Assembly (NCBI GenBank): GCA_947479085.1
Contig: CANJYB010000010.1
Coordinates: 62,001-126,000, forward strand
Direction: 5' to 3'
Origin: Bacteroidota bacterium
GTDB taxonomy: Bacteria; Bacteroidota; Bacteroidia; 2-12-FULL-35-15
DNA length: 64,000 bases
The first letter of the stretch is position 1. Each line of letters starts with the position of its first letter. Positions 1-64,000 of the stretch are shown here, piece by piece. The notes under the pieces were generated by a model. It did no database searches, was not told where the DNA came from, and saw only the letters and a program-made list of their open reading frames with translations. Both the position numbers and the translations under genes were made by a program.

Positions 1-2
1 AA

Positions 3-1355
3 CAATATCTCTCGATCAATTTACTGGAAGCTCCTGCTCTCGCTTTTATACTTGCATACTTTGTGAAATTTGTAAATAAGGATTTATCAAATAAGGTAGG
101 ATATACTTTCAGAGAAAATGAAAACATAATTATCTATATGTTTATGGCCGTGGTGGTTTCTTTGTTTATTGGTCTTACCGTAAGTGCTGAAGAAATTATT
201 CGGGACAGAAAAATACAAAAAAGGGAGTCTTTTTTAAATTTAAGTAAGGGTAGCTACCTATGGTCAAAGGTGGTGATTATGTTTTCGTTATCTTCCATAC
301 AGGCAATTTTGTTTGTTTTGGTTGGGAATTATGTTCTTGAAATTCGAGACATGAACGGCTCGTATTGGATGATGCTATTCAGTACTTTCTGCTTTGCTAA
401 TATGCTTGGATTAAATATTTCCGCCAGTTTTAATTCTGCCGTTACTATTTATATTCTCATCCCCATTCTTATTATTCCTCAATTATTATTCAGCGGTGTA
501 ATGGTAAAGTTTGATAAATTAAATCCTGTTATTACCTCACAAAGCGTGGTTCCTGTAATAGGTGACATGATGGCTTCCCGTTGGGCGTTTGAGGCGATGG
601 CAGTGAAACAATATCGCGACAACGAATACAATAAGGACAGATATAAATATGAAAAAGCTGTGGGTATGGCTACTTACAAAAAAGATTATTGGTTGGTAGC
701 AATGACAAATAAACTGAATGATTGTATGGAGAATTTTGCTGTTCCAGAGAAAAAACAAGAGGTATCAGAAGAGTTAACCATGCTGAAGAGTGAAATTTCA
801 AAAGAATTGCGCCTTCCTGCTTTTGTAAAGGTAAATTTGAAATGTCCTGGCCTTGAAAACCTTTCGATAGATAAATTTAATTTAGAAGTTGCCAAACAGA
901 TAAGTGATTTCTTTGAAGAAACCATAAAACGAATTTATATTAACCAGAATAATCGCAACAGTTATTTACGGGACAGTATAACCATGCATTTTGAAAGCAC
1001 AATGGGTAAACCCAATTACAGCAAACTAAAAGATGAATACGACAATGAAAGTTTGGATGATTTGGTAACCAACAAAAACACACAATTCAGAATTTTGGAT
1101 TTAGATGGTTCGTTTATTCAAAAACTGAATCCGGTTTATTTGGACCCCGTAGATTCCGATTTAGGACGTGCTCATTTTTTTGCTCCACGAAAAAAACTAT
1201 TTGGGAATTATATTGACACTTTTTATTTTAACCTTGCAGTAATCTGGTTAATGTCTCTAATTCTTGCCATCACGCTTTACTTTGATGTATTGAAGAATTT
1301 CATTTCCTTGCTTGAAAATATTTTCAGTGGATTTGGAAAAAAAAGTAGTAGATAG
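3..1355 (+). CDS. ABC-2 type transporter, C-terminal membrane part (5' truncated by window)
   Basis: The reading frame is open from the first bases of the window, so the GTG at 63 is not the start and the N-terminus lies outside. The visible part has a hydrophobic helix near the start, a charged cytosolic loop (AEEIIRDRKIQKRESF), several membrane helices (roughly residues 70-165 of the visible part), a long hydrophilic region of about 220 residues and a last helix near the C-terminus. The pattern matches Bacteroidota ABCG-like proteins that fuse an ATPase domain to an ABC-2 permease; the ATPase would be upstream and is inferred. The substrate cannot be told. The gene ends 18 bp from the convergent pyrophosphohydrolase. 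Confidence 0.8.
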   Translation, partial: QYLSINLLEAPALAFILAYFVKFVNKDLSNKVGYTFRENENIIIYMFMAVVVSLFIGLTVSAEEIIRDRKIQKRESFLNLSKGSYLWSKVVIMFSLSSIQAILFVLVGNYVLEIRDMNGSYWMMLFSTFCFANMLGLNISASFNSAVTIYILIPILIIPQLLFSGVMVKFDKLNPVITSQSVVPVIGDMMASRWAFEAMAVKQYRDNEYNKDRYKYEKAVGMATYKKDYWLVAMTNKLNDCMENFAVPEKKQEVSEELTMLKSEISKELRLPAFVKVNLKCPGLENLSIDKFNLEVAKQISDFFEETIKRIYINQNNRNSYLRDSITMHFESTMGKPNYSKLKDEYDNESLDDLVTNKNTQFRILDLDGSFIQKLNPVYLDPVDSDLGRAHFFAPRKKLFGNYIDTFYFNLAVIWLMSLILAITLYFDVLKNFISLLENIFSGFGKKSSR

Positions 1356-1373
1356 GGAAAATCAGAAGAAGAT

Positions 1374-1760
1374 TTATTTATCCAAAATATTTTTTATGTT
1401 GGGCTTGAAGTAAAGGTTACTTTTCATAATCTTACCATCCTCACGAAAAATAGGCTGACCGTTTTCATCCAGTTTACTCATATTGCTTCGTTGTATTTCA
1501 TCAAATACTTCTTCAATTTTATGCTGTAACCCGTGACGCAGTATAGTTCCAAAAAGTATGTATAACTGATCACCTAAAGCATCTGCAATTTCCACGATAT
1601 CGCCATTCTTACACGCCTCCAGGTATTCCTCGTTCTCTTCTTTAATTAAGTTGTAACGAAGCATGTATTCATTTTCACCTACTTCAGCTGTTGGGGTATA
1701 GCGGTTTCCAATTTTAAAAACATCATGGAATTTTTCCACATATTTAATTTTCTGAATCAT
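1374..1760 (-). CDS. MazG-like nucleoside triphosphate pyrophosphohydrolase
   Basis: 128 residues, the size of a single all-alpha NTP-PPase domain. The metal-binding pattern is visible: E41-E42-x-E44-E45 followed by E57-IAD60-ALG-D64, the EExxE/ExxD arrangement of MazG and phosphoribosyl-ATP pyrophosphatase-like enzymes, then RSNMSKL at 91-97, common in this subgroup. Family knowledge suggests hydrolysis of (possibly non-canonical) nucleotide triphosphates to monophosphate and pyrophosphate in the cytosol; the true substrate is unknown. ATG start at 1760. Its start lies 23 bp beyond the end of the OmpH gene on the same strand, so co-transcription is likely. Confidence 0.85.
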   Translation of the reverse strand: MIQKIKYVEKFHDVFKIGNRYTPTAEVGENEYMLRYNLIKEENEEYLEACKNGDIVEIADALGDQLYILFGTILRHGLQHKIEEVFDEIQRSNMSKLDENGQPIFREDGKIMKSNLYFKPNIKNILDK

Positions 1761-1783
1761 TGAATAATTATATATTAATGTGA

Positions 1784-2428
1784 TTATTTCTTTTTCTTTG
1801 CCTTATACTGCGCATTCAATCCATCCAATATCTCGTTGGTTATATCCAAACTGTCATTTGCCATCAATACCGGACTTAAAGGGCCTTCACTATATGCTAA
1901 AACGTAATTATAATTTCCAGATTTATTGTATTCTTTAATATAATCCGAAAGATTTTTATGTGCCTCCTCGGTTATGGATTGAACTTTTTCTCCTAACGCC
2001 TCCGATTTGCGCTGAATCTGATCTAAATCTTCCTTTCTTTTCGCAAACTTTTCCTGTTCTGCATTTATTTGGTTTTCGGACAATAATCCTTTATTTGCTT
2101 TTTCCTGGAATACTTCATAATCTGCCTGCAATTGTTGCCCGCTTGTTTGATATTGATTCTCGTAGGTACGCTGTTCTGCCTGAACAGATTTACTTACATC
2201 TTTTAAATATTCATATTTGTCACTAAGAACATCGAGATTCACAAACACAATTTTAGAAGCTTTAATTTCTTTAGGAGACATCACAATTGGTTTTGATGCC
2301 GCAATCGAATCATTTGCTGATGAAGTTGCGCCAGAAGTTTTATTGATTGAAGAAAAATGCAGGTAATACAATACAGCAACCGAAATCAGTAAAACAACAT
2401 TAAGAAAAACAGATAAATTTTTATTCAT
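1784..2428 (-). CDS. OmpH/Skp-family periplasmic chaperone-like protein
   Basis: 214 residues with one N-terminal hydrophobic segment (about 7-25) that acts as signal anchor or uncleaved signal peptide. The motif KIVFVNLDVLSDKYEYLKD near residue 59 is the usual start of the OmpH/Skp domain, followed by a long charged coiled-coil region (about 80-160, rich in Q, E and K) and a C-terminal part containing YNYVLAYSEG, typical of the family. Skp-type proteins hold unfolded outer-membrane proteins in the periplasm. Upstream is the peroxiredoxin terminator at 2471-2500, so this gene probably has its own promoter. Confidence 0.85.
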   Translation of the reverse strand: MNKNLSVFLNVVLLISVAVLYYLHFSSINKTSGATSSANDSIAASKPIVMSPKEIKASKIVFVNLDVLSDKYEYLKDVSKSVQAEQRTYENQYQTSGQQLQADYEVFQEKANKGLLSENQINAEQEKFAKRKEDLDQIQRKSEALGEKVQSITEEAHKNLSDYIKEYNKSGNYNYVLAYSEGPLSPVLMANDSLDITNEILDGLNAQYKAKKKK

Positions 2429-2470
2429 TTGGAGTTTGGTTTTAATTTTATTTTTAACAAATGTAAATTA

Positions 2471-2500
2471 AAAATGCCCCGCAAATTTGCAGGGCATTTT
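2471..2500 (-). terminator. Hairpin terminator after the 2-Cys peroxiredoxin
   Basis: Arms AAAATGCCC and GGGCATTTT flank a GC-containing centre, giving a stem of about 13 bp with one mismatch. It lies 25 bp past the stop of the minus-strand peroxiredoxin and is followed by A/T-rich sequence; it separates that gene from ompH. Confidence 0.75.
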
Positions 2501-2524
2501 CAATTTATAAAAAAGTATTAACAA

Positions 2525-3154
2525 TTAGTGCTTTGCAAGGTAATCAGCCACACCAGCGTGAGATTCCTTCATGGCTAAATCGCCTTTATGCCAGTTGGCA
2601 GGGCAAACTTCACCATTCTCCTCAAAGAACTGCAACGCATCAACCATACGCAATGCTTCATCCACATTTCGGCCCAAAGGAAGGTCGTTTATTAATGCAT
2701 GGCGAACAAGCCCACTTTTATCAATCAGGTATAAGCCACGGAAAGCAATCATTGGTCCTGTAGCAACCAACATATTGTTTTCGTCCACTTCGTATTCTCC
2801 TGAAAGAACATCGAAATTCATTGAAATGATTTTTGTGGTGTCGGCAACAATCGGATATTTAACCCCTTGTATCCCTCCCTGCCCTTTTGGCATTTGTAAC
2901 CATCCCCAGTGAGATTGTTCTGTGTCTGTTGAACATGCAACTACTGCAACATTGCGGGATTCAAACTCTGCAATTTTCTCCTGAAATGCGTGCAATTCTG
3001 TAGGACAAACAAATGTAAAATCCTTTGGATAGAAAAAGAAAATAACATGCTTTTTACCTATGTACTGGTCAAGAGAAAAGTCATCTACAATTTCTCCTCC
3101 GTTAACTACTGCTTTTGCCTTAAATGATGGCGCTTTTTTTCCTACTAATGACAT
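2525..3154 (-). CDS. Typical 2-Cys peroxiredoxin (AhpC/Prx1 type)
   Basis: 209 residues, a full-length AhpC/TSA protein. The peroxidatic cysteine is C50 in FTFVCPTEL and the resolving cysteine is C184 in EVCPANWHKG near the C-terminus, which defines the typical 2-Cys class. The fold motif FFFYPKDF precedes C50. It reduces hydrogen peroxide and organic peroxides in the cytosol using a thioredoxin or AhpF-like reductase not seen here. The C-terminal extension after VCPANW is longer than in E. coli AhpC and resembles the Prx1 subgroup. It is divergent from a second peroxiredoxin at 3291, sharing a 136-bp intergenic region, so joint oxidative-stress control is plausible but no operator was identified. 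Confidence 0.95.
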   Translation of the reverse strand: MSLVGKKAPSFKAKAVVNGGEIVDDFSLDQYIGKKHVIFFFYPKDFTFVCPTELHAFQEKIAEFESRNVAVVACSTDTEQSHWGWLQMPKGQGGIQGVKYPIVADTTKIISMNFDVLSGEYEVDENNMLVATGPMIAFRGLYLIDKSGLVRHALINDLPLGRNVDEALRMVDALQFFEENGEVCPANWHKGDLAMKESHAGVADYLAKH

Positions 3155-3290
3155 TGATTTATTTTTTTTAAGGTTAGATTTATTTTTAACGATGCGAAAT
3201 TACAAAAATTAACTTTACCACACTTTAAACAAATTGCTACCTTTATTGTTTAGAAATCAAATTAATTATTTACTCTTAAATCATATAAAT

Positions 3291-3761
3291 ATGTCCATTC
3301 AAATAGGTCAACCGGCACCTTTATTTTCATTAAAAGATTCAGACAAAAACCTTATTAATCTTGCTGATTACAAAGGGAAGAATGTAGTTTTATTGTTTTA
3401 CCCTGCTGCATTTACAAGTACTTGCACCAAGGAGCTTTGCCAGACAAGAGATGAACTTTCGTTTTACAACGACTTAAACGCAACTGTCTTTGGTATATCT
3501 GTGGATATGCCATTTACACTGGCTAAGTTCAAAGAAATGAATAATTATAATTTTGTATTGCTATCCGACTTTAATAAGGAAGCCTCGCGGGCTTACGATG
3601 CTATTTACGAATTATGGATTCATGGATTAAAAGGGGTGAGTAAACGTGCCTCGTTTGTAATTGACAGAGAAGGTATTCTTCGTTACGCTGAAGTATTGGA
3701 AGATGCTAGTGCATATCCAAATTTTGATGCGATTAAAAGCACGCTTGAAACATTAAAGTAA
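3291..3761 (+). CDS. Peroxiredoxin, PrxQ/AhpE-like
   Basis: Start taken at the ATG at 3291 (MSIQIGQPAP), the usual N-terminus of the family; the open frame upstream is leader. The protein then has 156 residues. The active site AFTSTCTKELC places the peroxidatic cysteine at C45 and a second cysteine at C50, the C-x4-C spacing of PrxQ/BCP enzymes, which form an intramolecular disulfide. The C-terminal strand FVIDREGILRYAEV is typical of atypical 2-Cys peroxiredoxins. Likely role: monomeric or dimeric thiol peroxidase. Divergent neighbour of the typical 2-Cys enzyme. Confidence 0.9.
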   Translation: MSIQIGQPAPLFSLKDSDKNLINLADYKGKNVVLLFYPAAFTSTCTKELCQTRDELSFYNDLNATVFGISVDMPFTLAKFKEMNNYNFVLLSDFNKEASRAYDAIYELWIHGLKGVSKRASFVIDREGILRYAEVLEDASAYPNFDAIKSTLETLK

Positions 3762-3767
3762 TTTTTT

Positions 3768-4484
3768 CTATAAGCTTAGCAAGGCAAACCCTGCACCAAG
3801 TAAAATTACTACGAACTTTATAAGATTGAATCGGTGGTTTTCACTCGATTCAAAAAGGATAGTGGTGGAGATATGTAAAAAGATACCAACCACCACCGCC
3901 ATTATTTTATCGAAATAGGTGGAGAAATTGAAAATCATATTTTCTCCGATAGCATAACTGGTCAGAGTGCCCAATGGCGTTATAGAAGCAAAAATAAGAA
4001 GCCAAATGATTGCTTTTGGGCGACTGATATGCGATTGCAAAAGCATTGTCATTAATGCAATTGCAATTGGAATATTATGCATCACAATTCCGGTAAGTAA
4101 AAAACTATGCGTATTGGTACTTTGATTTGCAAGCGGCATGCCCTCCAGAAAGGAGTGTATGGATAAGCCCACCATCATGGCATATGGAAATGCTGAATGC
4201 TTATGGTCATGTTTATGAACATGAATATGTCCGTGTTCTATACCTTCTGAAAAAAACTCCAAAAGTACTTGTGCAAAAAAACCGATTAAAATGTAAATAC
4301 CAATATTGGGGGTATGCGATAAATAAATTTCGGGGATAAGATGAAGAACGCTGATTGCAAATAAATAGGCACCCGAAAAAGATAAAACAAGTTTAAGATT
4401 TTTGCTGCTTATATTAATAAATAATACAGATGAACCACTGACAACAACGGAAAGAAAAAGTAATATGTACATAAATGCTGTCAT
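3768..4484 (-). CDS. ZIP family divalent metal transporter
   Basis: 238 residues with about eight hydrophobic segments. A histidine-rich cytosolic loop (HGHIHVHKHDHKH, residues 84-96) is followed by the two metal-site helices: HSFLEG (H110, E114) and HNIP (H136), the signature of ZIP transporters. The family moves zinc or iron into the cytoplasm. The gene begins immediately after the stop of the upstream methyltransferase gene (4485), so the two are translationally close and probably co-transcribed; nothing suggests a functional link. Confidence 0.9.
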   Translation of the reverse strand: MTAFMYILLFLSVVVSGSSVLFINISSKNLKLVLSFSGAYLFAISVLHLIPEIYLSHTPNIGIYILIGFFAQVLLEFFSEGIEHGHIHVHKHDHKHSAFPYAMMVGLSIHSFLEGMPLANQSTNTHSFLLTGIVMHNIPIAIALMTMLLQSHISRPKAIIWLLIFASITPLGTLTSYAIGENMIFNFSTYFDKIMAVVVGIFLHISTTILFESSENHRFNLIKFVVILLGAGFALLSL

Positions 4485-5231
4485 CTATTTTGTTTTCTGA
4501 GCAATTAATATCAACCTGTCCGAAGTTAGCGGATTAAAATCCTCCATGGTGTAACTTCCCAGCAAATCAATTATCTCAAGATGATTTGCCTCGAAGTATT
4601 TTTTAAAAGTATCCAACGAAATCATTTTTACACTTTCCTGGAAATGATATTTCTTTCCTTTATTGTTAAAATAAATGTTCTTAACAATAAATCCTTTTTC
4701 AATTCTTTTATCAATGGTAAACTCTATTCCCTGCACCTCTTTTACCTGATGAGGTATTATGCAATCCTGCATTCTTTCCACATTTAAAAAATCAAGAACA
4801 AAAATACCATTTGGCTTAAGCACCCGGCAAACCGAGTCGATGGTTGCATAATTATCTTCTTCTTTTTCAAAATAGCCAAAACTGGTAAAAAGGTTCAACA
4901 CACAATCAAAATGATTTTCTTTACAGGGTATTCGCATATCGTGTACAAAAAAATGAAGCGAATTGTTTTCGAATTGCTTAGCATATTCAATGCTTTGCAC
5001 AGACAAATCAATACCTGTAACATTATACTTTTTAGAATTCAAGTAAATGGAGTGCCTTCCCTTTCCACAAGCCAAATCCAAAAACTTAGCCTCTGGTAAT
5101 GGTTTGAGGTAATTTACAAGGTTATCAATAAACAGTTCTGCTTCCAGGTAATCCCTGTTTGAATAAAGAATGTGATAATAAGGCGAATTGAACCAATCTT
5201 TAAACCAATTTACATCGTATATATTATCCAC
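4485..5231 (-). CDS. Class I SAM-dependent methyltransferase
   Basis: 248 residues. Motif I for S-adenosylmethionine binding is LDLACGKGRHS at about 51-61, with the acidic post-I residue in VTGIDLS and motif II/III around FDCVLNLFTSFGYF and LKPNGIFVLDFLN. The DxACGxGRH version is common in small-molecule and ubiquinone/menaquinone-like methyltransferases of Bacteroidota, but the substrate cannot be assigned. First gene of a two-gene unit with the ZIP transporter. Confidence 0.85.
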   Translation of the reverse strand: MDNIYDVNWFKDWFNSPYYHILYSNRDYLEAELFIDNLVNYLKPLPEAKFLDLACGKGRHSIYLNSKKYNVTGIDLSVQSIEYAKQFENNSLHFFVHDMRIPCKENHFDCVLNLFTSFGYFEKEEDNYATIDSVCRVLKPNGIFVLDFLNVERMQDCIIPHQVKEVQGIEFTIDKRIEKGFIVKNIYFNNKGKKYHFQESVKMISLDTFKKYFEANHLEIIDLLGSYTMEDFNPLTSDRLILIAQKTK

Positions 5232-5350
5232 ACTGTTACTTTTAATTAATTAATTAATATATTCTTCTTTTTATATAATGTTTACACTTTACGGATAATG
5301 CACATTTGATATAATACTGCAAAAGTAGAAATTATTAAAAGCGAAATGAT

Positions 5351-5358
5351 TAATTTTG
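5351..5358 (+). promoter_or_regulatory. Bacteroidota -7 element (TAnnTTTG)
   Basis: TAATTTTG lies 22 bp before the ATG of the phosphatase at 5380. It matches the Bacteroidota -7 consensus TAnnTTTG. No good -33 TTG was found at the expected 19-21 bp distance, so it is a weak call. Confidence 0.45.
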
Positions 5359-5379
5359 CCATTCCTGTTGGAAACCTTT

Positions 5380-6783
5380 ATGGATAAAAATAAATTGGAA
5401 CATTCGGAAGATGCGGAACGCGAACTAAAAATATTCGCGTTAAAGTATCATTCCATTGTTTCGTGGGTAGCCATTATACTTAATCCTATATGGGTAATCA
5501 GCGATTATTTTAACAGCCCCGCTCATGTTGTTCCCTTCTTTATTTTCAGGATAGTTGTTTCTGTTTTCATACTTATTGCTGTTCTTTCCCGAAAAAAAAT
5601 GGTGCAGTTTCCTGAACTGATGGCTTTGGTTCCCTTTATTGGCATTTCCATTCAAAATGCTTACATGTATAGTGTAATGAATGTGGAAGAAATTCAGAAA
5701 CATACCTTCGCTTACATTGCATTGTTTATAGGGGCAGGTATGTTCGTTCTATGGAAACCGTTTTATTCCATTTTTGTAGTTGTAATTTCGGTTATTGCCA
5801 ATATCATTTTCTTTTCCATTAACAGTAACCTTCGTTTAAGCGAAATAATGGCAAATGGAGGATTGCTCACTACCTCGGTAGCTTTATTTACCATTATATT
5901 AATTAATACACGTACCAATCTTACCCGAAGAGCCATTATAGCCCGTCTTGAACTTGCCGAAAGCGCCCGTCAATTGGCAGTAAAAACGGAAATTATTGAA
6001 GAAAAAAATAAAAACATTAAGGATAGTATTAATTATGCCCAGCGAATACAAATGGCCATTTTCCCGCCAATGGAAAAGATTGACGGAATTCTGAAAGATT
6101 ATTTTATCTGGTTCCGGCCCAAAGACATTGTGAGTGGTGATTTTTACTGGTTTTCAAAAGTACATACTACCCCTCAAAACGGGCTGCCTCCCGAAGAGGT
6201 AATTGTAATTGCAGCTGTGGATTGCACCGGACATGGTGTTCCGGGAGCATTGATGAGTATCATTGGCAGCACTATTTTAAATCAATCGGTATCAGAAAAA
6301 ACAGTGAATAGCCCGGCAGATGCATTAAATTTTCTGAACAAACAGTTGGCAAATAATTTGAATTCTATTTCTGATGGTATGGATATGACCTTATGTGCCA
6401 TTAATCCAACCAAAATGGAATTACAATTTGCAGGTGCTAATAATCCCGTTTATATAGTAAGAGGAGCCGAATTAATAGAACTGAAGCCTGATAAAATGGC
6501 TATTGGAGGTGATCACGAAAACTATGAGACGAAAACATTCACTAACCATATAGCGAAACTTGAAAAAAATGATTGCATTTATTTATTTACGGATGGCTAT
6601 GCCGACCAGTTTGGTGGCGAACACGGTAAAAAATTCAAACATAAAAATTTCCAGAAGCTACTACTGGGTATGCAGGATAATATCATGAAAGACCAGCAAT
6701 ATATTCTCAATTATCATTTTGAACAATGGAAAGGGGCGCTGGAACAAGTGGATGATATATTGATAATTGGTATTAGAGTTTAG
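5380..6783 (+). CDS. Membrane PP2C/SpoIIE-type serine phosphatase (SiaA/RsbU-like)
   Basis: Start chosen at ATG 5380; an in-frame TTG at 5356 falls inside a promoter-like TAnnTTTG. 467 residues: about five to six hydrophobic helices (roughly 25-190), a short linker predicted as coiled coil (EKNKNIKDSINYAQRIQ), then a SpoIIE/PP2C_SII phosphatase domain. Visible motifs are DIVSGDFYW, AAVDCTGHGVPGALMS with the metal-binding aspartate, DGMDMTL, FTDGYADQFGG and the final DDILIIGI. The linker motif INYAQRIQMAIFPP is very common in Bacteroidota phosphatases of this group. It probably dephosphorylates a serine/threonine on an anti-sigma-antagonist-like or SiaC-like protein; a SiaB/SiaC pair lies 2.4 kb downstream on the same strand. 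Confidence 0.88.
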   Translation: MDKNKLEHSEDAERELKIFALKYHSIVSWVAIILNPIWVISDYFNSPAHVVPFFIFRIVVSVFILIAVLSRKKMVQFPELMALVPFIGISIQNAYMYSVMNVEEIQKHTFAYIALFIGAGMFVLWKPFYSIFVVVISVIANIIFFSINSNLRLSEIMANGGLLTTSVALFTIILINTRTNLTRRAIIARLELAESARQLAVKTEIIEEKNKNIKDSINYAQRIQMAIFPPMEKIDGILKDYFIWFRPKDIVSGDFYWFSKVHTTPQNGLPPEEVIVIAAVDCTGHGVPGALMSIIGSTILNQSVSEKTVNSPADALNFLNKQLANNLNSISDGMDMTLCAINPTKMELQFAGANNPVYIVRGAELIELKPDKMAIGGDHENYETKTFTNHIAKLEKNDCIYLFTDGYADQFGGEHGKKFKHKNFQKLLLGMQDNIMKDQQYILNYHFEQWKGALEQVDDILIIGIRV

Positions 6784-6825
6784 GCTATCATTTTACATTA
6801 GCCATTGGACAATAACAAATTTCCT

Positions 6826-7230
6826 CTAAAGAGTATCCACATAAAAAGAAGTAATGCTGCCAATGCCAAATGATGCTCCTATTTTATTTAATTCCTGAAT
6901 GCGCAGAAATAGCGATTCGGGGTTGTATTTCTTTTTTTCCTTTAATGTAAAAATATAGTTACCTTCTCTTTTTTCTATTGCAGCTGGCTTTATTGCCACT
7001 TTGTTCAGCTCGTCTGCCAGCAGTTGCAGCTTCTTTTTATCTAACGACATATAGGAAAAACTCCAGCTTTGTTCCTTACTTGACAGGTGCGAACTTTCGG
7101 ATAATTTAAAATAGTACTTTATGGCTTCCTGACTAAAGTCGGGCCGGGCAACCTTTTCAGAGGCAGTATCCTGACCGAAAGAAAATAAAAAGTTAGCGGT
7201 GAACAAAAGGAAAAATATCAGTTTTTTCAT
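6826..7230 (-). CDS. Small secreted protein of unknown function
   Basis: 134 residues with a clear signal peptide (MKKLIFFLLFTANFLFSFG, cleavage likely near residue 19-20). The mature part is hydrophilic with no recognised motif; it contains SLDKKKLQLLADELNK and FTLKEKKKYNPESLFLRIQEL, suggesting alternating helix and strand. It may be a small alpha/beta periplasmic protein. Convergent with the phosphatase gene. Confidence 0.6.
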   Translation of the reverse strand: MKKLIFFLLFTANFLFSFGQDTASEKVARPDFSQEAIKYYFKLSESSHLSSKEQSWSFSYMSLDKKKLQLLADELNKVAIKPAAIEKREGNYIFTLKEKKKYNPESLFLRIQELNKIGASFGIGSITSFYVDTL

Positions 7231-7689
7231 TGATTATATTTTTTAAGATGTACAAATGTATATTTTTAAACTGGATATAAAAAAGCAAAGCTAATGTAAA
7301 ACGCCCTATTTCAATGAATTTTTGCTTTAAAACATGGAAAAATTAAATCAATTGCTTAAAGAGGTCCTTTAGACAAAATAAAAACTAAAATGCTAACTAC
7401 CATCACCTCCTTTTTCTTCGTCTTCCCATTTTTTCTTTCTAAACTACTATACTTTTTTTATAAGATTCTCCATTTTGTCTGGAATGAGCAATCTGAAATT
7501 TAAATTACATTAGTCAAAAAGCAACAAAACCCTCTGTTTTATTTCATTGGGGCTACAAAAAAAGTTATTAATAATTTCAAGTTGATAACACATTCAAAAT
7601 ACTTTTTTAAAAAAATGTATAATAACTACATTTGAAGCAGAAATTTTAGCATTATTATTTAAAACAATTTATTAATCGTCATTATTTTT
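7231..7689. other. 459-bp AT-rich gap, no convincing gene
   Basis: Divergent intergenic region between a minus-strand and a plus-strand secreted protein. A 38-codon ORF from the ATG at 7390 encodes a hydrophobic peptide but has no upstream signal and is probably chance. A TACATTTG element at 7627-7634 (matching TAnnTTTG) is a plausible -7 promoter for the gene at 7690. No RNA structure was recognised. Confidence 0.5.
7627..7634 (+). promoter_or_regulatory. Putative -7 promoter element
   Basis: TACATTTG matches the Bacteroidota TAnnTTTG consensus. A run of T residues at 7603-7608 sits 18 bp upstream, where the TTTG-type -33 element would be. The start codon is at 7690, leaving a leader of about 50 nt. 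Confidence 0.5.
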
Positions 7690-8064
7690 ATGAAAAATAA
7701 AATTTTTATTTCCCTTTCTTTCGTTTTTGTTTTCATTGCCTTTTCAAAAGCACAAACAGGTGCGCAAACGGTTTACCTTGATAAAGCTAAAAACGATACT
7801 ATACATCGAAGCGATATAAAAAAGAACCTGGAACTGAAATCGGATAATGTGAACATGAAAGTGCAATCGTTTAACCTGGAGGTGAAATACACCACTTATG
7901 TATTTACCGAAAGTTCTGCCAACAACAAAGTAACAAGGAATATGGTGGACATAATGAAATACCTTAAAGGGGCAAATAATTATTTTGTTATCAAAAAGCT
8001 GGTAACTGTTGAAAATGGTGTTACCAATACCCTTCCGGATTTTAAAGTATATGTAATAGATTAA
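7690..8064 (+). CDS. Small secreted protein, possibly GldM C-domain-like
   Basis: 124 residues with a signal peptide (MKNKIFISLSFVFVFIAFSKAQ, cleavage after about residue 21). The mature region VQSFNLEVKYTTYVF ... YFVIKKLVTVENG ... LPDFKVYVID resembles the strand pattern of the C-terminal domain of the gliding/T9SS motor protein GldM, in which a conserved ending (lP..k..vid) follows a large-loop turn. That resemblance is by eye only. If correct, this would be a free-standing copy of a single GldM domain. Otherwise unknown periplasmic protein. Confidence 0.55.
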   Translation: MKNKIFISLSFVFVFIAFSKAQTGAQTVYLDKAKNDTIHRSDIKKNLELKSDNVNMKVQSFNLEVKYTTYVFTESSANNKVTRNMVDIMKYLKGANNYFVIKKLVTVENGVTNTLPDFKVYVID

Positions 8065-8147
8065 TTATTTTCGGAATTTTTAAGACTAAGAGAAAATCTT
8101 CAATTGCACTAAATACTTGTTGTTGAAATCAGGAATTCAAATGCTTG

Positions 8148-8177
8148 TTGGGACTATTACAAATTTTAGTAAATTTG
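8148..8177 (+). promoter_or_regulatory. Bacteroidota housekeeping promoter
   Basis: TTG at 8148-8150, a 19-bp spacer and TAAATTTG at 8170-8177 match the TTG-N19-TAnnTTTG consensus fully. The ATG of the lipoprotein is at 8218, giving a leader of roughly 35 nt. Confidence 0.7.
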
Positions 8178-8217
8178 TCGCTGTTATTTAAAATATCAAC
8201 GACTAAAATACATTTAT

Positions 8218-9045
8218 ATGAATCGAATTTTTTTGTCAACATTATTATTATCCGCTGGTTTTTTATCATTAACATTAAGTTCCTGTAAAAAAGAAACTCC
8301 TGATACGGAAACACAAGCTTCGGTTGATAATGCCGTTTGTGAAGGAGAATTCAATAGTCGTATTCAGGTTATCAACAGCATTGCCATAAATCAGCCAGGA
8401 GTAAAAGACAACCGAACTTCTGGTCCCATAGTTACCGTTGACCCAGCTGATACTCTAAATGGGTTTCCAATCACTATGAATATTGATTATGGAACATTGG
8501 GAATAGAAGATTCCATTGACCATAAAGTAAGAAAGGGTAAAATGATAGTTAGATTTGATGCTTCATGGCATACTTTAGGAGCCATAGCAGTGGTAAAACT
8601 GGTAGATTATTATGTAGCAAAAAGTACCGGGGCTAATTTTGTAATGTATTCTGCGGATAGCATTATACTAACTCACATGACTGCAGGTTCTTTTACACAA
8701 AATGTAATTGGTGGAAAATGCATTTCTTCTGATTTTAATTTAGAATGGAGTTCTGATAGGACAGTCACGCAAACAGAAGGAATTTTAACCACTTCGAATC
8801 CTTACGATGATGTATTTTCGGCAGCAGGAAGCTCAAAGGGTAAAGACAGAAACGGAAAATCTTATTCTGTCAATATTACTTCACCTATAGTTAAACGCGC
8901 AAGTTGTTCCTGGATAGAAAAAGGTACTTTGGACTTAACTCCCGAGGGATTACCTGTCCGAACAGTAAATTATGGTGATGGAGCTTGTGACAGTAAGGCT
9001 TCCATAACAATTGATGGCAATACTTTTACCTTTAATATGAATTAG
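8218..9045 (+). CDS. Lipoprotein of unknown function
   Basis: 275 residues. The N-terminus has a lipobox, LTLSSCKKE, with the lipidated cysteine near residue 23, so it is anchored to a membrane, probably the outer one. The remainder is rich in Thr, Ser, Asp and Gly with strand-like segments (ITMNIDYGTLGIED, GKMIVRFDASWH, ITIDGNTFTFNMN), consistent with a beta-sandwich. Similar beta-rich lipoproteins with repeated signals for precursor-to-surface export are common in Bacteroidota. Function unknown. Confidence 0.7.
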   Translation: MNRIFLSTLLLSAGFLSLTLSSCKKETPDTETQASVDNAVCEGEFNSRIQVINSIAINQPGVKDNRTSGPIVTVDPADTLNGFPITMNIDYGTLGIEDSIDHKVRKGKMIVRFDASWHTLGAIAVVKLVDYYVAKSTGANFVMYSADSIILTHMTAGSFTQNVIGGKCISSDFNLEWSSDRTVTQTEGILTTSNPYDDVFSAAGSSKGKDRNGKSYSVNITSPIVKRASCSWIEKGTLDLTPEGLPVRTVNYGDGACDSKASITIDGNTFTFNMN

Positions 9046-9078
9046 TTTAAAAAATATATTAGAAAAAAAAAGGGCTTA

Positions 9079-9111
9079 TTGCTTATTTAGTTAAACTAAT
9101 TTATATATTTG
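9079..9111 (+). promoter_or_regulatory. Promoter of the siaB-siaC-like pair
   Basis: TTG at 9079-9081 and TATATTTG at 9104-9111 with a 22-bp spacer, slightly longer than the usual 19-21. The first ATG of the siaB-like gene is at 9161. Confidence 0.55.
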
Positions 9112-9160
9112 CTCATTCTATTTAAGAACAATAAGTAATAAAGGGACTCAAAAAACATAT

Positions 9161-9706
9161 ATGATGTTAAACATTTATGAATTTTACGATAAAATGGAGC
9201 GTAATAACATTATGCTTTCTTTTAAAGGTGATATCACTTCTGAGTTACTTACATCCGTTCTTCAAATTATGGAATCGAAACTGGATACGCTTCAGGAAGA
9301 GCCTAAAATCAAAAAGAAAGTTTACAATGTTTTAGTGGAATGTCTTCAGAATCTTTACCATCATCTTGATGAAGTATCACAAGATCAGAATGAAAAAATT
9401 CGTTCTGCGATTTTTATGATTGGCAAAATAGATAATTCTTATAATATTATTACCGGTAACTATATTAAAAATTCAAATATAGAAGGGTTAAAGAAGAGAT
9501 TGGATGACATTAATGTTCTTACAAAAGAGGAGTTAAAGGAATATTATAAATTAGTATTAAATAATGGTGAAATGTCTTTAAAAGGAGGTGGAGGTTTAGG
9601 TATGATAGACATAGCAAGAAAAACCGGACAAAAACTTAACTTTGATTTTTCACCTGTTGACGAAAATTATTCTTTTTTTAGTTTAAATATCAAAATATCA
9701 CAATAA
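9161..9706 (+). CDS. siaB: SiaB-family protein kinase
   Basis: 181 residues, the size of SiaB. The gene resembles the SiaB/DUF6272 family: an N-terminal IYEFYDKMERNNIMLSFKG segment, a helix with the N-box-like VECLQNLYHHLDE (around 61-73) and a glycine-rich GGGGLGMIDIARKTG near 141-155, all consistent with a GHKL-type ATPase fold. In Pseudomonas aeruginosa SiaB phosphorylates SiaC and the SiaA phosphatase reverses this. Its stop is 15 bp before the siaC-like gene, so the two form an operon. A second ATG one codon later (9164) is an alternative start. Confidence 0.85.
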   Translation: MMLNIYEFYDKMERNNIMLSFKGDITSELLTSVLQIMESKLDTLQEEPKIKKKVYNVLVECLQNLYHHLDEVSQDQNEKIRSAIFMIGKIDNSYNIITGNYIKNSNIEGLKKRLDDINVLTKEELKEYYKLVLNNGEMSLKGGGGLGMIDIARKTGQKLNFDFSPVDENYSFFSLNIKISQ

Positions 9707-9721
9707 ACAACAAATATAATC

Positions 9722-10102
9722 ATGGAAAAAATATCTATAGAAGGAACACCAAAAACACCTACTATCACTTTTGATACTGCAAAGGGATTTTTAGAAATTA
9801 AAGGACGTTCAATCCCTGAAAACTCAATTGAGTTTTACAAACCGCTTGTAGACTGGTTGGAAAAATATTCTGGGAAACCACAGTCAACAACAAGTGTAAA
9901 TATACAATTAGAATATTTCAATACCAGCTCGTCAAAATGTATTTTAGATGTATTCAAAAAATTGGAAGCTATCAATAAAGGAGGAAGCGCGGTTACCATT
10001 AATTGGTATTACGAAGAAGACGATGAAGATATGTTGGAAGCAGGAGAAGATTATCAAGCAATAATTAACGTGCCTTTTAAAATGGTTCAGGTATCTGAGT
10101 AA
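9722..10102 (+). CDS. siaC: SiaC-family regulatory phosphoprotein (DUF1987)
   Basis: 126 residues; the opening MEKISIEGTPKTPTITFDT and the core IEFYKPLVDWLEKY are characteristic of the DUF1987/SiaC family. The segment EYFNTSSSKCILDVF contains T68, which falls at the position reported as the SiaB phosphorylation site (Thr68) in P. aeruginosa SiaC. The acidic stretch EEDDEDMLEAGEDYQ follows. In Pseudomonas unphosphorylated SiaC activates the diguanylate cyclase SiaD; no GGDEF protein occurs in this window, so the partner here is unknown. Last gene of the unit, followed by a strong terminator. Confidence 0.9.
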   Translation: MEKISIEGTPKTPTITFDTAKGFLEIKGRSIPENSIEFYKPLVDWLEKYSGKPQSTTSVNIQLEYFNTSSSKCILDVFKKLEAINKGGSAVTINWYYEEDDEDMLEAGEDYQAIINVPFKMVQVSE

Positions 10103-10121
10103 TTATAACTCATTTTAAATG

Positions 10122-10158
10122 AAAAGGGAAAGAAACAGTTGTTTCTTTCCCTTTTTTT
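10122..10158. terminator. Strong bidirectional terminator
   Basis: Perfect inverted repeat: AAAAGGGAAAGAAAC, loop agtt, GTTTCTTTCCCTTTT, with a T run after it on the plus strand and an A run before it. It serves the siaC end and, on the other strand, the end of the convergent LysE gene. Confidence 0.9.
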
Positions 10159-10171
10159 ATTCCAAACTATT

Positions 10172-10810
10172 TTACTTTGAGAAATAGTGGTTATAAATCA
10201 GTACCAAACCAAAGATAACTAATATACTCCCGGTTATATAATTAACAATGGTCATTAGTTTATCAGTCAGATAAATTTTAATTTTATCAGCAAGAGAAAC
10301 CTTGGCTAGCTCAACAAAAAGTACGGCAGCTAAAACAATTGAAAAGAAAATAAACATCTTCGGAAAAGAATAATCAAGGGATTTACTGACTGCAGTTACA
10401 TTACCCAACCATAAAAACCATACTGTTGGATTAAAGAGATTCAATACAAATCCTTTTAAAAGCATTAATGATGGATGTGGTGCCTGGTATTCAATATCAA
10501 TAGCTGTTTCGGATTTGGTGACATGCTTTTTAAAATAAAATGCACCAAAAACAATAAGTATTATTCCTCCTATTATTGCAGAGAACGTCTGAGCTTTTTC
10601 TGAATGCAATAAGTTTATTGCTCCAAAATGAACGAGAAGACAGATTAACATGCAAAGAAAAAAATCGCTGGAAACAATACCTATCGCCAATAAAGAGCCT
10701 GGTTTATAACCATGTTTAATACCAGTATTTATCAATGAAAAAAAAGCCGGACCAAAAGAAAAAGTCAGAAGAAGAACAATTACTAATCCTTGATATATCA
10801 GGCTAAACAT
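10172..10810 (-). CDS. LysE/RhtB family amino acid exporter
   Basis: 212 residues with about six hydrophobic helices. The N-terminal GLVIVLLLTFSFGPAFFSL and the NLFNPTVWFLWLG motif in the middle (around 125-137) are typical of the LysE superfamily, which exports lysine, threonine, homoserine or related metabolites. Substrate not assignable. It starts 9 bp after the upstream GH3 gene on the same strand, so it is likely co-transcribed with it. Confidence 0.85.
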   Translation of the reverse strand: MFSLIYQGLVIVLLLTFSFGPAFFSLINTGIKHGYKPGSLLAIGIVSSDFFLCMLICLLVHFGAINLLHSEKAQTFSAIIGGIILIVFGAFYFKKHVTKSETAIDIEYQAPHPSLMLLKGFVLNLFNPTVWFLWLGNVTAVSKSLDYSFPKMFIFFSIVLAAVLFVELAKVSLADKIKIYLTDKLMTIVNYITGSILVIFGLVLIYNHYFSK

Positions 10811-10819
10811 ATTGGTTTT

Positions 10820-12352
10820 CTATTTTTTTGTTTCGTTTAAATATGTTTGCCAGTCAATCAATTGTTTGTTTTTTAATACGCGGGGAAATTTAAATGCAGC
10901 ACCAAACTTACCTATCTTGTGCATGTAATCATAAAAAATATGTGTTGGTAATACTTCAACAATAACTTCTTTGAGAGCCGCACTTCTTTCTACTCTGTAA
11001 TCATCATTTAAATCCTTTAATATTTCGTCAATTCTTTTTCTCAAAAGAACAGGATCTGTTTTATCATCGGTACCAATGTACCAATGATGCGCAAACAATG
11101 TTTCGTAATTTACCCCGGCTACAGTAAATTCTTTGATATTAATATTCATTTCCTCTGAAACCAATTCAATAGCACGATTCATATTATCCTGAGAAAGATG
11201 TTCTCCACATAAACTTAAAAACTGTTTTGTGCGCCCTGTAATAAGAATTTCATACCTGTTCAGGTCAGTAAATTTAATTACATCTCCGATTAAATACCTC
11301 CACGCTCCCGAACAAGATGATAACAAAAGAGCATATTCAACACCTTCCTTTACTTCCCCGATATGAAATGCTTCCGGATTTTCAACTATTGTTCCTTCTG
11401 CGTCAAAGTTACTCTCAGTAAAAGGAACAAATTCGAAGAAAATTCCATTATTAAGCACCATCCGACATGAATCGGTACCAAGTCGGTCCTGGTATGCAAT
11501 GAAACCTTCAGAAGCAAGGTAAGTATCAAAAAACATAATTGGTCTTCCCACCAGTTTCTCAAACCCTTTTTTGTAAGGTGCTATAGAAACACCACCGTGA
11601 ACATACAATTCCAGGTTTGGCCAGATATCATGAATATTATTTACTTTATATTCTGCAATTATCATTTCAAATAAAATCTGCACCCAGGCCGGTACGCCCA
11701 CGATAATTCCAATATCCCAGTCTTTAGCACTTTTAACAATCTCTTCCAGTTTTGTATCCCAATCCCGCTCTTTGGAGATTCGCCTACCTGGTTTGTAAAA
11801 ATGCTGGAAATAAAACGGAATGTTTTTTACCTGTATTCCACTTAAATCGCCTTCAAAATAAGTTCCATTATAGTTAAGATGGGAACTTCCTCCCAACATC
11901 AAAACTCCTCTTTCGAAATGTTCTTTTGGCAAATCAAAATGACCCTGACGAATCATCTGTCGAATATTGGACTTTTTAATTGCCCTTAACATATCGGAAG
12001 TCACCGGTATGTGTTTACTTGAAGCTTCTGAAGTTCCAGAACTCAATGCGAAATATTTCACCTTTCCCGGCCAACATACAAAAGCCTCGCCCTGCAAAGA
12101 ACGATACCACCACTTCTTAAACATTGAATTATAATCGTGGGTACGAACGGTATTCTGAAATGCAGTGACTACCTCCTTTTCATTTACCAGTTTAGAAAAA
12201 TTGTAATGTTCGCCAAAGGCAGTAAATTCGGCTTTGGCCAATAACTTACGTAATACCTTTACCTGCTGCTTATACCCATTTATCTTACGTATTTTAGGCA
12301 TTCGCTCGCGTATTTCGAACGTACGTTTTAATATAGAACCTAAAATTGCCAT
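10820..12352 (-). CDS. GH3-family acyl-adenylate/acyl-amide synthetase-like protein
   Basis: 510 residues, full length for bacterial GH3 proteins. Features include the ATP-binding YFALSSGTSEASSKHIPVT segment (about 100-118), a second nucleotide-site region around MFFDTYLASEG, and the TGRTKQFLSLCGEHLS motif near 370-385. Plant GH3 proteins couple amino acids to acyl acids by adenylation; in Bacteroidota the substrates are unknown. ATG start at 12352. It heads a two-gene unit with the LysE exporter, hinting that an acylated or amino acid-linked product might be exported, which is inference. Confidence 0.85.
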   Translation of the reverse strand: MAILGSILKRTFEIRERMPKIRKINGYKQQVKVLRKLLAKAEFTAFGEHYNFSKLVNEKEVVTAFQNTVRTHDYNSMFKKWWYRSLQGEAFVCWPGKVKYFALSSGTSEASSKHIPVTSDMLRAIKKSNIRQMIRQGHFDLPKEHFERGVLMLGGSSHLNYNGTYFEGDLSGIQVKNIPFYFQHFYKPGRRISKERDWDTKLEEIVKSAKDWDIGIIVGVPAWVQILFEMIIAEYKVNNIHDIWPNLELYVHGGVSIAPYKKGFEKLVGRPIMFFDTYLASEGFIAYQDRLGTDSCRMVLNNGIFFEFVPFTESNFDAEGTIVENPEAFHIGEVKEGVEYALLLSSCSGAWRYLIGDVIKFTDLNRYEILITGRTKQFLSLCGEHLSQDNMNRAIELVSEEMNINIKEFTVAGVNYETLFAHHWYIGTDDKTDPVLLRKRIDEILKDLNDDYRVERSAALKEVIVEVLPTHIFYDYMHKIGKFGAAFKFPRVLKNKQLIDWQTYLNETKK

Positions 12353-12427
12353 GCTTTGCTTTTATAAATTTTTACTAAAATAATGATTTATCTTATTGTA
12401 TTGTTTTCTTTTTTTAATTTGGTTGAA

Positions 12428-12463
12428 ATAAAAAGCGACACAATTTTGAATTGTGTCGCCTTA
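12428..12463 (-). terminator. Terminator after the M42 aminopeptidase gene
   Basis: Perfect 11-bp stem GCGACACAATT / AATTGTGTCGC with a 3-nt loop (12435-12459); on the minus strand it is followed by a T run. It lies 39 bp past the aminopeptidase stop. Confidence 0.85.
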
Positions 12464-12501
12464 ATTATTCGCAATCGAACTCTATTAAAGACTTCGGAAG
12501 C

Positions 12502-13611
12502 TTAATTACTTTTGAAATACTTAAAATCGTGATTGTTTTTTATTGTTCTTAATGATTCATAAATTAGTTTAATCACATTCTCCACATCAATTTTATTAAC
12601 TGATTCGACAGTGGTGTGCATGTATCTTAAAGGCAATGAAACTAAAGCAGAAGGAATTCCACCAATGGAATAAGCAAATGCATCTGTATCTGTTCCGGTA
12701 GCTCGTGATACCGCGGCTCGCTGGAAAGGTATATTTTTACTGTTCGCTGCATTGATAATCAATTTCAATAAATTATTCTGAACTGCAGGACCGTAAGTAA
12801 CAACAGGACCTTCGCCCGCTGAAATATCACCGGAAGTAACTTTGTTCATCATTGGTGTTTGAGTGCAGTGGGTGACATCAGTACAAATTACCACATTGGG
12901 TTTGATGGTTTGTGTAATCATTTCTGCTCCGCGTAAACCAACTTCTTCCTGCACTGAATTAGTAATGTATAACCCAAATGGCAATTTCACTTTGTTTTCT
13001 TTTAAAAGTCTTGCCACTTCAGCAATCATAAATCCTCCCATTCTATTGTCCAATGCACGACCAACAAAGTACTTATCATTTAAAATCATAAATTTATCTT
13101 CGTAAGTAATCACACAACCTACATGCACTCCAAGAGCTTCCACTTCTTTTTTACTACTGCAGCCGCAATCAAGGAATATGTTTTTCAGAGAAGCAGGCTC
13201 TTCTTTACCCGGTTCGCGAACGTGAATGGCCGGCCATCCGAACACTGCCTTTACAATACCCTTTTCGGTATGAATGTTTACCCTTTTGGAAGGTGCAATC
13301 ATGTGGTCGCTGCCACCATTTCGGCATACATAAATGAAACCATCCTTGGTGATGTAATGAACGAACCAGGAAATCTCATCTGCATGAGCCTCTATTACCA
13401 CCTTAAATTCGGCTTCAGGATTAAGAACTGCCACAGCCGTTCCATAGTTATCAATAAATGTTTTGTCCACATTTGGTTTGATGTAATTCAGCCATAGTTT
13501 TTGCCCTTCGCTTTCAAAACCAGTTGGCGAGGCATTATTCAAATACGCTTCCAGAAAATCAACTGATGTTTTTGTAAGAATTGATTTTGATTTTTTTTCT
13601 TTTTTTGCCAT
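12502..13611 (-). CDS. M42 family (glutamyl/PepA-like) zinc aminopeptidase
   Basis: 369 residues. Metal and catalytic residues of the M42 family are visible: H76 in EAHADEI, D188 in GRALDNRMGG, E222/E223 in VQEEVGLRGA, D245 in CTDVTH and a C-terminal histidine in YMHTTVE. A lysine-rich N-terminal tail (MAKKEKKSKS) precedes the domain. These enzymes are large tetrahedral cytosolic aminopeptidases that trim peptides. The gene lies 50 bp downstream of the DUF885 gene on the same strand; both are peptide-degrading enzymes and may share a transcript. Confidence 0.92.
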   Translation of the reverse strand: MAKKEKKSKSILTKTSVDFLEAYLNNASPTGFESEGQKLWLNYIKPNVDKTFIDNYGTAVAVLNPEAEFKVVIEAHADEISWFVHYITKDGFIYVCRNGGSDHMIAPSKRVNIHTEKGIVKAVFGWPAIHVREPGKEEPASLKNIFLDCGCSSKKEVEALGVHVGCVITYEDKFMILNDKYFVGRALDNRMGGFMIAEVARLLKENKVKLPFGLYITNSVQEEVGLRGAEMITQTIKPNVVICTDVTHCTQTPMMNKVTSGDISAGEGPVVTYGPAVQNNLLKLIINAANSKNIPFQRAAVSRATGTDTDAFAYSIGGIPSALVSLPLRYMHTTVESVNKIDVENVIKLIYESLRTIKNNHDFKYFKSN

Positions 13612-13661
13612 TCTATTTAGTTGTTAATTATTAGTTTCTAGTTATTAGTCTGAGAATTATT

Positions 13662-15506
13662 TTATAACTTTTTTGCCACCCATGAATTCACCATTTCTTC
13701 CAGAATATCCATTGGTAAAGGTCCGGAAGTAACTACTACATCATGAAACTCCCGAATATCGAATTTATCACCCAGTTTCTTTTTTGCCATTTCGCGAAGG
13801 TCAAGAATTTTATTCATACCAATTTTATATCCAGTTGCCTGTGATGGCCAAACTATATAACGTTCAATCTCTTTAAGGTTATCGCCTTCAGGGTTTGGTG
13901 TATTGTCTTTAAAATATTTCAATGCCATTTCGCGTGTCCATTTTTTACGATGAATTCCGCTATCAACCACTAAGCGGGCAGCACGAAAAAGCTCCATTGC
14001 CAACCTTCCGAAATCTGAATAAGGATCCTGGTAAAAACCAATTTCTTTTGGAACACGTTCTGAATACAAAGCCCAACCTTCTACATAAGCAGTGTTACCT
14101 CCATTTTTGCGAAACTTAGGCATATTCGTTAATTCCTGTGCAATGGCAATCTGCATGTGATGTCCGGGAATGCCTTCGTGGTAAGCCAAGGCTTCCATCT
14201 GGTAAGTAGCCTGGTTAGTCATGTCATACAAATTAATATAATAGCGGCCCGGACGCGAACCATCCAATGCAGGCTCTTCGTAAAAAGCACCACCGGCTGA
14301 CTTTTCGCGGAAAGGTTCAACAGCCTTTACTTCAATAGAAGCTTTTGGAAGAGTGATAAATAATTTTGGCAACTGCTGTTTCATGTCGTCAATAATCTTG
14401 ACAGCTTTTACTCTGTATGCTTCTTTTCCTTCTTTGGTGTTCGGATAATAAAACTGTTTGTCGGTGCGCATAAAATCGAAGAAATCATTGAGGTTATCGT
14501 TCTTGAAATTTACTTTCTTCATAATTTCTTTCATTTCCTCCTGTATGCGGGCTACTTCCTTTAATCCAAGTTCATGAATTTCATCGGCAGTCATATTGGT
14601 AGTAGTAGTTTGTTTTAATGCAGCATCATAAAAGGTATCTCCATCCGGCCATTTCCATGCACCATCATCAGTGGTAGCTTTTTTCTCCAGTTCATTCCAG
14701 TATTTCATTAACTTTTCGTAGGCTGGTTTTACTGAAGTAAGCATTGCATCTTTGGCTTTTGCAATGAGGTCTTTTTTAGTAGCATCATCTATATCCTTTA
14801 TTGCATTTACTTTCTTAGTAATATCCTCCAGCAAGGCATTGGCTGGTTTTCCTTTTTCAAAAGGTTCACCGGAAATAATGTTTTTGCAATCGCTGATCAC
14901 GTAGGGAAATACAAACTTAGGAGGGATGATATTTTTCTCTTCTCTTATTTTCAGAGCTGCAAGCAACTGGTCGAAAAGATGATTAATGCCTGATAATCTT
15001 GCTATGTAATCTTCGGCTTCTTTTTTATTTGCTACGGTATGGATATTAATAAGAAATGCAGGAATGGCGGAATGAGGGCCATCCATTTGGTTCACTATAT
15101 AATTATGGTATCTCCATTTGAAATTATCAATTTTTTCGTTGCAGTTTTTTTCGAAAAGGCGATACGATATTTTTGTGTTTTCGTCCAAAGCATCCAAAGT
15201 AAATGTTTTATGCAATGCCTCCAAAGCTGCTTTGGTATGTTCCAGTTCCTGCTGTGCGTGCTCATCACTCAGGTCGGTCCATTTATCATAATCCTTTTTA
15301 ATGCCGAGATAAGATTGGCGTTGCGGGTCGCGGTCGACTTCGGAATCAAAAATACTGTCGAAAAATTTATTGGCTTTTGCGCTTTGGGTTTTTATTTCTT
15401 CTTCCGAAGCTTTGTTTTTATTTTCAGAAGATGATTCTTTTCCTCCTCCGCAGGAGGCAAACAAGCTGATGGAGATAATGGAAAGAAAGAATATTTGTTT
15501 TTTCAT
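13662..15506 (-). CDS. DUF885 lipoprotein, predicted metallopeptidase
   Basis: Start set at ATG 15506 because it begins a lipoprotein signal (MKKQIFFLSIISISLFASCGG) with the lipobox cysteine near residue 19; the longer open frame adds 13 residues before it. 614 residues. The AYHEGIPGHHMQ motif resembles the gluzincin-like HEXXH of DUF885 proteins, which are believed to be membrane-anchored dipeptidase-like enzymes. C-terminal RAARLVVDSGIH and WPSQATGYKIG are family hallmarks. It would act in the periplasm or at the cell surface on peptides. Confidence 0.88.
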   Translation of the reverse strand: MKKQIFFLSIISISLFASCGGGKESSSENKNKASEEEIKTQSAKANKFFDSIFDSEVDRDPQRQSYLGIKKDYDKWTDLSDEHAQQELEHTKAALEALHKTFTLDALDENTKISYRLFEKNCNEKIDNFKWRYHNYIVNQMDGPHSAIPAFLINIHTVANKKEAEDYIARLSGINHLFDQLLAALKIREEKNIIPPKFVFPYVISDCKNIISGEPFEKGKPANALLEDITKKVNAIKDIDDATKKDLIAKAKDAMLTSVKPAYEKLMKYWNELEKKATTDDGAWKWPDGDTFYDAALKQTTTTNMTADEIHELGLKEVARIQEEMKEIMKKVNFKNDNLNDFFDFMRTDKQFYYPNTKEGKEAYRVKAVKIIDDMKQQLPKLFITLPKASIEVKAVEPFREKSAGGAFYEEPALDGSRPGRYYINLYDMTNQATYQMEALAYHEGIPGHHMQIAIAQELTNMPKFRKNGGNTAYVEGWALYSERVPKEIGFYQDPYSDFGRLAMELFRAARLVVDSGIHRKKWTREMALKYFKDNTPNPEGDNLKEIERYIVWPSQATGYKIGMNKILDLREMAKKKLGDKFDIREFHDVVVTSGPLPMDILEEMVNSWVAKKL

Positions 15507-15795
15507 AGTTAAGATTTGGGATAAAGGTATGTTTTTTTCTTTCAATTATTAATTAAGTAATCTAAAGAATAAACATTGATATGACTTAATAAATCTGAAT
15601 GAAAAACAATCTTAAATCTTTGACTTTATTTCGAAAGCTATTTTTTAACAACAAAAATTATTGGTTAATTTAATTCTAATAATTTTATATGCCAAGGAGG
15701 AATGAGAATTTTGTAAATTTGGAAAAGTAAACCCATAATGGGAGCGAAATCACTGACATTTTGACATAAAAAAATTATACTTTTAGTGTTTTTGT

Positions 15796-16030
15796 CAATC
15801 TATTGAGTGAAACGTCCAATCTATTGAAGGGAATGGATGACTATTGTCCGGGAGTGGATAACTATTGGTTGGGGATGGATAACTATTTGTTGGGTATGGA
15901 TAACTATTGGTTGGGGATGGATAACTATTTGTTGGGGATGCATAACTATTTATTGGGGATGGATAACTATTTGTTGGGGAAGGATAACTATTTGTTGGGG
16001 AAGGATAACTATTTGTTGGGAATGGATAAC
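15796..16030. repeat. 21-bp tandem repeat array 1
   Basis: From 15831 there are nine consecutive 21-bp units built on GGATGGATAACTATTTGTTG plus G, followed by one partial unit. Two diverged copies with CAATCTATTGA spaced exactly 21 bp apart (15796 and 15817) precede it, so the period extends further. Units differ at a few fixed places (GAT/GAA, TTG/TGG). Translated on the plus strand it gives a heptapeptide repeat (MDNYLLG), but this is probably incidental. Confidence 0.9.
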
Positions 16031-16184
16031 ATATGGAACTGCTTATCTAAATGAGTGGAAATGATAAACTATAGAGTTGTGAAGTAATATGTGGATAAGG
16101 ATTCTTATCGGACAGCAATTAAATGGATTTGATACAGATTTTTTTTAATAATACATGCAACCAAATTACTATTATTTGCGTCTA

Positions 16185-16192
16185 TATATTTG
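16185..16192 (+). promoter_or_regulatory. Putative -7 element of the T9SS gene
   Basis: TATATTTG, matching TAnnTTTG, 17 bp before the ATG at 16210. No convincing -33 element was seen. Confidence 0.4.
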
Positions 16193-16209
16193 AACCAAGT
16201 TTTAACACT

Positions 16210-16896
16210 ATGAAAAAGATTTGTTTAGTATTTCTTACAATTGGATTTTGCGCATCCCAGAGCAGCTTAGCGAAATGTACTTCTTCTGCCACTACATATG
16301 ATTTAACTGTGAATTCCAATGTGGTGCTTCATCCGGGAGGAACGAGTTACCTTATGGGTGCTATTTGTCCCGGTGGGGTTTTGCTGGATAGTTTGGCTTG
16401 CTGTACACGGATGATACATATTTCGGCAGGAGCTACTTATGAGGCCGGGCCGATGGCTTACGGAATTGTTTACCTGAAAAATGGCGGAACTTTTAATGCA
16501 CATGGGAATAACAATTTTTTTAATCTTTATTACGAAATGGGAGCAACCATTCTTAATTACACCGGACCAATGACTTTGTGCACTGCTGTTTCGTTTCCTG
16601 CCCCTAATTGCTCCACCACTATTAATGAAGAAACTTCTACCTCCGGCTTTTCTTTGTTTCCAAATCCATCGGAGGGTGTGTTTACAATTGAAAGAGGAAC
16701 GGGGAATTTGACAGATATTAGGATAACAGACGTGATTGGGAATATTATTTATCAATCTGAAATTGTAAACCATCGGTCTACAATTGATTTACATGGAATA
16801 GCGAAAGGGATTTATTTTGTGACTATGATGGTTTGTCCGGAAAATTCTCCAAAAGGAAATGAAGAAAGAATCATTAAAAAAATAGTTATTGATTAA
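16210..16896 (+). CDS. Secreted protein with T9SS type A sorting domain
   Basis: Start chosen at ATG 16210, which begins a signal peptide (MKKICLVFLTIGFCASQSSLA); the longer frame from 16123 would bury it. 228 residues. The middle has strand-rich sequence with cysteines (CPGGVLLDSLACC) and alternating hydrophobic positions (IHISAGATYEAG, YLKNGGTFNAHG), similar to a short right-handed beta-solenoid. The last 80 residues form a T9SS type A domain: FSLFPNPSEGVFTIE, ITDVIGNIIYQ, GIAKGIYFV and a basic end. It is exported across the outer membrane by the type IX system. Function of the cargo unknown. Confidence 0.85.
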   Translation: MKKICLVFLTIGFCASQSSLAKCTSSATTYDLTVNSNVVLHPGGTSYLMGAICPGGVLLDSLACCTRMIHISAGATYEAGPMAYGIVYLKNGGTFNAHGNNNFFNLYYEMGATILNYTGPMTLCTAVSFPAPNCSTTINEETSTSGFSLFPNPSEGVFTIERGTGNLTDIRITDVIGNIIYQSEIVNHRSTIDLHGIAKGIYFVTMMVCPENSPKGNEERIIKKIVID

Positions 16897-17099
16897 GTTT
16901 TTACAAAATTTTAAGTTACTAAAGCCCATCTTTTTTTTTAATCTATAGTATCCAATTTCTGCATTTAGAAATCCTGTAAATTGTTAACGCTATTTGTGGC
17001 GGTTTAAACAGATTTTATTATCCCGACTAAATAATTATTGTTAGTTTCACATCCGATTTAAAATAAAATTTAATTTTTTTACAAAAAAAAACAAAAAGA

Positions 17100-18797
17100 A
17101 TGAAATACAAACTACTAATTTCTGTTGCAGTGTTTGCTATTGCAGCAATTTTAATTGACTTCAAAAAAGAAGCTCATGGAAAAGTAAACGGTGCAGATCC
17201 CGGGTATTCGGGCTCGCCTGCTGATGGAGCAACCTGTGCAAATGCAAATTGCCATAACACTACAGCTACTGCTTCGGCAGGATGGATTGCTTCCAACATA
17301 CCAGTAACCGGATATGTGCCGGGAACTACTTATACTATAACTGCCACCGCTACCCAGGCAGCATTGGTCAGATATGGATTTGAAATATCTCCTCAAAATA
17401 CAGCAGGAAACCTAATAGGAACAATGGTTGTGGGAACTGGAACACAACTTGTTGGAGGAGGAAAATACATTACCCATACCAATGCAGGAACTACAGGAAC
17501 AACAGGTTCGCATACCTGGACATTTACCTGGATAGCACCTCCATCAGGTACGGGAGCATTTACTTTTTACGGAGCATTTAATTGTACCAATAATGATACG
17601 CATGATACAGGTGACCAGATACATACTTCTACTCTTGCAGTAACGGAAGATGTTCCGGCAGGAATTGACTGCGGAATATTTTCAATTGCCTCCCCGCTTT
17701 CTATTGATTGTTCGGGAAACATAACTCCTGTTGTAAAACTGGGTAATTATGGTTCCACTGCGCTTACATCTGTAGATATTCAATACCAAATTGATGCGAA
17801 TACACCAGCTACTTTTTCATGGACAGGCAATTTAACCACTGGGGCATTTACAACTGTACCACTGCCGGTAGTTACATCAACCCCGGGTGCACATACTTTC
17901 ACAGCTGTTACATCTGCCCCTAATGGAGGAACGGATATAGTTCTGACCAATGATAGTAAAACAACAAATTATTCTACCATTCTAACAGGGGCTCCTTTGC
18001 CTTTCTTTGAAGGATTTGAAGCAACCGCTTTTCCTCCTGCAGGATGGGGATTATCTAACCCGGATAACAGCACCACCTGGACAAGAAATATTGCTGCTCA
18101 TTCGACTGGAGTGGCAAGTGCAAAAATGGATAACTGGACTTATACTGCAATAGGGCAAAGAGATGGGTTAATGTCTCCTCCTGTTAATTTAACTTCGATG
18201 ACAGTACCTTATCTTAATTTTGAAGTAGCATACAAACAATATTCAACTCCATTCGCAGATACATTAACCGTGCTTATTTCAACCGATTGCGGGCTAACGT
18301 GGAATCAAGTATATCATAAATATGGCAGTAATCTTGCTACAATAACCGCAAGTGGAGGATCAACTGCATTTGTTCCTACCTCTGCTCAATGGCGCCAGGA
18401 AACAGTTAGTTTATCGGCTTATTCAAGTTGTTCTACAGCGCTTTTCAAATTCATTAACAGTACAAGAAATGGAAATAATCTTTACCTAGACGATATTAAC
18501 ATTGGAGGTGGAGTTGGAATAAATGAAATGACTAACAAACCAATTGTTAATCTATTTCCAAACCCAATAAATGATGCGTTAACTATTGAGTACACCTTGA
18601 TTCAATCATCAAATGTTTCTGTAAAAATGTTTGATTTACAAGGAAGAGAAATAGCTGTGTTGGTTTCTGAAAAAGAAAAAAATGCAGGAAAATACACTTC
18701 CACCTTTGACATGAAAGGTTATAAACCGGGAATGTATTTTATTACCGTTGCTTCCGGAAATTCTGTTTCGACAGATAAAATAATGATAGCAAGATAA
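17100..18797 (+). CDS. T9SS cargo with choice-of-anchor V (reelin-like) and MAM/choice-of-anchor J-like domains
   Basis: 565 residues. Signal or anchor helix at 5-20, then GADPGYSGSPADGATCANA continuing to CHNTT, the start of the choice-of-anchor V type module of Bacteroidota secreted proteins. That module usually carries a CxxCH cytochrome-like motif; here the cysteines are C-x4-C-H. A linker CARDB-like domain follows (DCGIFSIASPLSIDC onward), then a jelly-roll region starting PFFEGFEATAFPPAGWG (about 300-460) with WTRN and the paired MSPPVNLTS, as in choice-of-anchor J/MAM domains. The C-terminus VNLFPNPINDALTIEY...GMYFITV is a T9SS type A sorting domain. Probably a surface adhesin or binding protein. 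Confidence 0.85.
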   Translation: MKYKLLISVAVFAIAAILIDFKKEAHGKVNGADPGYSGSPADGATCANANCHNTTATASAGWIASNIPVTGYVPGTTYTITATATQAALVRYGFEISPQNTAGNLIGTMVVGTGTQLVGGGKYITHTNAGTTGTTGSHTWTFTWIAPPSGTGAFTFYGAFNCTNNDTHDTGDQIHTSTLAVTEDVPAGIDCGIFSIASPLSIDCSGNITPVVKLGNYGSTALTSVDIQYQIDANTPATFSWTGNLTTGAFTTVPLPVVTSTPGAHTFTAVTSAPNGGTDIVLTNDSKTTNYSTILTGAPLPFFEGFEATAFPPAGWGLSNPDNSTTWTRNIAAHSTGVASAKMDNWTYTAIGQRDGLMSPPVNLTSMTVPYLNFEVAYKQYSTPFADTLTVLISTDCGLTWNQVYHKYGSNLATITASGGSTAFVPTSAQWRQETVSLSAYSSCSTALFKFINSTRNGNNLYLDDINIGGGVGINEMTNKPIVNLFPNPINDALTIEYTLIQSSNVSVKMFDLQGREIAVLVSEKEKNAGKYTSTFDMKGYKPGMYFITVASGNSVSTDKIMIAR

Positions 18798-18826
18798 TTT
18801 AATACTTATAATTACATTCTACTTCA

Positions 18827-18856
18827 TTGAGTTTGACAGCAAATTAATTACCTTTG
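18827..18856 (+). promoter_or_regulatory. Promoter of the propeller-TPR operon
   Basis: TTG at 18827-18829, 19-bp spacer, TACCTTTG at 18849-18856. Full match to the Bacteroidota promoter consensus; ATG follows at 18882. Confidence 0.7.
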
Positions 18857-18881
18857 GTTCTTAATTTGCTGTTGAACAAAA

Positions 18882-20168
18882 ATGAAAATCCGTTTACTTC
18901 TTTTAATTCTCCCTTTTAGTTTAGTTTCACATTTTTCCTTTTCGCAGGCTCCTACTATTGAATGGCAACATTCTTATGGAGGTTCGGCTGATGATAAAGC
19001 ACTATCAGCTATTCAAACAATGGATGGTAGCTATATGATTGCAGGAAGTACCGAATCCGTGGACGGGGATGTGCTGGATAATAAAGTAAAATTAAATTGC
19101 TGGGTAATAAAGCTTTTTTCGAACGGAAATGCTGATTGGAAAAAATGTTTGGGAGGAGAAACGGCACACCAGGGAAATGAAATTATTCAAACCAAAGACT
19201 GGTGTTATGTGGTAGCGGGGAGTACCATGCTGAAAGATGGCAATAATACCGGGGTTCATGGCAATGATGATTACTGGATTACAAAATTCAATTCTACATT
19301 TATACCCCAATGGACCCGAACTTATGGTGGCAAAGCAGATGATGTTGCAAAGTCTATAAGAGGAACCAGAGATGGAGGATTTATAGTGGCGGGCTGGGGC
19401 GGAATTCCCGGAACAAATATAACACGCAACCTTGGAGGAAATGATTTCTGGATTATGAAATTAAATAAACAAGGAAGTATAAAATGGCAAAATAGCCTTG
19501 GGGGAAGTGGAATGGATAATGCAGCCGCAGCTATTCAGGCAGGCGATGATGGGTATTTAGCGGTTGGTTATTCGAATTCAAACAACATGAATGTAACGGG
19601 AAACCATGGTGCTTCGGATGGATGGATTGTAAAAACAGACAGTGGTGGAGTAATAGAATGGCAAAAGAGCATTGGTGGAAATGGATTGGATTTTATTTAT
19701 TCAGCAGAGCTGACCAAAGACAAAGGATTTATTTTTGCAGGAGCCACTGAATCGAATGATGGGGATGTGAAAGGTAATCATGGAAAATCGGATGCATGGA
19801 TAATTAAAACAGATAGCCTGGGAAATATGGAGTGGCAAAAATGTATAGGCGGCAGTAATGATGATGTTGCCTATTCGGTTCAGGTAACTAATGATGGCGG
19901 GTATATTATAGCAGGGAAAACAGATTCGAATGATGGAGATGTGAAAGGCAACTATGGGGGAACCGATGCATGGATAATAAAACTGGATGAAAAAGGAACA
20001 ATGATATGGCAGAAATGCCTGGGAGGAACAAAAAATGACCAGGCAAAAACTATAAGACAAACCAACGATGGAGGATATATTATTTCTGCATTTTCAAACT
20101 CTGCAGATGGTGATGTGACTTCGAATAAAGGAAACTACGATTACTGGATAATTAAACTAAAACCTTAA
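18882..20168 (+). CDS. Secreted seven-repeat (propeller-like) protein
   Basis: 428 residues with a signal peptide (MKIRLLLLILPFSLVSHFSFSQ). The rest is seven repeats of about 56-60 residues, each with the pattern GG...DDxAxSIxxTxDGGYIxAGxTxSxDGDV, GNxGxxDxWIIKLDxxGxxxWQK. Seven blades would make a complete beta-propeller. Similar uncharacterised proteins in Bacteroidota usually end with a T9SS tail, but here the protein stops right after the last repeat (DYWIIKLKP), so its export route past the outer membrane is unclear. It is followed after 3 bp by the TPR gene, so the two form an operon. Confidence 0.8.
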   Translation: MKIRLLLLILPFSLVSHFSFSQAPTIEWQHSYGGSADDKALSAIQTMDGSYMIAGSTESVDGDVLDNKVKLNCWVIKLFSNGNADWKKCLGGETAHQGNEIIQTKDWCYVVAGSTMLKDGNNTGVHGNDDYWITKFNSTFIPQWTRTYGGKADDVAKSIRGTRDGGFIVAGWGGIPGTNITRNLGGNDFWIMKLNKQGSIKWQNSLGGSGMDNAAAAIQAGDDGYLAVGYSNSNNMNVTGNHGASDGWIVKTDSGGVIEWQKSIGGNGLDFIYSAELTKDKGFIFAGATESNDGDVKGNHGKSDAWIIKTDSLGNMEWQKCIGGSNDDVAYSVQVTNDGGYIIAGKTDSNDGDVKGNYGGTDAWIIKLDEKGTMIWQKCLGGTKNDQAKTIRQTNDGGYIISAFSNSADGDVTSNKGNYDYWIIKLKP

Positions 20169-20171
20169 ATT

Positions 20172-21284
20172 ATGAAAAAACAAATTCTGTTTTTATTTTC
20201 ATTCGCGATGCTATTGATTACCGGAAGTGCTTTTTCGCAGGAAGAAGATAAAGCTAAGGTGGATACACTGGATGCAAATACAATCATTATTAGAGCCGGA
20301 AATGCTAAAGTGGATTCGGCAATAGTGCATGAAAAGAAAAAAGAAACAAAAATTGCCAATCGATTTTATGCAGATGCAATAAAGGAATACAAAAAACTTT
20401 TAAAAAAGGATAAAGAAATGTTTGCCCCTTACTATTATATAGGAAGGGTAAATATGAGAACAAAGGATTATGGAGATGCGGTTGAAAATTTCACTAAAGC
20501 AATAAAAATAGATTCGACCCATGATGATGCGTTCCGAGACAGAGGAATTGCGGAAGTGGCATTACAGAAGTTTCCGGAAGCTAAAAAAGACTTTAACATA
20601 GCAATAAGTGTAAATGCAAATGACCCGATAACTTATTATCAAAGGGGTATGCTGGCAGAAAAGGGGAAAGATAAACAACCCTGTTTTGAAGACTATGAAA
20701 GTGCTTTGGAATTAAAACCGAATTACCCTGAGGTGCTTTTCAGGAGAGGAATGCTGCTGACCTTATATAAACAGGATTATGTATTAGCTATAGGAGACTT
20801 TAATAAAGTAACCGATCTTGACTCTAGTTTTTATGGCGCTTATTTCTGGAAGGGAAAAGCTTATTTTCTTGGAGCTGATAATAAATCAGCAATTAAAGAA
20901 CTTACGACTTATCTTAAAACGGATTCGAGCAACATTGACGCTTTGATAATGAGAGGGGCAGCAAGGTTAAATATCAATGATTGTTCGAATGCTATTCGTG
21001 ACTTTGATGAAGTAATAAAAATGGATTCAAAAAATTTTATTGCACTTACTAATCGCGGAATGGCAAAAGGACAACTAAAAAATTTTAATGGTGGTTTAGA
21101 AGACCTTGATCTAGCGATTAAAATAAGACCAGATTATTCTCCGGCATATATTAACAGGGCTTTAGTAAAATATATGAATAAGGATAAAAAAGGAGGCTGT
21201 AAAGACTTACATCTTGCAGATGGACTGAATAATGCAAAAGCTTATGAACTCCTTGAGAAATATTGTAGATCGGAAGTGAAATAG
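20172..21284 (+). CDS. Periplasmic TPR-repeat protein
   Basis: 370 residues with a signal peptide (MKKQILFLFSFAMLLITGSAFSQ). About eight tetratricopeptide repeats are recognisable, for example YYYIGRVNMRTKDYGDAVEN, FRDRGIAEVALQKFPEAKKD, YYQRGMLAEKGKDKQP and LTNRGMAKGQLKNFNGGLED. TPR arrays mediate protein-protein contacts. Translationally tied to the propeller protein (stop and start 3 bp apart), which suggests the two products may interact, an inference from gene order only. Confidence 0.85.
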   Translation: MKKQILFLFSFAMLLITGSAFSQEEDKAKVDTLDANTIIIRAGNAKVDSAIVHEKKKETKIANRFYADAIKEYKKLLKKDKEMFAPYYYIGRVNMRTKDYGDAVENFTKAIKIDSTHDDAFRDRGIAEVALQKFPEAKKDFNIAISVNANDPITYYQRGMLAEKGKDKQPCFEDYESALELKPNYPEVLFRRGMLLTLYKQDYVLAIGDFNKVTDLDSSFYGAYFWKGKAYFLGADNKSAIKELTTYLKTDSSNIDALIMRGAARLNINDCSNAIRDFDEVIKMDSKNFIALTNRGMAKGQLKNFNGGLEDLDLAIKIRPDYSPAYINRALVKYMNKDKKGGCKDLHLADGLNNAKAYELLEKYCRSEVK

Positions 21285-21302
21285 AAATAGGAACGATAAC
21301 TA

Positions 21303-22355
21303 CTAAAATCCTTCCAGTTCTTTTTGGGCTTCATCAACTCTAAAGATAATTGTATGGTGGCTGCCATCCGGTTCGTAAATGAGTTTAGCAAAGCCTATTT
21401 TTTTATCATCTTCAAAAACGGCATCAAATTTTTTCTTTTTATTTAAGCGGGATAACTTACTTCCACAGCCGCTAACAATATATCTGTTTTCGTTTCCCAT
21501 TATGAATTGCAAATTATGGTCATGGCCTGATGCATAAATAATATTATTATATTGATTAAAAACAGTAAGCATTCTGTTTCTCATTTTTTTATATGTGGGT
21601 TGGGAAATGTCCTGAAAATAGAGGTTATACATTCCAGCCAAGCCAAAAATAAAAAACGGAGTTTTATTAATCAAAAATCTAAAGGGTTGTCTGCTCCTGG
21701 AATGTTGTCCATTGGTATACATTGGATGATGAGCAGTAATAAGAACCTGTTCTTGGTTTTGTTTGGCAACTTTAAGAATACTGTCTAATTTAATGTAAAA
21801 TAATCTTTCCGTGTTTTTCTTCGACCCGTTTTTAGTTTTTTTAAACCGATGAAGAAACCATTGTGTGTCAATAGTAATCAAACGGAGATTTTTATTAAGC
21901 ATCACAGAAGTAGGACCCGGCAAACCATTAGAAGGGAGAAAAGTGTTCTTGTTCCTATTGCTGCAAATAGATTTCTTTTTTAAATAATCAGAGACAAAGT
22001 GTTCCTGGTATTTTACTCTTTTTAATCCTCCCATGGTTTGGGCTGCCCAATCATGATTTCCGGGAATAAAATAAACCTGCCCCTGATATTCTTTCAGGAT
22101 AGATAGCTGAGATTCCAAATGTGATTCAGAACCTTTATCATTTGGTTTTAAGCCCGCAGGATAAACGTTGTCTCCTAAAAACACAACAGCACTATTCGGA
22201 TTTTTAAGTAATTCTTCCTTTAACATCAATAATGCTTTTCCAGGAATGGTATCTTCTCCGGCATCGCCAATTAAATAAACAGAATAATCAGAACTCTCCT
22301 GAGCAAAAAGAGAAAATGAAACAAACAACAAAATGCAAAAAAGGAAATGCTTCAT
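21303..22355 (-). CDS. Secreted metallophosphoesterase
   Basis: 350 residues with a signal peptide (MKHFLFCILLFVSFSLFAQ). Calcineurin-like motifs are all present: IGDAGED (metal Asp), FLGDNVYP, IPGNHDWA, ITAHHPMYTNG and SGHDHNLQ. The closest visual match is the acid-phosphatase/PhoD-like group found in Bacteroidota periplasms. Substrate unknown. The gene lies 12 bp downstream of nnr on the same strand. Confidence 0.9.
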   Translation of the reverse strand: MKHFLFCILLFVSFSLFAQESSDYSVYLIGDAGEDTIPGKALLMLKEELLKNPNSAVVFLGDNVYPAGLKPNDKGSESHLESQLSILKEYQGQVYFIPGNHDWAAQTMGGLKRVKYQEHFVSDYLKKKSICSNRNKNTFLPSNGLPGPTSVMLNKNLRLITIDTQWFLHRFKKTKNGSKKNTERLFYIKLDSILKVAKQNQEQVLITAHHPMYTNGQHSRSRQPFRFLINKTPFFIFGLAGMYNLYFQDISQPTYKKMRNRMLTVFNQYNNIIYASGHDHNLQFIMGNENRYIVSGCGSKLSRLNKKKKFDAVFEDDKKIGFAKLIYEPDGSHHTIIFRVDEAQKELEGF

Positions 22356-22367
22356 AAAATGGTAATA

Positions 22368-23882
22368 TTATTCTTTTAAGAATATAAAAGCGTCACTCAG
22401 ATGGTTAATAATATCAGAAGCAATCATTGTTTCCTGTGTTTTGTTAAGCGCAGCAAAATCGCCAGCAAGACCGTGAAGGTATACTCCGAGCAAACACGCT
22501 TCTTTTGGAGAATATTCTTGTGCCAATAAAGAAGTAATGATTCCTGTTAGCACATCACCACTCCCACCAGTTGCCATTCCGGGATTACCTGTTGAGTTAA
22601 AATATATTTCTCCGACAGGAGTAGAAATGGAAGTGTGTGAACCTTTTAAAACCACAAAAGCATTGTGTTTAACAGAAAACTCTATTTGTTGTTTCAGCCT
22701 TTCTTCTGTATTTGAAACCTTGCCTACCAATCGTTCGAACTCTTTAATATGCGGGGTAAAAATACTATTGGCAGGAATAAAAGAAAGCCAGGTTTTATTT
22801 TCGGAAAGGATATTAATTGCATCTGCATCGAATACAAGAGGAACAGAACTGTTTTGAATCAACAATTTTACAACATTCTGTGTTTGCTTTTCAATTCCTA
22901 TTCCAGGCCCGACACCAATTGTATTGTATTTTTCAATTCTGATATTGGCTGTAATAAAATCCATTTCGGAATCCACTTCGGCCATTGCTTCAGGAATAGC
23001 GATTTGAATAATCTGATAACCGCAAGCCGGAACATGTGCGGTTAACAGACCTGCCCCGGAATGCATGCAAGCTTTAGAAGTTAAAACTGCTGCACCCATT
23101 CTACCTTTACTTCCTGCGACAATAAGAGCATGCCCAAAATTACCTTTGTGAGCATTGGTATTTCTTTTCTTTAGAAATACTCTGACATCTTCCTTTGTTG
23201 TGAAATAATAATTGGTTTGATTAGACAATATATACTCCTCACTTATTCCAATATCGCGAATGGTGAATTCTCCAACATAATTTGAGTTTTCTGGAAACAT
23301 GAATGAAAGCTTTGGAAATTGGAGACTTAGTGTGTAATCCGCTTTAATGATTCCATCATTCAATGCATTGGATTTATCGCAATACAAGCCGGAAGGGATA
23401 TCAATTGAAATAACTTCTAAAGGTTGTTGGTTAATGAATTTAATACAATCTGCGATTAAACCCTCTACAGGTCTGTTGATACCTGAACCCAGAATGGCAT
23501 CAATAATTACTATTTCTTTATCATTATTAAAATTAACAGCACCAATTTCGTCAACAGACTTTATTTCCCTGACGTCCATTTTTGATTTCAGGTTTTTGTA
23601 ATTAGTTTTGAAATCTTCGCTCCATTTGTCAGAATAATTAACAACAATGACTTTCACCTCGTATCCTTCCCTTTGTGCTATTTGGGCTATAGCCAGTCCA
23701 TCTCCTCCATTATTACCAATTCCACAAAAGACAACAAGATTTTTATTGAAATTGTATTTTTCATTTATCCAGCCATAACAAGCTTCAGCAGCCTGTTCCA
23801 TCAAATCGACAGAAGAAATTTTATCCTTTTCGATTGTAAATTTATCGGCTTCGCGAATTTGGTTAACAGAAAAGATTTTCAT
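22368..23882 (-). CDS. nnr: Bifunctional NAD(P)H-hydrate epimerase / ADP-dependent dehydratase
   Basis: 504 residues, the usual length of the fused repair enzyme. The N-terminal epimerase half carries VFCGIGNNGGDGLAIAQIA (about 50-70) and IIDAILGSGINRPVEG (about 126-141). The C-terminal kinase-like dehydratase half carries HKGNFGHALIVAGSKGRMGA and GNPGMATGGSGDVLTG with the catalytic aspartate near residue 446. Together they repair damaged NADHX and NADPHX in the cytosol. The start codon overlaps the stop of the DUF2752 gene by ATGA, indicating translational coupling. Confidence 0.95.
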   Translation of the reverse strand: MKIFSVNQIREADKFTIEKDKISSVDLMEQAAEACYGWINEKYNFNKNLVVFCGIGNNGGDGLAIAQIAQREGYEVKVIVVNYSDKWSEDFKTNYKNLKSKMDVREIKSVDEIGAVNFNNDKEIVIIDAILGSGINRPVEGLIADCIKFINQQPLEVISIDIPSGLYCDKSNALNDGIIKADYTLSLQFPKLSFMFPENSNYVGEFTIRDIGISEEYILSNQTNYYFTTKEDVRVFLKKRNTNAHKGNFGHALIVAGSKGRMGAAVLTSKACMHSGAGLLTAHVPACGYQIIQIAIPEAMAEVDSEMDFITANIRIEKYNTIGVGPGIGIEKQTQNVVKLLIQNSSVPLVFDADAINILSENKTWLSFIPANSIFTPHIKEFERLVGKVSNTEERLKQQIEFSVKHNAFVVLKGSHTSISTPVGEIYFNSTGNPGMATGGSGDVLTGIITSLLAQEYSPKEACLLGVYLHGLAGDFAALNKTQETMIASDIINHLSDAFIFLKE

Positions 23883-24175
23883 TTGAGAAGTTTAATAATG
23901 TAAGTAATTGTTATTATTGAAATCGAAATGATAAAAGAGTATTTAATCAACATTGCACCATTTCTGAATTTAAATAACAAATGTAAGAAAGTAATTGCTA
24001 ATGTAAATATGACAGGTATCAATGCGGGGTATAAACTAAAACTCTCTTTTAGATTTCCCTGTACTAATTCGATGAATGATCTTTGCATACCGCAGCCCGG
24101 GCAATCAATACCAGTAACCGCTTTATAAGGGCAAGCCATAAGATGGTTTTTAAGCCACTGAATAAATAAAATCAT
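23879..24175 (-). CDS. DUF2752 small membrane protein
   Basis: 98 residues with two to three hydrophobic helices. The hallmark ITGIDCPGCGMQRS motif lies near residues 21-34; DUF2752 proteins share a CPGCGxxR box of unknown role. ATGA overlap with nnr. In Bacteroidota DUF2752 genes are often beside a CCC-motif membrane protein, as here (24237-24626). Confidence 0.85.
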   Translation of the reverse strand: MILFIQWLKNHLMACPYKAVTGIDCPGCGMQRSFIELVQGNLKESFSLYPALIPVIFTLAITFLHLLFKFRNGAMLIKYSFIISISIITITYIIKLLK

Positions 24176-24191
24176 TTCTATAAATAAAAAA

Positions 24192-24212
24192 AGTCCTGCT
24201 ACTAACAGGACT
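24192..24212 (-). terminator. Hairpin between CCC-motif and DUF2752 genes
   Basis: AGTCCTG, 7-nt loop, CAGGACT, with A-rich sequence at 24184-24191 that reads as a T run on the minus strand. It ends the CCC-motif gene. Confidence 0.75.
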
Positions 24213-24236
24213 CTTTCAAATTAATTTTTACAATTT

Positions 24237-24626
24237 TTAGTGTCTACCTAAAAAATTAAACATGCCTCCGGTAAGCGCTGCTCCAATGATTACAATATAA
24301 ATAATAAGGAATATTATGTATGCAGCCGATACACAGGTACCAATGATAGCACACACTTTTCCCGCTTTCAGATTCTTGAAAGATGCTTCGGTATATAAAG
24401 CCGGGTTCTCTTTATATAGTTTGTTTGCTTTTCCGGATAATACTAATGCTATGATTCCAAGTATTAATCCTATAAATCCATAGCAGAAACAGCCTACTAT
24501 AGAAATAATTCCAAGTACCAGTACTGCAGTTGCATTTGGTATTTGCTGTTGCCCGAAAGGCTTTGAAAACTGTTGTTGAAACTGTTGATTGGTGTTTTGC
24601 TGATTGGGTGCTCCCTGATTTTCCAT
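24237..24626 (-). CDS. CCC-motif membrane protein (DUF4190-like)
   Basis: 129 residues. A Gln/Asn-rich N-terminus (about 1-30) precedes two membrane hairpins: IISIVGCFCYGFIGLILGII and IIGTCVSAAYIIFLIIYIVI. Single cysteines in the helices (GCFCYG, KVCAI, GTCVS) and the KANKLYKENP loop match the family called CCC-motif membrane protein. Function unknown; its recurrent pairing with DUF2752 suggests a joint role. Confidence 0.75.
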   Translation of the reverse strand: MENQGAPNQQNTNQQFQQQFSKPFGQQQIPNATAVLVLGIISIVGCFCYGFIGLILGIIALVLSGKANKLYKENPALYTEASFKNLKAGKVCAIIGTCVSAAYIIFLIIYIVIIGAALTGGMFNFLGRH

Positions 24627-24681
24627 GATTTATGTTTTTATTTTGATTCGAAAATAGTAAGAATATTTTAATGGGCAAAAA

Positions 24682-25272
24682 TTATTTTTTATTTGTAAGC
24701 AAAGAATGAATTTTTAATACCTGAGGAATTATCAATTGTTCTTCATCATTATAAATTACAAATTCAGAAAGCTTAATTTTTTCTTCGTCACTAAGTTGGT
24801 TTTTCATTCTTTGTTCTACCTGTTCGGAAGTAAGATTATCGCGATGAATAGCTCTTTTAATTTTCAAAGCAATTGGTGCTGTAACGGTTATCACGGTGTC
24901 TACCTGTTTGTTTGCCCCACTTTCAAAAAGTATGGCAGCCTCCTTTAAGATATATTTGTGGTGGCTGTTTTGTTGTACCCATTCATCAAATCGGATGGCT
25001 ACTGCAGGATGCAAAATAGCATTTAACTGCTGTAATTTTTCTTTATCGTTAAATACCAGAATTCCCAATTTCTTTCTATCTACTTTTCCCAAATCGCCAA
25101 TGACAGCATTTCCAAAAGCCTTTGTAATCTTCCCACTCAGACCTAAATCATTATAGAGAAGTTGCTTTGATTCTTCGTCAGAATAAAAAACAGGAATGCC
25201 AAGCAATTCGAATACTTTACATACAGTAGTTTTACCGCTTCCAATTCCACCCGTTATTCCAACCTTAATCAT
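24682..25272 (-). CDS. coaE: Dephospho-CoA kinase
   Basis: 196 residues, standard CoaE length. P-loop GGIGSGKTT at 8-16, the VFYSDEESKQLL adenosine-side motif with the key aspartate at about 32, and the lid RAIHRDNLTSEQVEQRMKNQ. Catalyses the last step of coenzyme A synthesis. Start is 1 bp from the end of the ybbR gene, so the two form a tight unit. Confidence 0.95.
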   Translation of the reverse strand: MIKVGITGGIGSGKTTVCKVFELLGIPVFYSDEESKQLLYNDLGLSGKITKAFGNAVIGDLGKVDRKKLGILVFNDKEKLQQLNAILHPAVAIRFDEWVQQNSHHKYILKEAAILFESGANKQVDTVITVTAPIALKIKRAIHRDNLTSEQVEQRMKNQLSDEEKIKLSEFVIYNDEEQLIIPQVLKIHSLLTNKK

Positions 25273-25273
25273 T

Positions 25274-26254
25274 TTATTTTTTTATAATGTATTCCACTTT
25301 TTCGGGACTAATCTTGACTGCTCTGATCTCTGCAGGAAACTTAACCAATTCTACTTTCAGTTTGTTGCTTACACCTTCTATCTTTTTATAGTCGACAATG
25401 GCTCTAAATTGAGTAACATTAATTTTTTCGTAATTATCAAAAGCAACATTATACTTTATTACTATTCTATCAGGAAACGTTTTCAATCCGAGACCTAAAG
25501 GGAGATTTTCTATTTCAATTGGCAGCTCAATACTGGCTTCCGTGAATTTAGTAACATTTACTGAAGCCTGCACCGTTGGCTGCGAGAGCTCAACAAATTT
25601 GAGTAAGGGTGATGTTTTATTAATGCTTAATTTAACAGAAACCGAATTTGTTATGTTCTTTAAACTTACAGGAATAGTTTCCAAGTGATCGATTTTATCA
25701 ACCACATCTGATGCGCCTGAAATATCAACAAACGCAGGAGTTACTATAAGACTGTCCTTTTGCTGGTATTGATTTTGAAAAGCTATAGTCAGGTTTGTTC
25801 TAACAGGAACTCTCCTGGTTACCTTCTTATTAAAATTAAGAAAAACTGTGTCTGGATATACTTTCAGGATTTTTATGGAGTTGCTGAATTGAGCCGTAAT
25901 CTTATCTATTCTTGAATTACTTAATAAATAGTAATGATTCCGAATTTTTAAAGGACTTATATCTTTAATATCTATTAAAATGGTTTCGTTTTTATGCTTT
26001 AATTTATACCAAAGTAAATTAAATCCTGTTGATTCAATTTGTATGTCTATTGTTTCCGGTAAATGGTTTGCTATTACCTTATCGATTGGGAAATTTATAT
26101 ATTGTACGGGAAAATTAACTGAAATACTGTAGCTTTTTGATAAGGTCATCAGCAGCCAGAAAAAAACAGAAACGATAATACAAAACAAAAAAGCAATAAC
26201 CCGTCTGTTCAAACGAATTCCTTCTTTTCCTGTGCTGTTTTTAATTCCTTTCAA
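25274..26254 (-). CDS. YbbR-like (CdaR-type) domain protein
   Basis: 326 residues. N-terminal membrane anchor at about 19-41, then a periplasmic stretch of YbbR repeats, e.g. VPVRTNLTIAFQNQYQQ, VDKIDHLETIPVSLKNI and a final RAVKISPEKVEYIIKK. In Firmicutes the equivalent CdaR regulates the diadenylate cyclase CdaA; in Bacteroidota its role is not settled. The only in-frame start between the upstream stop and the anchor is TTG at 26254. Confidence 0.8.
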   Translation of the reverse strand: MKGIKNSTGKEGIRLNRRVIAFLFCIIVSVFFWLLMTLSKSYSISVNFPVQYINFPIDKVIANHLPETIDIQIESTGFNLLWYKLKHKNETILIDIKDISPLKIRNHYYLLSNSRIDKITAQFSNSIKILKVYPDTVFLNFNKKVTRRVPVRTNLTIAFQNQYQQKDSLIVTPAFVDISGASDVVDKIDHLETIPVSLKNITNSVSVKLSINKTSPLLKFVELSQPTVQASVNVTKFTEASIELPIEIENLPLGLGLKTFPDRIVIKYNVAFDNYEKINVTQFRAIVDYKKIEGVSNKLKVELVKFPAEIRAVKISPEKVEYIIKK

Positions 26255-26308
26255 TTGGGTACCGCTAAATATTTTCCGACAAATTTACTAATCTGTTTAA
26301 CAAAAAAA

Positions 26309-26337
26309 AGCGTTGAGCAAATTCATTACCCAACGCT
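26309..26337 (-). terminator. Terminator after yajC
   Basis: AGCGTTG and CAACGCT with a 15-nt loop; on the minus strand the stem is followed by eight T residues. It lies 23 bp past the yajC stop. Confidence 0.75.
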
Positions 26338-26359
26338 GTTCTTTATACATGCAATTAAT

Positions 26360-26680
26360 TTATTTAGGTTCTGCTCCTATTAATGAGGAAGAATCCATAG
26401 AAACAGCGCTTTTTTCAATTTTAAGTTTGTGCCCGCCTTCAACTTCGATAAGGAAAGTTTTTTCCTGCACTTCTACAATTTTTCCGTGAATACCACCGAT
26501 GGTTACAATTTTGTCGCCTTTGGCAATGTTCTCACGGAATTTCTTTTGGTCTTTAGATTTTTTAAGCTGGGGGCGAATCATAAAGAAATAAAATACTACG
26601 ATGATTAAAATCAAAGGAATAAATTGAGTAATAGGATTTCCTCCTCCTTGTGCGCCTGCCATTAATAATGTGTTTATCAT
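26360..26680 (-). CDS. yajC: Preprotein translocase accessory subunit YajC
   Basis: 106 residues: one membrane helix (about 19-36, FIPLILIIVVFYFFMIRPQ) followed by KKSKDQKKFRENIAKGDKIV and a small beta domain (TIGGIHGKIVEVQE), the YajC layout. It binds SecDF-SecYEG in the inner membrane. The leader upstream is a repetitive A/T-rich run. Confidence 0.95.
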   Translation of the reverse strand: MINTLLMAGAQGGGNPITQFIPLILIIVVFYFFMIRPQLKKSKDQKKFRENIAKGDKIVTIGGIHGKIVEVQEKTFLIEVEGGHKLKIEKSAVSMDSSSLIGAEPK

Positions 26681-26751
26681 TTTTGTTTTTGTTTAATTAT
26701 TTATTGTTTATTATTTATTGTTTGAGATTTATGTTTTTAAAATTTACCAAA

Positions 26752-27222
26752 TTATTCTTCCGGAACATTTATAATGGATGAAATGGTAAGAATGCGTGTA
26801 CTTGGGTTACAATTTGTAACTAAGGTTACTGTCTTTTCTACAACACCAGATTTGTTTTCACTATTAAACACCACATCAATTTTTGATTCCTGTCCAGGTT
26901 TTACAGGCCCTTTTGGAAACGTGGGAACTGTACATCCGCAACTTCCCTGGGCTGAAGAAATGATCAAATCAGAACCACCGGTGTTTTTAAATACAAATGA
27001 ATAAGAAACTTTTTCTCCCTGGGTGATTCTTCCGAAATCATGCTTCTCTTCATTAAATACCATTAAAGGTGCAGACCCTGGAATTGCAGGTTTGCCTGAA
27101 GCTGTTGATGGAACATTGATAACATCAGTTGAAATGGTGGACGAACTATCTTTGGTTTCCTGTTTGCAGGAAAAAGAAAACAACACTATTGAACCTACCA
27201 CAATTTTCGAAACTACTTTCAT
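26752..27222 (-). CDS. DUF1573 lipoprotein
   Basis: 156 residues. Lipobox IVLFSFSCKQE places the lipid cysteine near residue 19. The DUF1573 core is evident: FNEEKHDFGRITQGEKVSY, FKNTGGSDLIISSAQGSCGC and TVPTFPKGPVKPGQ. DUF1573 is an immunoglobulin-like periplasmic domain of unknown role, very common between nusB and yajC in Bacteroidota. Confidence 0.9.
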   Translation of the reverse strand: MKVVSKIVVGSIVLFSFSCKQETKDSSSTISTDVINVPSTASGKPAIPGSAPLMVFNEEKHDFGRITQGEKVSYSFVFKNTGGSDLIISSAQGSCGCTVPTFPKGPVKPGQESKIDVVFNSENKSGVVEKTVTLVTNCNPSTRILTISSIINVPEE

Positions 27223-27270
27223 TCTTTATTACTATAAATTTAAATTATTACTCTTTTCTTAAATGGAATA

Positions 27271-28218
27271 TTATTCCATTAATCCTCTTCCTATTTTATT
27301 TAATTTATTTTCACTTTTTAAATCGATGACCAGTTTATCTAGGATACCATTGATAAACAATTTGCTTTTGGGTGTACTGTAAATTTTTGAAATTTCAATG
27401 TACTCGTTCAATGTTACTTTGACAGGAATGCTTGGAAAATGAATAATTTCGGCTACTGCCATTTTCATTAACAATACATCCATCATTGCAATTCTTTCTA
27501 CTTCCCAGTTTTTTGTTTTGTCACCAATTAACTTTTCGATCTCCTCGTTTCTCAGAATTGTTTGTCTGAATAAATCTCTTACAAACATCTCGTCTTCTTC
27601 CCTGTCCTTGTAAAAAGACATTAAAGGGAATTCCGGAGTGGTGTCTTCCTTAAATGATTCAATGGTTTTTACAATCATGGGATTGACTGTGTAAATATCA
27701 TCGCCCCAGTGTAAGTTCTTTTCTTCGTAAATATGATTGATTAATTCAAAATCAGCAATATTTTCGGTAAAAATATCAAGGATTAATTTCTGATGCGTTT
27801 TGTAAGAATCATCAGCAACAAACATGTATTTCCAATAATGGTCGGAAGCCTTTACGTTTTTGAATATTTTTTTTACCAATTCGAAATCATTGTTCCAGTT
27901 TATTTTCCGGTTATTGATTTCTCTTTTGAGATGAATGTTTTCACTCAATTGCTGAATGAATTTATTTTCAATGAACTTTAAATTAGGATCCAGATTTTCT
28001 TTGGTTGGCAGATGTTTGGTCTTTGCGTCTTCTGTAAGAATGGATGCAACGTGCTTTAATTCTAAAATAAGCGCCAACTGGTAAATATAGAGATCGTAAA
28101 TTTTATCAATTCCATTGAATAAATCTCTGTCGCCTTTTGCTAAATCTTTGGTATCGGATTGAAAAAATCCGTACAAGCCCCTCATCACTATTATTCTTAA
28201 ATACCTTCTGTTTAACAT
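27271..28218 (-). CDS. nusB: Transcription antitermination factor NusB (long Bacteroidota form)
   Basis: 315 residues, about twice the E. coli protein. Bacteroidota NusB proteins carry an N-terminal helical half before the canonical domain. The N-terminus MLNRRYLRIIVMRGLYGF and the C-terminal NWEVERIAMMDVLLMKMAVA, then PVKVTLNEYIEISKIYSTPK, match the family. NusB with NusE binds boxA in rRNA leader RNA. It stands immediately downstream of leucine dehydrogenase. Confidence 0.93.
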   Translation of the reverse strand: MLNRRYLRIIVMRGLYGFFQSDTKDLAKGDRDLFNGIDKIYDLYIYQLALILELKHVASILTEDAKTKHLPTKENLDPNLKFIENKFIQQLSENIHLKREINNRKINWNNDFELVKKIFKNVKASDHYWKYMFVADDSYKTHQKLILDIFTENIADFELINHIYEEKNLHWGDDIYTVNPMIVKTIESFKEDTTPEFPLMSFYKDREEDEMFVRDLFRQTILRNEEIEKLIGDKTKNWEVERIAMMDVLLMKMAVAEIIHFPSIPVKVTLNEYIEISKIYSTPKSKLFINGILDKLVIDLKSENKLNKIGRGLME

Positions 28219-28269
28219 TACTTTTACGAATTACTACTATTGACGAATTTACAACTAAACAAAGAACTA

Positions 28270-29379
28270 TTAAAAACTCAATTTTACTTTTCCGATTTCC
28301 TCGATGCGTTTTTCTGCAAGTCGGTTAGCGGCCATGTATGTTGGTATGTTTTGCTCTTTTGCAGTTTTGAAAATATTTAAAGTAGTCTGATATATCTTTT
28401 CAGCGTGAGCCATTGCACGTTCGCGATTGTATCCTTGCAATTCATAAAAGACATTGATGATACCTCCTGCGTTTACAACAAAATCGGGAGCATATAGAAT
28501 TCCTTTTTCTATTACCATTTTTCCGTGCACGTTCTCATCAGCCAACTGATTGTTTGCAGCTCCGCAGATTATAGAACATTTTAAACGGTTTAAAGTATCA
28601 GTATTAACTGTAGCACCTAATGCACATGGAGCATAAATGTCCATATCCAAATCGTATAATGTGTTGGCATCTAAAATAATTTCGGCCCCGGTATGTTTAG
28701 CCACCGCTTTCATGCGGTCTTCATGAATATCATAAATAGAAACTCGGGCATTTTCTTTCATCAGGTGTTTCACCAAATTATCTCCAACATTTCCAATGCC
28801 CTGCACCACAATTTTTTTGCCTTCCAGGCTATCATTTCCCCATTTTTCCTTTGCAGAAGCTTTCATGGATAAATAAACACCATAAGCTGTAACAGGAGAA
28901 GGGTCGCCACTACCACCCATATTTGCAGGTAAACCACTAACAAAATCCGTTTCCATTTTAATGTACTCCATGTCTCTTGTGTTTACCCCAACATCTTCTG
29001 CAGTAATGTATTTACCGGAAAGACTGTTTACGAACTTTCCGAATCTGCGCATCAAGACTTCATTCTTCTGAGTTTTTGCATCACCAATGATGACCGCTTT
29101 TCCACCGCCAAGATTTAAACCGGCAACAGAAGACTTATAAGTCATTCCGCGGGAAAGACGCAACACATCAGTCAATGCTTCCATCTCATTATTATAAGCC
29201 CACATACGGGTTCCTCCCAAACTTGGACCAAGAACGGTATTATGAATAGCTATAATAGCTTTCAGGCCTGTTTCATTATCGTTGCAAAACACCACCTGTT
29301 CGTGGTTGTGTAATGACATTTGTGCAATCACCGGATTTTCTGCCAATGATGATTTTTTAATATCCTGAACTTCTATCAT
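28270..29379 (-). CDS. Leucine/valine (Glu/Leu/Phe/Val) dehydrogenase
   Basis: 369 residues, typical for leucine dehydrogenase. GPSLGGTRMWAYN, then GLNLGGGKAVIIGD with the conserved lysines K82 and K94, mark the substrate domain; the Rossmann motif VVQGIGNVGDNLVKHL marks the NAD domain. Catalyses oxidative deamination of branched-chain amino acids. Its upstream region is shared with the divergent ABC exporter. Confidence 0.9.
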   Translation of the reverse strand: MIEVQDIKKSSLAENPVIAQMSLHNHEQVVFCNDNETGLKAIIAIHNTVLGPSLGGTRMWAYNNEMEALTDVLRLSRGMTYKSSVAGLNLGGGKAVIIGDAKTQKNEVLMRRFGKFVNSLSGKYITAEDVGVNTRDMEYIKMETDFVSGLPANMGGSGDPSPVTAYGVYLSMKASAKEKWGNDSLEGKKIVVQGIGNVGDNLVKHLMKENARVSIYDIHEDRMKAVAKHTGAEIILDANTLYDLDMDIYAPCALGATVNTDTLNRLKCSIICGAANNQLADENVHGKMVIEKGILYAPDFVVNAGGIINVFYELQGYNRERAMAHAEKIYQTTLNIFKTAKEQNIPTYMAANRLAEKRIEEIGKVKLSF

Positions 29380-29551
29380 AGTTGTAAGTTTTTAGAATTA
29401 TTAGTTTGAATCTTTATTTTATAAGTAATTTTGCCGGCCTGAAAAGAAAGGTTTGTTTTTAAATTGGCGGCAAAATTAGATTTATTTTTTAAAAGCCGAC
29501 AAAAGTAAACCAAAATAGCTGACAAAATAGTTTATTTAACGAAAATTAATA

Positions 29552-31321
29552 TTGAAATCACTTAAACATATTAACAAGTATTTTTTGAAGTACAAATGGC
29601 GACTTATTCTTGGCGTTCTATTTACCGGTATATCCAACATTTTCTCGGTTTATTCAGCTAAATATGTAGGAACGGCATTTGATTATTTGAAAAAAATCCA
29701 TCCCGTTTCCGGTGATGGCTCCAATCCATACACCCAATTGTGGTTATATGCAGGAATGATAGTGGGATTAGCGATTATTAGCGGGTTCTTTCTTTTCCTG
29801 ATGCGACAATCGATTATCGTTATGTCGAGATTGATTGAAAAAGACCTGAAAAATGAGATATTTGAACATTATCAGCAGCTTGACATCGGTTTTTATAAAC
29901 GGAATAATACTGGCGACCTGATGAACAGGATAAGTGAAGATGTGAGCCGGGTGAGAATGTATATCGGCCCCGCCATTATGTATATCGTAAACACGATTAT
30001 TACCTTTATTCTTACAATTGTGGTAATGGTTAATATAGATGTAAAACTTACACTTTATGTTTTGCTGCCACTTCCGTTTCTGGCTGTTTCCATTTATTAT
30101 GTGAGCAATATAATTAATAAAAAAAGTACAGAAGTACAGGAACAACTCTCGAACATTACCACACAGGCACAGGAAGCTTTTTCGGGAATAAGGGTGCTAA
30201 AAGCTTATGGAAGGGAAAACCATTCTATTGAGGAATTTACAAAACATAGTATTGAATACAGGAAACGCACGATGGGATTGGTTAAGATAGAATCGCTTTT
30301 CCAGCCTTTTATGATTTTGCTTATCGGATTAAGTACCATCTTTACGATATACATTGGAGGTATGCAGGCCATTTCGGGGAAAATAACCTACGGAAGTATT
30401 GCGGTTTTTGTTGTTTTTGTAAATCGTTTGACTTGGCCTATTGCTTCACTTGGATGGGTTACTTCGCTTATTCAAAGGGCAGCAGCCTCTCAAACAAGGG
30501 TGAATGAATTTCTGCATACCGAACCCGAGATAAAGAATACCGCACCCGCAGAAACTGAAGTACAGGGAGATATTGAGTTCAAAAATGTGACTTTTACCTA
30601 TCCTGATTCGGGCATGGAGGCATTACACAATGTTTCTTTTGTTATTAAACAAAACTCGTCACTGGCCATTATCGGCAGGACAGCTTCGGGCAAATCAACT
30701 ATAGCCAATTTGCTTTGCCGGCTTTATGATGTAGATTCCGGAGAGGTATTGATAAATAACAAAAATATTAAGGACCATCATCTCCACTCTTTAAGAAACC
30801 AGGTGGGATATGCTCCACAGGAAGTTTTTCTTTTTTCTGATACAATAGGAAATAATATTAGTTTTAGTGTTAACTCCGATTTGAAAGACGCTAAAACGAT
30901 AGAGAAAGCAGCAAGAGATGCGGCTATTTATTCAAACATTATTGAATTTCCTGAAAAATTTGAAACGATGGTTGGTGAACGTGGCATCACCCTTTCGGGA
31001 GGACAAAAACAACGGATTTCTATTGCGCGTGCGCTTATTAAACAGCCGCAACTGCTTATTTTTGATGATTGTCTTTCGGCTGTGGATACTGAAACAGAGG
31101 AGGAAATACTTACCAATTTGAAGCAACTGATGAAAAACAAGACCTCTATTATTATCAGTCACAGGGTTTCTTCAGTAAAGAATGCGGACAATATTATTGT
31201 GCTTGACCGGGGACAGGTGGTGGAAGAAGGGAATCATGAGTTATTGATGAATAAACAAGGAGTGTACTTTGAACTTTACAAAATGCAACTACTTGAAGAG
31301 GAAGAGCATGTAAACAGTTAG
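29552..31321 (+). CDS. ABC exporter, fused permease-ATPase (MsbA/multidrug type)
   Basis: 589 residues: type IV transmembrane domain with six helices (about 15-310) and ATPase domain. Walker A GRTASGKST (375-383), Q-loop APQEVFLF, signature LSGGQKQR (481-488), Walker B LLIFDD (501-506) and the H-loop in IIISHRVSS. The residue after the Walker B aspartate is D506 rather than the catalytic glutamate, as in degenerate sites of heterodimeric exporters. TTG 29552 is the only usable start after the in-frame stop at 29537. Exported compound unknown. Confidence 0.9.
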   Translation: MKSLKHINKYFLKYKWRLILGVLFTGISNIFSVYSAKYVGTAFDYLKKIHPVSGDGSNPYTQLWLYAGMIVGLAIISGFFLFLMRQSIIVMSRLIEKDLKNEIFEHYQQLDIGFYKRNNTGDLMNRISEDVSRVRMYIGPAIMYIVNTIITFILTIVVMVNIDVKLTLYVLLPLPFLAVSIYYVSNIINKKSTEVQEQLSNITTQAQEAFSGIRVLKAYGRENHSIEEFTKHSIEYRKRTMGLVKIESLFQPFMILLIGLSTIFTIYIGGMQAISGKITYGSIAVFVVFVNRLTWPIASLGWVTSLIQRAAASQTRVNEFLHTEPEIKNTAPAETEVQGDIEFKNVTFTYPDSGMEALHNVSFVIKQNSSLAIIGRTASGKSTIANLLCRLYDVDSGEVLINNKNIKDHHLHSLRNQVGYAPQEVFLFSDTIGNNISFSVNSDLKDAKTIEKAARDAAIYSNIIEFPEKFETMVGERGITLSGGQKQRISIARALIKQPQLLIFDDCLSAVDTETEEEILTNLKQLMKNKTSIIISHRVSSVKNADNIIVLDRGQVVEEGNHELLMNKQGVYFELYKMQLLEEEEHVNS

Positions 31322-31391
31322 GTATAAGGAACCAAAAGGAAATTATTATACTTTTCTTTATTAAAAAGGGCTTAAGAAGTAGATTATGGAT

Positions 31392-31601
31392 GAACAGAAG
31401 CCAATTATAGGCTTACCAAAGTCAATTATAGTCGAACAGAAGCCCATCATATTCACACCGAAGCCCATCTTACATACACCAAAGCTAATCTTATATACAC
31501 CAAAGCTCATCTTACAAGCACCAAAGCCCATCTTAGTTGCACCAAAGCTCATCCGGGTTGCTCCAAAGCTCGTCCGGGTTGCTCCAAAGCTCATCCGGGT
31601 T
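31392..31601. repeat. 21-bp tandem repeat array 2
   Basis: Ten contiguous 21-bp units. The common core is CCAAAGCYCATC; units drift gradually along the array, from GAACAGAAGCCAATTATAG at the left through ACACCAAAGCCCATCTTACA to GCTCCAAAGCTCATCCGGGT at the right. Neighbouring units resemble each other most, as expected from local duplication. The unit shares no obvious sequence with array 1 or array 3. Confidence 0.9.
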
Positions 31602-31671
31602 GCTCCAAAGCAAGCTCTTTTGTTCCAAAATTGTTCCAGAAAGAGATCGTTCAAGAAACTGTTTTAGTTTA

Positions 31672-31701
31672 TTGGACAGACCTCTTTTTAATGTATTTTT
31701 G
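31672..31701 (+). promoter_or_regulatory. paaZ promoter
   Basis: TTG at 31672-31674, 19-bp spacer, TATTTTTG at 31694-31701, a full match to the Bacteroidota consensus. ATG at 31739. Confidence 0.7.
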
Positions 31702-31738
31702 TCAATCAAAATTTAAATAAATAATAAGAACAATAGTT

Positions 31739-33784
31739 ATGAAATTAGAAAATTACGCTTCGGGCAAATGGCAATCGGGAGAAGGAGAAGGACAAACATT
31801 ATATAACGCTATTAACGGAGATACTATAGCCACGGCATCCAGCAAAGGGCTTGACTTTGCAGAAATGATGAATTATGCACGAACTGTTGGCGGACCTGCA
31901 TTGCGAAAAATGACTTTCCAGGAAAGAGGAAGGATGCTGAAAGCATTGGCTTTGCATTTACAATCTAAAAAAGAAGTTTTTTATAAGGTGAGCTGGGCTA
32001 CCGGAGCTACCCGCAATGACAGCTGGGTGGATATAGAAGGAGGAATAGGTAATTTATTTGCTTATGCCAGTTTGCGCAGGCAGTTTCCGGATGAGACATT
32101 TTGCCTGGAAGGCGATGTGGCAAAACTGAGTAAAAACGGGACTTTTATTGGCCACCATATTTGTGTACCTAAGGAAGGAGTAGCTATTCATATCAATGCG
32201 TTCAACTTTCCAGTTTGGGGAATGCTGGAAAAAATTGCAGTCAACCTTTTTGCGGGAGTACCCGCAATAGTAAAACCAGCAACGGTTACCTCCTTTTTAA
32301 CGGAAGCGGTAGTTAAAGAAATTGCAGCATCGAAAATATTACCTGAAGGAGCATTGCAATTGATTTGCGGAAGCGCGAACGGAATACTGGATCATGTGGA
32401 ATCGCAGGATATAGTAACGTTTACAGGTTCTGCAAGTACCGGAAAAATGCTGAAAGCACATCCACGTTTATTGGAAGAAGCGGTATCTTTTAATATGGAA
32501 GCCGACTCACTAAACTGCTGTGTGCTGGGCGAAGATGCAGTTCCCGGGACTGCTGAATTTGATATTTTTATAAAAGAAGTGTTAAGAGAAATGACCACCA
32601 AGGCAGGGCAAAAATGTACTGCTGTGAGAAGAATTATAGTTCCTGAAAAACTGGTGGAAGATGTGCAAATAGCAATGGGCAAGCGATTAGCAACCACCAC
32701 TATTGGTGACCCGAATGTGGAAGGGGTGAGAATGGGAGCATTGGCAGGCAAAGCACAACAAAAAGAAGTGGCTGAGAAAGTAATGCAATTGGCCAAAACA
32801 CAGGAAATAGTTTTTGGTGATTTAACTAATTTTTCGGTAACGGGCGGAGATAAAGATAAGGGAGCATTTATGTCGCCCATTCTTTTCCTGAATAAAAATC
32901 CATTTAAGAACCTGGATTGCCATAATCTTGAGGCTTTTGGTCCGGTAAGTACTATTATGCCCTACTCCACAATAGCTGATGCGATTGAATTAGCTAAAAT
33001 GGGTAAAGGTTCTTTAGTATGTTCGATTATTACGGGAGATGATAAAATAGCAAAAGAGTTTGTGTTGGGAGCGGCCTGTATGCATGGGCGTATACTAGTT
33101 CTGAATGCAGATTGTGCAAAAGAAAGTACCGGTCATGGTTCTCCAATGCCAATGCTAACACATGGAGGACCAGGCAGAGCCGGAGGAGGAGAAGAAATGG
33201 GTGGAAAACGCGGGGTATTTCATTATTTACAGCGTACCGCCATTCAGGGTTCTCCAACAACCATTACCGCCATTTCCAACCAATACCAGAATGGAGCGAA
33301 GTACATTCAAAAGGAAATACATCCATTTAAACGTTATTTTGAAGAATTGGAAATAGGGGAAACATTGATTACAGATACTCACTTGGTAACACTTGAAAAC
33401 ATAGAGGCTTTTGCAGAGCTTAGCGGAGATAAATTTTATGCGCACATGGACGAAAATTCGCTGGAAGGAACCATATTTACAGGAAGAGTGGCACATGGAT
33501 ACTATATATTATCCAGAGCTGCGGGCTTATTTGTGGATGCACCAAAAGGACCAGTATTGTTAAATTATGGTATTGATGAATGCCGGTTTACCAAACCTGT
33601 TTATGCGGGAGCGACAATTGGTGTCAGATTTACCTGTAAAGAAAAAGTGGAGCAGGAAAAGAAAACTGAAGATGATATTGCAAAAGGAATAGTAAAATGG
33701 CTGGTGGATGTGTTTGACGAAACAGGCGAAACCGTTGCGATTGCAACTATTTTAACAATGGTTAAAAAGAAAAACCAGGAATAG
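31739..33784 (+). CDS. paaZ: Bifunctional PaaZ: oxepin-CoA hydrolase / 3-oxo-5,6-dehydrosuberyl-CoA semialdehyde dehydrogenase
   Basis: 681 residues, exactly the length of E. coli PaaZ. The aldehyde dehydrogenase half has HINAFNFPVWG, E254 in FNMEADSLNC and catalytic C293 in GQKCTAVRR. The C-terminal MaoC-like hydratase half (from about 530) has FAELSGDKFYAHMDE and FTGRVAHGYYILSRAAGLFV. It opens the oxepin ring and oxidises the aldehyde in phenylacetate breakdown. No other paa genes are present except a possible enoyl-CoA hydratase at 35142. Confidence 0.93.
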   Translation: MKLENYASGKWQSGEGEGQTLYNAINGDTIATASSKGLDFAEMMNYARTVGGPALRKMTFQERGRMLKALALHLQSKKEVFYKVSWATGATRNDSWVDIEGGIGNLFAYASLRRQFPDETFCLEGDVAKLSKNGTFIGHHICVPKEGVAIHINAFNFPVWGMLEKIAVNLFAGVPAIVKPATVTSFLTEAVVKEIAASKILPEGALQLICGSANGILDHVESQDIVTFTGSASTGKMLKAHPRLLEEAVSFNMEADSLNCCVLGEDAVPGTAEFDIFIKEVLREMTTKAGQKCTAVRRIIVPEKLVEDVQIAMGKRLATTTIGDPNVEGVRMGALAGKAQQKEVAEKVMQLAKTQEIVFGDLTNFSVTGGDKDKGAFMSPILFLNKNPFKNLDCHNLEAFGPVSTIMPYSTIADAIELAKMGKGSLVCSIITGDDKIAKEFVLGAACMHGRILVLNADCAKESTGHGSPMPMLTHGGPGRAGGGEEMGGKRGVFHYLQRTAIQGSPTTITAISNQYQNGAKYIQKEIHPFKRYFEELEIGETLITDTHLVTLENIEAFAELSGDKFYAHMDENSLEGTIFTGRVAHGYYILSRAAGLFVDAPKGPVLLNYGIDECRFTKPVYAGATIGVRFTCKEKVEQEKKTEDDIAKGIVKWLVDVFDETGETVAIATILTMVKKKNQE

Positions 33785-33844
33785 AAAAACCAAAGTTTTC
33801 AATTTTTCGTAAGTAGTTTTTGTTAACAAAATCAATTGCTTATA

Positions 33845-34394
33845 ATGGAAAATAACAGACGCATTTACAACCCCATCCAAAAGGATTATGTAACATTTAT
33901 TAAAACATCGGATGATACCAAAGGAGAGTACACTTTAGTGGAAGTGGAACTGGCCGATGGTGGCGGTGTAGGGCTGCATTACCATAAAACTTATTCTGAA
34001 AAATTTATCTGTTCGGAAGGAGAATTACAGGTAAGACTTGATAAAAGCATTGTGACCCTTCAACCTAAAGAATCCGCAATTGCCCATCCTAATGTGAATC
34101 ATTTTTTCAGAAACCGGTCTGGGAAAACAACCAAATTTATGGTTGAATTAAGGCCTGCCAGCAGGGGTTTTTGGACAATCACTTCAAATAGGATATGGCC
34201 TGGCAAGAGACGGGAAAGTGAAGAAAAACGGGTTTCCAAAAGATAAATTAGCTTTGGCATGGTTGTTCGATATCAGTGAAAACAATCTGCCAGGATGGAT
34301 GAGTATTTTTGAATTTATACTTCGCAAACAAGCCAAAAAAGCAAAAACAAAGGGAATTGATAAGATTTTGACAGAAAAATATGCTAAATTTTAG
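33845..34394 (+). pseudogene. Cupin-domain protein, frameshifted
   Basis: ATG 33845 (the TTG at 33836 is less likely). Frame 1 encodes a cupin (GLHYHKTYSEKFICSEGELQ, AHPNVNHFFRN) but ends at 34246 in a low-quality tail rich in Arg and Lys. Removing one T from the T5 run at 34168-34172 restores a frame reading SRGFGQSLQIGYGLARDGKV and continuing to a stop at 34394; the part GLARDGK..KNGFPKDKLALA is typical of cupin proteins of this group. The intact protein would have 182 residues. It is either a true +1 mutation or an assembly/sequencing error in a homopolymer. Confidence 0.75.
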
Positions 34395-34549
34395 GGTTTA
34401 AAGGAGCAATTATTCTTACCAACTAAAAACAGCTCTATTAGTTATTAACATTGGTCTTTTAATAACCTACCCCCTTTATCAAATATCCTCCATTCATCGA
34501 ATTATGAAATTATTTGAGTAATTATTTCATTTCTAACGATTTATTTGTA

Positions 34550-34557
34550 TATCTTTG
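34550..34557 (+). promoter_or_regulatory. -7 element upstream of the unknown gene at 34582
   Basis: TATCTTTG, a TAnnTTTG match, 24 bp before the ATG. A TTTC at 34525-34528 with a 21-bp spacer may be a weak -33. Confidence 0.5.
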
Positions 34558-34581
34558 TACTCTTGTCTAAATATAAATGTC

Positions 34582-35034
34582 ATGTTTGAAATATTAAAAA
34601 GTTTTGAAACAAAGTATGGTCACCTGAAGAAAAAAGGGTTGACTATTGAAGGATTATCTTTGATAGACGTAAAGAAAAAGAAGCACGTCATAAAAATCAG
34701 TCGTCCTTTAGTATTTGATAATCGTCAACTTCCAAAACGATTTGAAGGTTTGGATATTAAGACAAATATCAAATTAACAGATGAAATGCCAAAAGAATTT
34801 AAAGTTGACCGTACACAACCTGATTGGCATAAAAAAGAATACATCTGGGCTCCGGAGCGTTTTGTGAAATACGTAAACCGTTGTGAAAAAGAAATTAAAG
34901 CACAATTAAATAGCCCATTGATGACTAAAACAGAAATCTTAGATGCTTTGTGTTTTGGAAATTACGAAGAACATAAACAAAAAAGTCTGGCATTAATAAA
35001 AGAAGGCAAACTGCCTGCATACAGCGAAAACTAA
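34582..35034 (+). CDS. Conserved-looking hypothetical protein
   Basis: 150 residues from ATG 34582; the longer frame starting at TTG 34555 overlaps the promoter element. Lysine-rich, soluble, no signal peptide or membrane helix. No domain recognised. Notable stretches: VIKISRPLVFDNRQLPKRFE, DRTQPDWHKKEYIWAPERF and a C-terminal helical part (MTKTEILDALCFGNYEEHKQ) . A dedicated promoter and terminator indicate a separately expressed gene. Confidence 0.65.
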   Translation: MFEILKSFETKYGHLKKKGLTIEGLSLIDVKKKKHVIKISRPLVFDNRQLPKRFEGLDIKTNIKLTDEMPKEFKVDRTQPDWHKKEYIWAPERFVKYVNRCEKEIKAQLNSPLMTKTEILDALCFGNYEEHKQKSLALIKEGKLPAYSEN

Positions 35035-35060
35035 TTATTTAAAATACTTTAGGTAACATG

Positions 35061-35090
35061 AAAAGCACTTTGAAAATTCAAAGTGCTTTT
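35061..35090 (+). terminator. Terminator of the unknown gene
   Basis: AAAAGCACTTTG, loop aaaatt, CAAAGTGCTTTT, followed by T residues. It lies 26 bp after the stop at 35034. Confidence 0.85.
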
Positions 35091-35129
35091 TTGTTTAAGT
35101 TTATTTATCTTCGCGGAAAATAATTAATC

Positions 35130-35135
35130 AAGGAG
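35130..35135 (+). promoter_or_regulatory. Shine-Dalgarno sequence before the enoyl-CoA hydratase
   Basis: AAGGAG six bases before ATG 35142. This is noteworthy because most genes here have A-rich leaders with no such site, as expected for Bacteroidota. Confidence 0.5.
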
Positions 35136-35141
35136 TTCATT

Positions 35142-35900
35142 ATGGAAGGACATATTAAATCAGACATTTTAAACGGGATAGCTACTATCACTTTCTTTCA
35201 CCCACAAAGCAATTCGTTGCCGGGAGCATTGCTACGTCAACTGGCAGAAGAAATAAAAAAAGCAGGAGAAAATGATGAATCAAAAGTGATAGTTTTACAA
35301 AGTGAAGGAGAAAAAGCTTTTTGTGCGGGAGCATCGTTTGATGAGTTGATTTCAATTAAAGACTTTGAAACCGGAAAGAAATTCTTTTCTGGATTTGCAA
35401 TGGTAATAAATGCAATACGCATGGCACCTAAATTTGTTATTGCAAGAGTTCAAGGTAAGGCAGTAGGTGGCGGAGTTGGAATAGCATCTGCAGCAGATTA
35501 TACACTAGCTGTTGATTCGGCTTCAGTAAAATTAAGTGAGTTGGCTGTCGGTATTGGTCCCTTTGTTGTTGGTCCGGCAGTAGAAAGAAAAATAGGAACA
35601 TCTGCATTTACTTCTTTATCCATTAATGCTACAGAATGGCAAACAGCAGAATGGGCAAAAGAAAAAGGATTGTATGTTGAATTATTTAAAACTTCAGCAG
35701 AACTGGATGCCGCAATAGCTGCATTAGCAGAAAAGCTTTCCATGTCCAATCCGGAGGCAATGCAATTACTAAAAAAGGCTTTCTGGAAAGGGACAGAAAA
35801 CTGGGATACCCTTTTAATAGAGCGAGCGGAAATGAGCGGAAAACTTGTTCTTTCTGATTTTACAGTTAATGCAATTAATAAATTTAAAGCAAAAGCCTGA
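35142..35900 (+). CDS. Enoyl-CoA hydratase/isomerase family protein
   Basis: 252 residues of the crotonase fold. The oxyanion-hole segments KAFCAGASFDEL (about 62-73) and VQGKAVGGGVGIASAADYTL (about 103-122) are clear. The first catalytic glutamate usual at the GGG(C/L)E position is not apparent: the sequence reads GGGVGIASAADY. The second segment has ELAVGIGPF where other hydratases have EVxLGxxPxxG. It may therefore be an isomerase or a PaaG/PaaB-like variant. It lies 1.4 kb after paaZ on the same strand. Its stop overlaps the start of the DUF3817 gene by one base. Confidence 0.82.
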   Translation: MEGHIKSDILNGIATITFFHPQSNSLPGALLRQLAEEIKKAGENDESKVIVLQSEGEKAFCAGASFDELISIKDFETGKKFFSGFAMVINAIRMAPKFVIARVQGKAVGGGVGIASAADYTLAVDSASVKLSELAVGIGPFVVGPAVERKIGTSAFTSLSINATEWQTAEWAKEKGLYVELFKTSAELDAAIAALAEKLSMSNPEAMQLLKKAFWKGTENWDTLLIERAEMSGKLVLSDFTVNAINKFKAKA

Positions 35901-36196
35901 TGACAAACAAATCGACATCAACAATGAAGATGCTTTTAAACGTGGGCTTTGGAGAAGGAATATCCTTTATTGTTTTACTTGGTATAGCGATGCCATTAAA
36001 ATACCTTGAAGGTATGCCCACACCAGTTCGCGTAATCGGGATGCTTCATGGGGTATTGTTTATCTGGTATGCCATTTCTCTTTTGCAGGCTAAGAGAGCC
36101 AATGGGTTTACCAATCAACAAACAATTATTGCTTTTCTATTGTCATTTCTTCCTTTCGGAACATTTTTTCTGAACAAAATTTTGAAGAAGAAATAG
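35900..36196 (+). CDS. DUF3817 membrane protein
   Basis: 98 residues, three hydrophobic helices. The family pattern GEGISFIVLLGIAMPLKY, then RVIGMLHGVLFIWYAI, fits DUF3817, a small integral membrane protein often annotated from the YdzA/MnhG neighbourhood; function unknown. TGATG overlap with the preceding gene implies translational coupling. Convergent with the helicase, with a 3-bp gap. Confidence 0.85.
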   Translation: MTNKSTSTMKMLLNVGFGEGISFIVLLGIAMPLKYLEGMPTPVRVIGMLHGVLFIWYAISLLQAKRANGFTNQQTIIAFLLSFLPFGTFFLNKILKKK

Positions 36197-36199
36197 CTT

Positions 36200-37510
36200 T
36201 TATTTAGAAATCTCCATTTTTACTTTCCGGTTTTTAATCTTTTCGTTTTTAATCAAACCAAGAACAGCATCAATCTTTTTTCTACTAACGGCAGCATAGG
36301 AAGAAAAATCAAGTACTTCGATTAAGCCCAATTCATCTTTATTTAGTTTTCCTTTTTGCAACAACATTCCAACGATGTCCATTTTATTTATTTTATCCTT
36401 TTTGCCAGCAGCAATATAAAGGGTACACCAGGGTGTGTTTTCAGGGAGAATGTTTTTTTCGGGAAGTATTTCCTCCGTTGGTTTTTCTTTAATAAATGTT
36501 GGAACGTATTCTCCTTCAGACAAAATTAAATAGGAAGTTCCTTTTGCATTCATCCGGGCTGTACGGCCATTACGATGGATGAATACATCCTCTGTATGAG
36601 GTAATTGATAGTGAATTATATTTTCTATTTCGGGAATATCTAACCCGCGGGAAGCAAGGTCTGTAGTTATTAAAATATTATTGCTTCCATTCCGTAGCTT
36701 TATCAATGCACGCTCCCTGTCCTCCTGCTCCATCTTTCCATGAAATACCCCGTGAGCTAATCCTTTATTCTTAAGTAATTCGCTAATCCGATCAACTGCA
36801 TCCCTGTGATTACAAAATACCAAAGTTGCCTTATTTCCTAATTTACATATTAAACCAAATAAGGTATCGAGCTTATCGCTACCTGCGGCCTTTACAATTT
36901 TCAGTTTCAACCCAACAGGCTGAGTGGGTGAGTTGGAAAGATAATTCAGGATTTGAGGATTGGTAACGCCTGTGAATAAAGGTATTTCTTTCAGATTGGT
37001 AGCTGAAGTTAATATTCTTTTGTTTATTTTTGGTAATTGATGAACGATAAAAGACATCTCTTCCTGAAAGCCGAATTCAAGTGCTTTGTCAAACTCATCA
37101 AGAACCAATGAAGTAACAGAAGAAGTATCAAAATTACTATTCCGAATGTGATAAGCTAATCTGCCAGGTGTGCCAACAAGCAATGCTGCCGGGTGTTCAA
37201 AGTTATTTTTTTCAGTCCTGGTAGAATGCCCTCCATAACAACAATTGACTTTAAAACCAGTACTCATGGTTTTAAACACCTGTTCAATTTGCAGACCTAA
37301 TTCGCGGGAAGGAACTATTATCATAGCCTGCACTCCCGCTTTATTTTTATCAAGAACCGATAATATTGGTAGTAAAAATCCAATGGTTTTACCAGAACCT
37401 GTTGGCGATAGCAATACTATATTATTGGCTTTTTTGCCTGCCTCAATTGTTGCCAACTGCATTTCGTTCAGCTTTTCAATCTTTAAATTCTCGAGTACTT
37501 TCTTAAACAT
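36200..37510 (-). CDS. DEAD-box RNA helicase, DbpA-like
   Basis: 436 residues from ATG 37510. A longer open frame reaching TTG 37723 exists, but a -7 promoter element (37527-37534) lies inside it and the ATG begins right before the Q motif. Helicase motifs: SPTGSGKT, PSRELGLQ, GTPGRLAYH, VLDEFDKALE (motif II reads DEFD), SAT, ITTDLASRGLDIP and HRNGRTARM. The C-terminal about 75 residues (CTLYIAAGKKDKINK ... GLIEVLDFSSYAAV) form a DbpA-type RNA-binding domain, suggesting a role in ribosome assembly through 23S rRNA. Confidence 0.87.
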   Translation of the reverse strand: MFKKVLENLKIEKLNEMQLATIEAGKKANNIVLLSPTGSGKTIGFLLPILSVLDKNKAGVQAMIIVPSRELGLQIEQVFKTMSTGFKVNCCYGGHSTRTEKNNFEHPAALLVGTPGRLAYHIRNSNFDTSSVTSLVLDEFDKALEFGFQEEMSFIVHQLPKINKRILTSATNLKEIPLFTGVTNPQILNYLSNSPTQPVGLKLKIVKAAGSDKLDTLFGLICKLGNKATLVFCNHRDAVDRISELLKNKGLAHGVFHGKMEQEDRERALIKLRNGSNNILITTDLASRGLDIPEIENIIHYQLPHTEDVFIHRNGRTARMNAKGTSYLILSEGEYVPTFIKEKPTEEILPEKNILPENTPWCTLYIAAGKKDKINKMDIVGMLLQKGKLNKDELGLIEVLDFSSYAAVSRKKIDAVLGLIKNEKIKNRKVKMEISK

Positions 37511-37526
37511 AATTTTATTTATCGGG

Positions 37527-37534
37527 CAAAGGTA
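37527..37534 (-). promoter_or_regulatory. -7 element of the helicase gene
   Basis: On the minus strand the sequence reads TACCTTTG, 16 bp before the ATG at 37510. It supports the shorter helicase start. Confidence 0.5.
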
Positions 37535-37837
37535 TCGTTTATTAGCTGGGGTTAGTTTTAAATCTTTATTGGCTTTAGCTAAATGAAATGCTGCTTTTTT
37601 AGTATTTACAATTGCCTTTAATTTGAAATAACTGCGTTGAAGGGAGTTTAATAAGGCTGCCGTTGTCGGTGTGATAAAACTGGAGGCTCCCACAACATTT
37701 TGTTTTTGTTTTCCTTCATCCAAAGCCGCTTTGCGGGTTAGGTTACTGTTTGGTTGTTGTTTGGCTTCTGCTCACATTTGTTTGATTTTTTAATTAAATT
37801 ATTGATACAAACTGTAAATAAAGTCTTTGTTTTTTGG

Positions 37838-37948
37838 TCAAATTGTGCTTTACCATATAGTAAGGTATTAATTGTTTAAGTCAAATTGGGTTTACCAACT
37901 GGTAAGGTCAAAGATTCTTTAGAATAATCGACCTTACCAGTTGGTAAA
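37838..37948. repeat. Three palindromes with 42-bp spacing
   Basis: The 14-bp palindromes TTACCATATAGTAA, TTACCAACTGGTAA and TTACCAGTTGGTAA occupy 37850-37863, 37892-37905 and 37934-37947. Their centres are exactly 42 bp apart. Copies 1 and 2 are also direct repeats with GTCAAATTG placed 11-12 bp before each. Copies 2 and 3 are perfect reverse complements over 19 bp. 42 bp is about four helical turns, so the sites face the same side of the DNA. Confidence 0.85.
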
Positions 37949-38098
37949 GTTGTTTCTTGTAAAGAAGTTTGCACCTTATTTTTATTCATTTTCAATACTT
38001 TAGCAATTTTACCCTTATTCAAATCACCAAAAATTGCCAATGTGTCAAAGTATTTGGTTTATTTCATTAATTTCGCATTTCCTCGGAAAAAATAAGTA

Positions 38099-39070
38099 AT
38101 GAGTAAGATTAAATACAGGTTTAATACCAAGTCCCTAACCTATGAAAAGGATACAGTATCAGTAGGTAAAAGGGTATGGCAGGTTTTGTCGTACCTGGCC
38201 ACGGGCTTGTTTTTTGCAACCATTACCATTATGCTGGCTTATAAATACCTTGATTCTCCTAAAGAAAAACAATTACAAAGGGAAATAAGTGAGCTTACCC
38301 TTCAATATGAGCTTTTGAATAACAGAATGGGAGAAGTTTCGCAGGTATTGGCAGATATCCAGGACAGAGACAATAACGTTTACAGAACCATTTTTGAGGC
38401 GGAAGCAATTCCTGAAAGTATAAGAAAAGCTGGGTTTGGAGGAGTGGAAAGGTATAAAGAACTGCAAGGGTATAATAATTCTGATTTGATGATTGAAAGC
38501 ACCCAACGACTGGACAGAATAAGTAAACAACTTTACATTCAATCGAAATCATTTGATGAGGTAGCAAAGCTTGTAAAGAATAAAGAACAGTTACTTGCTT
38601 CCATTCCGGCTATTCAACCCATATCAAATAAAGATTTGAAACACGTCCCCTCCGGATATGGATGGAGAACAGACCCAATCTATAAAACACCCGAATTTCA
38701 CCCTGGTCTAGATTTTACAGCAAATGTTGGAACTGAAATATATGCTACCGGAGATGGTGTTGTAATTACTGCTGATGCTGTAATGCAAGGATATGGAAAC
38801 CATGTGGTAATTAATCATGGTTTTGGTTACCAAACTTTATACGGACATATGAGTAAAATGGCGGTTCGCCCGGGACAAAAAGTAAAACGTGGTGAACTGA
38901 TAGGGTTTGTGGGAAGCACAGGTCGTTCCACAGGGCCGCACGTGCATTATGAAGTAATAAAAAATGGAGAGAAAATAAATCCTATTAACTTTTTCTTTAA
39001 TGACCTTTCACCGGCAGCTTATCAGCAGCTGATCAACCTTTCTTCACAGCCTTCACAATCATTCGATTAA
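38099..39070 (+). CDS. M23 family (LytM) peptidoglycan endopeptidase-like protein
   Basis: 323 residues: a membrane helix (about 33-50), a coiled-coil stretch (KEKQLQREISELTLQYELLN), then a C-terminal LytM domain. The zinc site is seen as HPGLDF and GPHVHYEV, with the TLYGHMSKM motif between. Proteins of this shape in Bacteroidota act in cell-wall remodelling or as inactive division regulators; here both the H-x3-D and HxH motifs are intact, so activity is possible. Followed after 21 bp by the amino acid permease. Confidence 0.9.
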   Translation: MSKIKYRFNTKSLTYEKDTVSVGKRVWQVLSYLATGLFFATITIMLAYKYLDSPKEKQLQREISELTLQYELLNNRMGEVSQVLADIQDRDNNVYRTIFEAEAIPESIRKAGFGGVERYKELQGYNNSDLMIESTQRLDRISKQLYIQSKSFDEVAKLVKNKEQLLASIPAIQPISNKDLKHVPSGYGWRTDPIYKTPEFHPGLDFTANVGTEIYATGDGVVITADAVMQGYGNHVVINHGFGYQTLYGHMSKMAVRPGQKVKRGELIGFVGSTGRSTGPHVHYEVIKNGEKINPINFFFNDLSPAAYQQLINLSSQPSQSFD

Positions 39071-39091
39071 TGTGGGTTTTAACTTCTTTTT

Positions 39092-40384
39092 ATGAATAAG
39101 AAAACAATCGGCTTTTATACCGCTACTTCTATTGTCATTGCCAATATGGTGGGAACCGGAGTGTTTACAAGTTTAGGTTACCAGGTACTTGATATTAAGA
39201 ACGGGAGCAGTATTTTGCTGCTTTGGATAATAGGTGGGGTTGTATCATTATTAGGTGCGCTTTGTTATGCAGAAATAGGGACAACTTTCCCCCGTTCGGG
39301 AGGAGAGTATAATTATCTTTCAAAAATATATCATCCTGCTGTTGGGTTTATGTCAGGGTTTGTTTCTTCCACGGTTGCATTTGCTGCCCCGGTTGCAGCA
39401 GCAGCTTTAGCCCTGGGGACTTATTTCAACAATGTGTTTGCTGTTGATCCAAAAATAACAGCAAGTATTGTAGTTGTTGCTTTATCCTTTCTTCATGCCT
39501 TGACCTTGAACTGGGGAGGTAAAATTCAGACGGTCTTTACCGGAATTAAAGTGTTGCTTATTGTTTTGTTTATTGCGGTTGGACTTGGTTCAGGACATAC
39601 CGGAGATGTAAGTTTTGCAATGAACTCCAATACTATGGGAGATATTACCACTGCAGCCTTTGCTATTGCTTTATTTTTTGTTTCCTACTCCTACTCAGGG
39701 TGGAATGCGGCATCCTACATAGCAGGTGAAATAGAAAATCCTCAAAAGAACCTACCTAAATCATTACTGTATGGTACCGCTATTGTAACTGTACTTTATG
39801 TTTTACTTAACTATGTTTTTCTGTACACTGCTCCAATTAATGAATTAGCAGGTAAAGGAGATGTAGGATTCGTTTCTGCTAATTTTATTTTTGGGGCTAC
39901 GGGAGGGAAAATAATCTCCCTAATTATTTCCATTCTCCTTGTTTCTTCGGTAAGTTCGATGGTAATGGCTGGCCCGCGGGTGAGTCAGACTATGGGAAGC
40001 GATATGAAATTCCTTTCCTTCCTGGGAAAAACAACTAAAAACAATACTCCATTAAACGCTACTTTTTTTCAATGCATTATTTCCCTGTTCTTTATCTTTA
40101 CTGCTACCTTTAGCCAAGTAATCACCTATATCGGCTTTATACTTATGCTTTTTACCTTTTTAACTGTATTGGGACTATTTATCATCAGGAGAAAAAAGAT
40201 GAGTATCGCTGGTGCATTTAAAACTCCATTGTACCCTTTAACGCCAATATTATTCCTGATATTTAATTTCTGGCTTCTTTATTTCGGCTTTACCCAAAAA
40301 CCATTTGAATCATTGATTGGAGTGTGCACTGTTTTATTGGGGTTATTGGTTTATTTGATCGGAAGAAAAAAAACAAGCGAGTAA
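39092..40384 (+). CDS. APC superfamily amino acid permease
   Basis: 430 residues, about 12 membrane helices. The N-terminal ATSIVIANMVGTGVFTSLG is the substrate-binding GxG(I/V)F helix of APC transporters, and YSYSGWNAASYIAGEIENP matches the conserved segment after helix 6. Likely amino acid or polyamine uptake; specificity cannot be called. Same strand as the M23 gene, probably an operon. Confidence 0.88.
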   Translation: MNKKTIGFYTATSIVIANMVGTGVFTSLGYQVLDIKNGSSILLLWIIGGVVSLLGALCYAEIGTTFPRSGGEYNYLSKIYHPAVGFMSGFVSSTVAFAAPVAAAALALGTYFNNVFAVDPKITASIVVVALSFLHALTLNWGGKIQTVFTGIKVLLIVLFIAVGLGSGHTGDVSFAMNSNTMGDITTAAFAIALFFVSYSYSGWNAASYIAGEIENPQKNLPKSLLYGTAIVTVLYVLLNYVFLYTAPINELAGKGDVGFVSANFIFGATGGKIISLIISILLVSSVSSMVMAGPRVSQTMGSDMKFLSFLGKTTKNNTPLNATFFQCIISLFFIFTATFSQVITYIGFILMLFTFLTVLGLFIIRRKKMSIAGAFKTPLYPLTPILFLIFNFWLLYFGFTQKPFESLIGVCTVLLGLLVYLIGRKKTSE

Positions 40385-40453
40385 TTAATAAATCTATATT
40401 TGCAAAATTATTTTATAAAATATAAAACTAAAATTTTTCAGACAGAACACAAA

Positions 40454-41674
40454 ATGAAACACATTAATATTTTTATTGCTTTACTATTCGGAACATGCTT
40501 TTTGATGATAAATACATCCTGCGGAAATGCGAGTGAGAAAAAGGAAGTGGTGGCAACCGAGAAAAAGGATACTATAAAAAAAGAGCCTGTCGATTCGTCA
40601 GCTATCGAAGGAAAATCAAGTCTCCCTGTTCACCCAATTTATAATGATGAAGCTAAATATATTGCAGGGATGCGTATTACCAATTCGTCTTATATCGATT
40701 CATCATTAACAAATAATAAAAACTGGAAAGAATATGCATCAGACTTTGATAAAAGTTGGATGAAACTTGATACTTCAAAAATTCAGAAAATGAAAGACTG
40801 GAGAGGAGAGGAATTAAAAGACGCAAATACTAAAACTATTTTCTATCCTTTTTCGGGCGCTGATTTTTTTAATGTTTATACTTTATTCCCGAAGGCAGAA
40901 AGTTATATAATGGTTGGTTTGGAGCCCGTAGGAACACTTCCACATTTTCACAAAGGAATGCCGAAAGATTCTATTTCTTCTTACTTACAAAAAGTACATA
41001 AATCGTTATTCGAAATATTCAATTTTAGTTTTTTCAAGACACATAACATGTCGGTGGATTTTAATTACAAAGATTTGAATGGAACAATTCACCTTATTGT
41101 TTTATTTATTGAACGTACAGGAAATTCAATAGTTGATTTAAAACCTGTAGGTGTAGATAAAGACGGGAAGATTTTTAATTATAAATCGTTTAAAGAACAA
41201 AACAATTCAGGAGACATGAGCAGAGGGACTGAAATTGATTTTATCAATGCTGATCATGTTTTGAAAAAAGCATATTATTTTTCTGTGAATCTTGATAATC
41301 CTCACTTAAGTAAAAACACCAATTTCACTAAAATGGTTGCGAATAACAAAGGCAACATTACTACTTACGTAAAGTCTGCTTCTTATTTAATGCATAAAGA
41401 TTATTTTTCAACTGTAAGAGATTTGATTATCGACAACAGTTCATTTGTATTGCAGGATGACTCCGGTATTCCATACAAATATTTCAAACAGGATGTGTGG
41501 ACTCCTTCATTGTATGGAACTTATACAGGGTCCATTCCATTGTTTTCAGGAGTGTTTCAAGCCGACCTGGATGCTGCTTATAAAGCCAAAGTTGGAGTAA
41601 AACCTCTTAAATTTGGTATCGGATATAAGTACGCTGTTGGGGAATCTAACCTGATGTATTTTAAGAAAAAGTAA
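40454..41674 (+). CDS. Lipoprotein of unknown function
   Basis: Start chosen at ATG 40454, which directly begins a lipoprotein signal (MKHINIFIALLFGTCFLMI, then NTSCGNAS) with the lipid cysteine near residue 23. 406 residues. A charged linker (EKKEVVATEKKDTIKKEPVD) precedes a globular region containing YIAGMRITNSSYIDS, YPFSGADFFNVYTLFPKAE and GVGKPLKFG-like strand segments. No known domain recognised, but the pattern PFSGADFFNVYTLFP is striking and may allow family assignment. Separated from the serine hydrolase by a palindromic element. Confidence 0.7.
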   Translation: MKHINIFIALLFGTCFLMINTSCGNASEKKEVVATEKKDTIKKEPVDSSAIEGKSSLPVHPIYNDEAKYIAGMRITNSSYIDSSLTNNKNWKEYASDFDKSWMKLDTSKIQKMKDWRGEELKDANTKTIFYPFSGADFFNVYTLFPKAESYIMVGLEPVGTLPHFHKGMPKDSISSYLQKVHKSLFEIFNFSFFKTHNMSVDFNYKDLNGTIHLIVLFIERTGNSIVDLKPVGVDKDGKIFNYKSFKEQNNSGDMSRGTEIDFINADHVLKKAYYFSVNLDNPHLSKNTNFTKMVANNKGNITTYVKSASYLMHKDYFSTVRDLIIDNSSFVLQDDSGIPYKYFKQDVWTPSLYGTYTGSIPLFSGVFQADLDAAYKAKVGVKPLKFGIGYKYAVGESNLMYFKKK

Positions 41675-41675
41675 A

Positions 41676-41725
41676 CACCTCACCCCCTGCCCCTCTCCAA
41701 AGGAGAGGGGAGCCAGGGTGTGAAG
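41676..41725. repeat. Interspersed palindromic element (CCCCTCTCC family)
   Basis: Core CCCCTCTCC, loop aaa, GGAGAGGGG (41690-41710), with outer partial arms (CACCCCCTG / CAGGGTG). A homologous copy with the same CCTCAC...CCCCTCTCC order lies inside hutU at 53672-53692. Confidence 0.8.
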
Positions 41726-41755
41726 TATTGAATACATTTTAATCGTTCCTATCTT

Positions 41756-43048
41756 GTGAAAAACGCTATTCATTTCTTTTTGATTTTACTTGTTTCAATT
41801 AGCTTCCTCTTCTTTACCACTTCCAGTTATAGTCAACAAACAAAACAAACGGAAATTACAAATCCGGATGGTGACTTTATTGAACGACTTTTAAAAAGCC
41901 ATCCTAAAGAATTTCAAAACATACTTTCTAATTCAAAAAAGTATGAGGTACAAATTATTTACACTCAAATAAACAGGGATAAAAACAATGTTCCTTCTTT
42001 TAAACAATATACCTATCATCTTGACCCGAAAAATTACTTTTATCCTGCCAGTCTTGTTAAACTGCCTTGTTCAGCTTTGGCTCTTGAAAAACTAAACCGG
42101 TTAAAAATACCTGCACTTGATAAAAACACCTGTATGCAGACGGATAGTGCTTATGCCTGCCAACGAAAAATAACGAAGGACACCACCGCATTAAATAAGG
42201 TACCTACTGTAGCCAATTATATTAAAAGAATGATGCTGGTAAGTGATAATGATGCTTACAGCCGCATTTATGAATTTCTGGGACAGGAGTATATCAATGA
42301 TGAATTAAATAAAAAAGGATATCCTGATATTCGAATCACTCATCGTTTTGATGCAGACTGTGATACCAAACAAAACAAATGCACCAACCAGATAAGGTTT
42401 TGTAATGAAAACGGGCAATGTTTGTATAATCAGCCAATGGTTATGAATACTAAGGAATTGAAAAACCCAACTGGAATAGTAAAAAAAGGAATTGGGTATA
42501 TTGATGGTAAAGGAAGAATGGTTCATGAACCAAAGGACTATACTTATATGAACTATATGAACCTCCAGGATATTTCGGATATTCTGAAAACACTTATTTT
42601 TCCTACTAGTGTTGCAAAAGAAAAACGATTTGACTTGACAAAGGAAGACTATTCTTTTTTATATAAATACATGTCCATGTATCCGAGAGAATCGGATTAC
42701 CCGAGATATAATGTAAAGGATTTTGAAGACAGCTATAAAAAATATTTTATGTATGCCAATACACATAAAAAAATAGAAACCGATTCACTACGGATATTTA
42801 ATGTGGTGGGTCAATCATACGGTAATTTGGCTGACTGTGCTTACATTATAAACCTGGACAGGAAGATTGAGTTTATGCTTTCGGCAGTTATTTATGTGAA
42901 TGAAGATGGAATATTAAATGATGGAAAATATGAATACAAAACCATTGGCTTCCCTTTCCTGGATGCTTTAGGAGATGTGTTTTATGATTATGAATTAAAA
43001 AGAAAGAAAAATTACCTGCCCGACCTAAGTACTTTTAAACTCAGATGA
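41756..43048 (+). CDS. Serine hydrolase, class A beta-lactamase-like fold
   Basis: 430 residues, GTG start with a signal peptide (MKNAIHFFLILLVSISFLFF). The beta-lactamase/transpeptidase motifs are visible: SLVK (SxxK, in YPASLVKLP) and SDN in VSDNDAYSRI. The third KTG-like motif is not obvious and the omega-loop glutamate of true class A lactamases was not found, so it is more likely a periplasmic peptidase or esterase than an antibiotic-destroying enzyme. Function uncertain. Confidence 0.8.
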   Translation: MKNAIHFFLILLVSISFLFFTTSSYSQQTKQTEITNPDGDFIERLLKSHPKEFQNILSNSKKYEVQIIYTQINRDKNNVPSFKQYTYHLDPKNYFYPASLVKLPCSALALEKLNRLKIPALDKNTCMQTDSAYACQRKITKDTTALNKVPTVANYIKRMMLVSDNDAYSRIYEFLGQEYINDELNKKGYPDIRITHRFDADCDTKQNKCTNQIRFCNENGQCLYNQPMVMNTKELKNPTGIVKKGIGYIDGKGRMVHEPKDYTYMNYMNLQDISDILKTLIFPTSVAKEKRFDLTKEDYSFLYKYMSMYPRESDYPRYNVKDFEDSYKKYFMYANTHKKIETDSLRIFNVVGQSYGNLADCAYIINLDRKIEFMLSAVIYVNEDGILNDGKYEYKTIGFPFLDALGDVFYDYELKRKKNYLPDLSTFKLR

Positions 43049-43152
43049 AAGAAATTTTAGAGTTGTAGAATTTTAGAATTATTAAAGTGTGTTTGGAATT
43101 CAGATTTATTTATCTTTACCTCAAATAAAATAATTGCTTTTAAATTTATAAA

Positions 43153-43512
43153 ATGCCCTATAAAGAAACAGAACCTGTAAAGCTGTATTACCAGATTAGC
43201 GAAGTGGCAGAAATGTTTAATGTTAATGCTTCGCTTATTAGGTATTGGGAAAATGAATTTGATATTATTAAGCCTAAACTGAATAAAAAAGGTAACCGGC
43301 TTTTTACTCCCCAGGATATTGAATCGTATAAAATCATATTTAACCTTTTAAAGGTTCAGGGATTGACTTTAGAAGGTGCTAAAAAATACCTGAAGGAAAA
43401 TAAAACGGAAGTAAAACACGAAATAAAAACAGAGAAACCTAAATTTTCTGAAATAGAAGTTAAGTTAATGAAGATTAAAAAATCATTGATTGAACTGAGA
43501 GAAAAACTATAG
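43153..43512 (+). CDS. MerR-family transcriptional regulator
   Basis: 119 residues. Winged helix: YYQISEVAEMFNVNASLIRY, then WENEFDIIKPKLNKKGNRLF and TPQDIESYKIIFNLLKVQ. The family signature for the wing is present. The C-terminus is short and has no effector-binding domain, as in the MlrA/small MerR-like group of Bacteroidota. Targets unknown; its gene ends 8 bp from the convergent hldD gene. Confidence 0.88.
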   Translation: MPYKETEPVKLYYQISEVAEMFNVNASLIRYWENEFDIIKPKLNKKGNRLFTPQDIESYKIIFNLLKVQGLTLEGAKKYLKENKTEVKHEIKTEKPKFSEIEVKLMKIKKSLIELREKL

Positions 43513-43519
43513 CCACTTT

Positions 43520-44485
43520 CTAATAATACCTCTTCCCTTCAAGGTAATTCTCCACATAATCCTTCACCCCTTCTTCCAACGTATGAAAAGGTTTATTATA
43601 ACCAATCGATTTTAATTTGGTCATATTGGCTTCGGTAAAGTATTGGTACTTATCTCTTATATCTGCAGGCGTATCAATGAAATTAATAACCGGAGTTTTA
43701 TTGACTCCTTTAAATGTATTATTAACCAAATCAAGAAAGGTGCGGGCTTTGCCGGAACCTAAATTATAAATACCTGAATCTTTGCGATGATGCAACAGGA
43801 AATAACAAACTTCCACCACATCTTTTACATATACAAAATCGCGAAGCTGCTCCCCGTCTTTATAATCAGGGTTATGAGAACGGAACAACTTTACTTCTCC
43901 CTTTTCCTTTATCTGGTTATAAGCATGCAGTATAACAGAAGCCATGCGGCCTTTGTGATATTCGTTGGGTCCGTAAACGTTAAAGAATTTTAATCCTACC
44001 CAGAAATAGGGTTTGCGTTCCTGCTTTATTGCCCACTTATCAAAATCATTTTTTGAATCTCCGTAAGGATTGAGTGGTTTAAGTTTTTCAATTACTTCCT
44101 GATTGTCTTCGTAACCATATTCACCCAAACCATAAGTAGCGGCTGAGGAAGCATACACCATTGGCAAGCCAAATTCCACACAGATATTCCAGATGGCTTT
44201 GGTATAGTTCAGGTTTAACTTATCAAAAATCTCTTTGTTAAATTCGGTAGTATCTGTTCTTGCTCCGATATGAAATACCATTTGTACCAACCGCTGATTA
44301 TCTCTTAACCATTGAACAAAATCATCGCGATGAATTATTTGAGAAAAGGTTTTCCCTTCGAGATTTTTCATTTTTGTTAGGTCAGAAAAATCATCAACAA
44401 GGATAATATCTTTGAATCCTTCTTTATTTAATTTACTTAACAGACAACTCCCTATGAAGCCTGCTGCACCTGTTACTATTATCAT
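43520..44485 (-). CDS. hldD: ADP-glyceromanno-heptose 6-epimerase
   Basis: 321 residues of the extended short-chain dehydrogenase family. NADP motif TGAAGFIGSCLLSKLN at 5-20, then VYASSAATYG and the catalytic Y-x3-K in NPYGDSKNDFDKW. KYQYFTEANMTKLKSIGY near the end is typical of HldD. It forms ADP-L-glycero-D-manno-heptose for the lipopolysaccharide inner core. The leader is a CAATT-rich repeat. Confidence 0.92.
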   Translation of the reverse strand: MIIVTGAAGFIGSCLLSKLNKEGFKDIILVDDFSDLTKMKNLEGKTFSQIIHRDDFVQWLRDNQRLVQMVFHIGARTDTTEFNKEIFDKLNLNYTKAIWNICVEFGLPMVYASSAATYGLGEYGYEDNQEVIEKLKPLNPYGDSKNDFDKWAIKQERKPYFWVGLKFFNVYGPNEYHKGRMASVILHAYNQIKEKGEVKLFRSHNPDYKDGEQLRDFVYVKDVVEVCYFLLHHRKDSGIYNLGSGKARTFLDLVNNTFKGVNKTPVINFIDTPADIRDKYQYFTEANMTKLKSIGYNKPFHTLEEGVKDYVENYLEGKRYY

Positions 44486-44486
44486 A

Positions 44487-44545
44487 TTTAATTGCTAAAT
44501 TGTCGAATTGTTAAACTGTTGAATTGTCGAATTGCTAATTAATTT
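44487..44545 (-). repeat. Repetitive A/T leader before hldD
   Basis: On the minus strand the last 60 bases before the hldD ATG are a degenerate run of CAATTCGA/CAATTTAG-like units of 8-9 bp. Similar runs precede folE and fabD. Confidence 0.6.
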
Positions 44546-44558
44546 TGTGTTTTTTCTT

Positions 44559-44608
44559 GGGATTGCTTCGGGCGAATCCCGCACTTGGGGGACTTGCAAT
44601 GACAAATG
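44559..44608. repeat. Palindromic interspersed element (GATTGCTTCG family)
   Basis: GGGATTGCTTCGGGCGAATC at 44559-44578 can fold (GGGATT/AATCCC) and is followed by TTGCAATGACA, an arrangement resembling the common Bacteroidota intergenic repeat GATTGCTTCG...CGCAATGACA. Single copy in the window. Confidence 0.5.
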
Positions 44609-44612
44609 CTCC

Positions 44613-45494
44613 TTAAATTACAAAAATATTTTTTTCCATTTTTTCAATCAGGCCTAATTCCTGTGCCTTGTCGAACAATAGTTTTACGGCACGTTTTCCT
44701 TTTTCTCCTAAATCAATGGAATATTCATTGACATATAAATCAATGTGTTTTTTTATTACATCATCCTGCATGGTTTGAGAATGAAGCTTTACAAAAGCCC
44801 TGCTTGCAGTAGGGTGCGCAAAAGCATACTCCACACTTTTCCTGATTACCCTGTTTACTTTTTGTTTTAATTCTTCTGAAAAATCTCTTTTAATTACAAT
44901 TCCTCCCAATGGAATTGGTGCAATGGCCAATGTTTCCCAATATTCACCAAGGTCTATTATTTTCTTTAATCCTTTTTGCTCATAAGTAAAACGGTTTTCA
45001 TGAATGATTAATCCCGCATCCACATCTCCTCTAACCACTGCATCTTCTATGTCCGAAAATTTCATTTCCACCGTATTTATTGCAAATGGAAAAGCAAGGG
45101 CAAGCAGAAAATTAGCTGTAGTAAATGTTCCGGGAATGGCAATGGTAATGTTGGACATTTTAGATTCCAGGTTAGTGATTATATAATTAGTATCTGCATT
45201 CATTCCTACCAATAAAGGTCCGCAACCATTACCCAACGCGCTTCCTGCATTAAGCAACTGGTACTCTTTGGTAATGTAAGCATAGGCATGATAGGAGAGT
45301 TTGGTAATATCCAGTTTATTATCAAATGCTTTCTGGTTCAGTGATTCCACATCATCCATGTAGACATCAAACTCCAGTCCTTCAGTATCTATCCTGCCAT
45401 TTACCATGGCATCGAATATAAAACAATCGTTTGGGCAAGGGCTAAAGCCTATTGAGATTGGGGATTTCGGATTTGAGAATTCGGAATGCAACAT
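44613..45494 (-). CDS. mqnD: 1,4-dihydroxy-6-naphthoate synthase, futalosine pathway
   Basis: Start set at ATG 45494; a TTG nine bases upstream is an alternative. About 293 residues. MqnD-type motifs: ISIGFSPCPNDCFIFDAMVN, EVEFDVYMDD-like strands and the periplasmic-binding-protein-like YNILSY/LSYHAYAYI hinge. It converts cyclic de-hypoxanthine futalosine to 1,4-dihydroxy-6-naphthoate in menaquinone synthesis. It lies 15 bp after the stop of the mqnB gene, so the two form an operon. Confidence 0.92.
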   Translation of the reverse strand: MLHSEFSNPKSPISIGFSPCPNDCFIFDAMVNGRIDTEGLEFDVYMDDVESLNQKAFDNKLDITKLSYHAYAYITKEYQLLNAGSALGNGCGPLLVGMNADTNYIITNLESKMSNITIAIPGTFTTANFLLALAFPFAINTVEMKFSDIEDAVVRGDVDAGLIIHENRFTYEQKGLKKIIDLGEYWETLAIAPIPLGGIVIKRDFSEELKQKVNRVIRKSVEYAFAHPTASRAFVKLHSQTMQDDVIKKHIDLYVNEYSIDLGEKGKRAVKLLFDKAQELGLIEKMEKNIFVI

Positions 45495-45509
45495 ACTTTT
45501 CAATTGATA

Positions 45510-46181
45510 TTAAAATGCATCTAATATCTCTATGAGTTTTTCATTCAGGTTTTTTACAGCCAGAGGAATGTTCCATGCTTTTTTATTTCTTTTTTCCACA
45601 TAATTGGAAACAGCACGTATCTGAAAATTAGGAACTCCGAAATCATCGCAGGCCAACATAAACGAAGCTCCTTCCATGCTCTCTACCATCGGGTGAAAAC
45701 GCTTTACCACCTTTTCTATACTCTTTTCGTTTCCATGAACGGTATTCACTGTTATTCCATTTACCTTCGGAAGTAAATCTATCTGGTAGTTAACTATCTC
45801 CTCGTTCTGATCAAGGTTTTCAATACTTGTAATGGCATCGAGTTTTAATTTGGAAGGAGATAAAAACTCGTCCCCATCTTCCGCACCAAGTTCTGAAAAG
45901 GTATCTTTATAAACATTTACCACTGTTCCTATTTCGAGGTTACGATTAAAACTTCCGCATAGACCCACATTGATGGCTACGTCAAATGATTCTTCTGAAA
46001 GAATAGCAACAGTATCCATTGCTGTAACCACCATTCCTACACCGGTAATAAGAACAGATATTTTTAATTTTTTGTATTTAAAATCTTCCGTATCAAAAAG
46101 CTCAGGTTCATTCACCTTCATCTTTTTCAGAAAAGGTTCTATCTCTTTTCCGGTTGCTGCAATTATTAGTATTTTAGTCAT
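45510..46181 (-). CDS. mqnB: Futalosine hydrolase
   Basis: 223 residues, nucleoside phosphorylase-like fold. Clues: ILIIAATGKEIEPF, VAINVGLCGSFNRNLEIGTV and ESMEGASFMLACDDFGVPN, the latter matching the futalosine hydrolase substrate loop with the acidic residue. It releases hypoxanthine from futalosine. With mqnD it shows that menaquinone is made by the futalosine route. Confidence 0.92.
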   Translation of the reverse strand: MTKILIIAATGKEIEPFLKKMKVNEPELFDTEDFKYKKLKISVLITGVGMVVTAMDTVAILSEESFDVAINVGLCGSFNRNLEIGTVVNVYKDTFSELGAEDGDEFLSPSKLKLDAITSIENLDQNEEIVNYQIDLLPKVNGITVNTVHGNEKSIEKVVKRFHPMVESMEGASFMLACDDFGVPNFQIRAVSNYVEKRNKKAWNIPLAVKNLNEKLIEILDAF

Positions 46182-46223
46182 GGTGCAAAGTTACAATTTT
46201 AAACATTACTCATTAAAACGTAT

Positions 46224-46231
46224 TATCTTTG
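46224..46231 (+). promoter_or_regulatory. -7 element of the PTPS-folE genes
   Basis: TATCTTTG, 18 bp before ATG 46250. Consensus TAnnTTTG; -33 not clear. Confidence 0.5.
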
Positions 46232-46249
46232 CAGCCAATTTAATAAACT

Positions 46250-46663
46250 ATGATATACATTACAAGAAGAGAACATTTTAATGCAGCCCACAAGCTGTTT
46301 AACCCCGACTGGACGGAAGATAAAAACAACGAAGTGTTCGGGAAATGCGCCAACCCCAACTGGCACGGACATAATTATAATTTATATGTTACTGTTAAAG
46401 GTAATGTGAATCCTGAAACAGGCTACTCGGTTAATTTAAAGGAACTGAGTTCCATTATCCGCACGTATATAACCGATAAACTGGACCATAAAAACCTTAA
46501 CCTGGATGTGGACTTTATGAAAGGATTAATGCCTTCCACCGAAAATGTTGCCATCGCCATCTGGAAAGAACTTTTGCCACACGTTAATAAGCTGGATTGC
46601 AAATTACACTCCGTAAAGCTTTTTGAAACAGAGAATAATTATGTGGAATATTTTGGGGAATGA
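46250..46663 (+). CDS. 6-pyruvoyl/6-carboxy-tetrahydropterin synthase family protein
   Basis: 137 residues. Zinc ligands H14, H39 and H41 (HFNAAHKL and NWHGHNY) and catalytic C33 in FGKCANPNWHGHNY; the C-x5-HxH spacing matches the eukaryotic-type PTPS more than E. coli QueD. STENVAIAIWKEL and a histidine in DHKNLN complete the family pattern. It acts on the product of GTP cyclohydrolase I, whose gene (folE) follows after 80 bp on the same strand. Product (biopterin-type or queuosine precursor) not decided. Confidence 0.9.
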   Translation: MIYITRREHFNAAHKLFNPDWTEDKNNEVFGKCANPNWHGHNYNLYVTVKGNVNPETGYSVNLKELSSIIRTYITDKLDHKNLNLDVDFMKGLMPSTENVAIAIWKELLPHVNKLDCKLHSVKLFETENNYVEYFGE

Positions 46664-46703
46664 TTCAGTAATAATTAATATTTAATAAGTAATAGAGTTA
46701 AGC

Positions 46704-46743
46704 TATTTGACAATAAAACAATTTAACAATAAAGCCATTTAAT
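46704..46743 (+). repeat. Repetitive A/T leader before folE
   Basis: The 40 bases before the folE ATG are ACAATAAA, ACAATTTA, ACAATAAA-type units ending CATTTAAT directly at the start codon. Same style as leaders of hldD and fabD. Confidence 0.6.
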
Positions 46744-47367
46744 ATGAGCCACGATGAATTTGATGATATAGAAGGTTACAAAAAAATAGACCGCTATAAC
46801 CTGAAATCAATTGAAACAATTGCTTCCAGCTACAAAGGTATTTTAAAAGAAATGGGCGAAAACACCGACCGCGAAGGGTTATTAAAAACTCCTGAACGGG
46901 TGGCAAAGTCGTTGCAATATCTTACTCATGGATATGACTTAAACCCGACAAAAATACTGATGGATGCCATGTTTAAAGAAGATTACAAACAAATGGTAAT
47001 AGTTAAGGACATAGAAGTTTATTCCATGTGCGAACACCATTTGCTTCCTTTTTTTGGCAAGGCACATGTGGCTTATATCCCGAACGGATGTATAGTAGGA
47101 CTGAGTAAAATACCCCGTGTAGTGGATGCTTTTGCCAGAAGACTGCAGGTACAGGAACGCCTGACGGTAGAAATAAGAGATTGCATTGAAGAAACCCTTA
47201 AACCTATAGGTGTGGCAGTGGTTATTGAATGTTCTCACTTATGTATGCAGATGAGAGGGATACAAAAACAGAACTCTGTTACCACTACTTCCGCTTTTAC
47301 AGGTGAATTTCTGAAAGATACTACCCGAAAAGAGTTTATTAGTCTTATTGGGGCTAAGTTACATTAA
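46744..47367 (+). CDS. folE: GTP cyclohydrolase I
   Basis: 207 residues, standard FolE size. Zinc ligands C96 and H99 ([10 protein letters not shown]) and C167 (SHLCMQMRG); GTP-binding segment [18 protein letters not shown] and KTPERVAKS motif. Hydrolyses GTP to 7,8-dihydroneopterin triphosphate for folate or pterin synthesis. Probably co-transcribed with the PTPS-like gene. Confidence 0.95.
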
Positions 47368-47378
47368 ACCACTCCCCT

Positions 47379-47411
47379 ACCCCTGTCAGGGTTTGAAACC
47401 TTGACAGGGGT
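47379..47411. repeat. Palindromic interspersed element (CCCCTGTCA family)
   Basis: ACCCCTGTCAGGGTT pairs with AACCTTGACAGGGGT with one mismatch. It resembles the common Bacteroidota repeat containing CCTGTCARGGTT. It also may terminate folE transcripts, although no T run follows. Confidence 0.75.
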
Positions 47412-47443
47412 AAACCCTAAAAAAATATAAATACACTGCCATT

Positions 47444-47475
47444 TTTGCATACAATGGCATTCGGTATTATCTTTG
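47444..47475 (+). promoter_or_regulatory. Promoter of the Bax-inhibitor-1 gene
   Basis: TTTG at 47444-47447, 20-bp spacer, TATCTTTG at 47468-47475; matches TTTG-N20-TAnnTTTG. ATG at 47509. One of the best promoter matches in the window. Confidence 0.75.
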
Positions 47476-47508
47476 TACCGTTATTTACAACTAAAAACAA
47501 ATAAATAA

Positions 47509-48231
47509 ATGGAAACCAACAATTTCAATTACGTTCAATCAAGAGAAGAAAGCGCAGCAATTTCTAAAACCTTTATGTCATCTGTATTTTCATGGATGTT
47601 TGCTGCATTGGCAATTACTTCGGTAGTGGCTTATTATTTTGGAAACAGTTTAGATTTAATTACTTTACTGGTTGACCCTATGTTAGGAAAAATGACTGTA
47701 ATGGGTTATGCTGTTATGTTTGCACCTTTGGCATTTATCTTAATAATGTCGTTTGGGTTTAACAAACTTTCTTACCCTGTTTTGTTATTTATATTCCTTG
47801 CCTTTTCGGCAGTAATGGGAATGAGCTTAAGTTTTATCTTTTTAGCTTATACGGCAGGTTCTATATTCGGAACTTTTGTGGCTGCTTCAGGAATGTTTGG
47901 TATCATGGCGTTGGTAGGCTATACCACCAAAACAGATTTAACCAAATTTGGTTCTATCATGTTCATGGGTTTGATAGGTATTATCATTGCTTCAGTAATA
48001 AACATGTTTTTGCACAGCAGCGGAATGGAATACATCATTAGTTTTGTAGGTGTATTGGTATTTACCGGGTTAACCGCTTATGATGTTCAGAAATTAAAAA
48101 ACATTGGAGCGGGAATAGAACTGGGAACTGCTACTGCAAGCAAATTAGTAATAATGGGAGCACTTAATTTATATATGGATTTTATAAATCTATTTATAAT
48201 GTTGCTTCGTTTGTTCGGTAACAGAAAATAA
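47509..48231 (+). CDS. Bax inhibitor-1/YccA family membrane protein
   Basis: 240 residues, seven hydrophobic helices. The N-terminal hydrophilic ESAAISKTFMSSVFSWMFAA and the family motif TGLTAYDVQKLKN (around 190-202) are clear. Bacterial members act as calcium-leak channels or interact with FtsH; function here not known. Followed by two hairpins. Confidence 0.9.
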   Translation: METNNFNYVQSREESAAISKTFMSSVFSWMFAALAITSVVAYYFGNSLDLITLLVDPMLGKMTVMGYAVMFAPLAFILIMSFGFNKLSYPVLLFIFLAFSAVMGMSLSFIFLAYTAGSIFGTFVAASGMFGIMALVGYTTKTDLTKFGSIMFMGLIGIIIASVINMFLHSSGMEYIISFVGVLVFTGLTAYDVQKLKNIGAGIELGTATASKLVIMGALNLYMDFINLFIMLLRLFGNRK

Positions 48232-48249
48232 GAATTAAAGATTTTATTA

Positions 48250-48315
48250 AAGGTACTCTACCTTTTTAAAAGGTAGTACCTTTAAAAAAAAGAGTCCTGC
48301 AATTTTGCAGGACTT
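48250..48315 (+). terminator. Two tandem hairpins after Bax-inhibitor gene
   Basis: First stem AAAGGTACT / AGTACCTTT (48250-48283) with inner ACCTTTT/AAAAGGT pairing; second stem AGTCCTGCAA / TTGCAGGACT (48294-48315) followed by a T run. The second is a textbook terminator. Confidence 0.85.
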
Positions 48316-48338
48316 TTTTATTTATATACTTTTGAAAT

Positions 48339-48376
48339 CAATTTAACAATAAAACAATTTAGCAATTAAGCAATAT
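48339..48376 (+). repeat. Repetitive A/T leader before fabD
   Basis: Units of the type TTTAACAATAAAACAATTTA and GCAATTAAGCAATAT end directly at the ATG of fabD. Confidence 0.6.
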
Positions 48377-49261
48377 ATGAAAGCATACATTTTTCCGGGA
48401 CAGGGTTCTCAATTTGTAGGAATGGGCAAAGACCTTTACGAATCTTCTGAAGGCGCAAAACTTTTATTCGAAAAAGCCAATGAAATACTTGGTTTCCGTA
48501 TTACCGACATAATGTTTGGCGGAACGGACGAAGAACTGAAACAAACCAAGGTAACCCAACCTGCTATTTTTTTACATTCGGTAATACTAGCCGCCACCAA
48601 GAGTGATGTGCTGCATCCTGACATGGTAGCAGGGCATAGTTTAGGAGAATTTTCGGCATTGGTGGTAAACAAAACGCTGACATTTGAAGATGCATTGGTA
48701 TTGGTTTCCAAAAGGGCAATGGCTATGCAACATGCCTGCGAACAACACCCGAGCACTATGGCTGCTATTTTAAACCTGGATGAAAAAATTATTGAAGATA
48801 TATGTGTACACATCAGTAACCACGGAGAGATAGTGGTAGCTGCTAATTATAACTGCCCCGGACAGCTTGTTATTTCGGGAACTATAAAGGGAATAGAATT
48901 AGCATGCGAAAAAATGAAAGCTGCCGGAGCTAAACGTGCATTGGTTTTGCCGGTGGGCGGTGCTTTTCATTCTCCTTTAATGGAACCTGCAAGAATAGAA
49001 CTTGCTGCTGCCATACATGCCACCACTTTTCATAACCCCATCTGCCCGGTTTATCAAAACGTAACGGCAAGTGCGGTTTCTGACCATAATGAAATTAAAA
49101 TGAACCTTATTTCCCAGCTTACTGCTCCTGTAAAATGGACACAAACGGTGCAACAAATGATAGCAGATGGTGCTACATCGTTTACAGAAGTTGGTCCGGG
49201 TAAGGTTTTACAAGGTTTGGTGAAGAAAATAAATCCTGCAATGGAAGCGGGAAGTATTTGA
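48377..49261 (+). CDS. fabD: ACP S-malonyltransferase
   Basis: 294 residues. N-terminal FPGQGSQFVGMG (6-17), active-site serine S88 in AGHSLGEFSAL and catalytic histidine in VGGAFHSPLM (near 197). Transfers malonyl from CoA to acyl carrier protein in fatty-acid synthesis. It stands apart from other fab genes here and is followed by a palindromic element and the third 21-bp array. Confidence 0.95.
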   Translation: MKAYIFPGQGSQFVGMGKDLYESSEGAKLLFEKANEILGFRITDIMFGGTDEELKQTKVTQPAIFLHSVILAATKSDVLHPDMVAGHSLGEFSALVVNKTLTFEDALVLVSKRAMAMQHACEQHPSTMAAILNLDEKIIEDICVHISNHGEIVVAANYNCPGQLVISGTIKGIELACEKMKAAGAKRALVLPVGGAFHSPLMEPARIELAAAIHATTFHNPICPVYQNVTASAVSDHNEIKMNLISQLTAPVKWTQTVQQMIADGATSFTEVGPGKVLQGLVKKINPAMEAGSI

Positions 49262-49262
49262 A

Positions 49263-49291
49263 CTCCGAAGGGGCTCTAAGCCCCTTTGGAG
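49263..49291. repeat. Palindromic element after fabD
   Basis: CTCCGAAGGGGCT, loop cta, AGCCCCTTTGGAG with one mismatch. Related by its CTCCGAAGGGG core to the palindrome inserted in hutU at 53119-53135 and may also act as fabD terminator, as a T run follows 12 bases later. Confidence 0.75.
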
Positions 49292-49455
49292 GTAATTATT
49301 TTTTCCGTTGCTCTGTTAGTTCAATGGTTCATTAGTTATTGGTGGCTTCCTTCTAAAACCTGTTTTTTGCTCTTTTTTGTCCCTTTTTTATCAATTTCAG
49401 CGAAATACGACTATTGAAAATCAGCCAATTATACCAAAAAGTAGCGTTTTCGCTT

Positions 49456-49705
49456 CATTAAGGTTAACTATTCAATCATTAAGGTTAACGATTCAACCGC
49501 TAAGGTTAATGATTCAATCATTAAGGTTAATCATCCAACCATTAAGGTTAACGATTCAATCGCTAACCTTAATGTTGTGAACACTAAGGCTAATAATACA
49601 ACCACTAACCTTAATGATTGCTTTACTAAGGTTAACAATCATATTGTAAACCTTAACGGTTACACTACTAACCTTAATGATACAATCATTAAGGTTAGCA
49701 ATCCG
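49456..49705. repeat. 21-bp tandem repeat array 3
   Basis: Eleven full 21-bp units plus a partial one. The unit core is CATTAAGGTTAACGATTCAA plus a final base. The centre AAGGTTAA is replaced by AACCTTAA (its reverse complement) in units 6, 8, 10 and 11, so orientation of the core alternates while the period stays constant. Confidence 0.9.
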
Positions 49706-49890
49706 AAAACAAGAGGAAATGGTTCAGAGATATAAAAAATTAAAAAAGCTTCACAGAAATGCGGGGCTTTTTTTGTTTGAAATAAAAAGGTAGATTTGTA
49801 AACGGTTGTTTTTAATCAGGTAAATGAGAATAATCTTCCGATGTATTTCCAAAAGAGCTCAGCCTCATTAAACAAAATTAAAAGAAATAA

Positions 49891-50601
49891 ATGAGAATAT
49901 TAACAACAACAATTGGTTTACTTATTTTTAATTTTAATTTATTAGGTCAGCATCAATTTGGTTTAAAAACTGACTTTGGAATTAGTAAAATCACAAGTAC
50001 AGTGGATGATTACTATTTATCCTATCGAGCTCAGGTTAAACCATCCGGCAACATCGGATTCTTCTACGACTTTAGTTTTGGTAAAAATTCCTATTTGGGA
50101 ATCGATGTTATTTTTATGAGAATTTTAGGCAATGAATATTTTGAATATAACCAAGCAAGAAGATCCTTTCAAGGGAATGTTTTCATTCCAGTGGTTGCCA
50201 ACATTCAAAGCGATGTATATAGAAAACTAAACTATATAAGTCTTCCAATTTATTATGGGTTAAAGTTTAAAAAATTATCAATTAATTTAGGAATACAGCC
50301 ATCATTTGTTGTAACCAATTACTGTGATGGAGAAAACTATGTAAACCTAAGTGGAGGACAAGTTGGCTCTCAAAAATATTATGTGAGAAAACAGAAACTT
50401 GGTGTTGGCAGTTTTGACCTTGGTGCAAAAGCTTCATTGGATTATCATGTATTTAAAGGTTTTTACATAGTTGCAAATTATTTTTGGGGCAAAAACAAAT
50501 TACATGTTGATAGCTATTTAATTAAAGAAGCACAAATCGAACAATTAACAATCGGACTTAAATATTCTTTTATTAATAAAGAGAAAAGCAAAAAGGAATA
50601 A
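49891..50601 (+). CDS. Outer membrane beta-barrel protein (PorT-like)
   Basis: 236 residues with signal peptide (MRILTTTIGLLIFNFNLLG, cleavage likely before QHQF). The mature part alternates hydrophobic and polar residues over many short strands, e.g. GFFYDFSFGKNSYLGID, YISLPIYYGLKFKKLSIN and LTIGLKYSFIN, ending in an aromatic F-x-x, the typical barrel ending. The YISLPIYYG core is common in the PorT/outer membrane beta-barrel family of Bacteroidota. Function unknown. Confidence 0.8.
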   Translation: MRILTTTIGLLIFNFNLLGQHQFGLKTDFGISKITSTVDDYYLSYRAQVKPSGNIGFFYDFSFGKNSYLGIDVIFMRILGNEYFEYNQARRSFQGNVFIPVVANIQSDVYRKLNYISLPIYYGLKFKKLSINLGIQPSFVVTNYCDGENYVNLSGGQVGSQKYYVRKQKLGVGSFDLGAKASLDYHVFKGFYIVANYFWGKNKLHVDSYLIKEAQIEQLTIGLKYSFINKEKSKKE

Positions 50602-50724
50602 CTTCTATATAAATTACTTTTAACCTGTCCATTTTTAAAAACTTTGCCTTTGTTGGTGTTTTTCACCAACAAACGTATGAAAAAAATGAAGTATCAACCA
50701 AATAGCCACAAACTATAAATAATA

Positions 50725-51132
50725 ATGGAAAATCATTTTACCAAGATAACAAGGTACTTTTTAATTTTTCATGTATTAATATTTATTATTACTCTTCTTT
50801 ACATTATATCACTAAATATTATTGTTCATCATTATTATATGTTTGATTCAAGAATGCCTTGGCAGGAGACCTCTTTAAATAAACCATTAAAACCTCTGCT
50901 TGAAATTCAGGTATTTTTGTATTTCAGTAAATTGTTTGTAATTCTTCCACTGGTTGCAATTGTATGGTATCGGAACTATTTAAAAAGAAGTTTCTATATT
51001 TATTTCGCATTAACCTGCTCGATATATTTAGCCATTGAGTTTAATTTAATAAATAATATGTTTAATAAAATAATTGGAGGCTATGATGCTAATAATTTCT
51101 CATTAGATTCTTCTAAGTTAAGATTCATATAA
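50725..51132 (+). CDS. Small membrane protein of unknown function
   Basis: 135 residues with three hydrophobic helices (about 10-32, 70-88 and 90-110). HHYYMFDSRMPWQETSLNKP forms a polar loop between the first two. No known family. It lies between two beta-barrel genes and may share a transcript with them. Confidence 0.6.
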   Translation: MENHFTKITRYFLIFHVLIFIITLLYIISLNIIVHHYYMFDSRMPWQETSLNKPLKPLLEIQVFLYFSKLFVILPLVAIVWYRNYLKRSFYIYFALTCSIYLAIEFNLINNMFNKIIGGYDANNFSLDSSKLRFI

Positions 51133-51174
51133 ATGTTAAGCCAGAAAGGAAATTATATTTAAAAATATTACCCT

Positions 51175-51182
51175 TACCTTTG
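51175..51182 (+). promoter_or_regulatory. -7 element immediately before a start codon
   Basis: TACCTTTG ends only 4 bases before ATG 51187. With a transcription start a few bases downstream of the -7 box, the mRNA would have little or no leader. Confidence 0.5.
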
Positions 51183-51186
51183 TACT

Positions 51187-51831
51187 ATGAAAAAGACCAT
51201 CGCATTTTTGTTTATTCTTTCATTTGTTTTGCAGGCAAAGGCACAACGTTTTAATAGTATTGCCATAGCTGCCGGGGTAACGTATGCCAATCAAAAATAT
51301 TTAATTGCAGAACCTTCGGAATTGTCGCGTAAGAAGTATGTATTAGGTTTTAATGTGGCGGTGTTCGGGGAGTTTTTTACCAGGGATTATGTTCGCTGGG
51401 TAACAGAGATACAATATAACCAGAAAGGTTCCATAGACCCTCAGCCGAAAGGCAACTATCCTAACCAATTGCAATACCTCTGCTGGAATAACTATGCAAA
51501 AATAAGATATGAGATGGACCGAATTATACCTTACATCTTAATCGGCCCGAGATTGGAATACACCATGGCACAATCCATTACTTCTCCATCCACACCCGGT
51601 CCTTATCTGCCTTTACATGTAAGCCCTGCTGTGGGTGCCGGAGTAGAATTTATAAATTACTATAATATTAAATTTTTTGTAGAAGGATTTTATAACCCGG
51701 ATGTAATGCCCGCATACATTCAGCCCGAAGTTCATGTATTTAACAAGGATTTTGAACTGAGAGTAGGTTTAAAATACGAATTTAAAAGCAGGAGAGAAAG
51801 CTGCAATACCCCCACTTATATAGAACAATAA
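51187..51831 (+). CDS. Outer membrane beta-barrel protein (PorT-like)
   Basis: 214 residues with a signal peptide (MKKTIAFLFILSFVLQAKAQ). Barrel-like alternation with conserved turns: YVLGFNVAVFGEFFTRDYVR, YILIGPRLEYTMAQ and SPAVGAGVEFINYYNIKFFV, and an aromatic C-terminal strand ELRVGLKYEF. Function unknown. Convergent with the lipoprotein gene, 3 bp apart. Confidence 0.8.
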   Translation: MKKTIAFLFILSFVLQAKAQRFNSIAIAAGVTYANQKYLIAEPSELSRKKYVLGFNVAVFGEFFTRDYVRWVTEIQYNQKGSIDPQPKGNYPNQLQYLCWNNYAKIRYEMDRIIPYILIGPRLEYTMAQSITSPSTPGPYLPLHVSPAVGAGVEFINYYNIKFFVEGFYNPDVMPAYIQPEVHVFNKDFELRVGLKYEFKSRRESCNTPTYIEQ

Positions 51832-51834
51832 ATT

Positions 51835-52257
51835 TTATTTGGTTAAAACCGACCTCACAGTATCCCAGTGGGAAGAACTTGTTTTAACAAGATAAGTCAT
51901 GTCAATTCTATTGGAATTGGTAAGCGTTCCCGAACCGGAAACAATAAATCCCTGTATGGTTTGAGCAGGAACTGTGAAACTGTTTCCACCAAAGGTGGCA
52001 TAAGTCTTTTTATTAAACCCGTATAAATAAGCAAACATAATGTAAGACGAATTGGACGAATCGGCAACCGTAACCGGATAAGAAGCAGTGCTGTTATCCA
52101 CACTGTTTTCGTTATTGAACCAACTGCCCAGGAAACGGTCTCTCGGGTCGGAAGAACTGGATGGAGAAGTTGTAGGGTCATCTGTTTTAGAACAGGAAGC
52201 TAAAAATAATGTTCCGGTTAATGTTAATGCGGAAAGGAATAAGGTTACTTTTTTCAT
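51835..52257 (-). CDS. Small lipoprotein of unknown function
   Basis: 140 residues. Lipobox ASCSKTDDP places the lipid cysteine near residue 22. Serine/threonine-rich linker (TDDPTTSPSSSSDPRDRFLG), then a compact domain with LGSWFNNENSVDNS and IDMTYLVKTSSSHWDTV. Resembles small lipocalin-like surface lipoproteins in Bacteroidota; function unknown. Confidence 0.65.
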   Translation of the reverse strand: MKKVTLFLSALTLTGTLFLASCSKTDDPTTSPSSSSDPRDRFLGSWFNNENSVDNSTASYPVTVADSSNSSYIMFAYLYGFNKKTYATFGGNSFTVPAQTIQGFIVSGSGTLTNSNRIDMTYLVKTSSSHWDTVRSVLTK

Positions 52258-52274
52258 GGTAATTTGGTTTTAGT

Positions 52275-52354
52275 GTCTCGCAAAGACGCTAAGAACGCAA
52301 AGAATATTATTCTATTTCTCTTTGCGATCCTTGCGTCTTTGCGTCTTTGCGTGA
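52275..52354. repeat. Large palindromic element (CGCAAAGACG family)
   Basis: Left arm GTCTCGCAAAGACGCTAAG, continuing AACGCAAAGAA; right arm TTCTCTTTGCGATCCTTGCG, then TCTTTGCGTCTTTGCGTGAC. The arms pair over most of about 30 bp. This element, with CGCAAAGACG core repeats, is a well-known intergenic repeat type in Bacteroidota. It sits between the lipoprotein and hutU promoter regions. Confidence 0.8.
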
Positions 52355-52365
52355 CATTTAAGTAT

Positions 52366-54399
52366 TTAAAATAAATCATTCAATAAATTATCATCAACTA
52401 TATTAGGTAAAGTTACTTTCAGGTTCGGGCTTCGTTCCATTTCCCGTTTAATGGCAAACTGAGCTTCTTCATTCCTTGCCCAGCTTCTTCGGGCTATTCC
52501 GTTATTCACATCCCAGAACAACATTGACTTCAATCTTCTGTCGCTATCATCTGTACCATCCAATACCATACCAAAACCTCCGTTGATTACTTCCCCCCAT
52601 CCTACTCCACCTCCGTTATGCAACGAAATCCATGTGGCACCGCGGAAACCATCTCCAACAAAGTTCTGAACTGCCATATCAGCAGTAAAACTTGAGCCGT
52701 CATATATATTACTTGTTTCGCGATAAGGAGAATCCGTTCCGGAAACATCATGATGGTCTCTGCCTAACACAACAGGAGCTGAAATTTTTCCTTCTTTAAT
52801 GGCTTTATTAAATGCTTCTGCTATTTTTATTCTTCCTTCTGCATCTGCATATAATATTCTTGCCTGCGAACCCACCACCATTTTGTTCTTTTGTGCGGCC
52901 TTTATCCAGCGGATGTTATCATCCAGTTGTTGTGTAATTTCGGGAGGAGAAGTTTTAACTATTTCTTCCAATACTTCGGTTGCTATTTTATCGGTAGTTG
53001 CCAAATCTTTTTCGTCACAGGAAGAACATACCCAACGGAAAGGACCAAAGCCATAATCAAAACACATAGGTCCCAGGATATCCTGAACATAGGAAGGGTA
53101 TTTAAATACCCCTCCTGACCTCCCCGAAGGGGAGGAACCTAAGAACACATCTGCTCCTGCTCTTCCTGCTTCTAATAAAAAAGCATTTCCATAATCAAAG
53201 AAATACATACCGTTTGCTGTCATTTTATTTACAGCAGCGGCATGACGAACCAATGTTTTTTGAACTTCCTTTTTAAATTGTTCAGGCTGTTCGGCCATCA
53301 TTTTCTTTGCCTCTTCAAAAGAAATGCCCACCGGGTAATATCCTCCCGCCCATGGATTGTGTAAGGAAGTCTGGTCGGAACCTAATTCCACTTTTACATT
53401 TTTTTCTGCAAACTTTTCCCATAAATCAACAATGTTTCCCTGGTAAGCCAATGCCACCGATTCTTTTCCTGTTCTTGCCTTTTCTATTCGTTCAATTAAT
53501 TTATCCAAATCATCATGCACTTCATCCACCCACCCTTGAGAATGCCTAGTTTGTATGGCCTTTGGATTAACTTCTGCAATCACCCCGATGGCACCTGCAA
53601 TAACTGAAGCTTTTCCCTGCGCTCCGCTCATGCCCCCCAAACCTGCAGTAACAAATACTTTACCGCCTGTTCCCCTCTCCTCAGGAGAGGGGTTAGGAGT
53701 GAGGCGTCTTATTGCATTCAATATGGTTATGGTGGTTCCATGCACAATTCCCTGCGGCCCTATGTACATAAAAGAACCTGCTGTCATTTGTCCGTACTGA
53801 GTTACCCCAAGAGCATTAAACTTTTCCCAATCGTCCGGCTTGCTGTAATTAGGTATCATCATGCCATTGGTAACTACCACACGGGGAGCATCTTTATGTG
53901 AAGGGAATAGCCCCATCGGGTGACCTGAATACATTGCCAATGTTTGTTCATCCGTCATTTCGGCAAGGTATTTCATGGTTAATAAATACTGTGCCCAATT
54001 TTGAAACACTGCACCATTGCCTCCGTAAGTAATTAATTCATGAGGATGTTGCGCCACTGCATAATCCAGGTTATTTTGAAGCATCAGCATAATAGCAGCT
54101 GCCTGCTTGGATTGATGAGGATAATCATTAATGTGCCTTGAATGAATTTTATAATCCGGCCGGAAACGATACATATATATACGTCCGTAATCTTTAAGTT
54201 CCTGGGCAAATTCCTTTGCCAGAACCGCATGATGTTTCTTATCAAAATAACGAAGCGCATTCCGAATGGCTAATTTCTTTTCTTCCTTATTTAAAATATC
54301 CTTTCGCTTAGGGGCATGATTAAGATTCGTATCATAAGCCTTGGCAGCAGGCAATTCATTAGGTATTCCCTGTAAAATCTGTTGTTTAAAATCGTTCAT
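52366..54399 (-). CDS. hutU: Urocanate hydratase with two in-frame palindromic insertions
   Basis: 677 residues of the urocanase family; GGNGAVFQNWAQYLLTMKYL, FVTAGLGGMSGAQGKASV and the catalytic-region GRDHHDVSGTDSPYRETSNI are clear. It hydrates urocanate in histidine degradation. Two insertions are recognisable: RRLTPNPSPEERGTGG at 231-246 (from CCCCTCTCCT...AGGAGAGGGG at 53672-53692) where other urocanases have a short loop, and LGSSPSGRSGG before VFKYPSYVQD (from CCTCCCC/GGGGAGG at 53119-53135). Both keep the frame. No other hut gene is nearby. Confidence 0.92.
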   Translation of the reverse strand: MNDFKQQILQGIPNELPAAKAYDTNLNHAPKRKDILNKEEKKLAIRNALRYFDKKHHAVLAKEFAQELKDYGRIYMYRFRPDYKIHSRHINDYPHQSKQAAAIMLMLQNNLDYAVAQHPHELITYGGNGAVFQNWAQYLLTMKYLAEMTDEQTLAMYSGHPMGLFPSHKDAPRVVVTNGMMIPNYSKPDDWEKFNALGVTQYGQMTAGSFMYIGPQGIVHGTTITILNAIRRLTPNPSPEERGTGGKVFVTAGLGGMSGAQGKASVIAGAIGVIAEVNPKAIQTRHSQGWVDEVHDDLDKLIERIEKARTGKESVALAYQGNIVDLWEKFAEKNVKVELGSDQTSLHNPWAGGYYPVGISFEEAKKMMAEQPEQFKKEVQKTLVRHAAAVNKMTANGMYFFDYGNAFLLEAGRAGADVFLGSSPSGRSGGVFKYPSYVQDILGPMCFDYGFGPFRWVCSSCDEKDLATTDKIATEVLEEIVKTSPPEITQQLDDNIRWIKAAQKNKMVVGSQARILYADAEGRIKIAEAFNKAIKEGKISAPVVLGRDHHDVSGTDSPYRETSNIYDGSSFTADMAVQNFVGDGFRGATWISLHNGGGVGWGEVINGGFGMVLDGTDDSDRRLKSMLFWDVNNGIARRSWARNEEAQFAIKREMERSPNLKVTLPNIVDDNLLNDLF
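53119..53135. repeat. Palindrome inserted in hutU (copy 2)
   Basis: CCTCCCC, loop gaa, GGGGAGG. Encodes part of the LGSSPSGRSGG insertion on the minus strand. Related to the 49263 element. Confidence 0.7.
53672..53692. repeat. Palindrome inserted in hutU (copy 1)
   Basis: CCCCTCTCCT, loop c, AGGAGAGGGG. Homologous to the 41690-41710 element: both carry the CCTCAC ... CCCCTCTCC order (read on the minus strand here). Confidence 0.8.
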
Positions 54400-54458
54400 A
54401 TTTAGTTATTTCGTTTGTTCATCAGTCATCCGACATCGGTCTGCCGTCATCGGTCACT

Positions 54459-54638
54459 TTACTTTTTCTTCTCTATCCTTCCTTTCTCTTTATTAAATCC
54501 ATAGGGGCAATGTTTGCAACCATTCTGGCAGCAATACCCTCTTTTTAAATGATATTTTTCGGTGAATACAATATAGCCCTGTTCGCTTAAATAAAAATCT
54601 TCCGGGTCTAATTGTTTTTGGTTTGAAAATCCGTCCAT
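54459..54638 (-). CDS. DUF5522 Cys-rich small protein
   Basis: About 59 residues from ATG 54638 (a TTG nine bases upstream is an alternative). The C-terminal CCQNGCKHCPYGF has four closely spaced cysteines suited to a metal or Fe-S site; the family DUF5522 has no known function. Divergent from the ACC-deaminase-like gene, whose -7 element lies in the short intergenic region. Confidence 0.8.
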   Translation of the reverse strand: MDGFSNQKQLDPEDFYLSEQGYIVFTEKYHLKRGYCCQNGCKHCPYGFNKEKGRIEKKK

Positions 54639-54666
54639 GCTTCGCAAAATTAAGTATTTTTACCTT

Positions 54667-55563
54667 ATGGAAATTCAATCTGCTGCCATTCCTTTGCAAG
54701 CTATAAATGATTCGATTACAAAGAAACACTCCGTTCGCTTATTTGTTTTGAGATTGGATTTGAATCATCCGCATGTCAGCGGAAACAAGCTGTTCAAACT
54801 TAAATACAATACAAAAGAAGCCCAAAAACAAGGCAAAGATACCCTTGTTACTTTTGGAGGAGCTTTCTCCAATCATATTGCTGCCACTGCAGCTGCAGGA
54901 AAAGAACTTGGATTAAAGACCATTGGAATTATCAGGGGAGAGGAACACGGGGAATTAAATCCAACTTTAAAGTTTGCCATAGATTGTGGAATGAAATTAA
55001 TTCATGTTTCCCGTAAAGACTATAAAAACAAAAAGGTTCAGTCATTTTTAAATTCTCAAATTGACACTTCTTCAAATTACTATTTAATCCCTGAAGGAGG
55101 TTCCAATGAATTGGGAGTGCTTGGTTGCAAAGAAATAACACAAAACATCCCTATTGATTTTGATATCGTATGCTGTCCTTGTGGAACCGGAGCAACTTTG
55201 GCAGGAATCGTACTTTCCTTAAAGGACGGGCAGGAAGCAATAGGTTTCCAGGTCCTGAAAGGAGAAAATTATATTATAAATGAAGTAAATAACTGGCTCG
55301 GAAAGTTTCAGTCTCCTTTCCCCAATCAGTTTAAGGTAAATGAATCCTACCACTTTGGAGGGTACGCAAAGATAAAACCCGAATTAAAAGAATTCATAGA
55401 AATGTTTGAAAAGGAAAACAATATCCCCCTCGATTATGTTTATACTGGTAAAATGATGTTTGGAATTTATGATTTGATTAAGAAAGGTTATTTTGAAAAA
55501 GGCAAAACAATTATTGCAATTCATACAGGAGGTTTGCAGGGAAATCAGGGGTTTGAATTATAG
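54667..55563 (+). CDS. PLP-dependent ACC deaminase / D-cysteine desulfhydrase-like protein
   Basis: Start at ATG 54667; the longer frame adds ten residues without a signal. 298 residues. Family motifs: HVSGNKLFKLKYN with the PLP lysine (around residue 40), FGGAFSNHIAATAAAGKELG and CCPCGTGATLAG. Acts on D-cysteine or 1-aminocyclopropane-carboxylate; the substrate is not decided. TATTTTTA ends just before the ATG, so the transcript may be nearly leaderless. Confidence 0.85.
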   Translation: MEIQSAAIPLQAINDSITKKHSVRLFVLRLDLNHPHVSGNKLFKLKYNTKEAQKQGKDTLVTFGGAFSNHIAATAAAGKELGLKTIGIIRGEEHGELNPTLKFAIDCGMKLIHVSRKDYKNKKVQSFLNSQIDTSSNYYLIPEGGSNELGVLGCKEITQNIPIDFDIVCCPCGTGATLAGIVLSLKDGQEAIGFQVLKGENYIINEVNNWLGKFQSPFPNQFKVNESYHFGGYAKIKPELKEFIEMFEKENNIPLDYVYTGKMMFGIYDLIKKGYFEKGKTIIAIHTGGLQGNQGFEL

Positions 55564-55619
55564 ACTTGCTTTTAATAAATATTTTTGTCCACTTTTCTAT
55601 CCAAATCGACTTTTATTTC

Positions 55620-55627
55620 TACTTTTG
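55620..55627 (+). promoter_or_regulatory. Enolase promoter -7 element
   Basis: TACTTTTG matches TAnnTTTG, 36 bp before ATG 55664. The -33 is weak (TTTC with a 22-bp spacer). Confidence 0.5.
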
Positions 55628-55636
55628 AATACTTAA

Positions 55637-56959
<1,323 letters not shown>

Positions 56960-57049
56960 ATTAATAAATATTTTATAAGAGATTATTTAAAATCTCGCAA
57001 AAACAAATTACCTTTCGGAAAAATACAGAACATTTATTTTTAAACAATT

Positions 57050-58378
57050 ATGGATACATTAAAAGAAAAATTTGCGGAAAAATCTAAGGTTACAGCTGCT
57101 GAAGTAAAAGACATCATAAAGAACAAGGGAGAAATCAAATTGGGCGAATACACCGTAGCCCAGGTATATCAAGGGATGAAAGGTATGATTGGTATGGTAA
57201 CTGAAACTTCCAAACTGGACCCTGAAGAAGGAATTCGTTTCAGAGGATATACTATTCCTGAGTTACGTGAAAAACTTCCTAAAGCACCGGGAGGTACTGA
57301 ACCATTGCCGGAAGGGATTTTCTATTTAATGCTTTTAGGTGAATTGCCTACGCAGGAAGATGTTCTGAACATTGGTAATAACTGGGCCCGCAGAGCCATT
57401 GTACCAAAACATGTTTTTGATGCATTGGACAAATTGCCTGCATCTACTCATCCAATGACTCAATTTGTAATAGCTATTCTTGCCATGCAAACGGAATCTG
57501 TTTTTGCTGCTGCTTATAAAAAAGGAATAAATAAAAAAGCATATTGGGATTATGTGTATGAAGATTCAATGAACCTGATTGCACGTCTTCCAAGAGTTGC
57601 TGCTTATATCTATAGAAGAAAATATAAAGATGGAGTTCACATAGAACCGGATCCAAAATTGGATTGGGCAGCTAACCTTGCTCACATGTTGGGTTACGAA
57701 GAGTTTGACATGAAACGCCTGATGCGTTTATACATGACTATTCACGTAGACCATGAAGGAGGAAACGTTTCAGCACATGCTACTCACCTTGTTGGTTCTG
57801 CATTAAGTGACCCATATCTTGCTTTTGCTGCCGGCATGACCGGTCTTGCAGGTCCGTTGCACGGATTAGCTAACCAGGAAGTATTAAGCTGGATTATTGA
57901 ACTTAGAAAAGAGCTTGGTGGTGGCTTACCAACTGAAAAACAAATTGAAGATTATATCAAGAAAACTTTAGAGGATGGGAAAGTTGTTCCGGGATACGGA
58001 CATGCCGTATTGCGCAAAACAGATCCTCGTTTCAGTGCTCAACAGGATTTCTATTCAAAATATATATTACCAAAAGGAAAGGATGATTTATGTGAAATCG
58101 TTCAGATGATTTACAAAGTAGCACCTCCTATTTTGGAAAATACCGGTAAAATTAAAAACCCATGGCCAAATGTAGATGCACATTCCGGAGTATTGTTAAC
58201 CCATTATGGAATGGTAGAACATGATTTCTATACCGTATTATTTGGTGTATCCCGTTCACTTGGTGTATTGGCATCATTAATCTGGGACCGTGCTCTTGGT
58301 CATCCATTGGAACGACCAGGCTCCATTACCACAGAAGGTATAAAAAAGAAAATAGCTGCTGCGGAAGCAAAAGCATAA
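57050..58378 (+). CDS. gltA: Citrate (Si)-synthase, eukaryotic type
   Basis: 442 residues, closer to the mitochondrial-type enzymes than to E. coli GltA. GPLHGLANQEVL has the first catalytic histidine, GYGHAVLRKTDPR the second, and the catalytic aspartate lies in NVDAHSGVLL. Condenses oxaloacetate and acetyl-CoA. Followed by a strong terminator. Confidence 0.95.
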   Translation: MDTLKEKFAEKSKVTAAEVKDIIKNKGEIKLGEYTVAQVYQGMKGMIGMVTETSKLDPEEGIRFRGYTIPELREKLPKAPGGTEPLPEGIFYLMLLGELPTQEDVLNIGNNWARRAIVPKHVFDALDKLPASTHPMTQFVIAILAMQTESVFAAAYKKGINKKAYWDYVYEDSMNLIARLPRVAAYIYRRKYKDGVHIEPDPKLDWAANLAHMLGYEEFDMKRLMRLYMTIHVDHEGGNVSAHATHLVGSALSDPYLAFAAGMTGLAGPLHGLANQEVLSWIIELRKELGGGLPTEKQIEDYIKKTLEDGKVVPGYGHAVLRKTDPRFSAQQDFYSKYILPKGKDDLCEIVQMIYKVAPPILENTGKIKNPWPNVDAHSGVLLTHYGMVEHDFYTVLFGVSRSLGVLASLIWDRALGHPLERPGSITTEGIKKKIAAAEAKA

Positions 58379-58379
58379 C

Positions 58380-58410
58380 AACAAAGGCTACTGAGACAGT
58401 AGCCTTTGTT
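58380..58410 (+). terminator. Terminator after citrate synthase
   Basis: Perfect 13-bp stem AACAAAGGCTACT / AGTAGCCTTTGTT with loop gagac, directly after the stop. Confidence 0.9.
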
Positions 58411-58430
58411 ATTTCTACCCATTTTATGCA

Positions 58431-59630
58431 ATGAAAAAACAAATCATCTCTTTATCAATTGAAGAGGCCCGTCTGCTTATACTGAAAAGTCAGGGACTTA
58501 TCAGCCCTGATTTCGGGAAAGGGAAAAAGGGAACCTTAGCTGCAATCGAACATTTGAGTTATGTTCAAATTGATACCCTATCTGTTATTGCAAGAGCTCA
58601 TCATCATACACTTTGGAGCCGCTTACCTGATTATAAGGAAAGTTACCTGAATGAACTTTTAGAAAAGGACAAAACGATTTTTGAATACTGGAGTCATGCC
58701 GCCTCCTATCTTCCAATGATTGATTATCGCTATTCTTTACCAAGAAAAAAAGCGTATGCCGGAGGCAAATCTCATTGGTTCGACCAGGATAAAAAAATGA
58801 AAAAGTATGTACTGGATAAAATAAAAGCTGAGGGTCCGCTTCAATCCAAAGATTTTGAACACAAAAGAACAGAGGATACCAACTGGTATGAATGGAAACC
58901 CGCCAAACGAGCTTTGGAACAACTTTTTATGGAAGGGAAATTAATGGTAGCAAGGCGACAAGGTTTTCAAAAAGTATATGATTTAACAGAACGCGTTTTA
59001 CCCGTAGATATTGATACTTCCATCCCGACTGAAAAGGAATATATTCAACACCTGGTAAAAAAGTCAATTGAATCTTTTGGAATAATAAATGAAAATGAAG
59101 TTGCTTATTTAAGAACCGGTTTAAAAGGAACCACAAATAAAGTTTTGAAACAGTTATTAAAGGAAGGAAGTCTTCTGGAATTAACAATTGACGGAATAAA
59201 CAATGCCACTTTCATTTCAACTGAAAGACAATTAAAATCAATTGAAAAAATAAAAACAAATAACAACATTCACTTACTATCACCCTTTGATAACCTTGTT
59301 ATTCAGCGCAAAAGATTAGAACGAATTTTCAATTTTGATTATCAGATTGAATGTTATGTGCCCGAACCAAAAAGAAAATACGGTTATTTTACTTTACCTG
59401 TATTGTATAAAAATAATTTTGTTGCCCGCTTCGATCCGAAAGCAGACCGCGCTAATAAAACATTTTACATAAAGTCCATGCACTTTGAAAAAGGCTTTCA
59501 GTCAAATGAAGATTTCAATATATTGTTTGCAGAAAAATTAAAATCCTTCTCCAACTTCACGGGTTGTGATAAAATTGTGATAGAAAAAGCAGATAATAAA
59601 TGGAAGAAAGAAATAAAAAAGTTTCTGTAA
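58431..59630 (+). CDS. YcaQ/AlkZ-like DNA glycosylase, winged-helix family
   Basis: 399 residues. The family's QxD motif is Q46-I-D48 in SYVQIDTLSVIARAHHHT; the HTLWSRLPDYKESYL stretch and a C-terminal LLSPFDNLVIQRKRLERIF match bacterial YcaQ proteins, which unhook interstrand DNA crosslinks or remove alkylated bases. Positively charged throughout. Own transcription unit just after the citrate-synthase terminator. Confidence 0.85.
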   Translation: MKKQIISLSIEEARLLILKSQGLISPDFGKGKKGTLAAIEHLSYVQIDTLSVIARAHHHTLWSRLPDYKESYLNELLEKDKTIFEYWSHAASYLPMIDYRYSLPRKKAYAGGKSHWFDQDKKMKKYVLDKIKAEGPLQSKDFEHKRTEDTNWYEWKPAKRALEQLFMEGKLMVARRQGFQKVYDLTERVLPVDIDTSIPTEKEYIQHLVKKSIESFGIINENEVAYLRTGLKGTTNKVLKQLLKEGSLLELTIDGINNATFISTERQLKSIEKIKTNNNIHLLSPFDNLVIQRKRLERIFNFDYQIECYVPEPKRKYGYFTLPVLYKNNFVARFDPKADRANKTFYIKSMHFEKGFQSNEDFNILFAEKLKSFSNFTGCDKIVIEKADNKWKKEIKKFL

Positions 59631-59646
59631 AAAGTTTAAGAACTAA

Positions 59647-60585
59647 TTATTCTTTCACAAAAGGTACCGTTTTATATTTTCCGGATTGAATTTCAATAAC
59701 ACGAATAGTATAAAGTCCTTTGGAAAGGTTTGACACCTCTATATTTTTTGAAGTTTCCGTTTTGAAGGATTGCACCTTTTGACCCAAAACGGAATAGATA
59801 TCAACCTGATAATTCCCGCTTTTAGAAATGCTTATGTTTACATTATCTCTTGCAGGATTTGGATACAATTTTATTCCCACATTTAAGTCATTTTCATTGA
59901 TACCTAAATCTGGTGGAAAACGAACAATTAAAAAAGAATCGATACCAATTGTAGAAGAATTAGCTCCTGCAAACCCGCCATTAGTAACATAATAACGAAA
60001 GCCCAATCTACAGGAAGTTGGTCCGCTTAATCCGGTAACATATCCTTTGTATTTTGTCCATCCTGAACTATCTGTAGTTACAGAAGGAAATGAAATGAAG
60101 TCCAGATTTGGGTTAATTGAAACAACCAATGTAGAAAAATGTCCAACAGTGGTATCATTTACACCTACACTATCACTTGAACCCATTGGGCTTAAGCGCA
60201 ATTCCAACCTATCTGGATAAGCAGCACTATTGAAAGATAAAGTGTAAAAAGTTATACTATCTGCATTCTCAAGCAAAACCGGAGGTGTTAGAAGCCAATC
60301 ACTGATTGTATTTGTGGTTCCAATAGCGTCAGTACTTGTATAATCTACCTGTGCATAAGATGAAGGGTTGCCGGACAAGGCATTTGCACCAACATTATTA
60401 TTGCCCTGCATCCATTCTCCTATGCCTAATGGATTGCTTTTGTTAATTGTTTGCCAACCCCTTCCAATCATTGCACTTACTGTATCAAAGTTCTCTTTAA
60501 AAACAATTACCTGTCCTTCAGACTTTGATACCAAAAGTTGAAACAAAAGACAAAAAGAAAAAACCAGCCTGTTACTATTTTTCAT
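59647..60585 (-). CDS. T9SS cargo with choice-of-anchor J-like domain
   Basis: Start at ATG 60585 (signal peptide MKNSNRLVFSFCLLFQLLVS, then KSEG); the longer frame to 60624 would precede the signal. 312 residues. The N-terminal ENFDTVSAMIGRGWQTINKS and SDWLLTPPVLLENADSITFY are choice-of-anchor J/MAM-type motifs. The C-terminus VGIKLYPNPARDNVNISISK ... KGLYTIRVIE is a T9SS type A sorting domain. Secreted binding protein. Confidence 0.85.
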   Translation of the reverse strand: MKNSNRLVFSFCLLFQLLVSKSEGQVIVFKENFDTVSAMIGRGWQTINKSNPLGIGEWMQGNNNVGANALSGNPSSYAQVDYTSTDAIGTTNTISDWLLTPPVLLENADSITFYTLSFNSAAYPDRLELRLSPMGSSDSVGVNDTTVGHFSTLVVSINPNLDFISFPSVTTDSSGWTKYKGYVTGLSGPTSCRLGFRYYVTNGGFAGANSSTIGIDSFLIVRFPPDLGINENDLNVGIKLYPNPARDNVNISISKSGNYQVDIYSVLGQKVQSFKTETSKNIEVSNLSKGLYTIRVIEIQSGKYKTVPFVKE

Positions 60586-60647
60586 AAAATCCTTAATTTG
60601 TGGATACAATGTTACGAAATCCAATTGAATATTTAGTATCTTTAACT

Positions 60648-61724
60648 ATGATTAACAAGGAAGAAAACCCTAACTATTTTAAGGGAAGAGGGGCTCAGGT
60701 CAATACAGACAACCGTTTCTTAAAGAACACTTATACAACCGAACACGATGAGGTTTTGGATGAACCTTTGTTAAGCCATGAAAAGACGCAGGTTCTTTTT
60801 GAATTCCCCAAAAAGATTGTTAACCTTGTGAAGAGTCCTGATGTTCCCGGAATGTATTCTATGAATCCGTATCAAGGTTGTGAACATGGATGCATTTATT
60901 GTTATGCCCGCAACACCCATGAATACTGGGGCTATAGTGCAGGTTTGGATTTTGAAAGAAAAATAATTGCCAAACCTAATGCTCCTCAATTATTAGAAAA
61001 ACAACTGATGAATAAAAACTGGGTGGTTTCTCCCATCATGTTTTCGGGGAATACCGATTGTTATCAGCCAACCGAAAGAAAACTGAAAATTACCCGTCAA
61101 ATGCTGGAAGTATTGCTTAAATTCAAACATCCAGTAAGTATGATTACCAAGAACAGTTTAATTCTCCGGGACATTGATATCTTGCAGGAAATGGCAAAAC
61201 ATAATTTGGTTCATGTAATGATTTCTATTACCAGTTTGCGGGAAGATCTTCGTTTAAAAATGGAACCGAGAACCGCTACCGCAAAACAACGATTAAAAAC
61301 AATTGAAGAGCTAAACAAAGCAGGAATACCTGTCGGAGTTATGACCGCCCCCATTATTCCCGGATTGAATAGTGATGAAATACCAAAACTGATAGAAGCT
61401 GCAACTAATGCAGGAGCTGACGTTGCAGGTTATACAATGGTGCGTTTAAATGGATCAATAAAAGATATCTTCACAGATTGGATTACAAAAAACTTTCCAG
61501 ATCGGGCAGAAAAAGTCTTACATCAAATTGCAGAGATACATGGTGGAGAAGTAAATGATAGTCGTTTTGGCACCAGGATGAGAGGAGAAGGAAATATTTC
61601 TAAATCCATAAATCAGTTATTTAAAATGGCAGTGAAAAAACATTTATCCGGCAGAAAGAAATTTGAATTTGATTTAACTCAATTTCGCAGGCCGGGTGAA
61701 AGCAAACAAATGGAATTATTTTAA
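60648..61724 (+). CDS. PA0069-family radical SAM protein (SplB-like)
   Basis: Start at ATG 60648, 3 bases after a TATCTTTA. 358 residues. Radical SAM cluster C78-x3-C82-x2-C85 in GCEHGCIYCYARNTHEYW, then DFERKIIAKPNAPQLLEKQL and EPRTATAKQRLKTIEELNKA. PA0069-type proteins resemble spore photoproduct lyase; substrate unknown. Ends 9 bp inside the convergent GNAT gene. Confidence 0.88.
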   Translation: MINKEENPNYFKGRGAQVNTDNRFLKNTYTTEHDEVLDEPLLSHEKTQVLFEFPKKIVNLVKSPDVPGMYSMNPYQGCEHGCIYCYARNTHEYWGYSAGLDFERKIIAKPNAPQLLEKQLMNKNWVVSPIMFSGNTDCYQPTERKLKITRQMLEVLLKFKHPVSMITKNSLILRDIDILQEMAKHNLVHVMISITSLREDLRLKMEPRTATAKQRLKTIEELNKAGIPVGVMTAPIIPGLNSDEIPKLIEAATNAGADVAGYTMVRLNGSIKDIFTDWITKNFPDRAEKVLHQIAEIHGGEVNDSRFGTRMRGEGNISKSINQLFKMAVKKHLSGRKKFEFDLTQFRRPGESKQMELF

Positions 61725-62216
61725 AATATAAACTTCTGCTTCATCATGGTCGCATAAGTCATCTTTCAAATAAACCATTCCCATTTTCTTTATTACATTA
61801 ATTGAAGTTGGATTTTCTTTAGCTGCTCTTGCAATGATGTTTTTTAATTTCATATACTTAACCCCATAATCCAAAACTGCCCTTGCCGATTCAGTAGCAT
61901 ATCCATTACCCCAATATTTTTTAAAGAAACGATATCCTAAATCCGTTTCTCCAGTTTCCACAAGGTATTTCAAACCGCACCAACCTATAAATTCATTGGT
62001 TGATTTTAAATGAACAGCCCAGCGGCCAATTTTATTTTTGTATTGAGGAAAAATAATTTCTGTAAGTATTCTTTTTGCTTCTTCTATATCCTTCACCGGA
62101 CCATCTCCGGTATATCGGGTAACATTAATATCACTATTCAAATCAATTAATAACTGTGCATCATCAATTGTAAACTCTCTTAAATAAAGGCGTTCTGTTT
62201 CTATCGTTTTTTTCAT
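61716..62216 (-). CDS. GNAT N-acetyltransferase (RimJ/RimL-like)
   Basis: 166 residues. The N-terminus ETERLYLREFTIDDAQLLID and the acetyl-CoA site DLGYRFFKKYWGNGYATESA are typical of the RimJ/RimL branch. It may acetylate a ribosomal protein, a peptide amine or a small molecule. The last 9 bases overlap the convergent radical SAM gene. Confidence 0.85.
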   Translation of the reverse strand: MKKTIETERLYLREFTIDDAQLLIDLNSDINVTRYTGDGPVKDIEEAKRILTEIIFPQYKNKIGRWAVHLKSTNEFIGWCGLKYLVETGETDLGYRFFKKYWGNGYATESARAVLDYGVKYMKLKNIIARAAKENPTSINVIKKMGMVYLKDDLCDHDEAEVYILK

Positions 62217-62233
62217 TCTATTTTCCCAAAAAA

Positions 62234-62260
62234 AATAAGCCCTGAAATTCAGAGCTTATT
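62234..62260 (-). terminator. Terminator after the AIM24 gene
   Basis: AATAAGCCCTGA / TCAGAGCTTATT hairpin with one mismatch; on the minus strand a T run follows. 22 bp past the stop at 62282. Confidence 0.7.
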
Positions 62261-62281
62261 AAAATCTCATTTATTTTGTTT

Positions 62282-63070
62282 TTAACTATTATCCCCACTA
62301 AACATTCTACCCAGACCACCTAACACACTACCCTCTTCTTTTCCGCTACGTGAGTAATCCATCATCCTACCTGCAAGTCGGCTCACGGGTAATGATTGGA
62401 TCCAAACTCTTCCTGGTCCTTTAAGGGTTGCAAAAAACAAACCTTCGCCACCAAATATTGTATTTCTGATTCCTCCAATAAATTGAATATCATATTGAAC
62501 TGTTTGTGTAAAAGCAACAATACAACCGGTATCTACTTTTAACATTTCACCAGGCTTTAAATCTCTTTCAATTATCATTCCTCCGGAATGAACGAAAGCC
62601 ATACCGTCTCCTTCTAGTTTTTCCATTATAAATCCTTCTCCACCAAATAGACCTGTACCTAACTTTTTCTGAAACTCAATGCCTATGCTTACACCTTTTG
62701 CAGAGCAAAGAAAAGCATCCTTCTGGCAAATCAGTTTTCCATCCAGTTTACTTAGGTCCATAGGAATGATTTTTCCCGGGTATGGTGCAGCAAAGGTGAT
62801 GTGCTTTTTTCCAATATCGACATTTGTGAAAGCAGTCATAAATAAACTCTCACCGACAAGCAAACGTTTGCCAGCCGAAAACAGTTTATCCATGATACTG
62901 TTTTGTGGTTTAGAACCGTCACCAAAAATGGTATCCATTCTTATCCCTTCATCCATCATCATAAAATTGCCGGCTTCGGCAATTACGGTTTCATCCGGGT
63001 CGAGTTCAATTTCAACTGCCTGTAACTCTTCTCCTAAAATTTTGTAATCTATCTCGTGATTTGTTCTCAT
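62282..63070 (-). CDS. AIM24/TIGR00266 family protein
   Basis: 262 residues. IDYKILGEELQAVEIELDPD at the start, then glycine-rich beta segments (GNFMMMDEGIRM, GGEGFIMEKLEGDG, GGEGLFFATLKGPGRVW). AIM24-type beta-prism proteins are widespread in bacteria with unknown role. Downstream of the mutase on the same strand. Confidence 0.88.
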   Translation of the reverse strand: MRTNHEIDYKILGEELQAVEIELDPDETVIAEAGNFMMMDEGIRMDTIFGDGSKPQNSIMDKLFSAGKRLLVGESLFMTAFTNVDIGKKHITFAAPYPGKIIPMDLSKLDGKLICQKDAFLCSAKGVSIGIEFQKKLGTGLFGGEGFIMEKLEGDGMAFVHSGGMIIERDLKPGEMLKVDTGCIVAFTQTVQYDIQFIGGIRNTIFGGEGLFFATLKGPGRVWIQSLPVSRLAGRMMDYSRSGKEEGSVLGGLGRMFSGDNS

Positions 63071-63120
63071 ATTTTAAAAATTAAAATTTCCATATTCGTT
63101 TTTGCTTCGATATTTGTACC

Positions 63121-64000
63121 TTACATATTTCTTCTGTACTGCCCTCCTACTTCAAACAAAGCATTCGTAATCTGTCCCAATGAACAATATTTTACAGCTT
63201 CCATCAACCCTTCAAAAATATTTTTATTCTGGATTGCTAATGTCTGTAATTCACGCAAAACAACTGCTGAATGGTCTGCGTTTCCTTTCTGCAATTCAGC
63301 AACCATAGTAATCTGGTATTGCTTTTCTTCTTCTGTGGCACGTATAACTTCCGTTGGAGTTATTGTTGGTGAACCTTTAGATGACAGGAAAGTATTTACA
63401 CCGATAATCGGGTATTCTCCGGTATGTTTTAAGGTTTCATAATACAAACTTTCTTCCTGTATTTTACCTCTCTGGTACATCGTTTCCATTGCACCCAATA
63501 CTCCTCCTCTTTCTGTAATTCTCTCAAATTCCAGCAATACAGCTTCCTCCACAAGGTCGGTTAATTCTTCTATAATGAATGAACCTTGCAAAGGATTTTC
63601 ATTTTTAGCCAAGCCTAATTCCCGGTTAATAATCAACTGAATAGCCATTGCTCTACGAACGGATTCTTCTGTAGGTGTAGTTATCGCTTCATCATAAGCG
63701 TTTGTATGCAATGAATTGCAATTATCGTAAATGGCATATAATGCTTGAAGAGTTGTTCGTATATCATTAAAGTCTATTTCCTGAGCATGCAACGAGCGAC
63801 CTGAAGTTTGAATATGATACTTTAACATTTGAGAACGCTCATCTGCACCATATTTTAACTTCATTGCTTTTGCCCAAATCCTTCTTGCAACACGACCTAT
63901 TACTGCATATTCAGGATCAATACCATTACTGAAAAAGAAGGATAAATTCGGAGCAAATTTATTGATGTCCATTCCCCTGCTTACATAATATTCCACATAC
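63121..64000 (-). CDS. Isobutyryl-CoA mutase, C-terminal part (IcmF-like; 5' end outside window)
   Basis: About 293 residues remain, open to the window edge, so the start lies outside. The segment [40 protein letters not shown] and the [20 protein letters not shown] stretch match the adenosylcobalamin-dependent mutase C-terminus; the ending [13 protein letters not shown] is typical of fused isobutyryl-CoA mutase, which includes a G-protein chaperone domain. Interconverts isobutyryl- and butyryl-CoA or acts on related branched acyl-CoA. The fused chaperone cannot be verified here. Confidence 0.82.

Follow-up and report, generated by a model that had tools for sequence, protein, structure and literature searches.

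In-frame palindromic inserts in a Bacteroidia urocanase gene and their probable kinship with the ends of embedded DUF559 units

How does a conserved enzyme come to carry two additional loops encoded by palindromic DNA, and where did this DNA come from? The question is raised by hutU, the urocanate hydratase gene found in a 64,000-nucleotide stretch of a Bacteroidota genome (the window). The first-pass annotation of the window had proposed that two small palindromic elements invaded hutU in frame, that they belong to families also present between genes at 41676 and 49263, and that the enzyme tolerated them as conserved genes tolerate the palindromic elements of Rickettsia. We compared hutU with other urocanases and its inserts with repeats of the source genome and its relatives. 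The features concerned are listed in Table 1.

Table 1. Coordinates of hutU, its inserts and the related palindromes in the window
Feature	Position	Strand	Basis
hutU, urocanate hydratase with two palindrome-encoded loops	52366..54399	-	Single open frame, 677 aa
Insert 1, in loop 1 (about residues 231-246, RRLTPNPSPEERGTGG); tail plus palindrome, resembling the left end of a DUF559 unit	53662..53708	-	38/41 to the left end of the LeuRS unit of congener G014
Stem-loop of insert 1, CCCCTCTCC TGA GGAGAGGGG in minus-strand reading	53672..53692		Palindrome search, shuffles
Insert 2, in loop 2 (about residues 421-431, GSSPSGRSGGV), resembling the right end of a DUF559 unit	53106..53139	-	26/28 to the right end of the MetH unit of congener G034; 28/29 to the copy in GpmI
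Stem-loop of insert 2, CCTCCCC TTC GGGGAGG	53119..53135		Palindrome search, shuffles
Intergenic copy of the insert 1 family; stem 41690-41710, CCTCACCCC tail	41676..41712		Same family as insert 1, tail included
Intergenic palindrome cited in the first-pass annotation; not of the insert 2 family	49263..49291		9 consecutive bases in common with insert 2

Two palindrome-encoded loops in hutU

The hutU product scores above the TIGR01228 cut-off in a profile comparison and contains all three Pfam urocanase domains; a hutU match is present in 54 of 59 genomes, the source genome included. Its nearest relatives (L020-L023, 91-92% identical) have short loops at both insert sites, such as RKIKGDKGQPV and VMKADGK, and alignment with these insert-free urocanases confirmed that both loops are longer in hutU. 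At the 317 near-invariant columns of the family hutU departs only once, compared with zero to two departures in 11 other urocanases tested, and its pN/pS against L020, L021 and L023 is 0.09-0.11. Judging from these sequences, purifying selection still acts on hutU, and the insert-bearing enzyme is probably active in catalysis. An AlphaFold2 model of mediocre quality (mean pLDDT 67.5), which served only for placing the inserts, predicts both to lie in coil, insert 1 between helix 214-232 and strand 247-251 and insert 2 at 421-430. Foldseek retrieves urocanases with this model (best 6uek, TM 0.60, rmsd 20). If the usual Rossmann layout applies, as we assume, insert 1 is placed at the end of the first strand farther from the NAD loop. 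Directly downstream of the gene there is an inverted repeat of CGCAAAGACGC type (window 52279-52343), whose arms are 88% complementary.

Both loops are encoded by GC-rich stems, as the first-pass annotation had stated, and stems of such length are rarely reached by shuffling the loop sequences (0 of 200 shuffles for insert 1 and 2 of 200 for insert 2). The palindrome of insert 1 is CCCCTCTCCTGAGGAGAGGGG, with a tail, GCCTCACTCCTAA, outside the stem. In full, the insert reads GCCTCACTCCTAA-CCCCTCTCC-TGA-GGAGAGGGG-AACAGG and encodes LTPNPSPEERGTG. Exact copies of its stem, with a spacer of 0-8, number 33 in the 4.28 Mb genome; 32 are intergenic or no more than 18 codons from the end of a frame, and the other is the one in hutU. 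When up to three mismatches are allowed at spacer 3, the family has 61 copies in the genome and the reversed pattern has none. The intergenic copy at 41676 belongs to this family, so that this part of the claim of shared families holds. Among close pairs of exact copies in the source genome, eight of nine distinct pairs point outwards, as the ends of the DUF559 units described below do, and paired ends without DUF559 also occur there between genes.

Insert 2 is TTCCTCCCCTTCGGGGAGGTCAGGAGGGGT, translated as SSPSGRSGGV, with the palindrome CCTCCCCTTCGGGGAGG. Its stem (spacer 0-8) occurs three times in the source genome. Of the own-genome loci compared, the one most like it (28/29 identical) lies inside GpmI, a 512-aa ORF matching phosphoglycerate mutase (L018:496-2034, on contig 37 of the source genome, G000), where it shares both the frame and the peptide SSPSGRSGGV with hutU. 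The best solved GpmI homologue, 1ejj, is shorter by 7 residues at this site. Kinship of insert 2 with the palindrome at 49263, the other part of the claim of shared families, was rejected, since the common run is so short (Table 1). A protein of congener G005 (L217), read as a SpoIIE-type phosphatase, contains two such peptides, one of which, SSPSGRSAG, is close to that of insert 2.

Because the inserts match repeat families, the loops of the nearest relatives are short, the near-invariant residues are kept and pN/pS is about 0.1, the comparisons support the proposal that dispersed palindromic elements entered hutU in frame twice and were tolerated. The likeness to the Rickettsia elements is a fair one with regard to the mode of operation, namely an in-frame palindrome kept in a conserved gene.

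The same two loops in other urocanases

Urocanases were aligned using the 139 of 146 distinct sequences that have at least 600 aa. Every insertion of four or more residues between core columns falls after residues 235-245 or 419-430. GC-rich palindromes with an arm of at least 7, searched in 136 hutU genes, are concentrated at the same places: 26 of 35 lie in the two loops, which make up 16,644 of 278,241 nt (6%), and at arm 8 the loops hold 19 of 22. These counts come from a set that includes 20 hutU regions mostly fetched for a long match or a long frame and 11 genomes mostly fetched for a split or partial match; without the selected loci L088-L119, a hand count gives eight palindromes in the loops and eight elsewhere. 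Laxer limits blur the enrichment. With a GC limit of 0.4, 31 of 95 palindromes of arm 7 are in the loops and 64 outside, and at arm 8 11 of 31 are outside.

The palindromes themselves vary by lineage. Perfect ones are AGACCTGACAGGTTTTCGAAACCTGTCAGGTCT in G027, GTCGGGATTTTAAATCCCGAC in G190, TCCTCCCCCAATGGGGGAGGA in G219 and CCCCTCTCC-type palindromes in the hutU loops of G160, G290 and the source genome. Paired palindromic elements occupy hutU loops in G120, G182, G044, G088 and G241, and G373 has, by eye, repeat-like inserts in both loops. The G027 palindrome has ten copies in its own genome, one of them in hutU, is present in 6 of 25 genomes and gives no match with the reversed pattern. Unrelated palindrome families have landed in the same hutU loops in different lineages, which argues that the loops are permissive sites and not a single cleavage target. 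On a FastTree tree from which the loops were left out, the label for a palindrome (carried by 17 of 136 rows, among them L054 and L061, whose loop palindromes are chance-like) requires at least 12 changes, either gains or losses, of which 10 are forced by supported branches. A strict label of 12 rows requires eight changes.

The loops also hold inserts that are not palindromic, such as ARPDDLVGR in L038, L041 and L044 and KPLKGGHTG in L094. Likewise, loop 1 of the hutU of G129 (L096) contains a non-palindromic insert with AACTCCCAACTCCTGACTCC-type sequence. Two further records showed irregular urocanase matches: that of Myroides odoratus (L163) has one stop codon in the matched frame, and that of Chryseobacterium carnipullorum (L193) spans 2.68 kb, against the usual 2.0 kb or so.

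DUF559 units embedded in other enzymes

Palindromes of this kind also enter other proteins. Of 60 palindrome places in the fetched loci, 24 lie in frames with at least 35 codons on both sides, some of which are chance frames. Read by eye, the hosts are IleRS, LeuRS, MetH, an LpxK-like kinase, acetyl-CoA synthetase, SpoIIE-type phosphatases, a short-chain dehydrogenase and a reverse transcriptase. In LeuRS of G014 (overlapping loci L220 and L281), two palindromes enclose an entire DUF559 domain in frame. Such full units, with DUF559 between inverted palindromic ends in the host's frame, are found in other genes and genomes; hutU has ends only, and the domain was not seen in any of the 146 distinct hutU sequences. 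In congener G002 a protein read as IleRS (L200) carries an in-frame GACCTGACAGG palindrome with the peptide DLTGFKNLSGL.

A search with PF04480 found DUF559 in 23 of 25 chosen genomes, and in 45 of the 59 genomes formed by the source genome and its relatives. Over these 59 genomes, 32 of the 112 DUF559 matches listed are in open frames of at least 600 aa; among the Y1_Tnp matches listed there is none in such a frame, the longest having 402 aa. Pfam placed DUF559 in 10 chosen ORFs: inside LeuRS (two), MetH (two, at two sites), acetyl-CoA synthetase-type enzymes (two), RecJ, a SpoIIE protein and a class I synthetase read as IleRS, and once between an aldehyde dehydrogenase and a MaoC domain. These 10 proteins gave Pfam matches to host domains, DUF559 and its relative MTES_1575 only, with no splicing domain. 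Rfam at gathering score, run on eight loci, detected no ribozyme in the units of seven loci nor at hutU; its single group II hit, in L275, is outside the DUF559 unit and on the opposite strand. Compared with the solved LeuRS 1h3n, the L281 unit is positioned between neighbouring residues, at about 229-236. Units measure approximately 144-190 aa between host anchors, where the unit-free LeuRS L235 has 8 residues.

Palindromes with an arm of at least 7 stand on both sides of the domain in 21 of 27 scored DUF559 loci (30 examined), as opposed to none of 280 random blocks from hutU loci and one of eight scored Y1_Tnp loci (10 examined). In this set the domain was taken at fixed positions, which is approximate for the contig-end loci L275 and L294, and two-sided flanking falls with stricter stems to 11/27 at arm 8 and 7/27 at arm 9. 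A second set, centred on the domain motif and consisting of 30 loci out of the 112 matches in the 59 genomes (10 of them also in the first set), gave 22 two-sided loci of 27 scored, and still 20/27 at arm 8; L316, L322 and L324 had no flanking palindromes.

The embedded domains are related to each other. In a quick tree of 44 domains, 23 of the 24 that we called embedded by reading (10 of them Pfam-checked) form one clade (SH-aLRT 97), and the DUF559 embedded in HsdR stands apart, among free-standing copies. Fourteen residues are invariant across all 24, among them the core's D, C, ExDG and H. For eight pairs, the pN/pS of embedded DUF559 is 0.13-0.27, against 0.06-0.28 for the part of the host behind it, with many synonymous rates saturated.

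One MetH site hosts two DUF559 subtypes with differing palindromes, and the Acs, MetH linker and SpoIIE sites hold a solo palindrome in one genome and a full DUF559 unit in another. No target duplication or clean empty site was defined. The LeuRS unit had no relative in viral contigs, and its weak matches comprise 38 plasmid records, all below 60% identity, and 3 phage records. The genomes with embedded units that could be tied to named records are MAGs. In the source genome there is one DUF559 match (L295), free-standing and flanked by a different palindrome, CCCCTCTTGAGAGGGG. In a literature search that covered few subscription journals, no paper turned up that describes DUF559 within host enzymes or bordered by palindromes. 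On contig 1 of G055 (about 788584-791602), a DUF559 match is located some 0.8 kb from hutU, which may be chance.

The two inserts of hutU resemble opposite ends of such units, insert 1 the left one of the LeuRS unit in G014 and insert 2 the right one of the MetH unit in G034 (Table 1), while the best own-genome copy compared with insert 1 is 31/35 identical. Their scores are 67 and 46, respectively, and shuffled queries score 26 at most. In loop 2 of the G120 hutU, two ends stand about 11 nt apart: first a left one, which matches that of the G120 Acs unit at 30/33, then a right one, which matches that of the G190 RecJ unit at 37/38. From its sequence, this loop reads as a unit without the endonuclease. 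At the score used, no DUF559-end match was obtained for GACCTGACAGG in G027, for GTCGGGATTT in site 2 of G190, nor for L028 site 1, L024, L057 and L098 site 2. Thus, the loops also take other sequence.

Origin of the inserts and known systems

Taking these results together, we think that the hutU loops are probably in-frame copies of short C-rich palindromes, the non-autonomous ends of a mobile element linked to DUF559 and apparently unspliced. The full unit consists of a DUF559 endonuclease (Vsr-like, PD-(D/E)xK) between two inverted tail-plus-palindrome ends, and a specialised DUF559 lineage would sit stop-free in loops of housekeeping enzymes and be translated with the host. Solo ends, and paired ends devoid of the endonuclease, would scatter intergenically and sometimes enter enzyme loops, as in hutU and GpmI. 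We hypothesize that DUF559 drives the mobility of palindromes and units by cutting the target or the hairpin, after which repair would copy the element, and that selection would retain only in-frame, stop-free insertions in permissive loops. As hutU would have two such permissive loops, it would be hit repeatedly, also by unrelated palindrome families, receiving solo or paired ends rather than losing DUF559 afterwards.

An alternative that we consider unlikely is that these are ordinary REP/BIME-type palindromes moved by a Y1 (RAYT) transposase, DUF559 being captured cargo and the hutU inserts RPE-like, with no role of DUF559. Y1_Tnp genes are indeed common (at least five matches in the source genome, and present in at least 48 of 59 genomes), the eight outward-pointing pairs of nine are also BIME-like, and the accessible text of PMC3733652 already describes REPs and REP dimers that lie in frame in coding genes. 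DUF559 could therefore be cargo and not the motor. However, the association of palindromes with DUF559 is two-sided, inspection revealed no GTAG or CGTC head in the hutU inserts, and in 20 Y1_Tnp regions the family-1 palindrome appears in just two, L265 and L267, about 1.2 and 3.5 kb from the gene. The RAYT-like genes at L267:3747-4443 and L268:1227-1893 have two-sided palindromes of their own (AAGCGTAGCG.. and AAGCGTAGCGTCCCGCTACGCTT; CGTCCTCG.. and CGTCCTCGTTTGCAACGAGGACG). As the palindromes near RAYT-type genes are of families other than those of hutU, RAYT is a weaker candidate for the motor.

Two further explanations appear less probable still. It is improbable that the hutU loops formerly held complete DUF559 units, with the same mobile palindromes, and later lost the endonuclease: the paired ends in loop 2 of G120 and G182 and the paired palindromes in loops of G044, G088 and G241 do look like units without the domain, but no urocanase in our set retains DUF559, each loop of the source hutU holds one end only, and paired ends lacking DUF559 are found between genes as well. 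Most improbable of all, the loops would be naturally fast-evolving and GC-rich, the palindromes having arisen in place or having been selected as RNA or DNA hairpins. The length of both loops differs among urocanases, several of their inserts are non-palindromic, and under the laxer GC limit most arm-7 palindromes (64/95) fall outside the loops, all of which would agree with it. Dispersed repeats, though, agree with the inserts at up to 38/41 and 28/29 positions, in the case of insert 1 with a tail outside the stem, the insert 1 family numbers 61 copies against none for the reversed pattern, and the nearest relatives have short loops. At the level of sequence, an origin in place is already contradicted for the two inserts of hutU by the repeat matches, and the non-palindromic loops still fit it.

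On balance, we favour a broader reading as well, according to which a Bacteroidia DUF559 lineage would be an unspliced in-frame passenger in loops of essential enzymes (LeuRS, IleRS, methionine synthase, acetyl-CoA synthetase, RecJ and SpoIIE-type phosphatases), bounded by translated inverted palindromes, with non-autonomous ends seeding loops as in hutU. It would be a splicing-free counterpart of the inteins, whose cut-down copies generate new loops. Inteins have a homing endonuclease that is encoded within conserved host enzymes and in their frame, different species carrying it at one and the same site. DUF559 units share the in-frame endonuclease, the conserved hosts and the common site across species; they differ from inteins in that no splicing domain was detected in the 10 proteins, in their size of about 144-190 aa and in that the palindromic ends remain as peptide. 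The hutU case may be a variant of the known in-frame palindromes, and the DUF559 unit a class of its own.

Among those known palindromes, the Rickettsia elements of Ogata et al. are described in the available text of PMC3733652 and PMC10969869 as short palindromic repeats of several families, in frame in conserved genes, with a length of about 150 bp (PMC10969869). According to the same part of PMC3733652, protein-coding palindromes occur in Rickettsia and some REP-rich bacteria, and part of the families have no known motor. As so described, the Rickettsia elements resemble the hutU inserts in being in-frame palindromes of conserved genes, apparently tolerated by the protein, but they belong to another phylum and exceed the approximately 34-47 bp of the hutU inserts; the comparison is by description, not by sequence. 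The hutU inserts, unlike the Rickettsia elements as described there, are linked to an embedded endonuclease domain and recur at fixed host loops, and the accessible portions of both papers do not mention ends of endonuclease units for Rickettsia. Intragenic REPs and REP dimers are reported there for several bacteria (PMC3733652, PMC10969869). GTAG/CGTC REPs, as presented in the available text of PMC3733652, share with the hutU families the stem-loop with a short tail, the single or dimeric arrangement and intragenic occurrence. In contrast to them, the hutU families lack the GTAG/CGTC head and flank DUF559 units instead of RAYT genes; in none of the 20 regions were they found close on both sides of a Y1_Tnp gene.

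The ShiLan domain of phage methylases is, in the accessible part of PMC11855218, an in-frame-readable homing insertion with an endonuclease and neither intein nor intron, its HNH endonuclease being out of frame. By that description, DUF559 units are distinguished by an endonuclease in the host's own frame, by palindromic boundaries and by their presence in bacterial housekeeping genes. VsrA of Caulobacter is a DUF559 / Vsr-like (PF04480) protein on its own in the part of PMC12907096 available; the embedded domains belong to the same PF04480 but form a clade apart from the free-standing ones of the same genomes.

Our results suggest a family of selfish elements living inside working proteins. 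In Bacteroidia, in-frame palindromes recur, have entered identical enzyme loops in independent events and are linked with a clade of endonucleases housed in essential enzymes. Two questions thereby become testable: how such palindromes spread, and whether conserved proteins gain new loops and domains from selfish DNA. Moreover, annotated DUF559 'fusions' with synthetases are likely insertions, and the insert sites point to natural permissive loops useful in protein engineering.

The window contains other repeats too. Arrays with 21-nt tandem repeats lie at 15782-16051 and 49431-49704, the second built on a TTAAGGTTAA motif, and repeats spaced by 174 nt (and 522) at 19062-20156 apparently encode a repeat protein.
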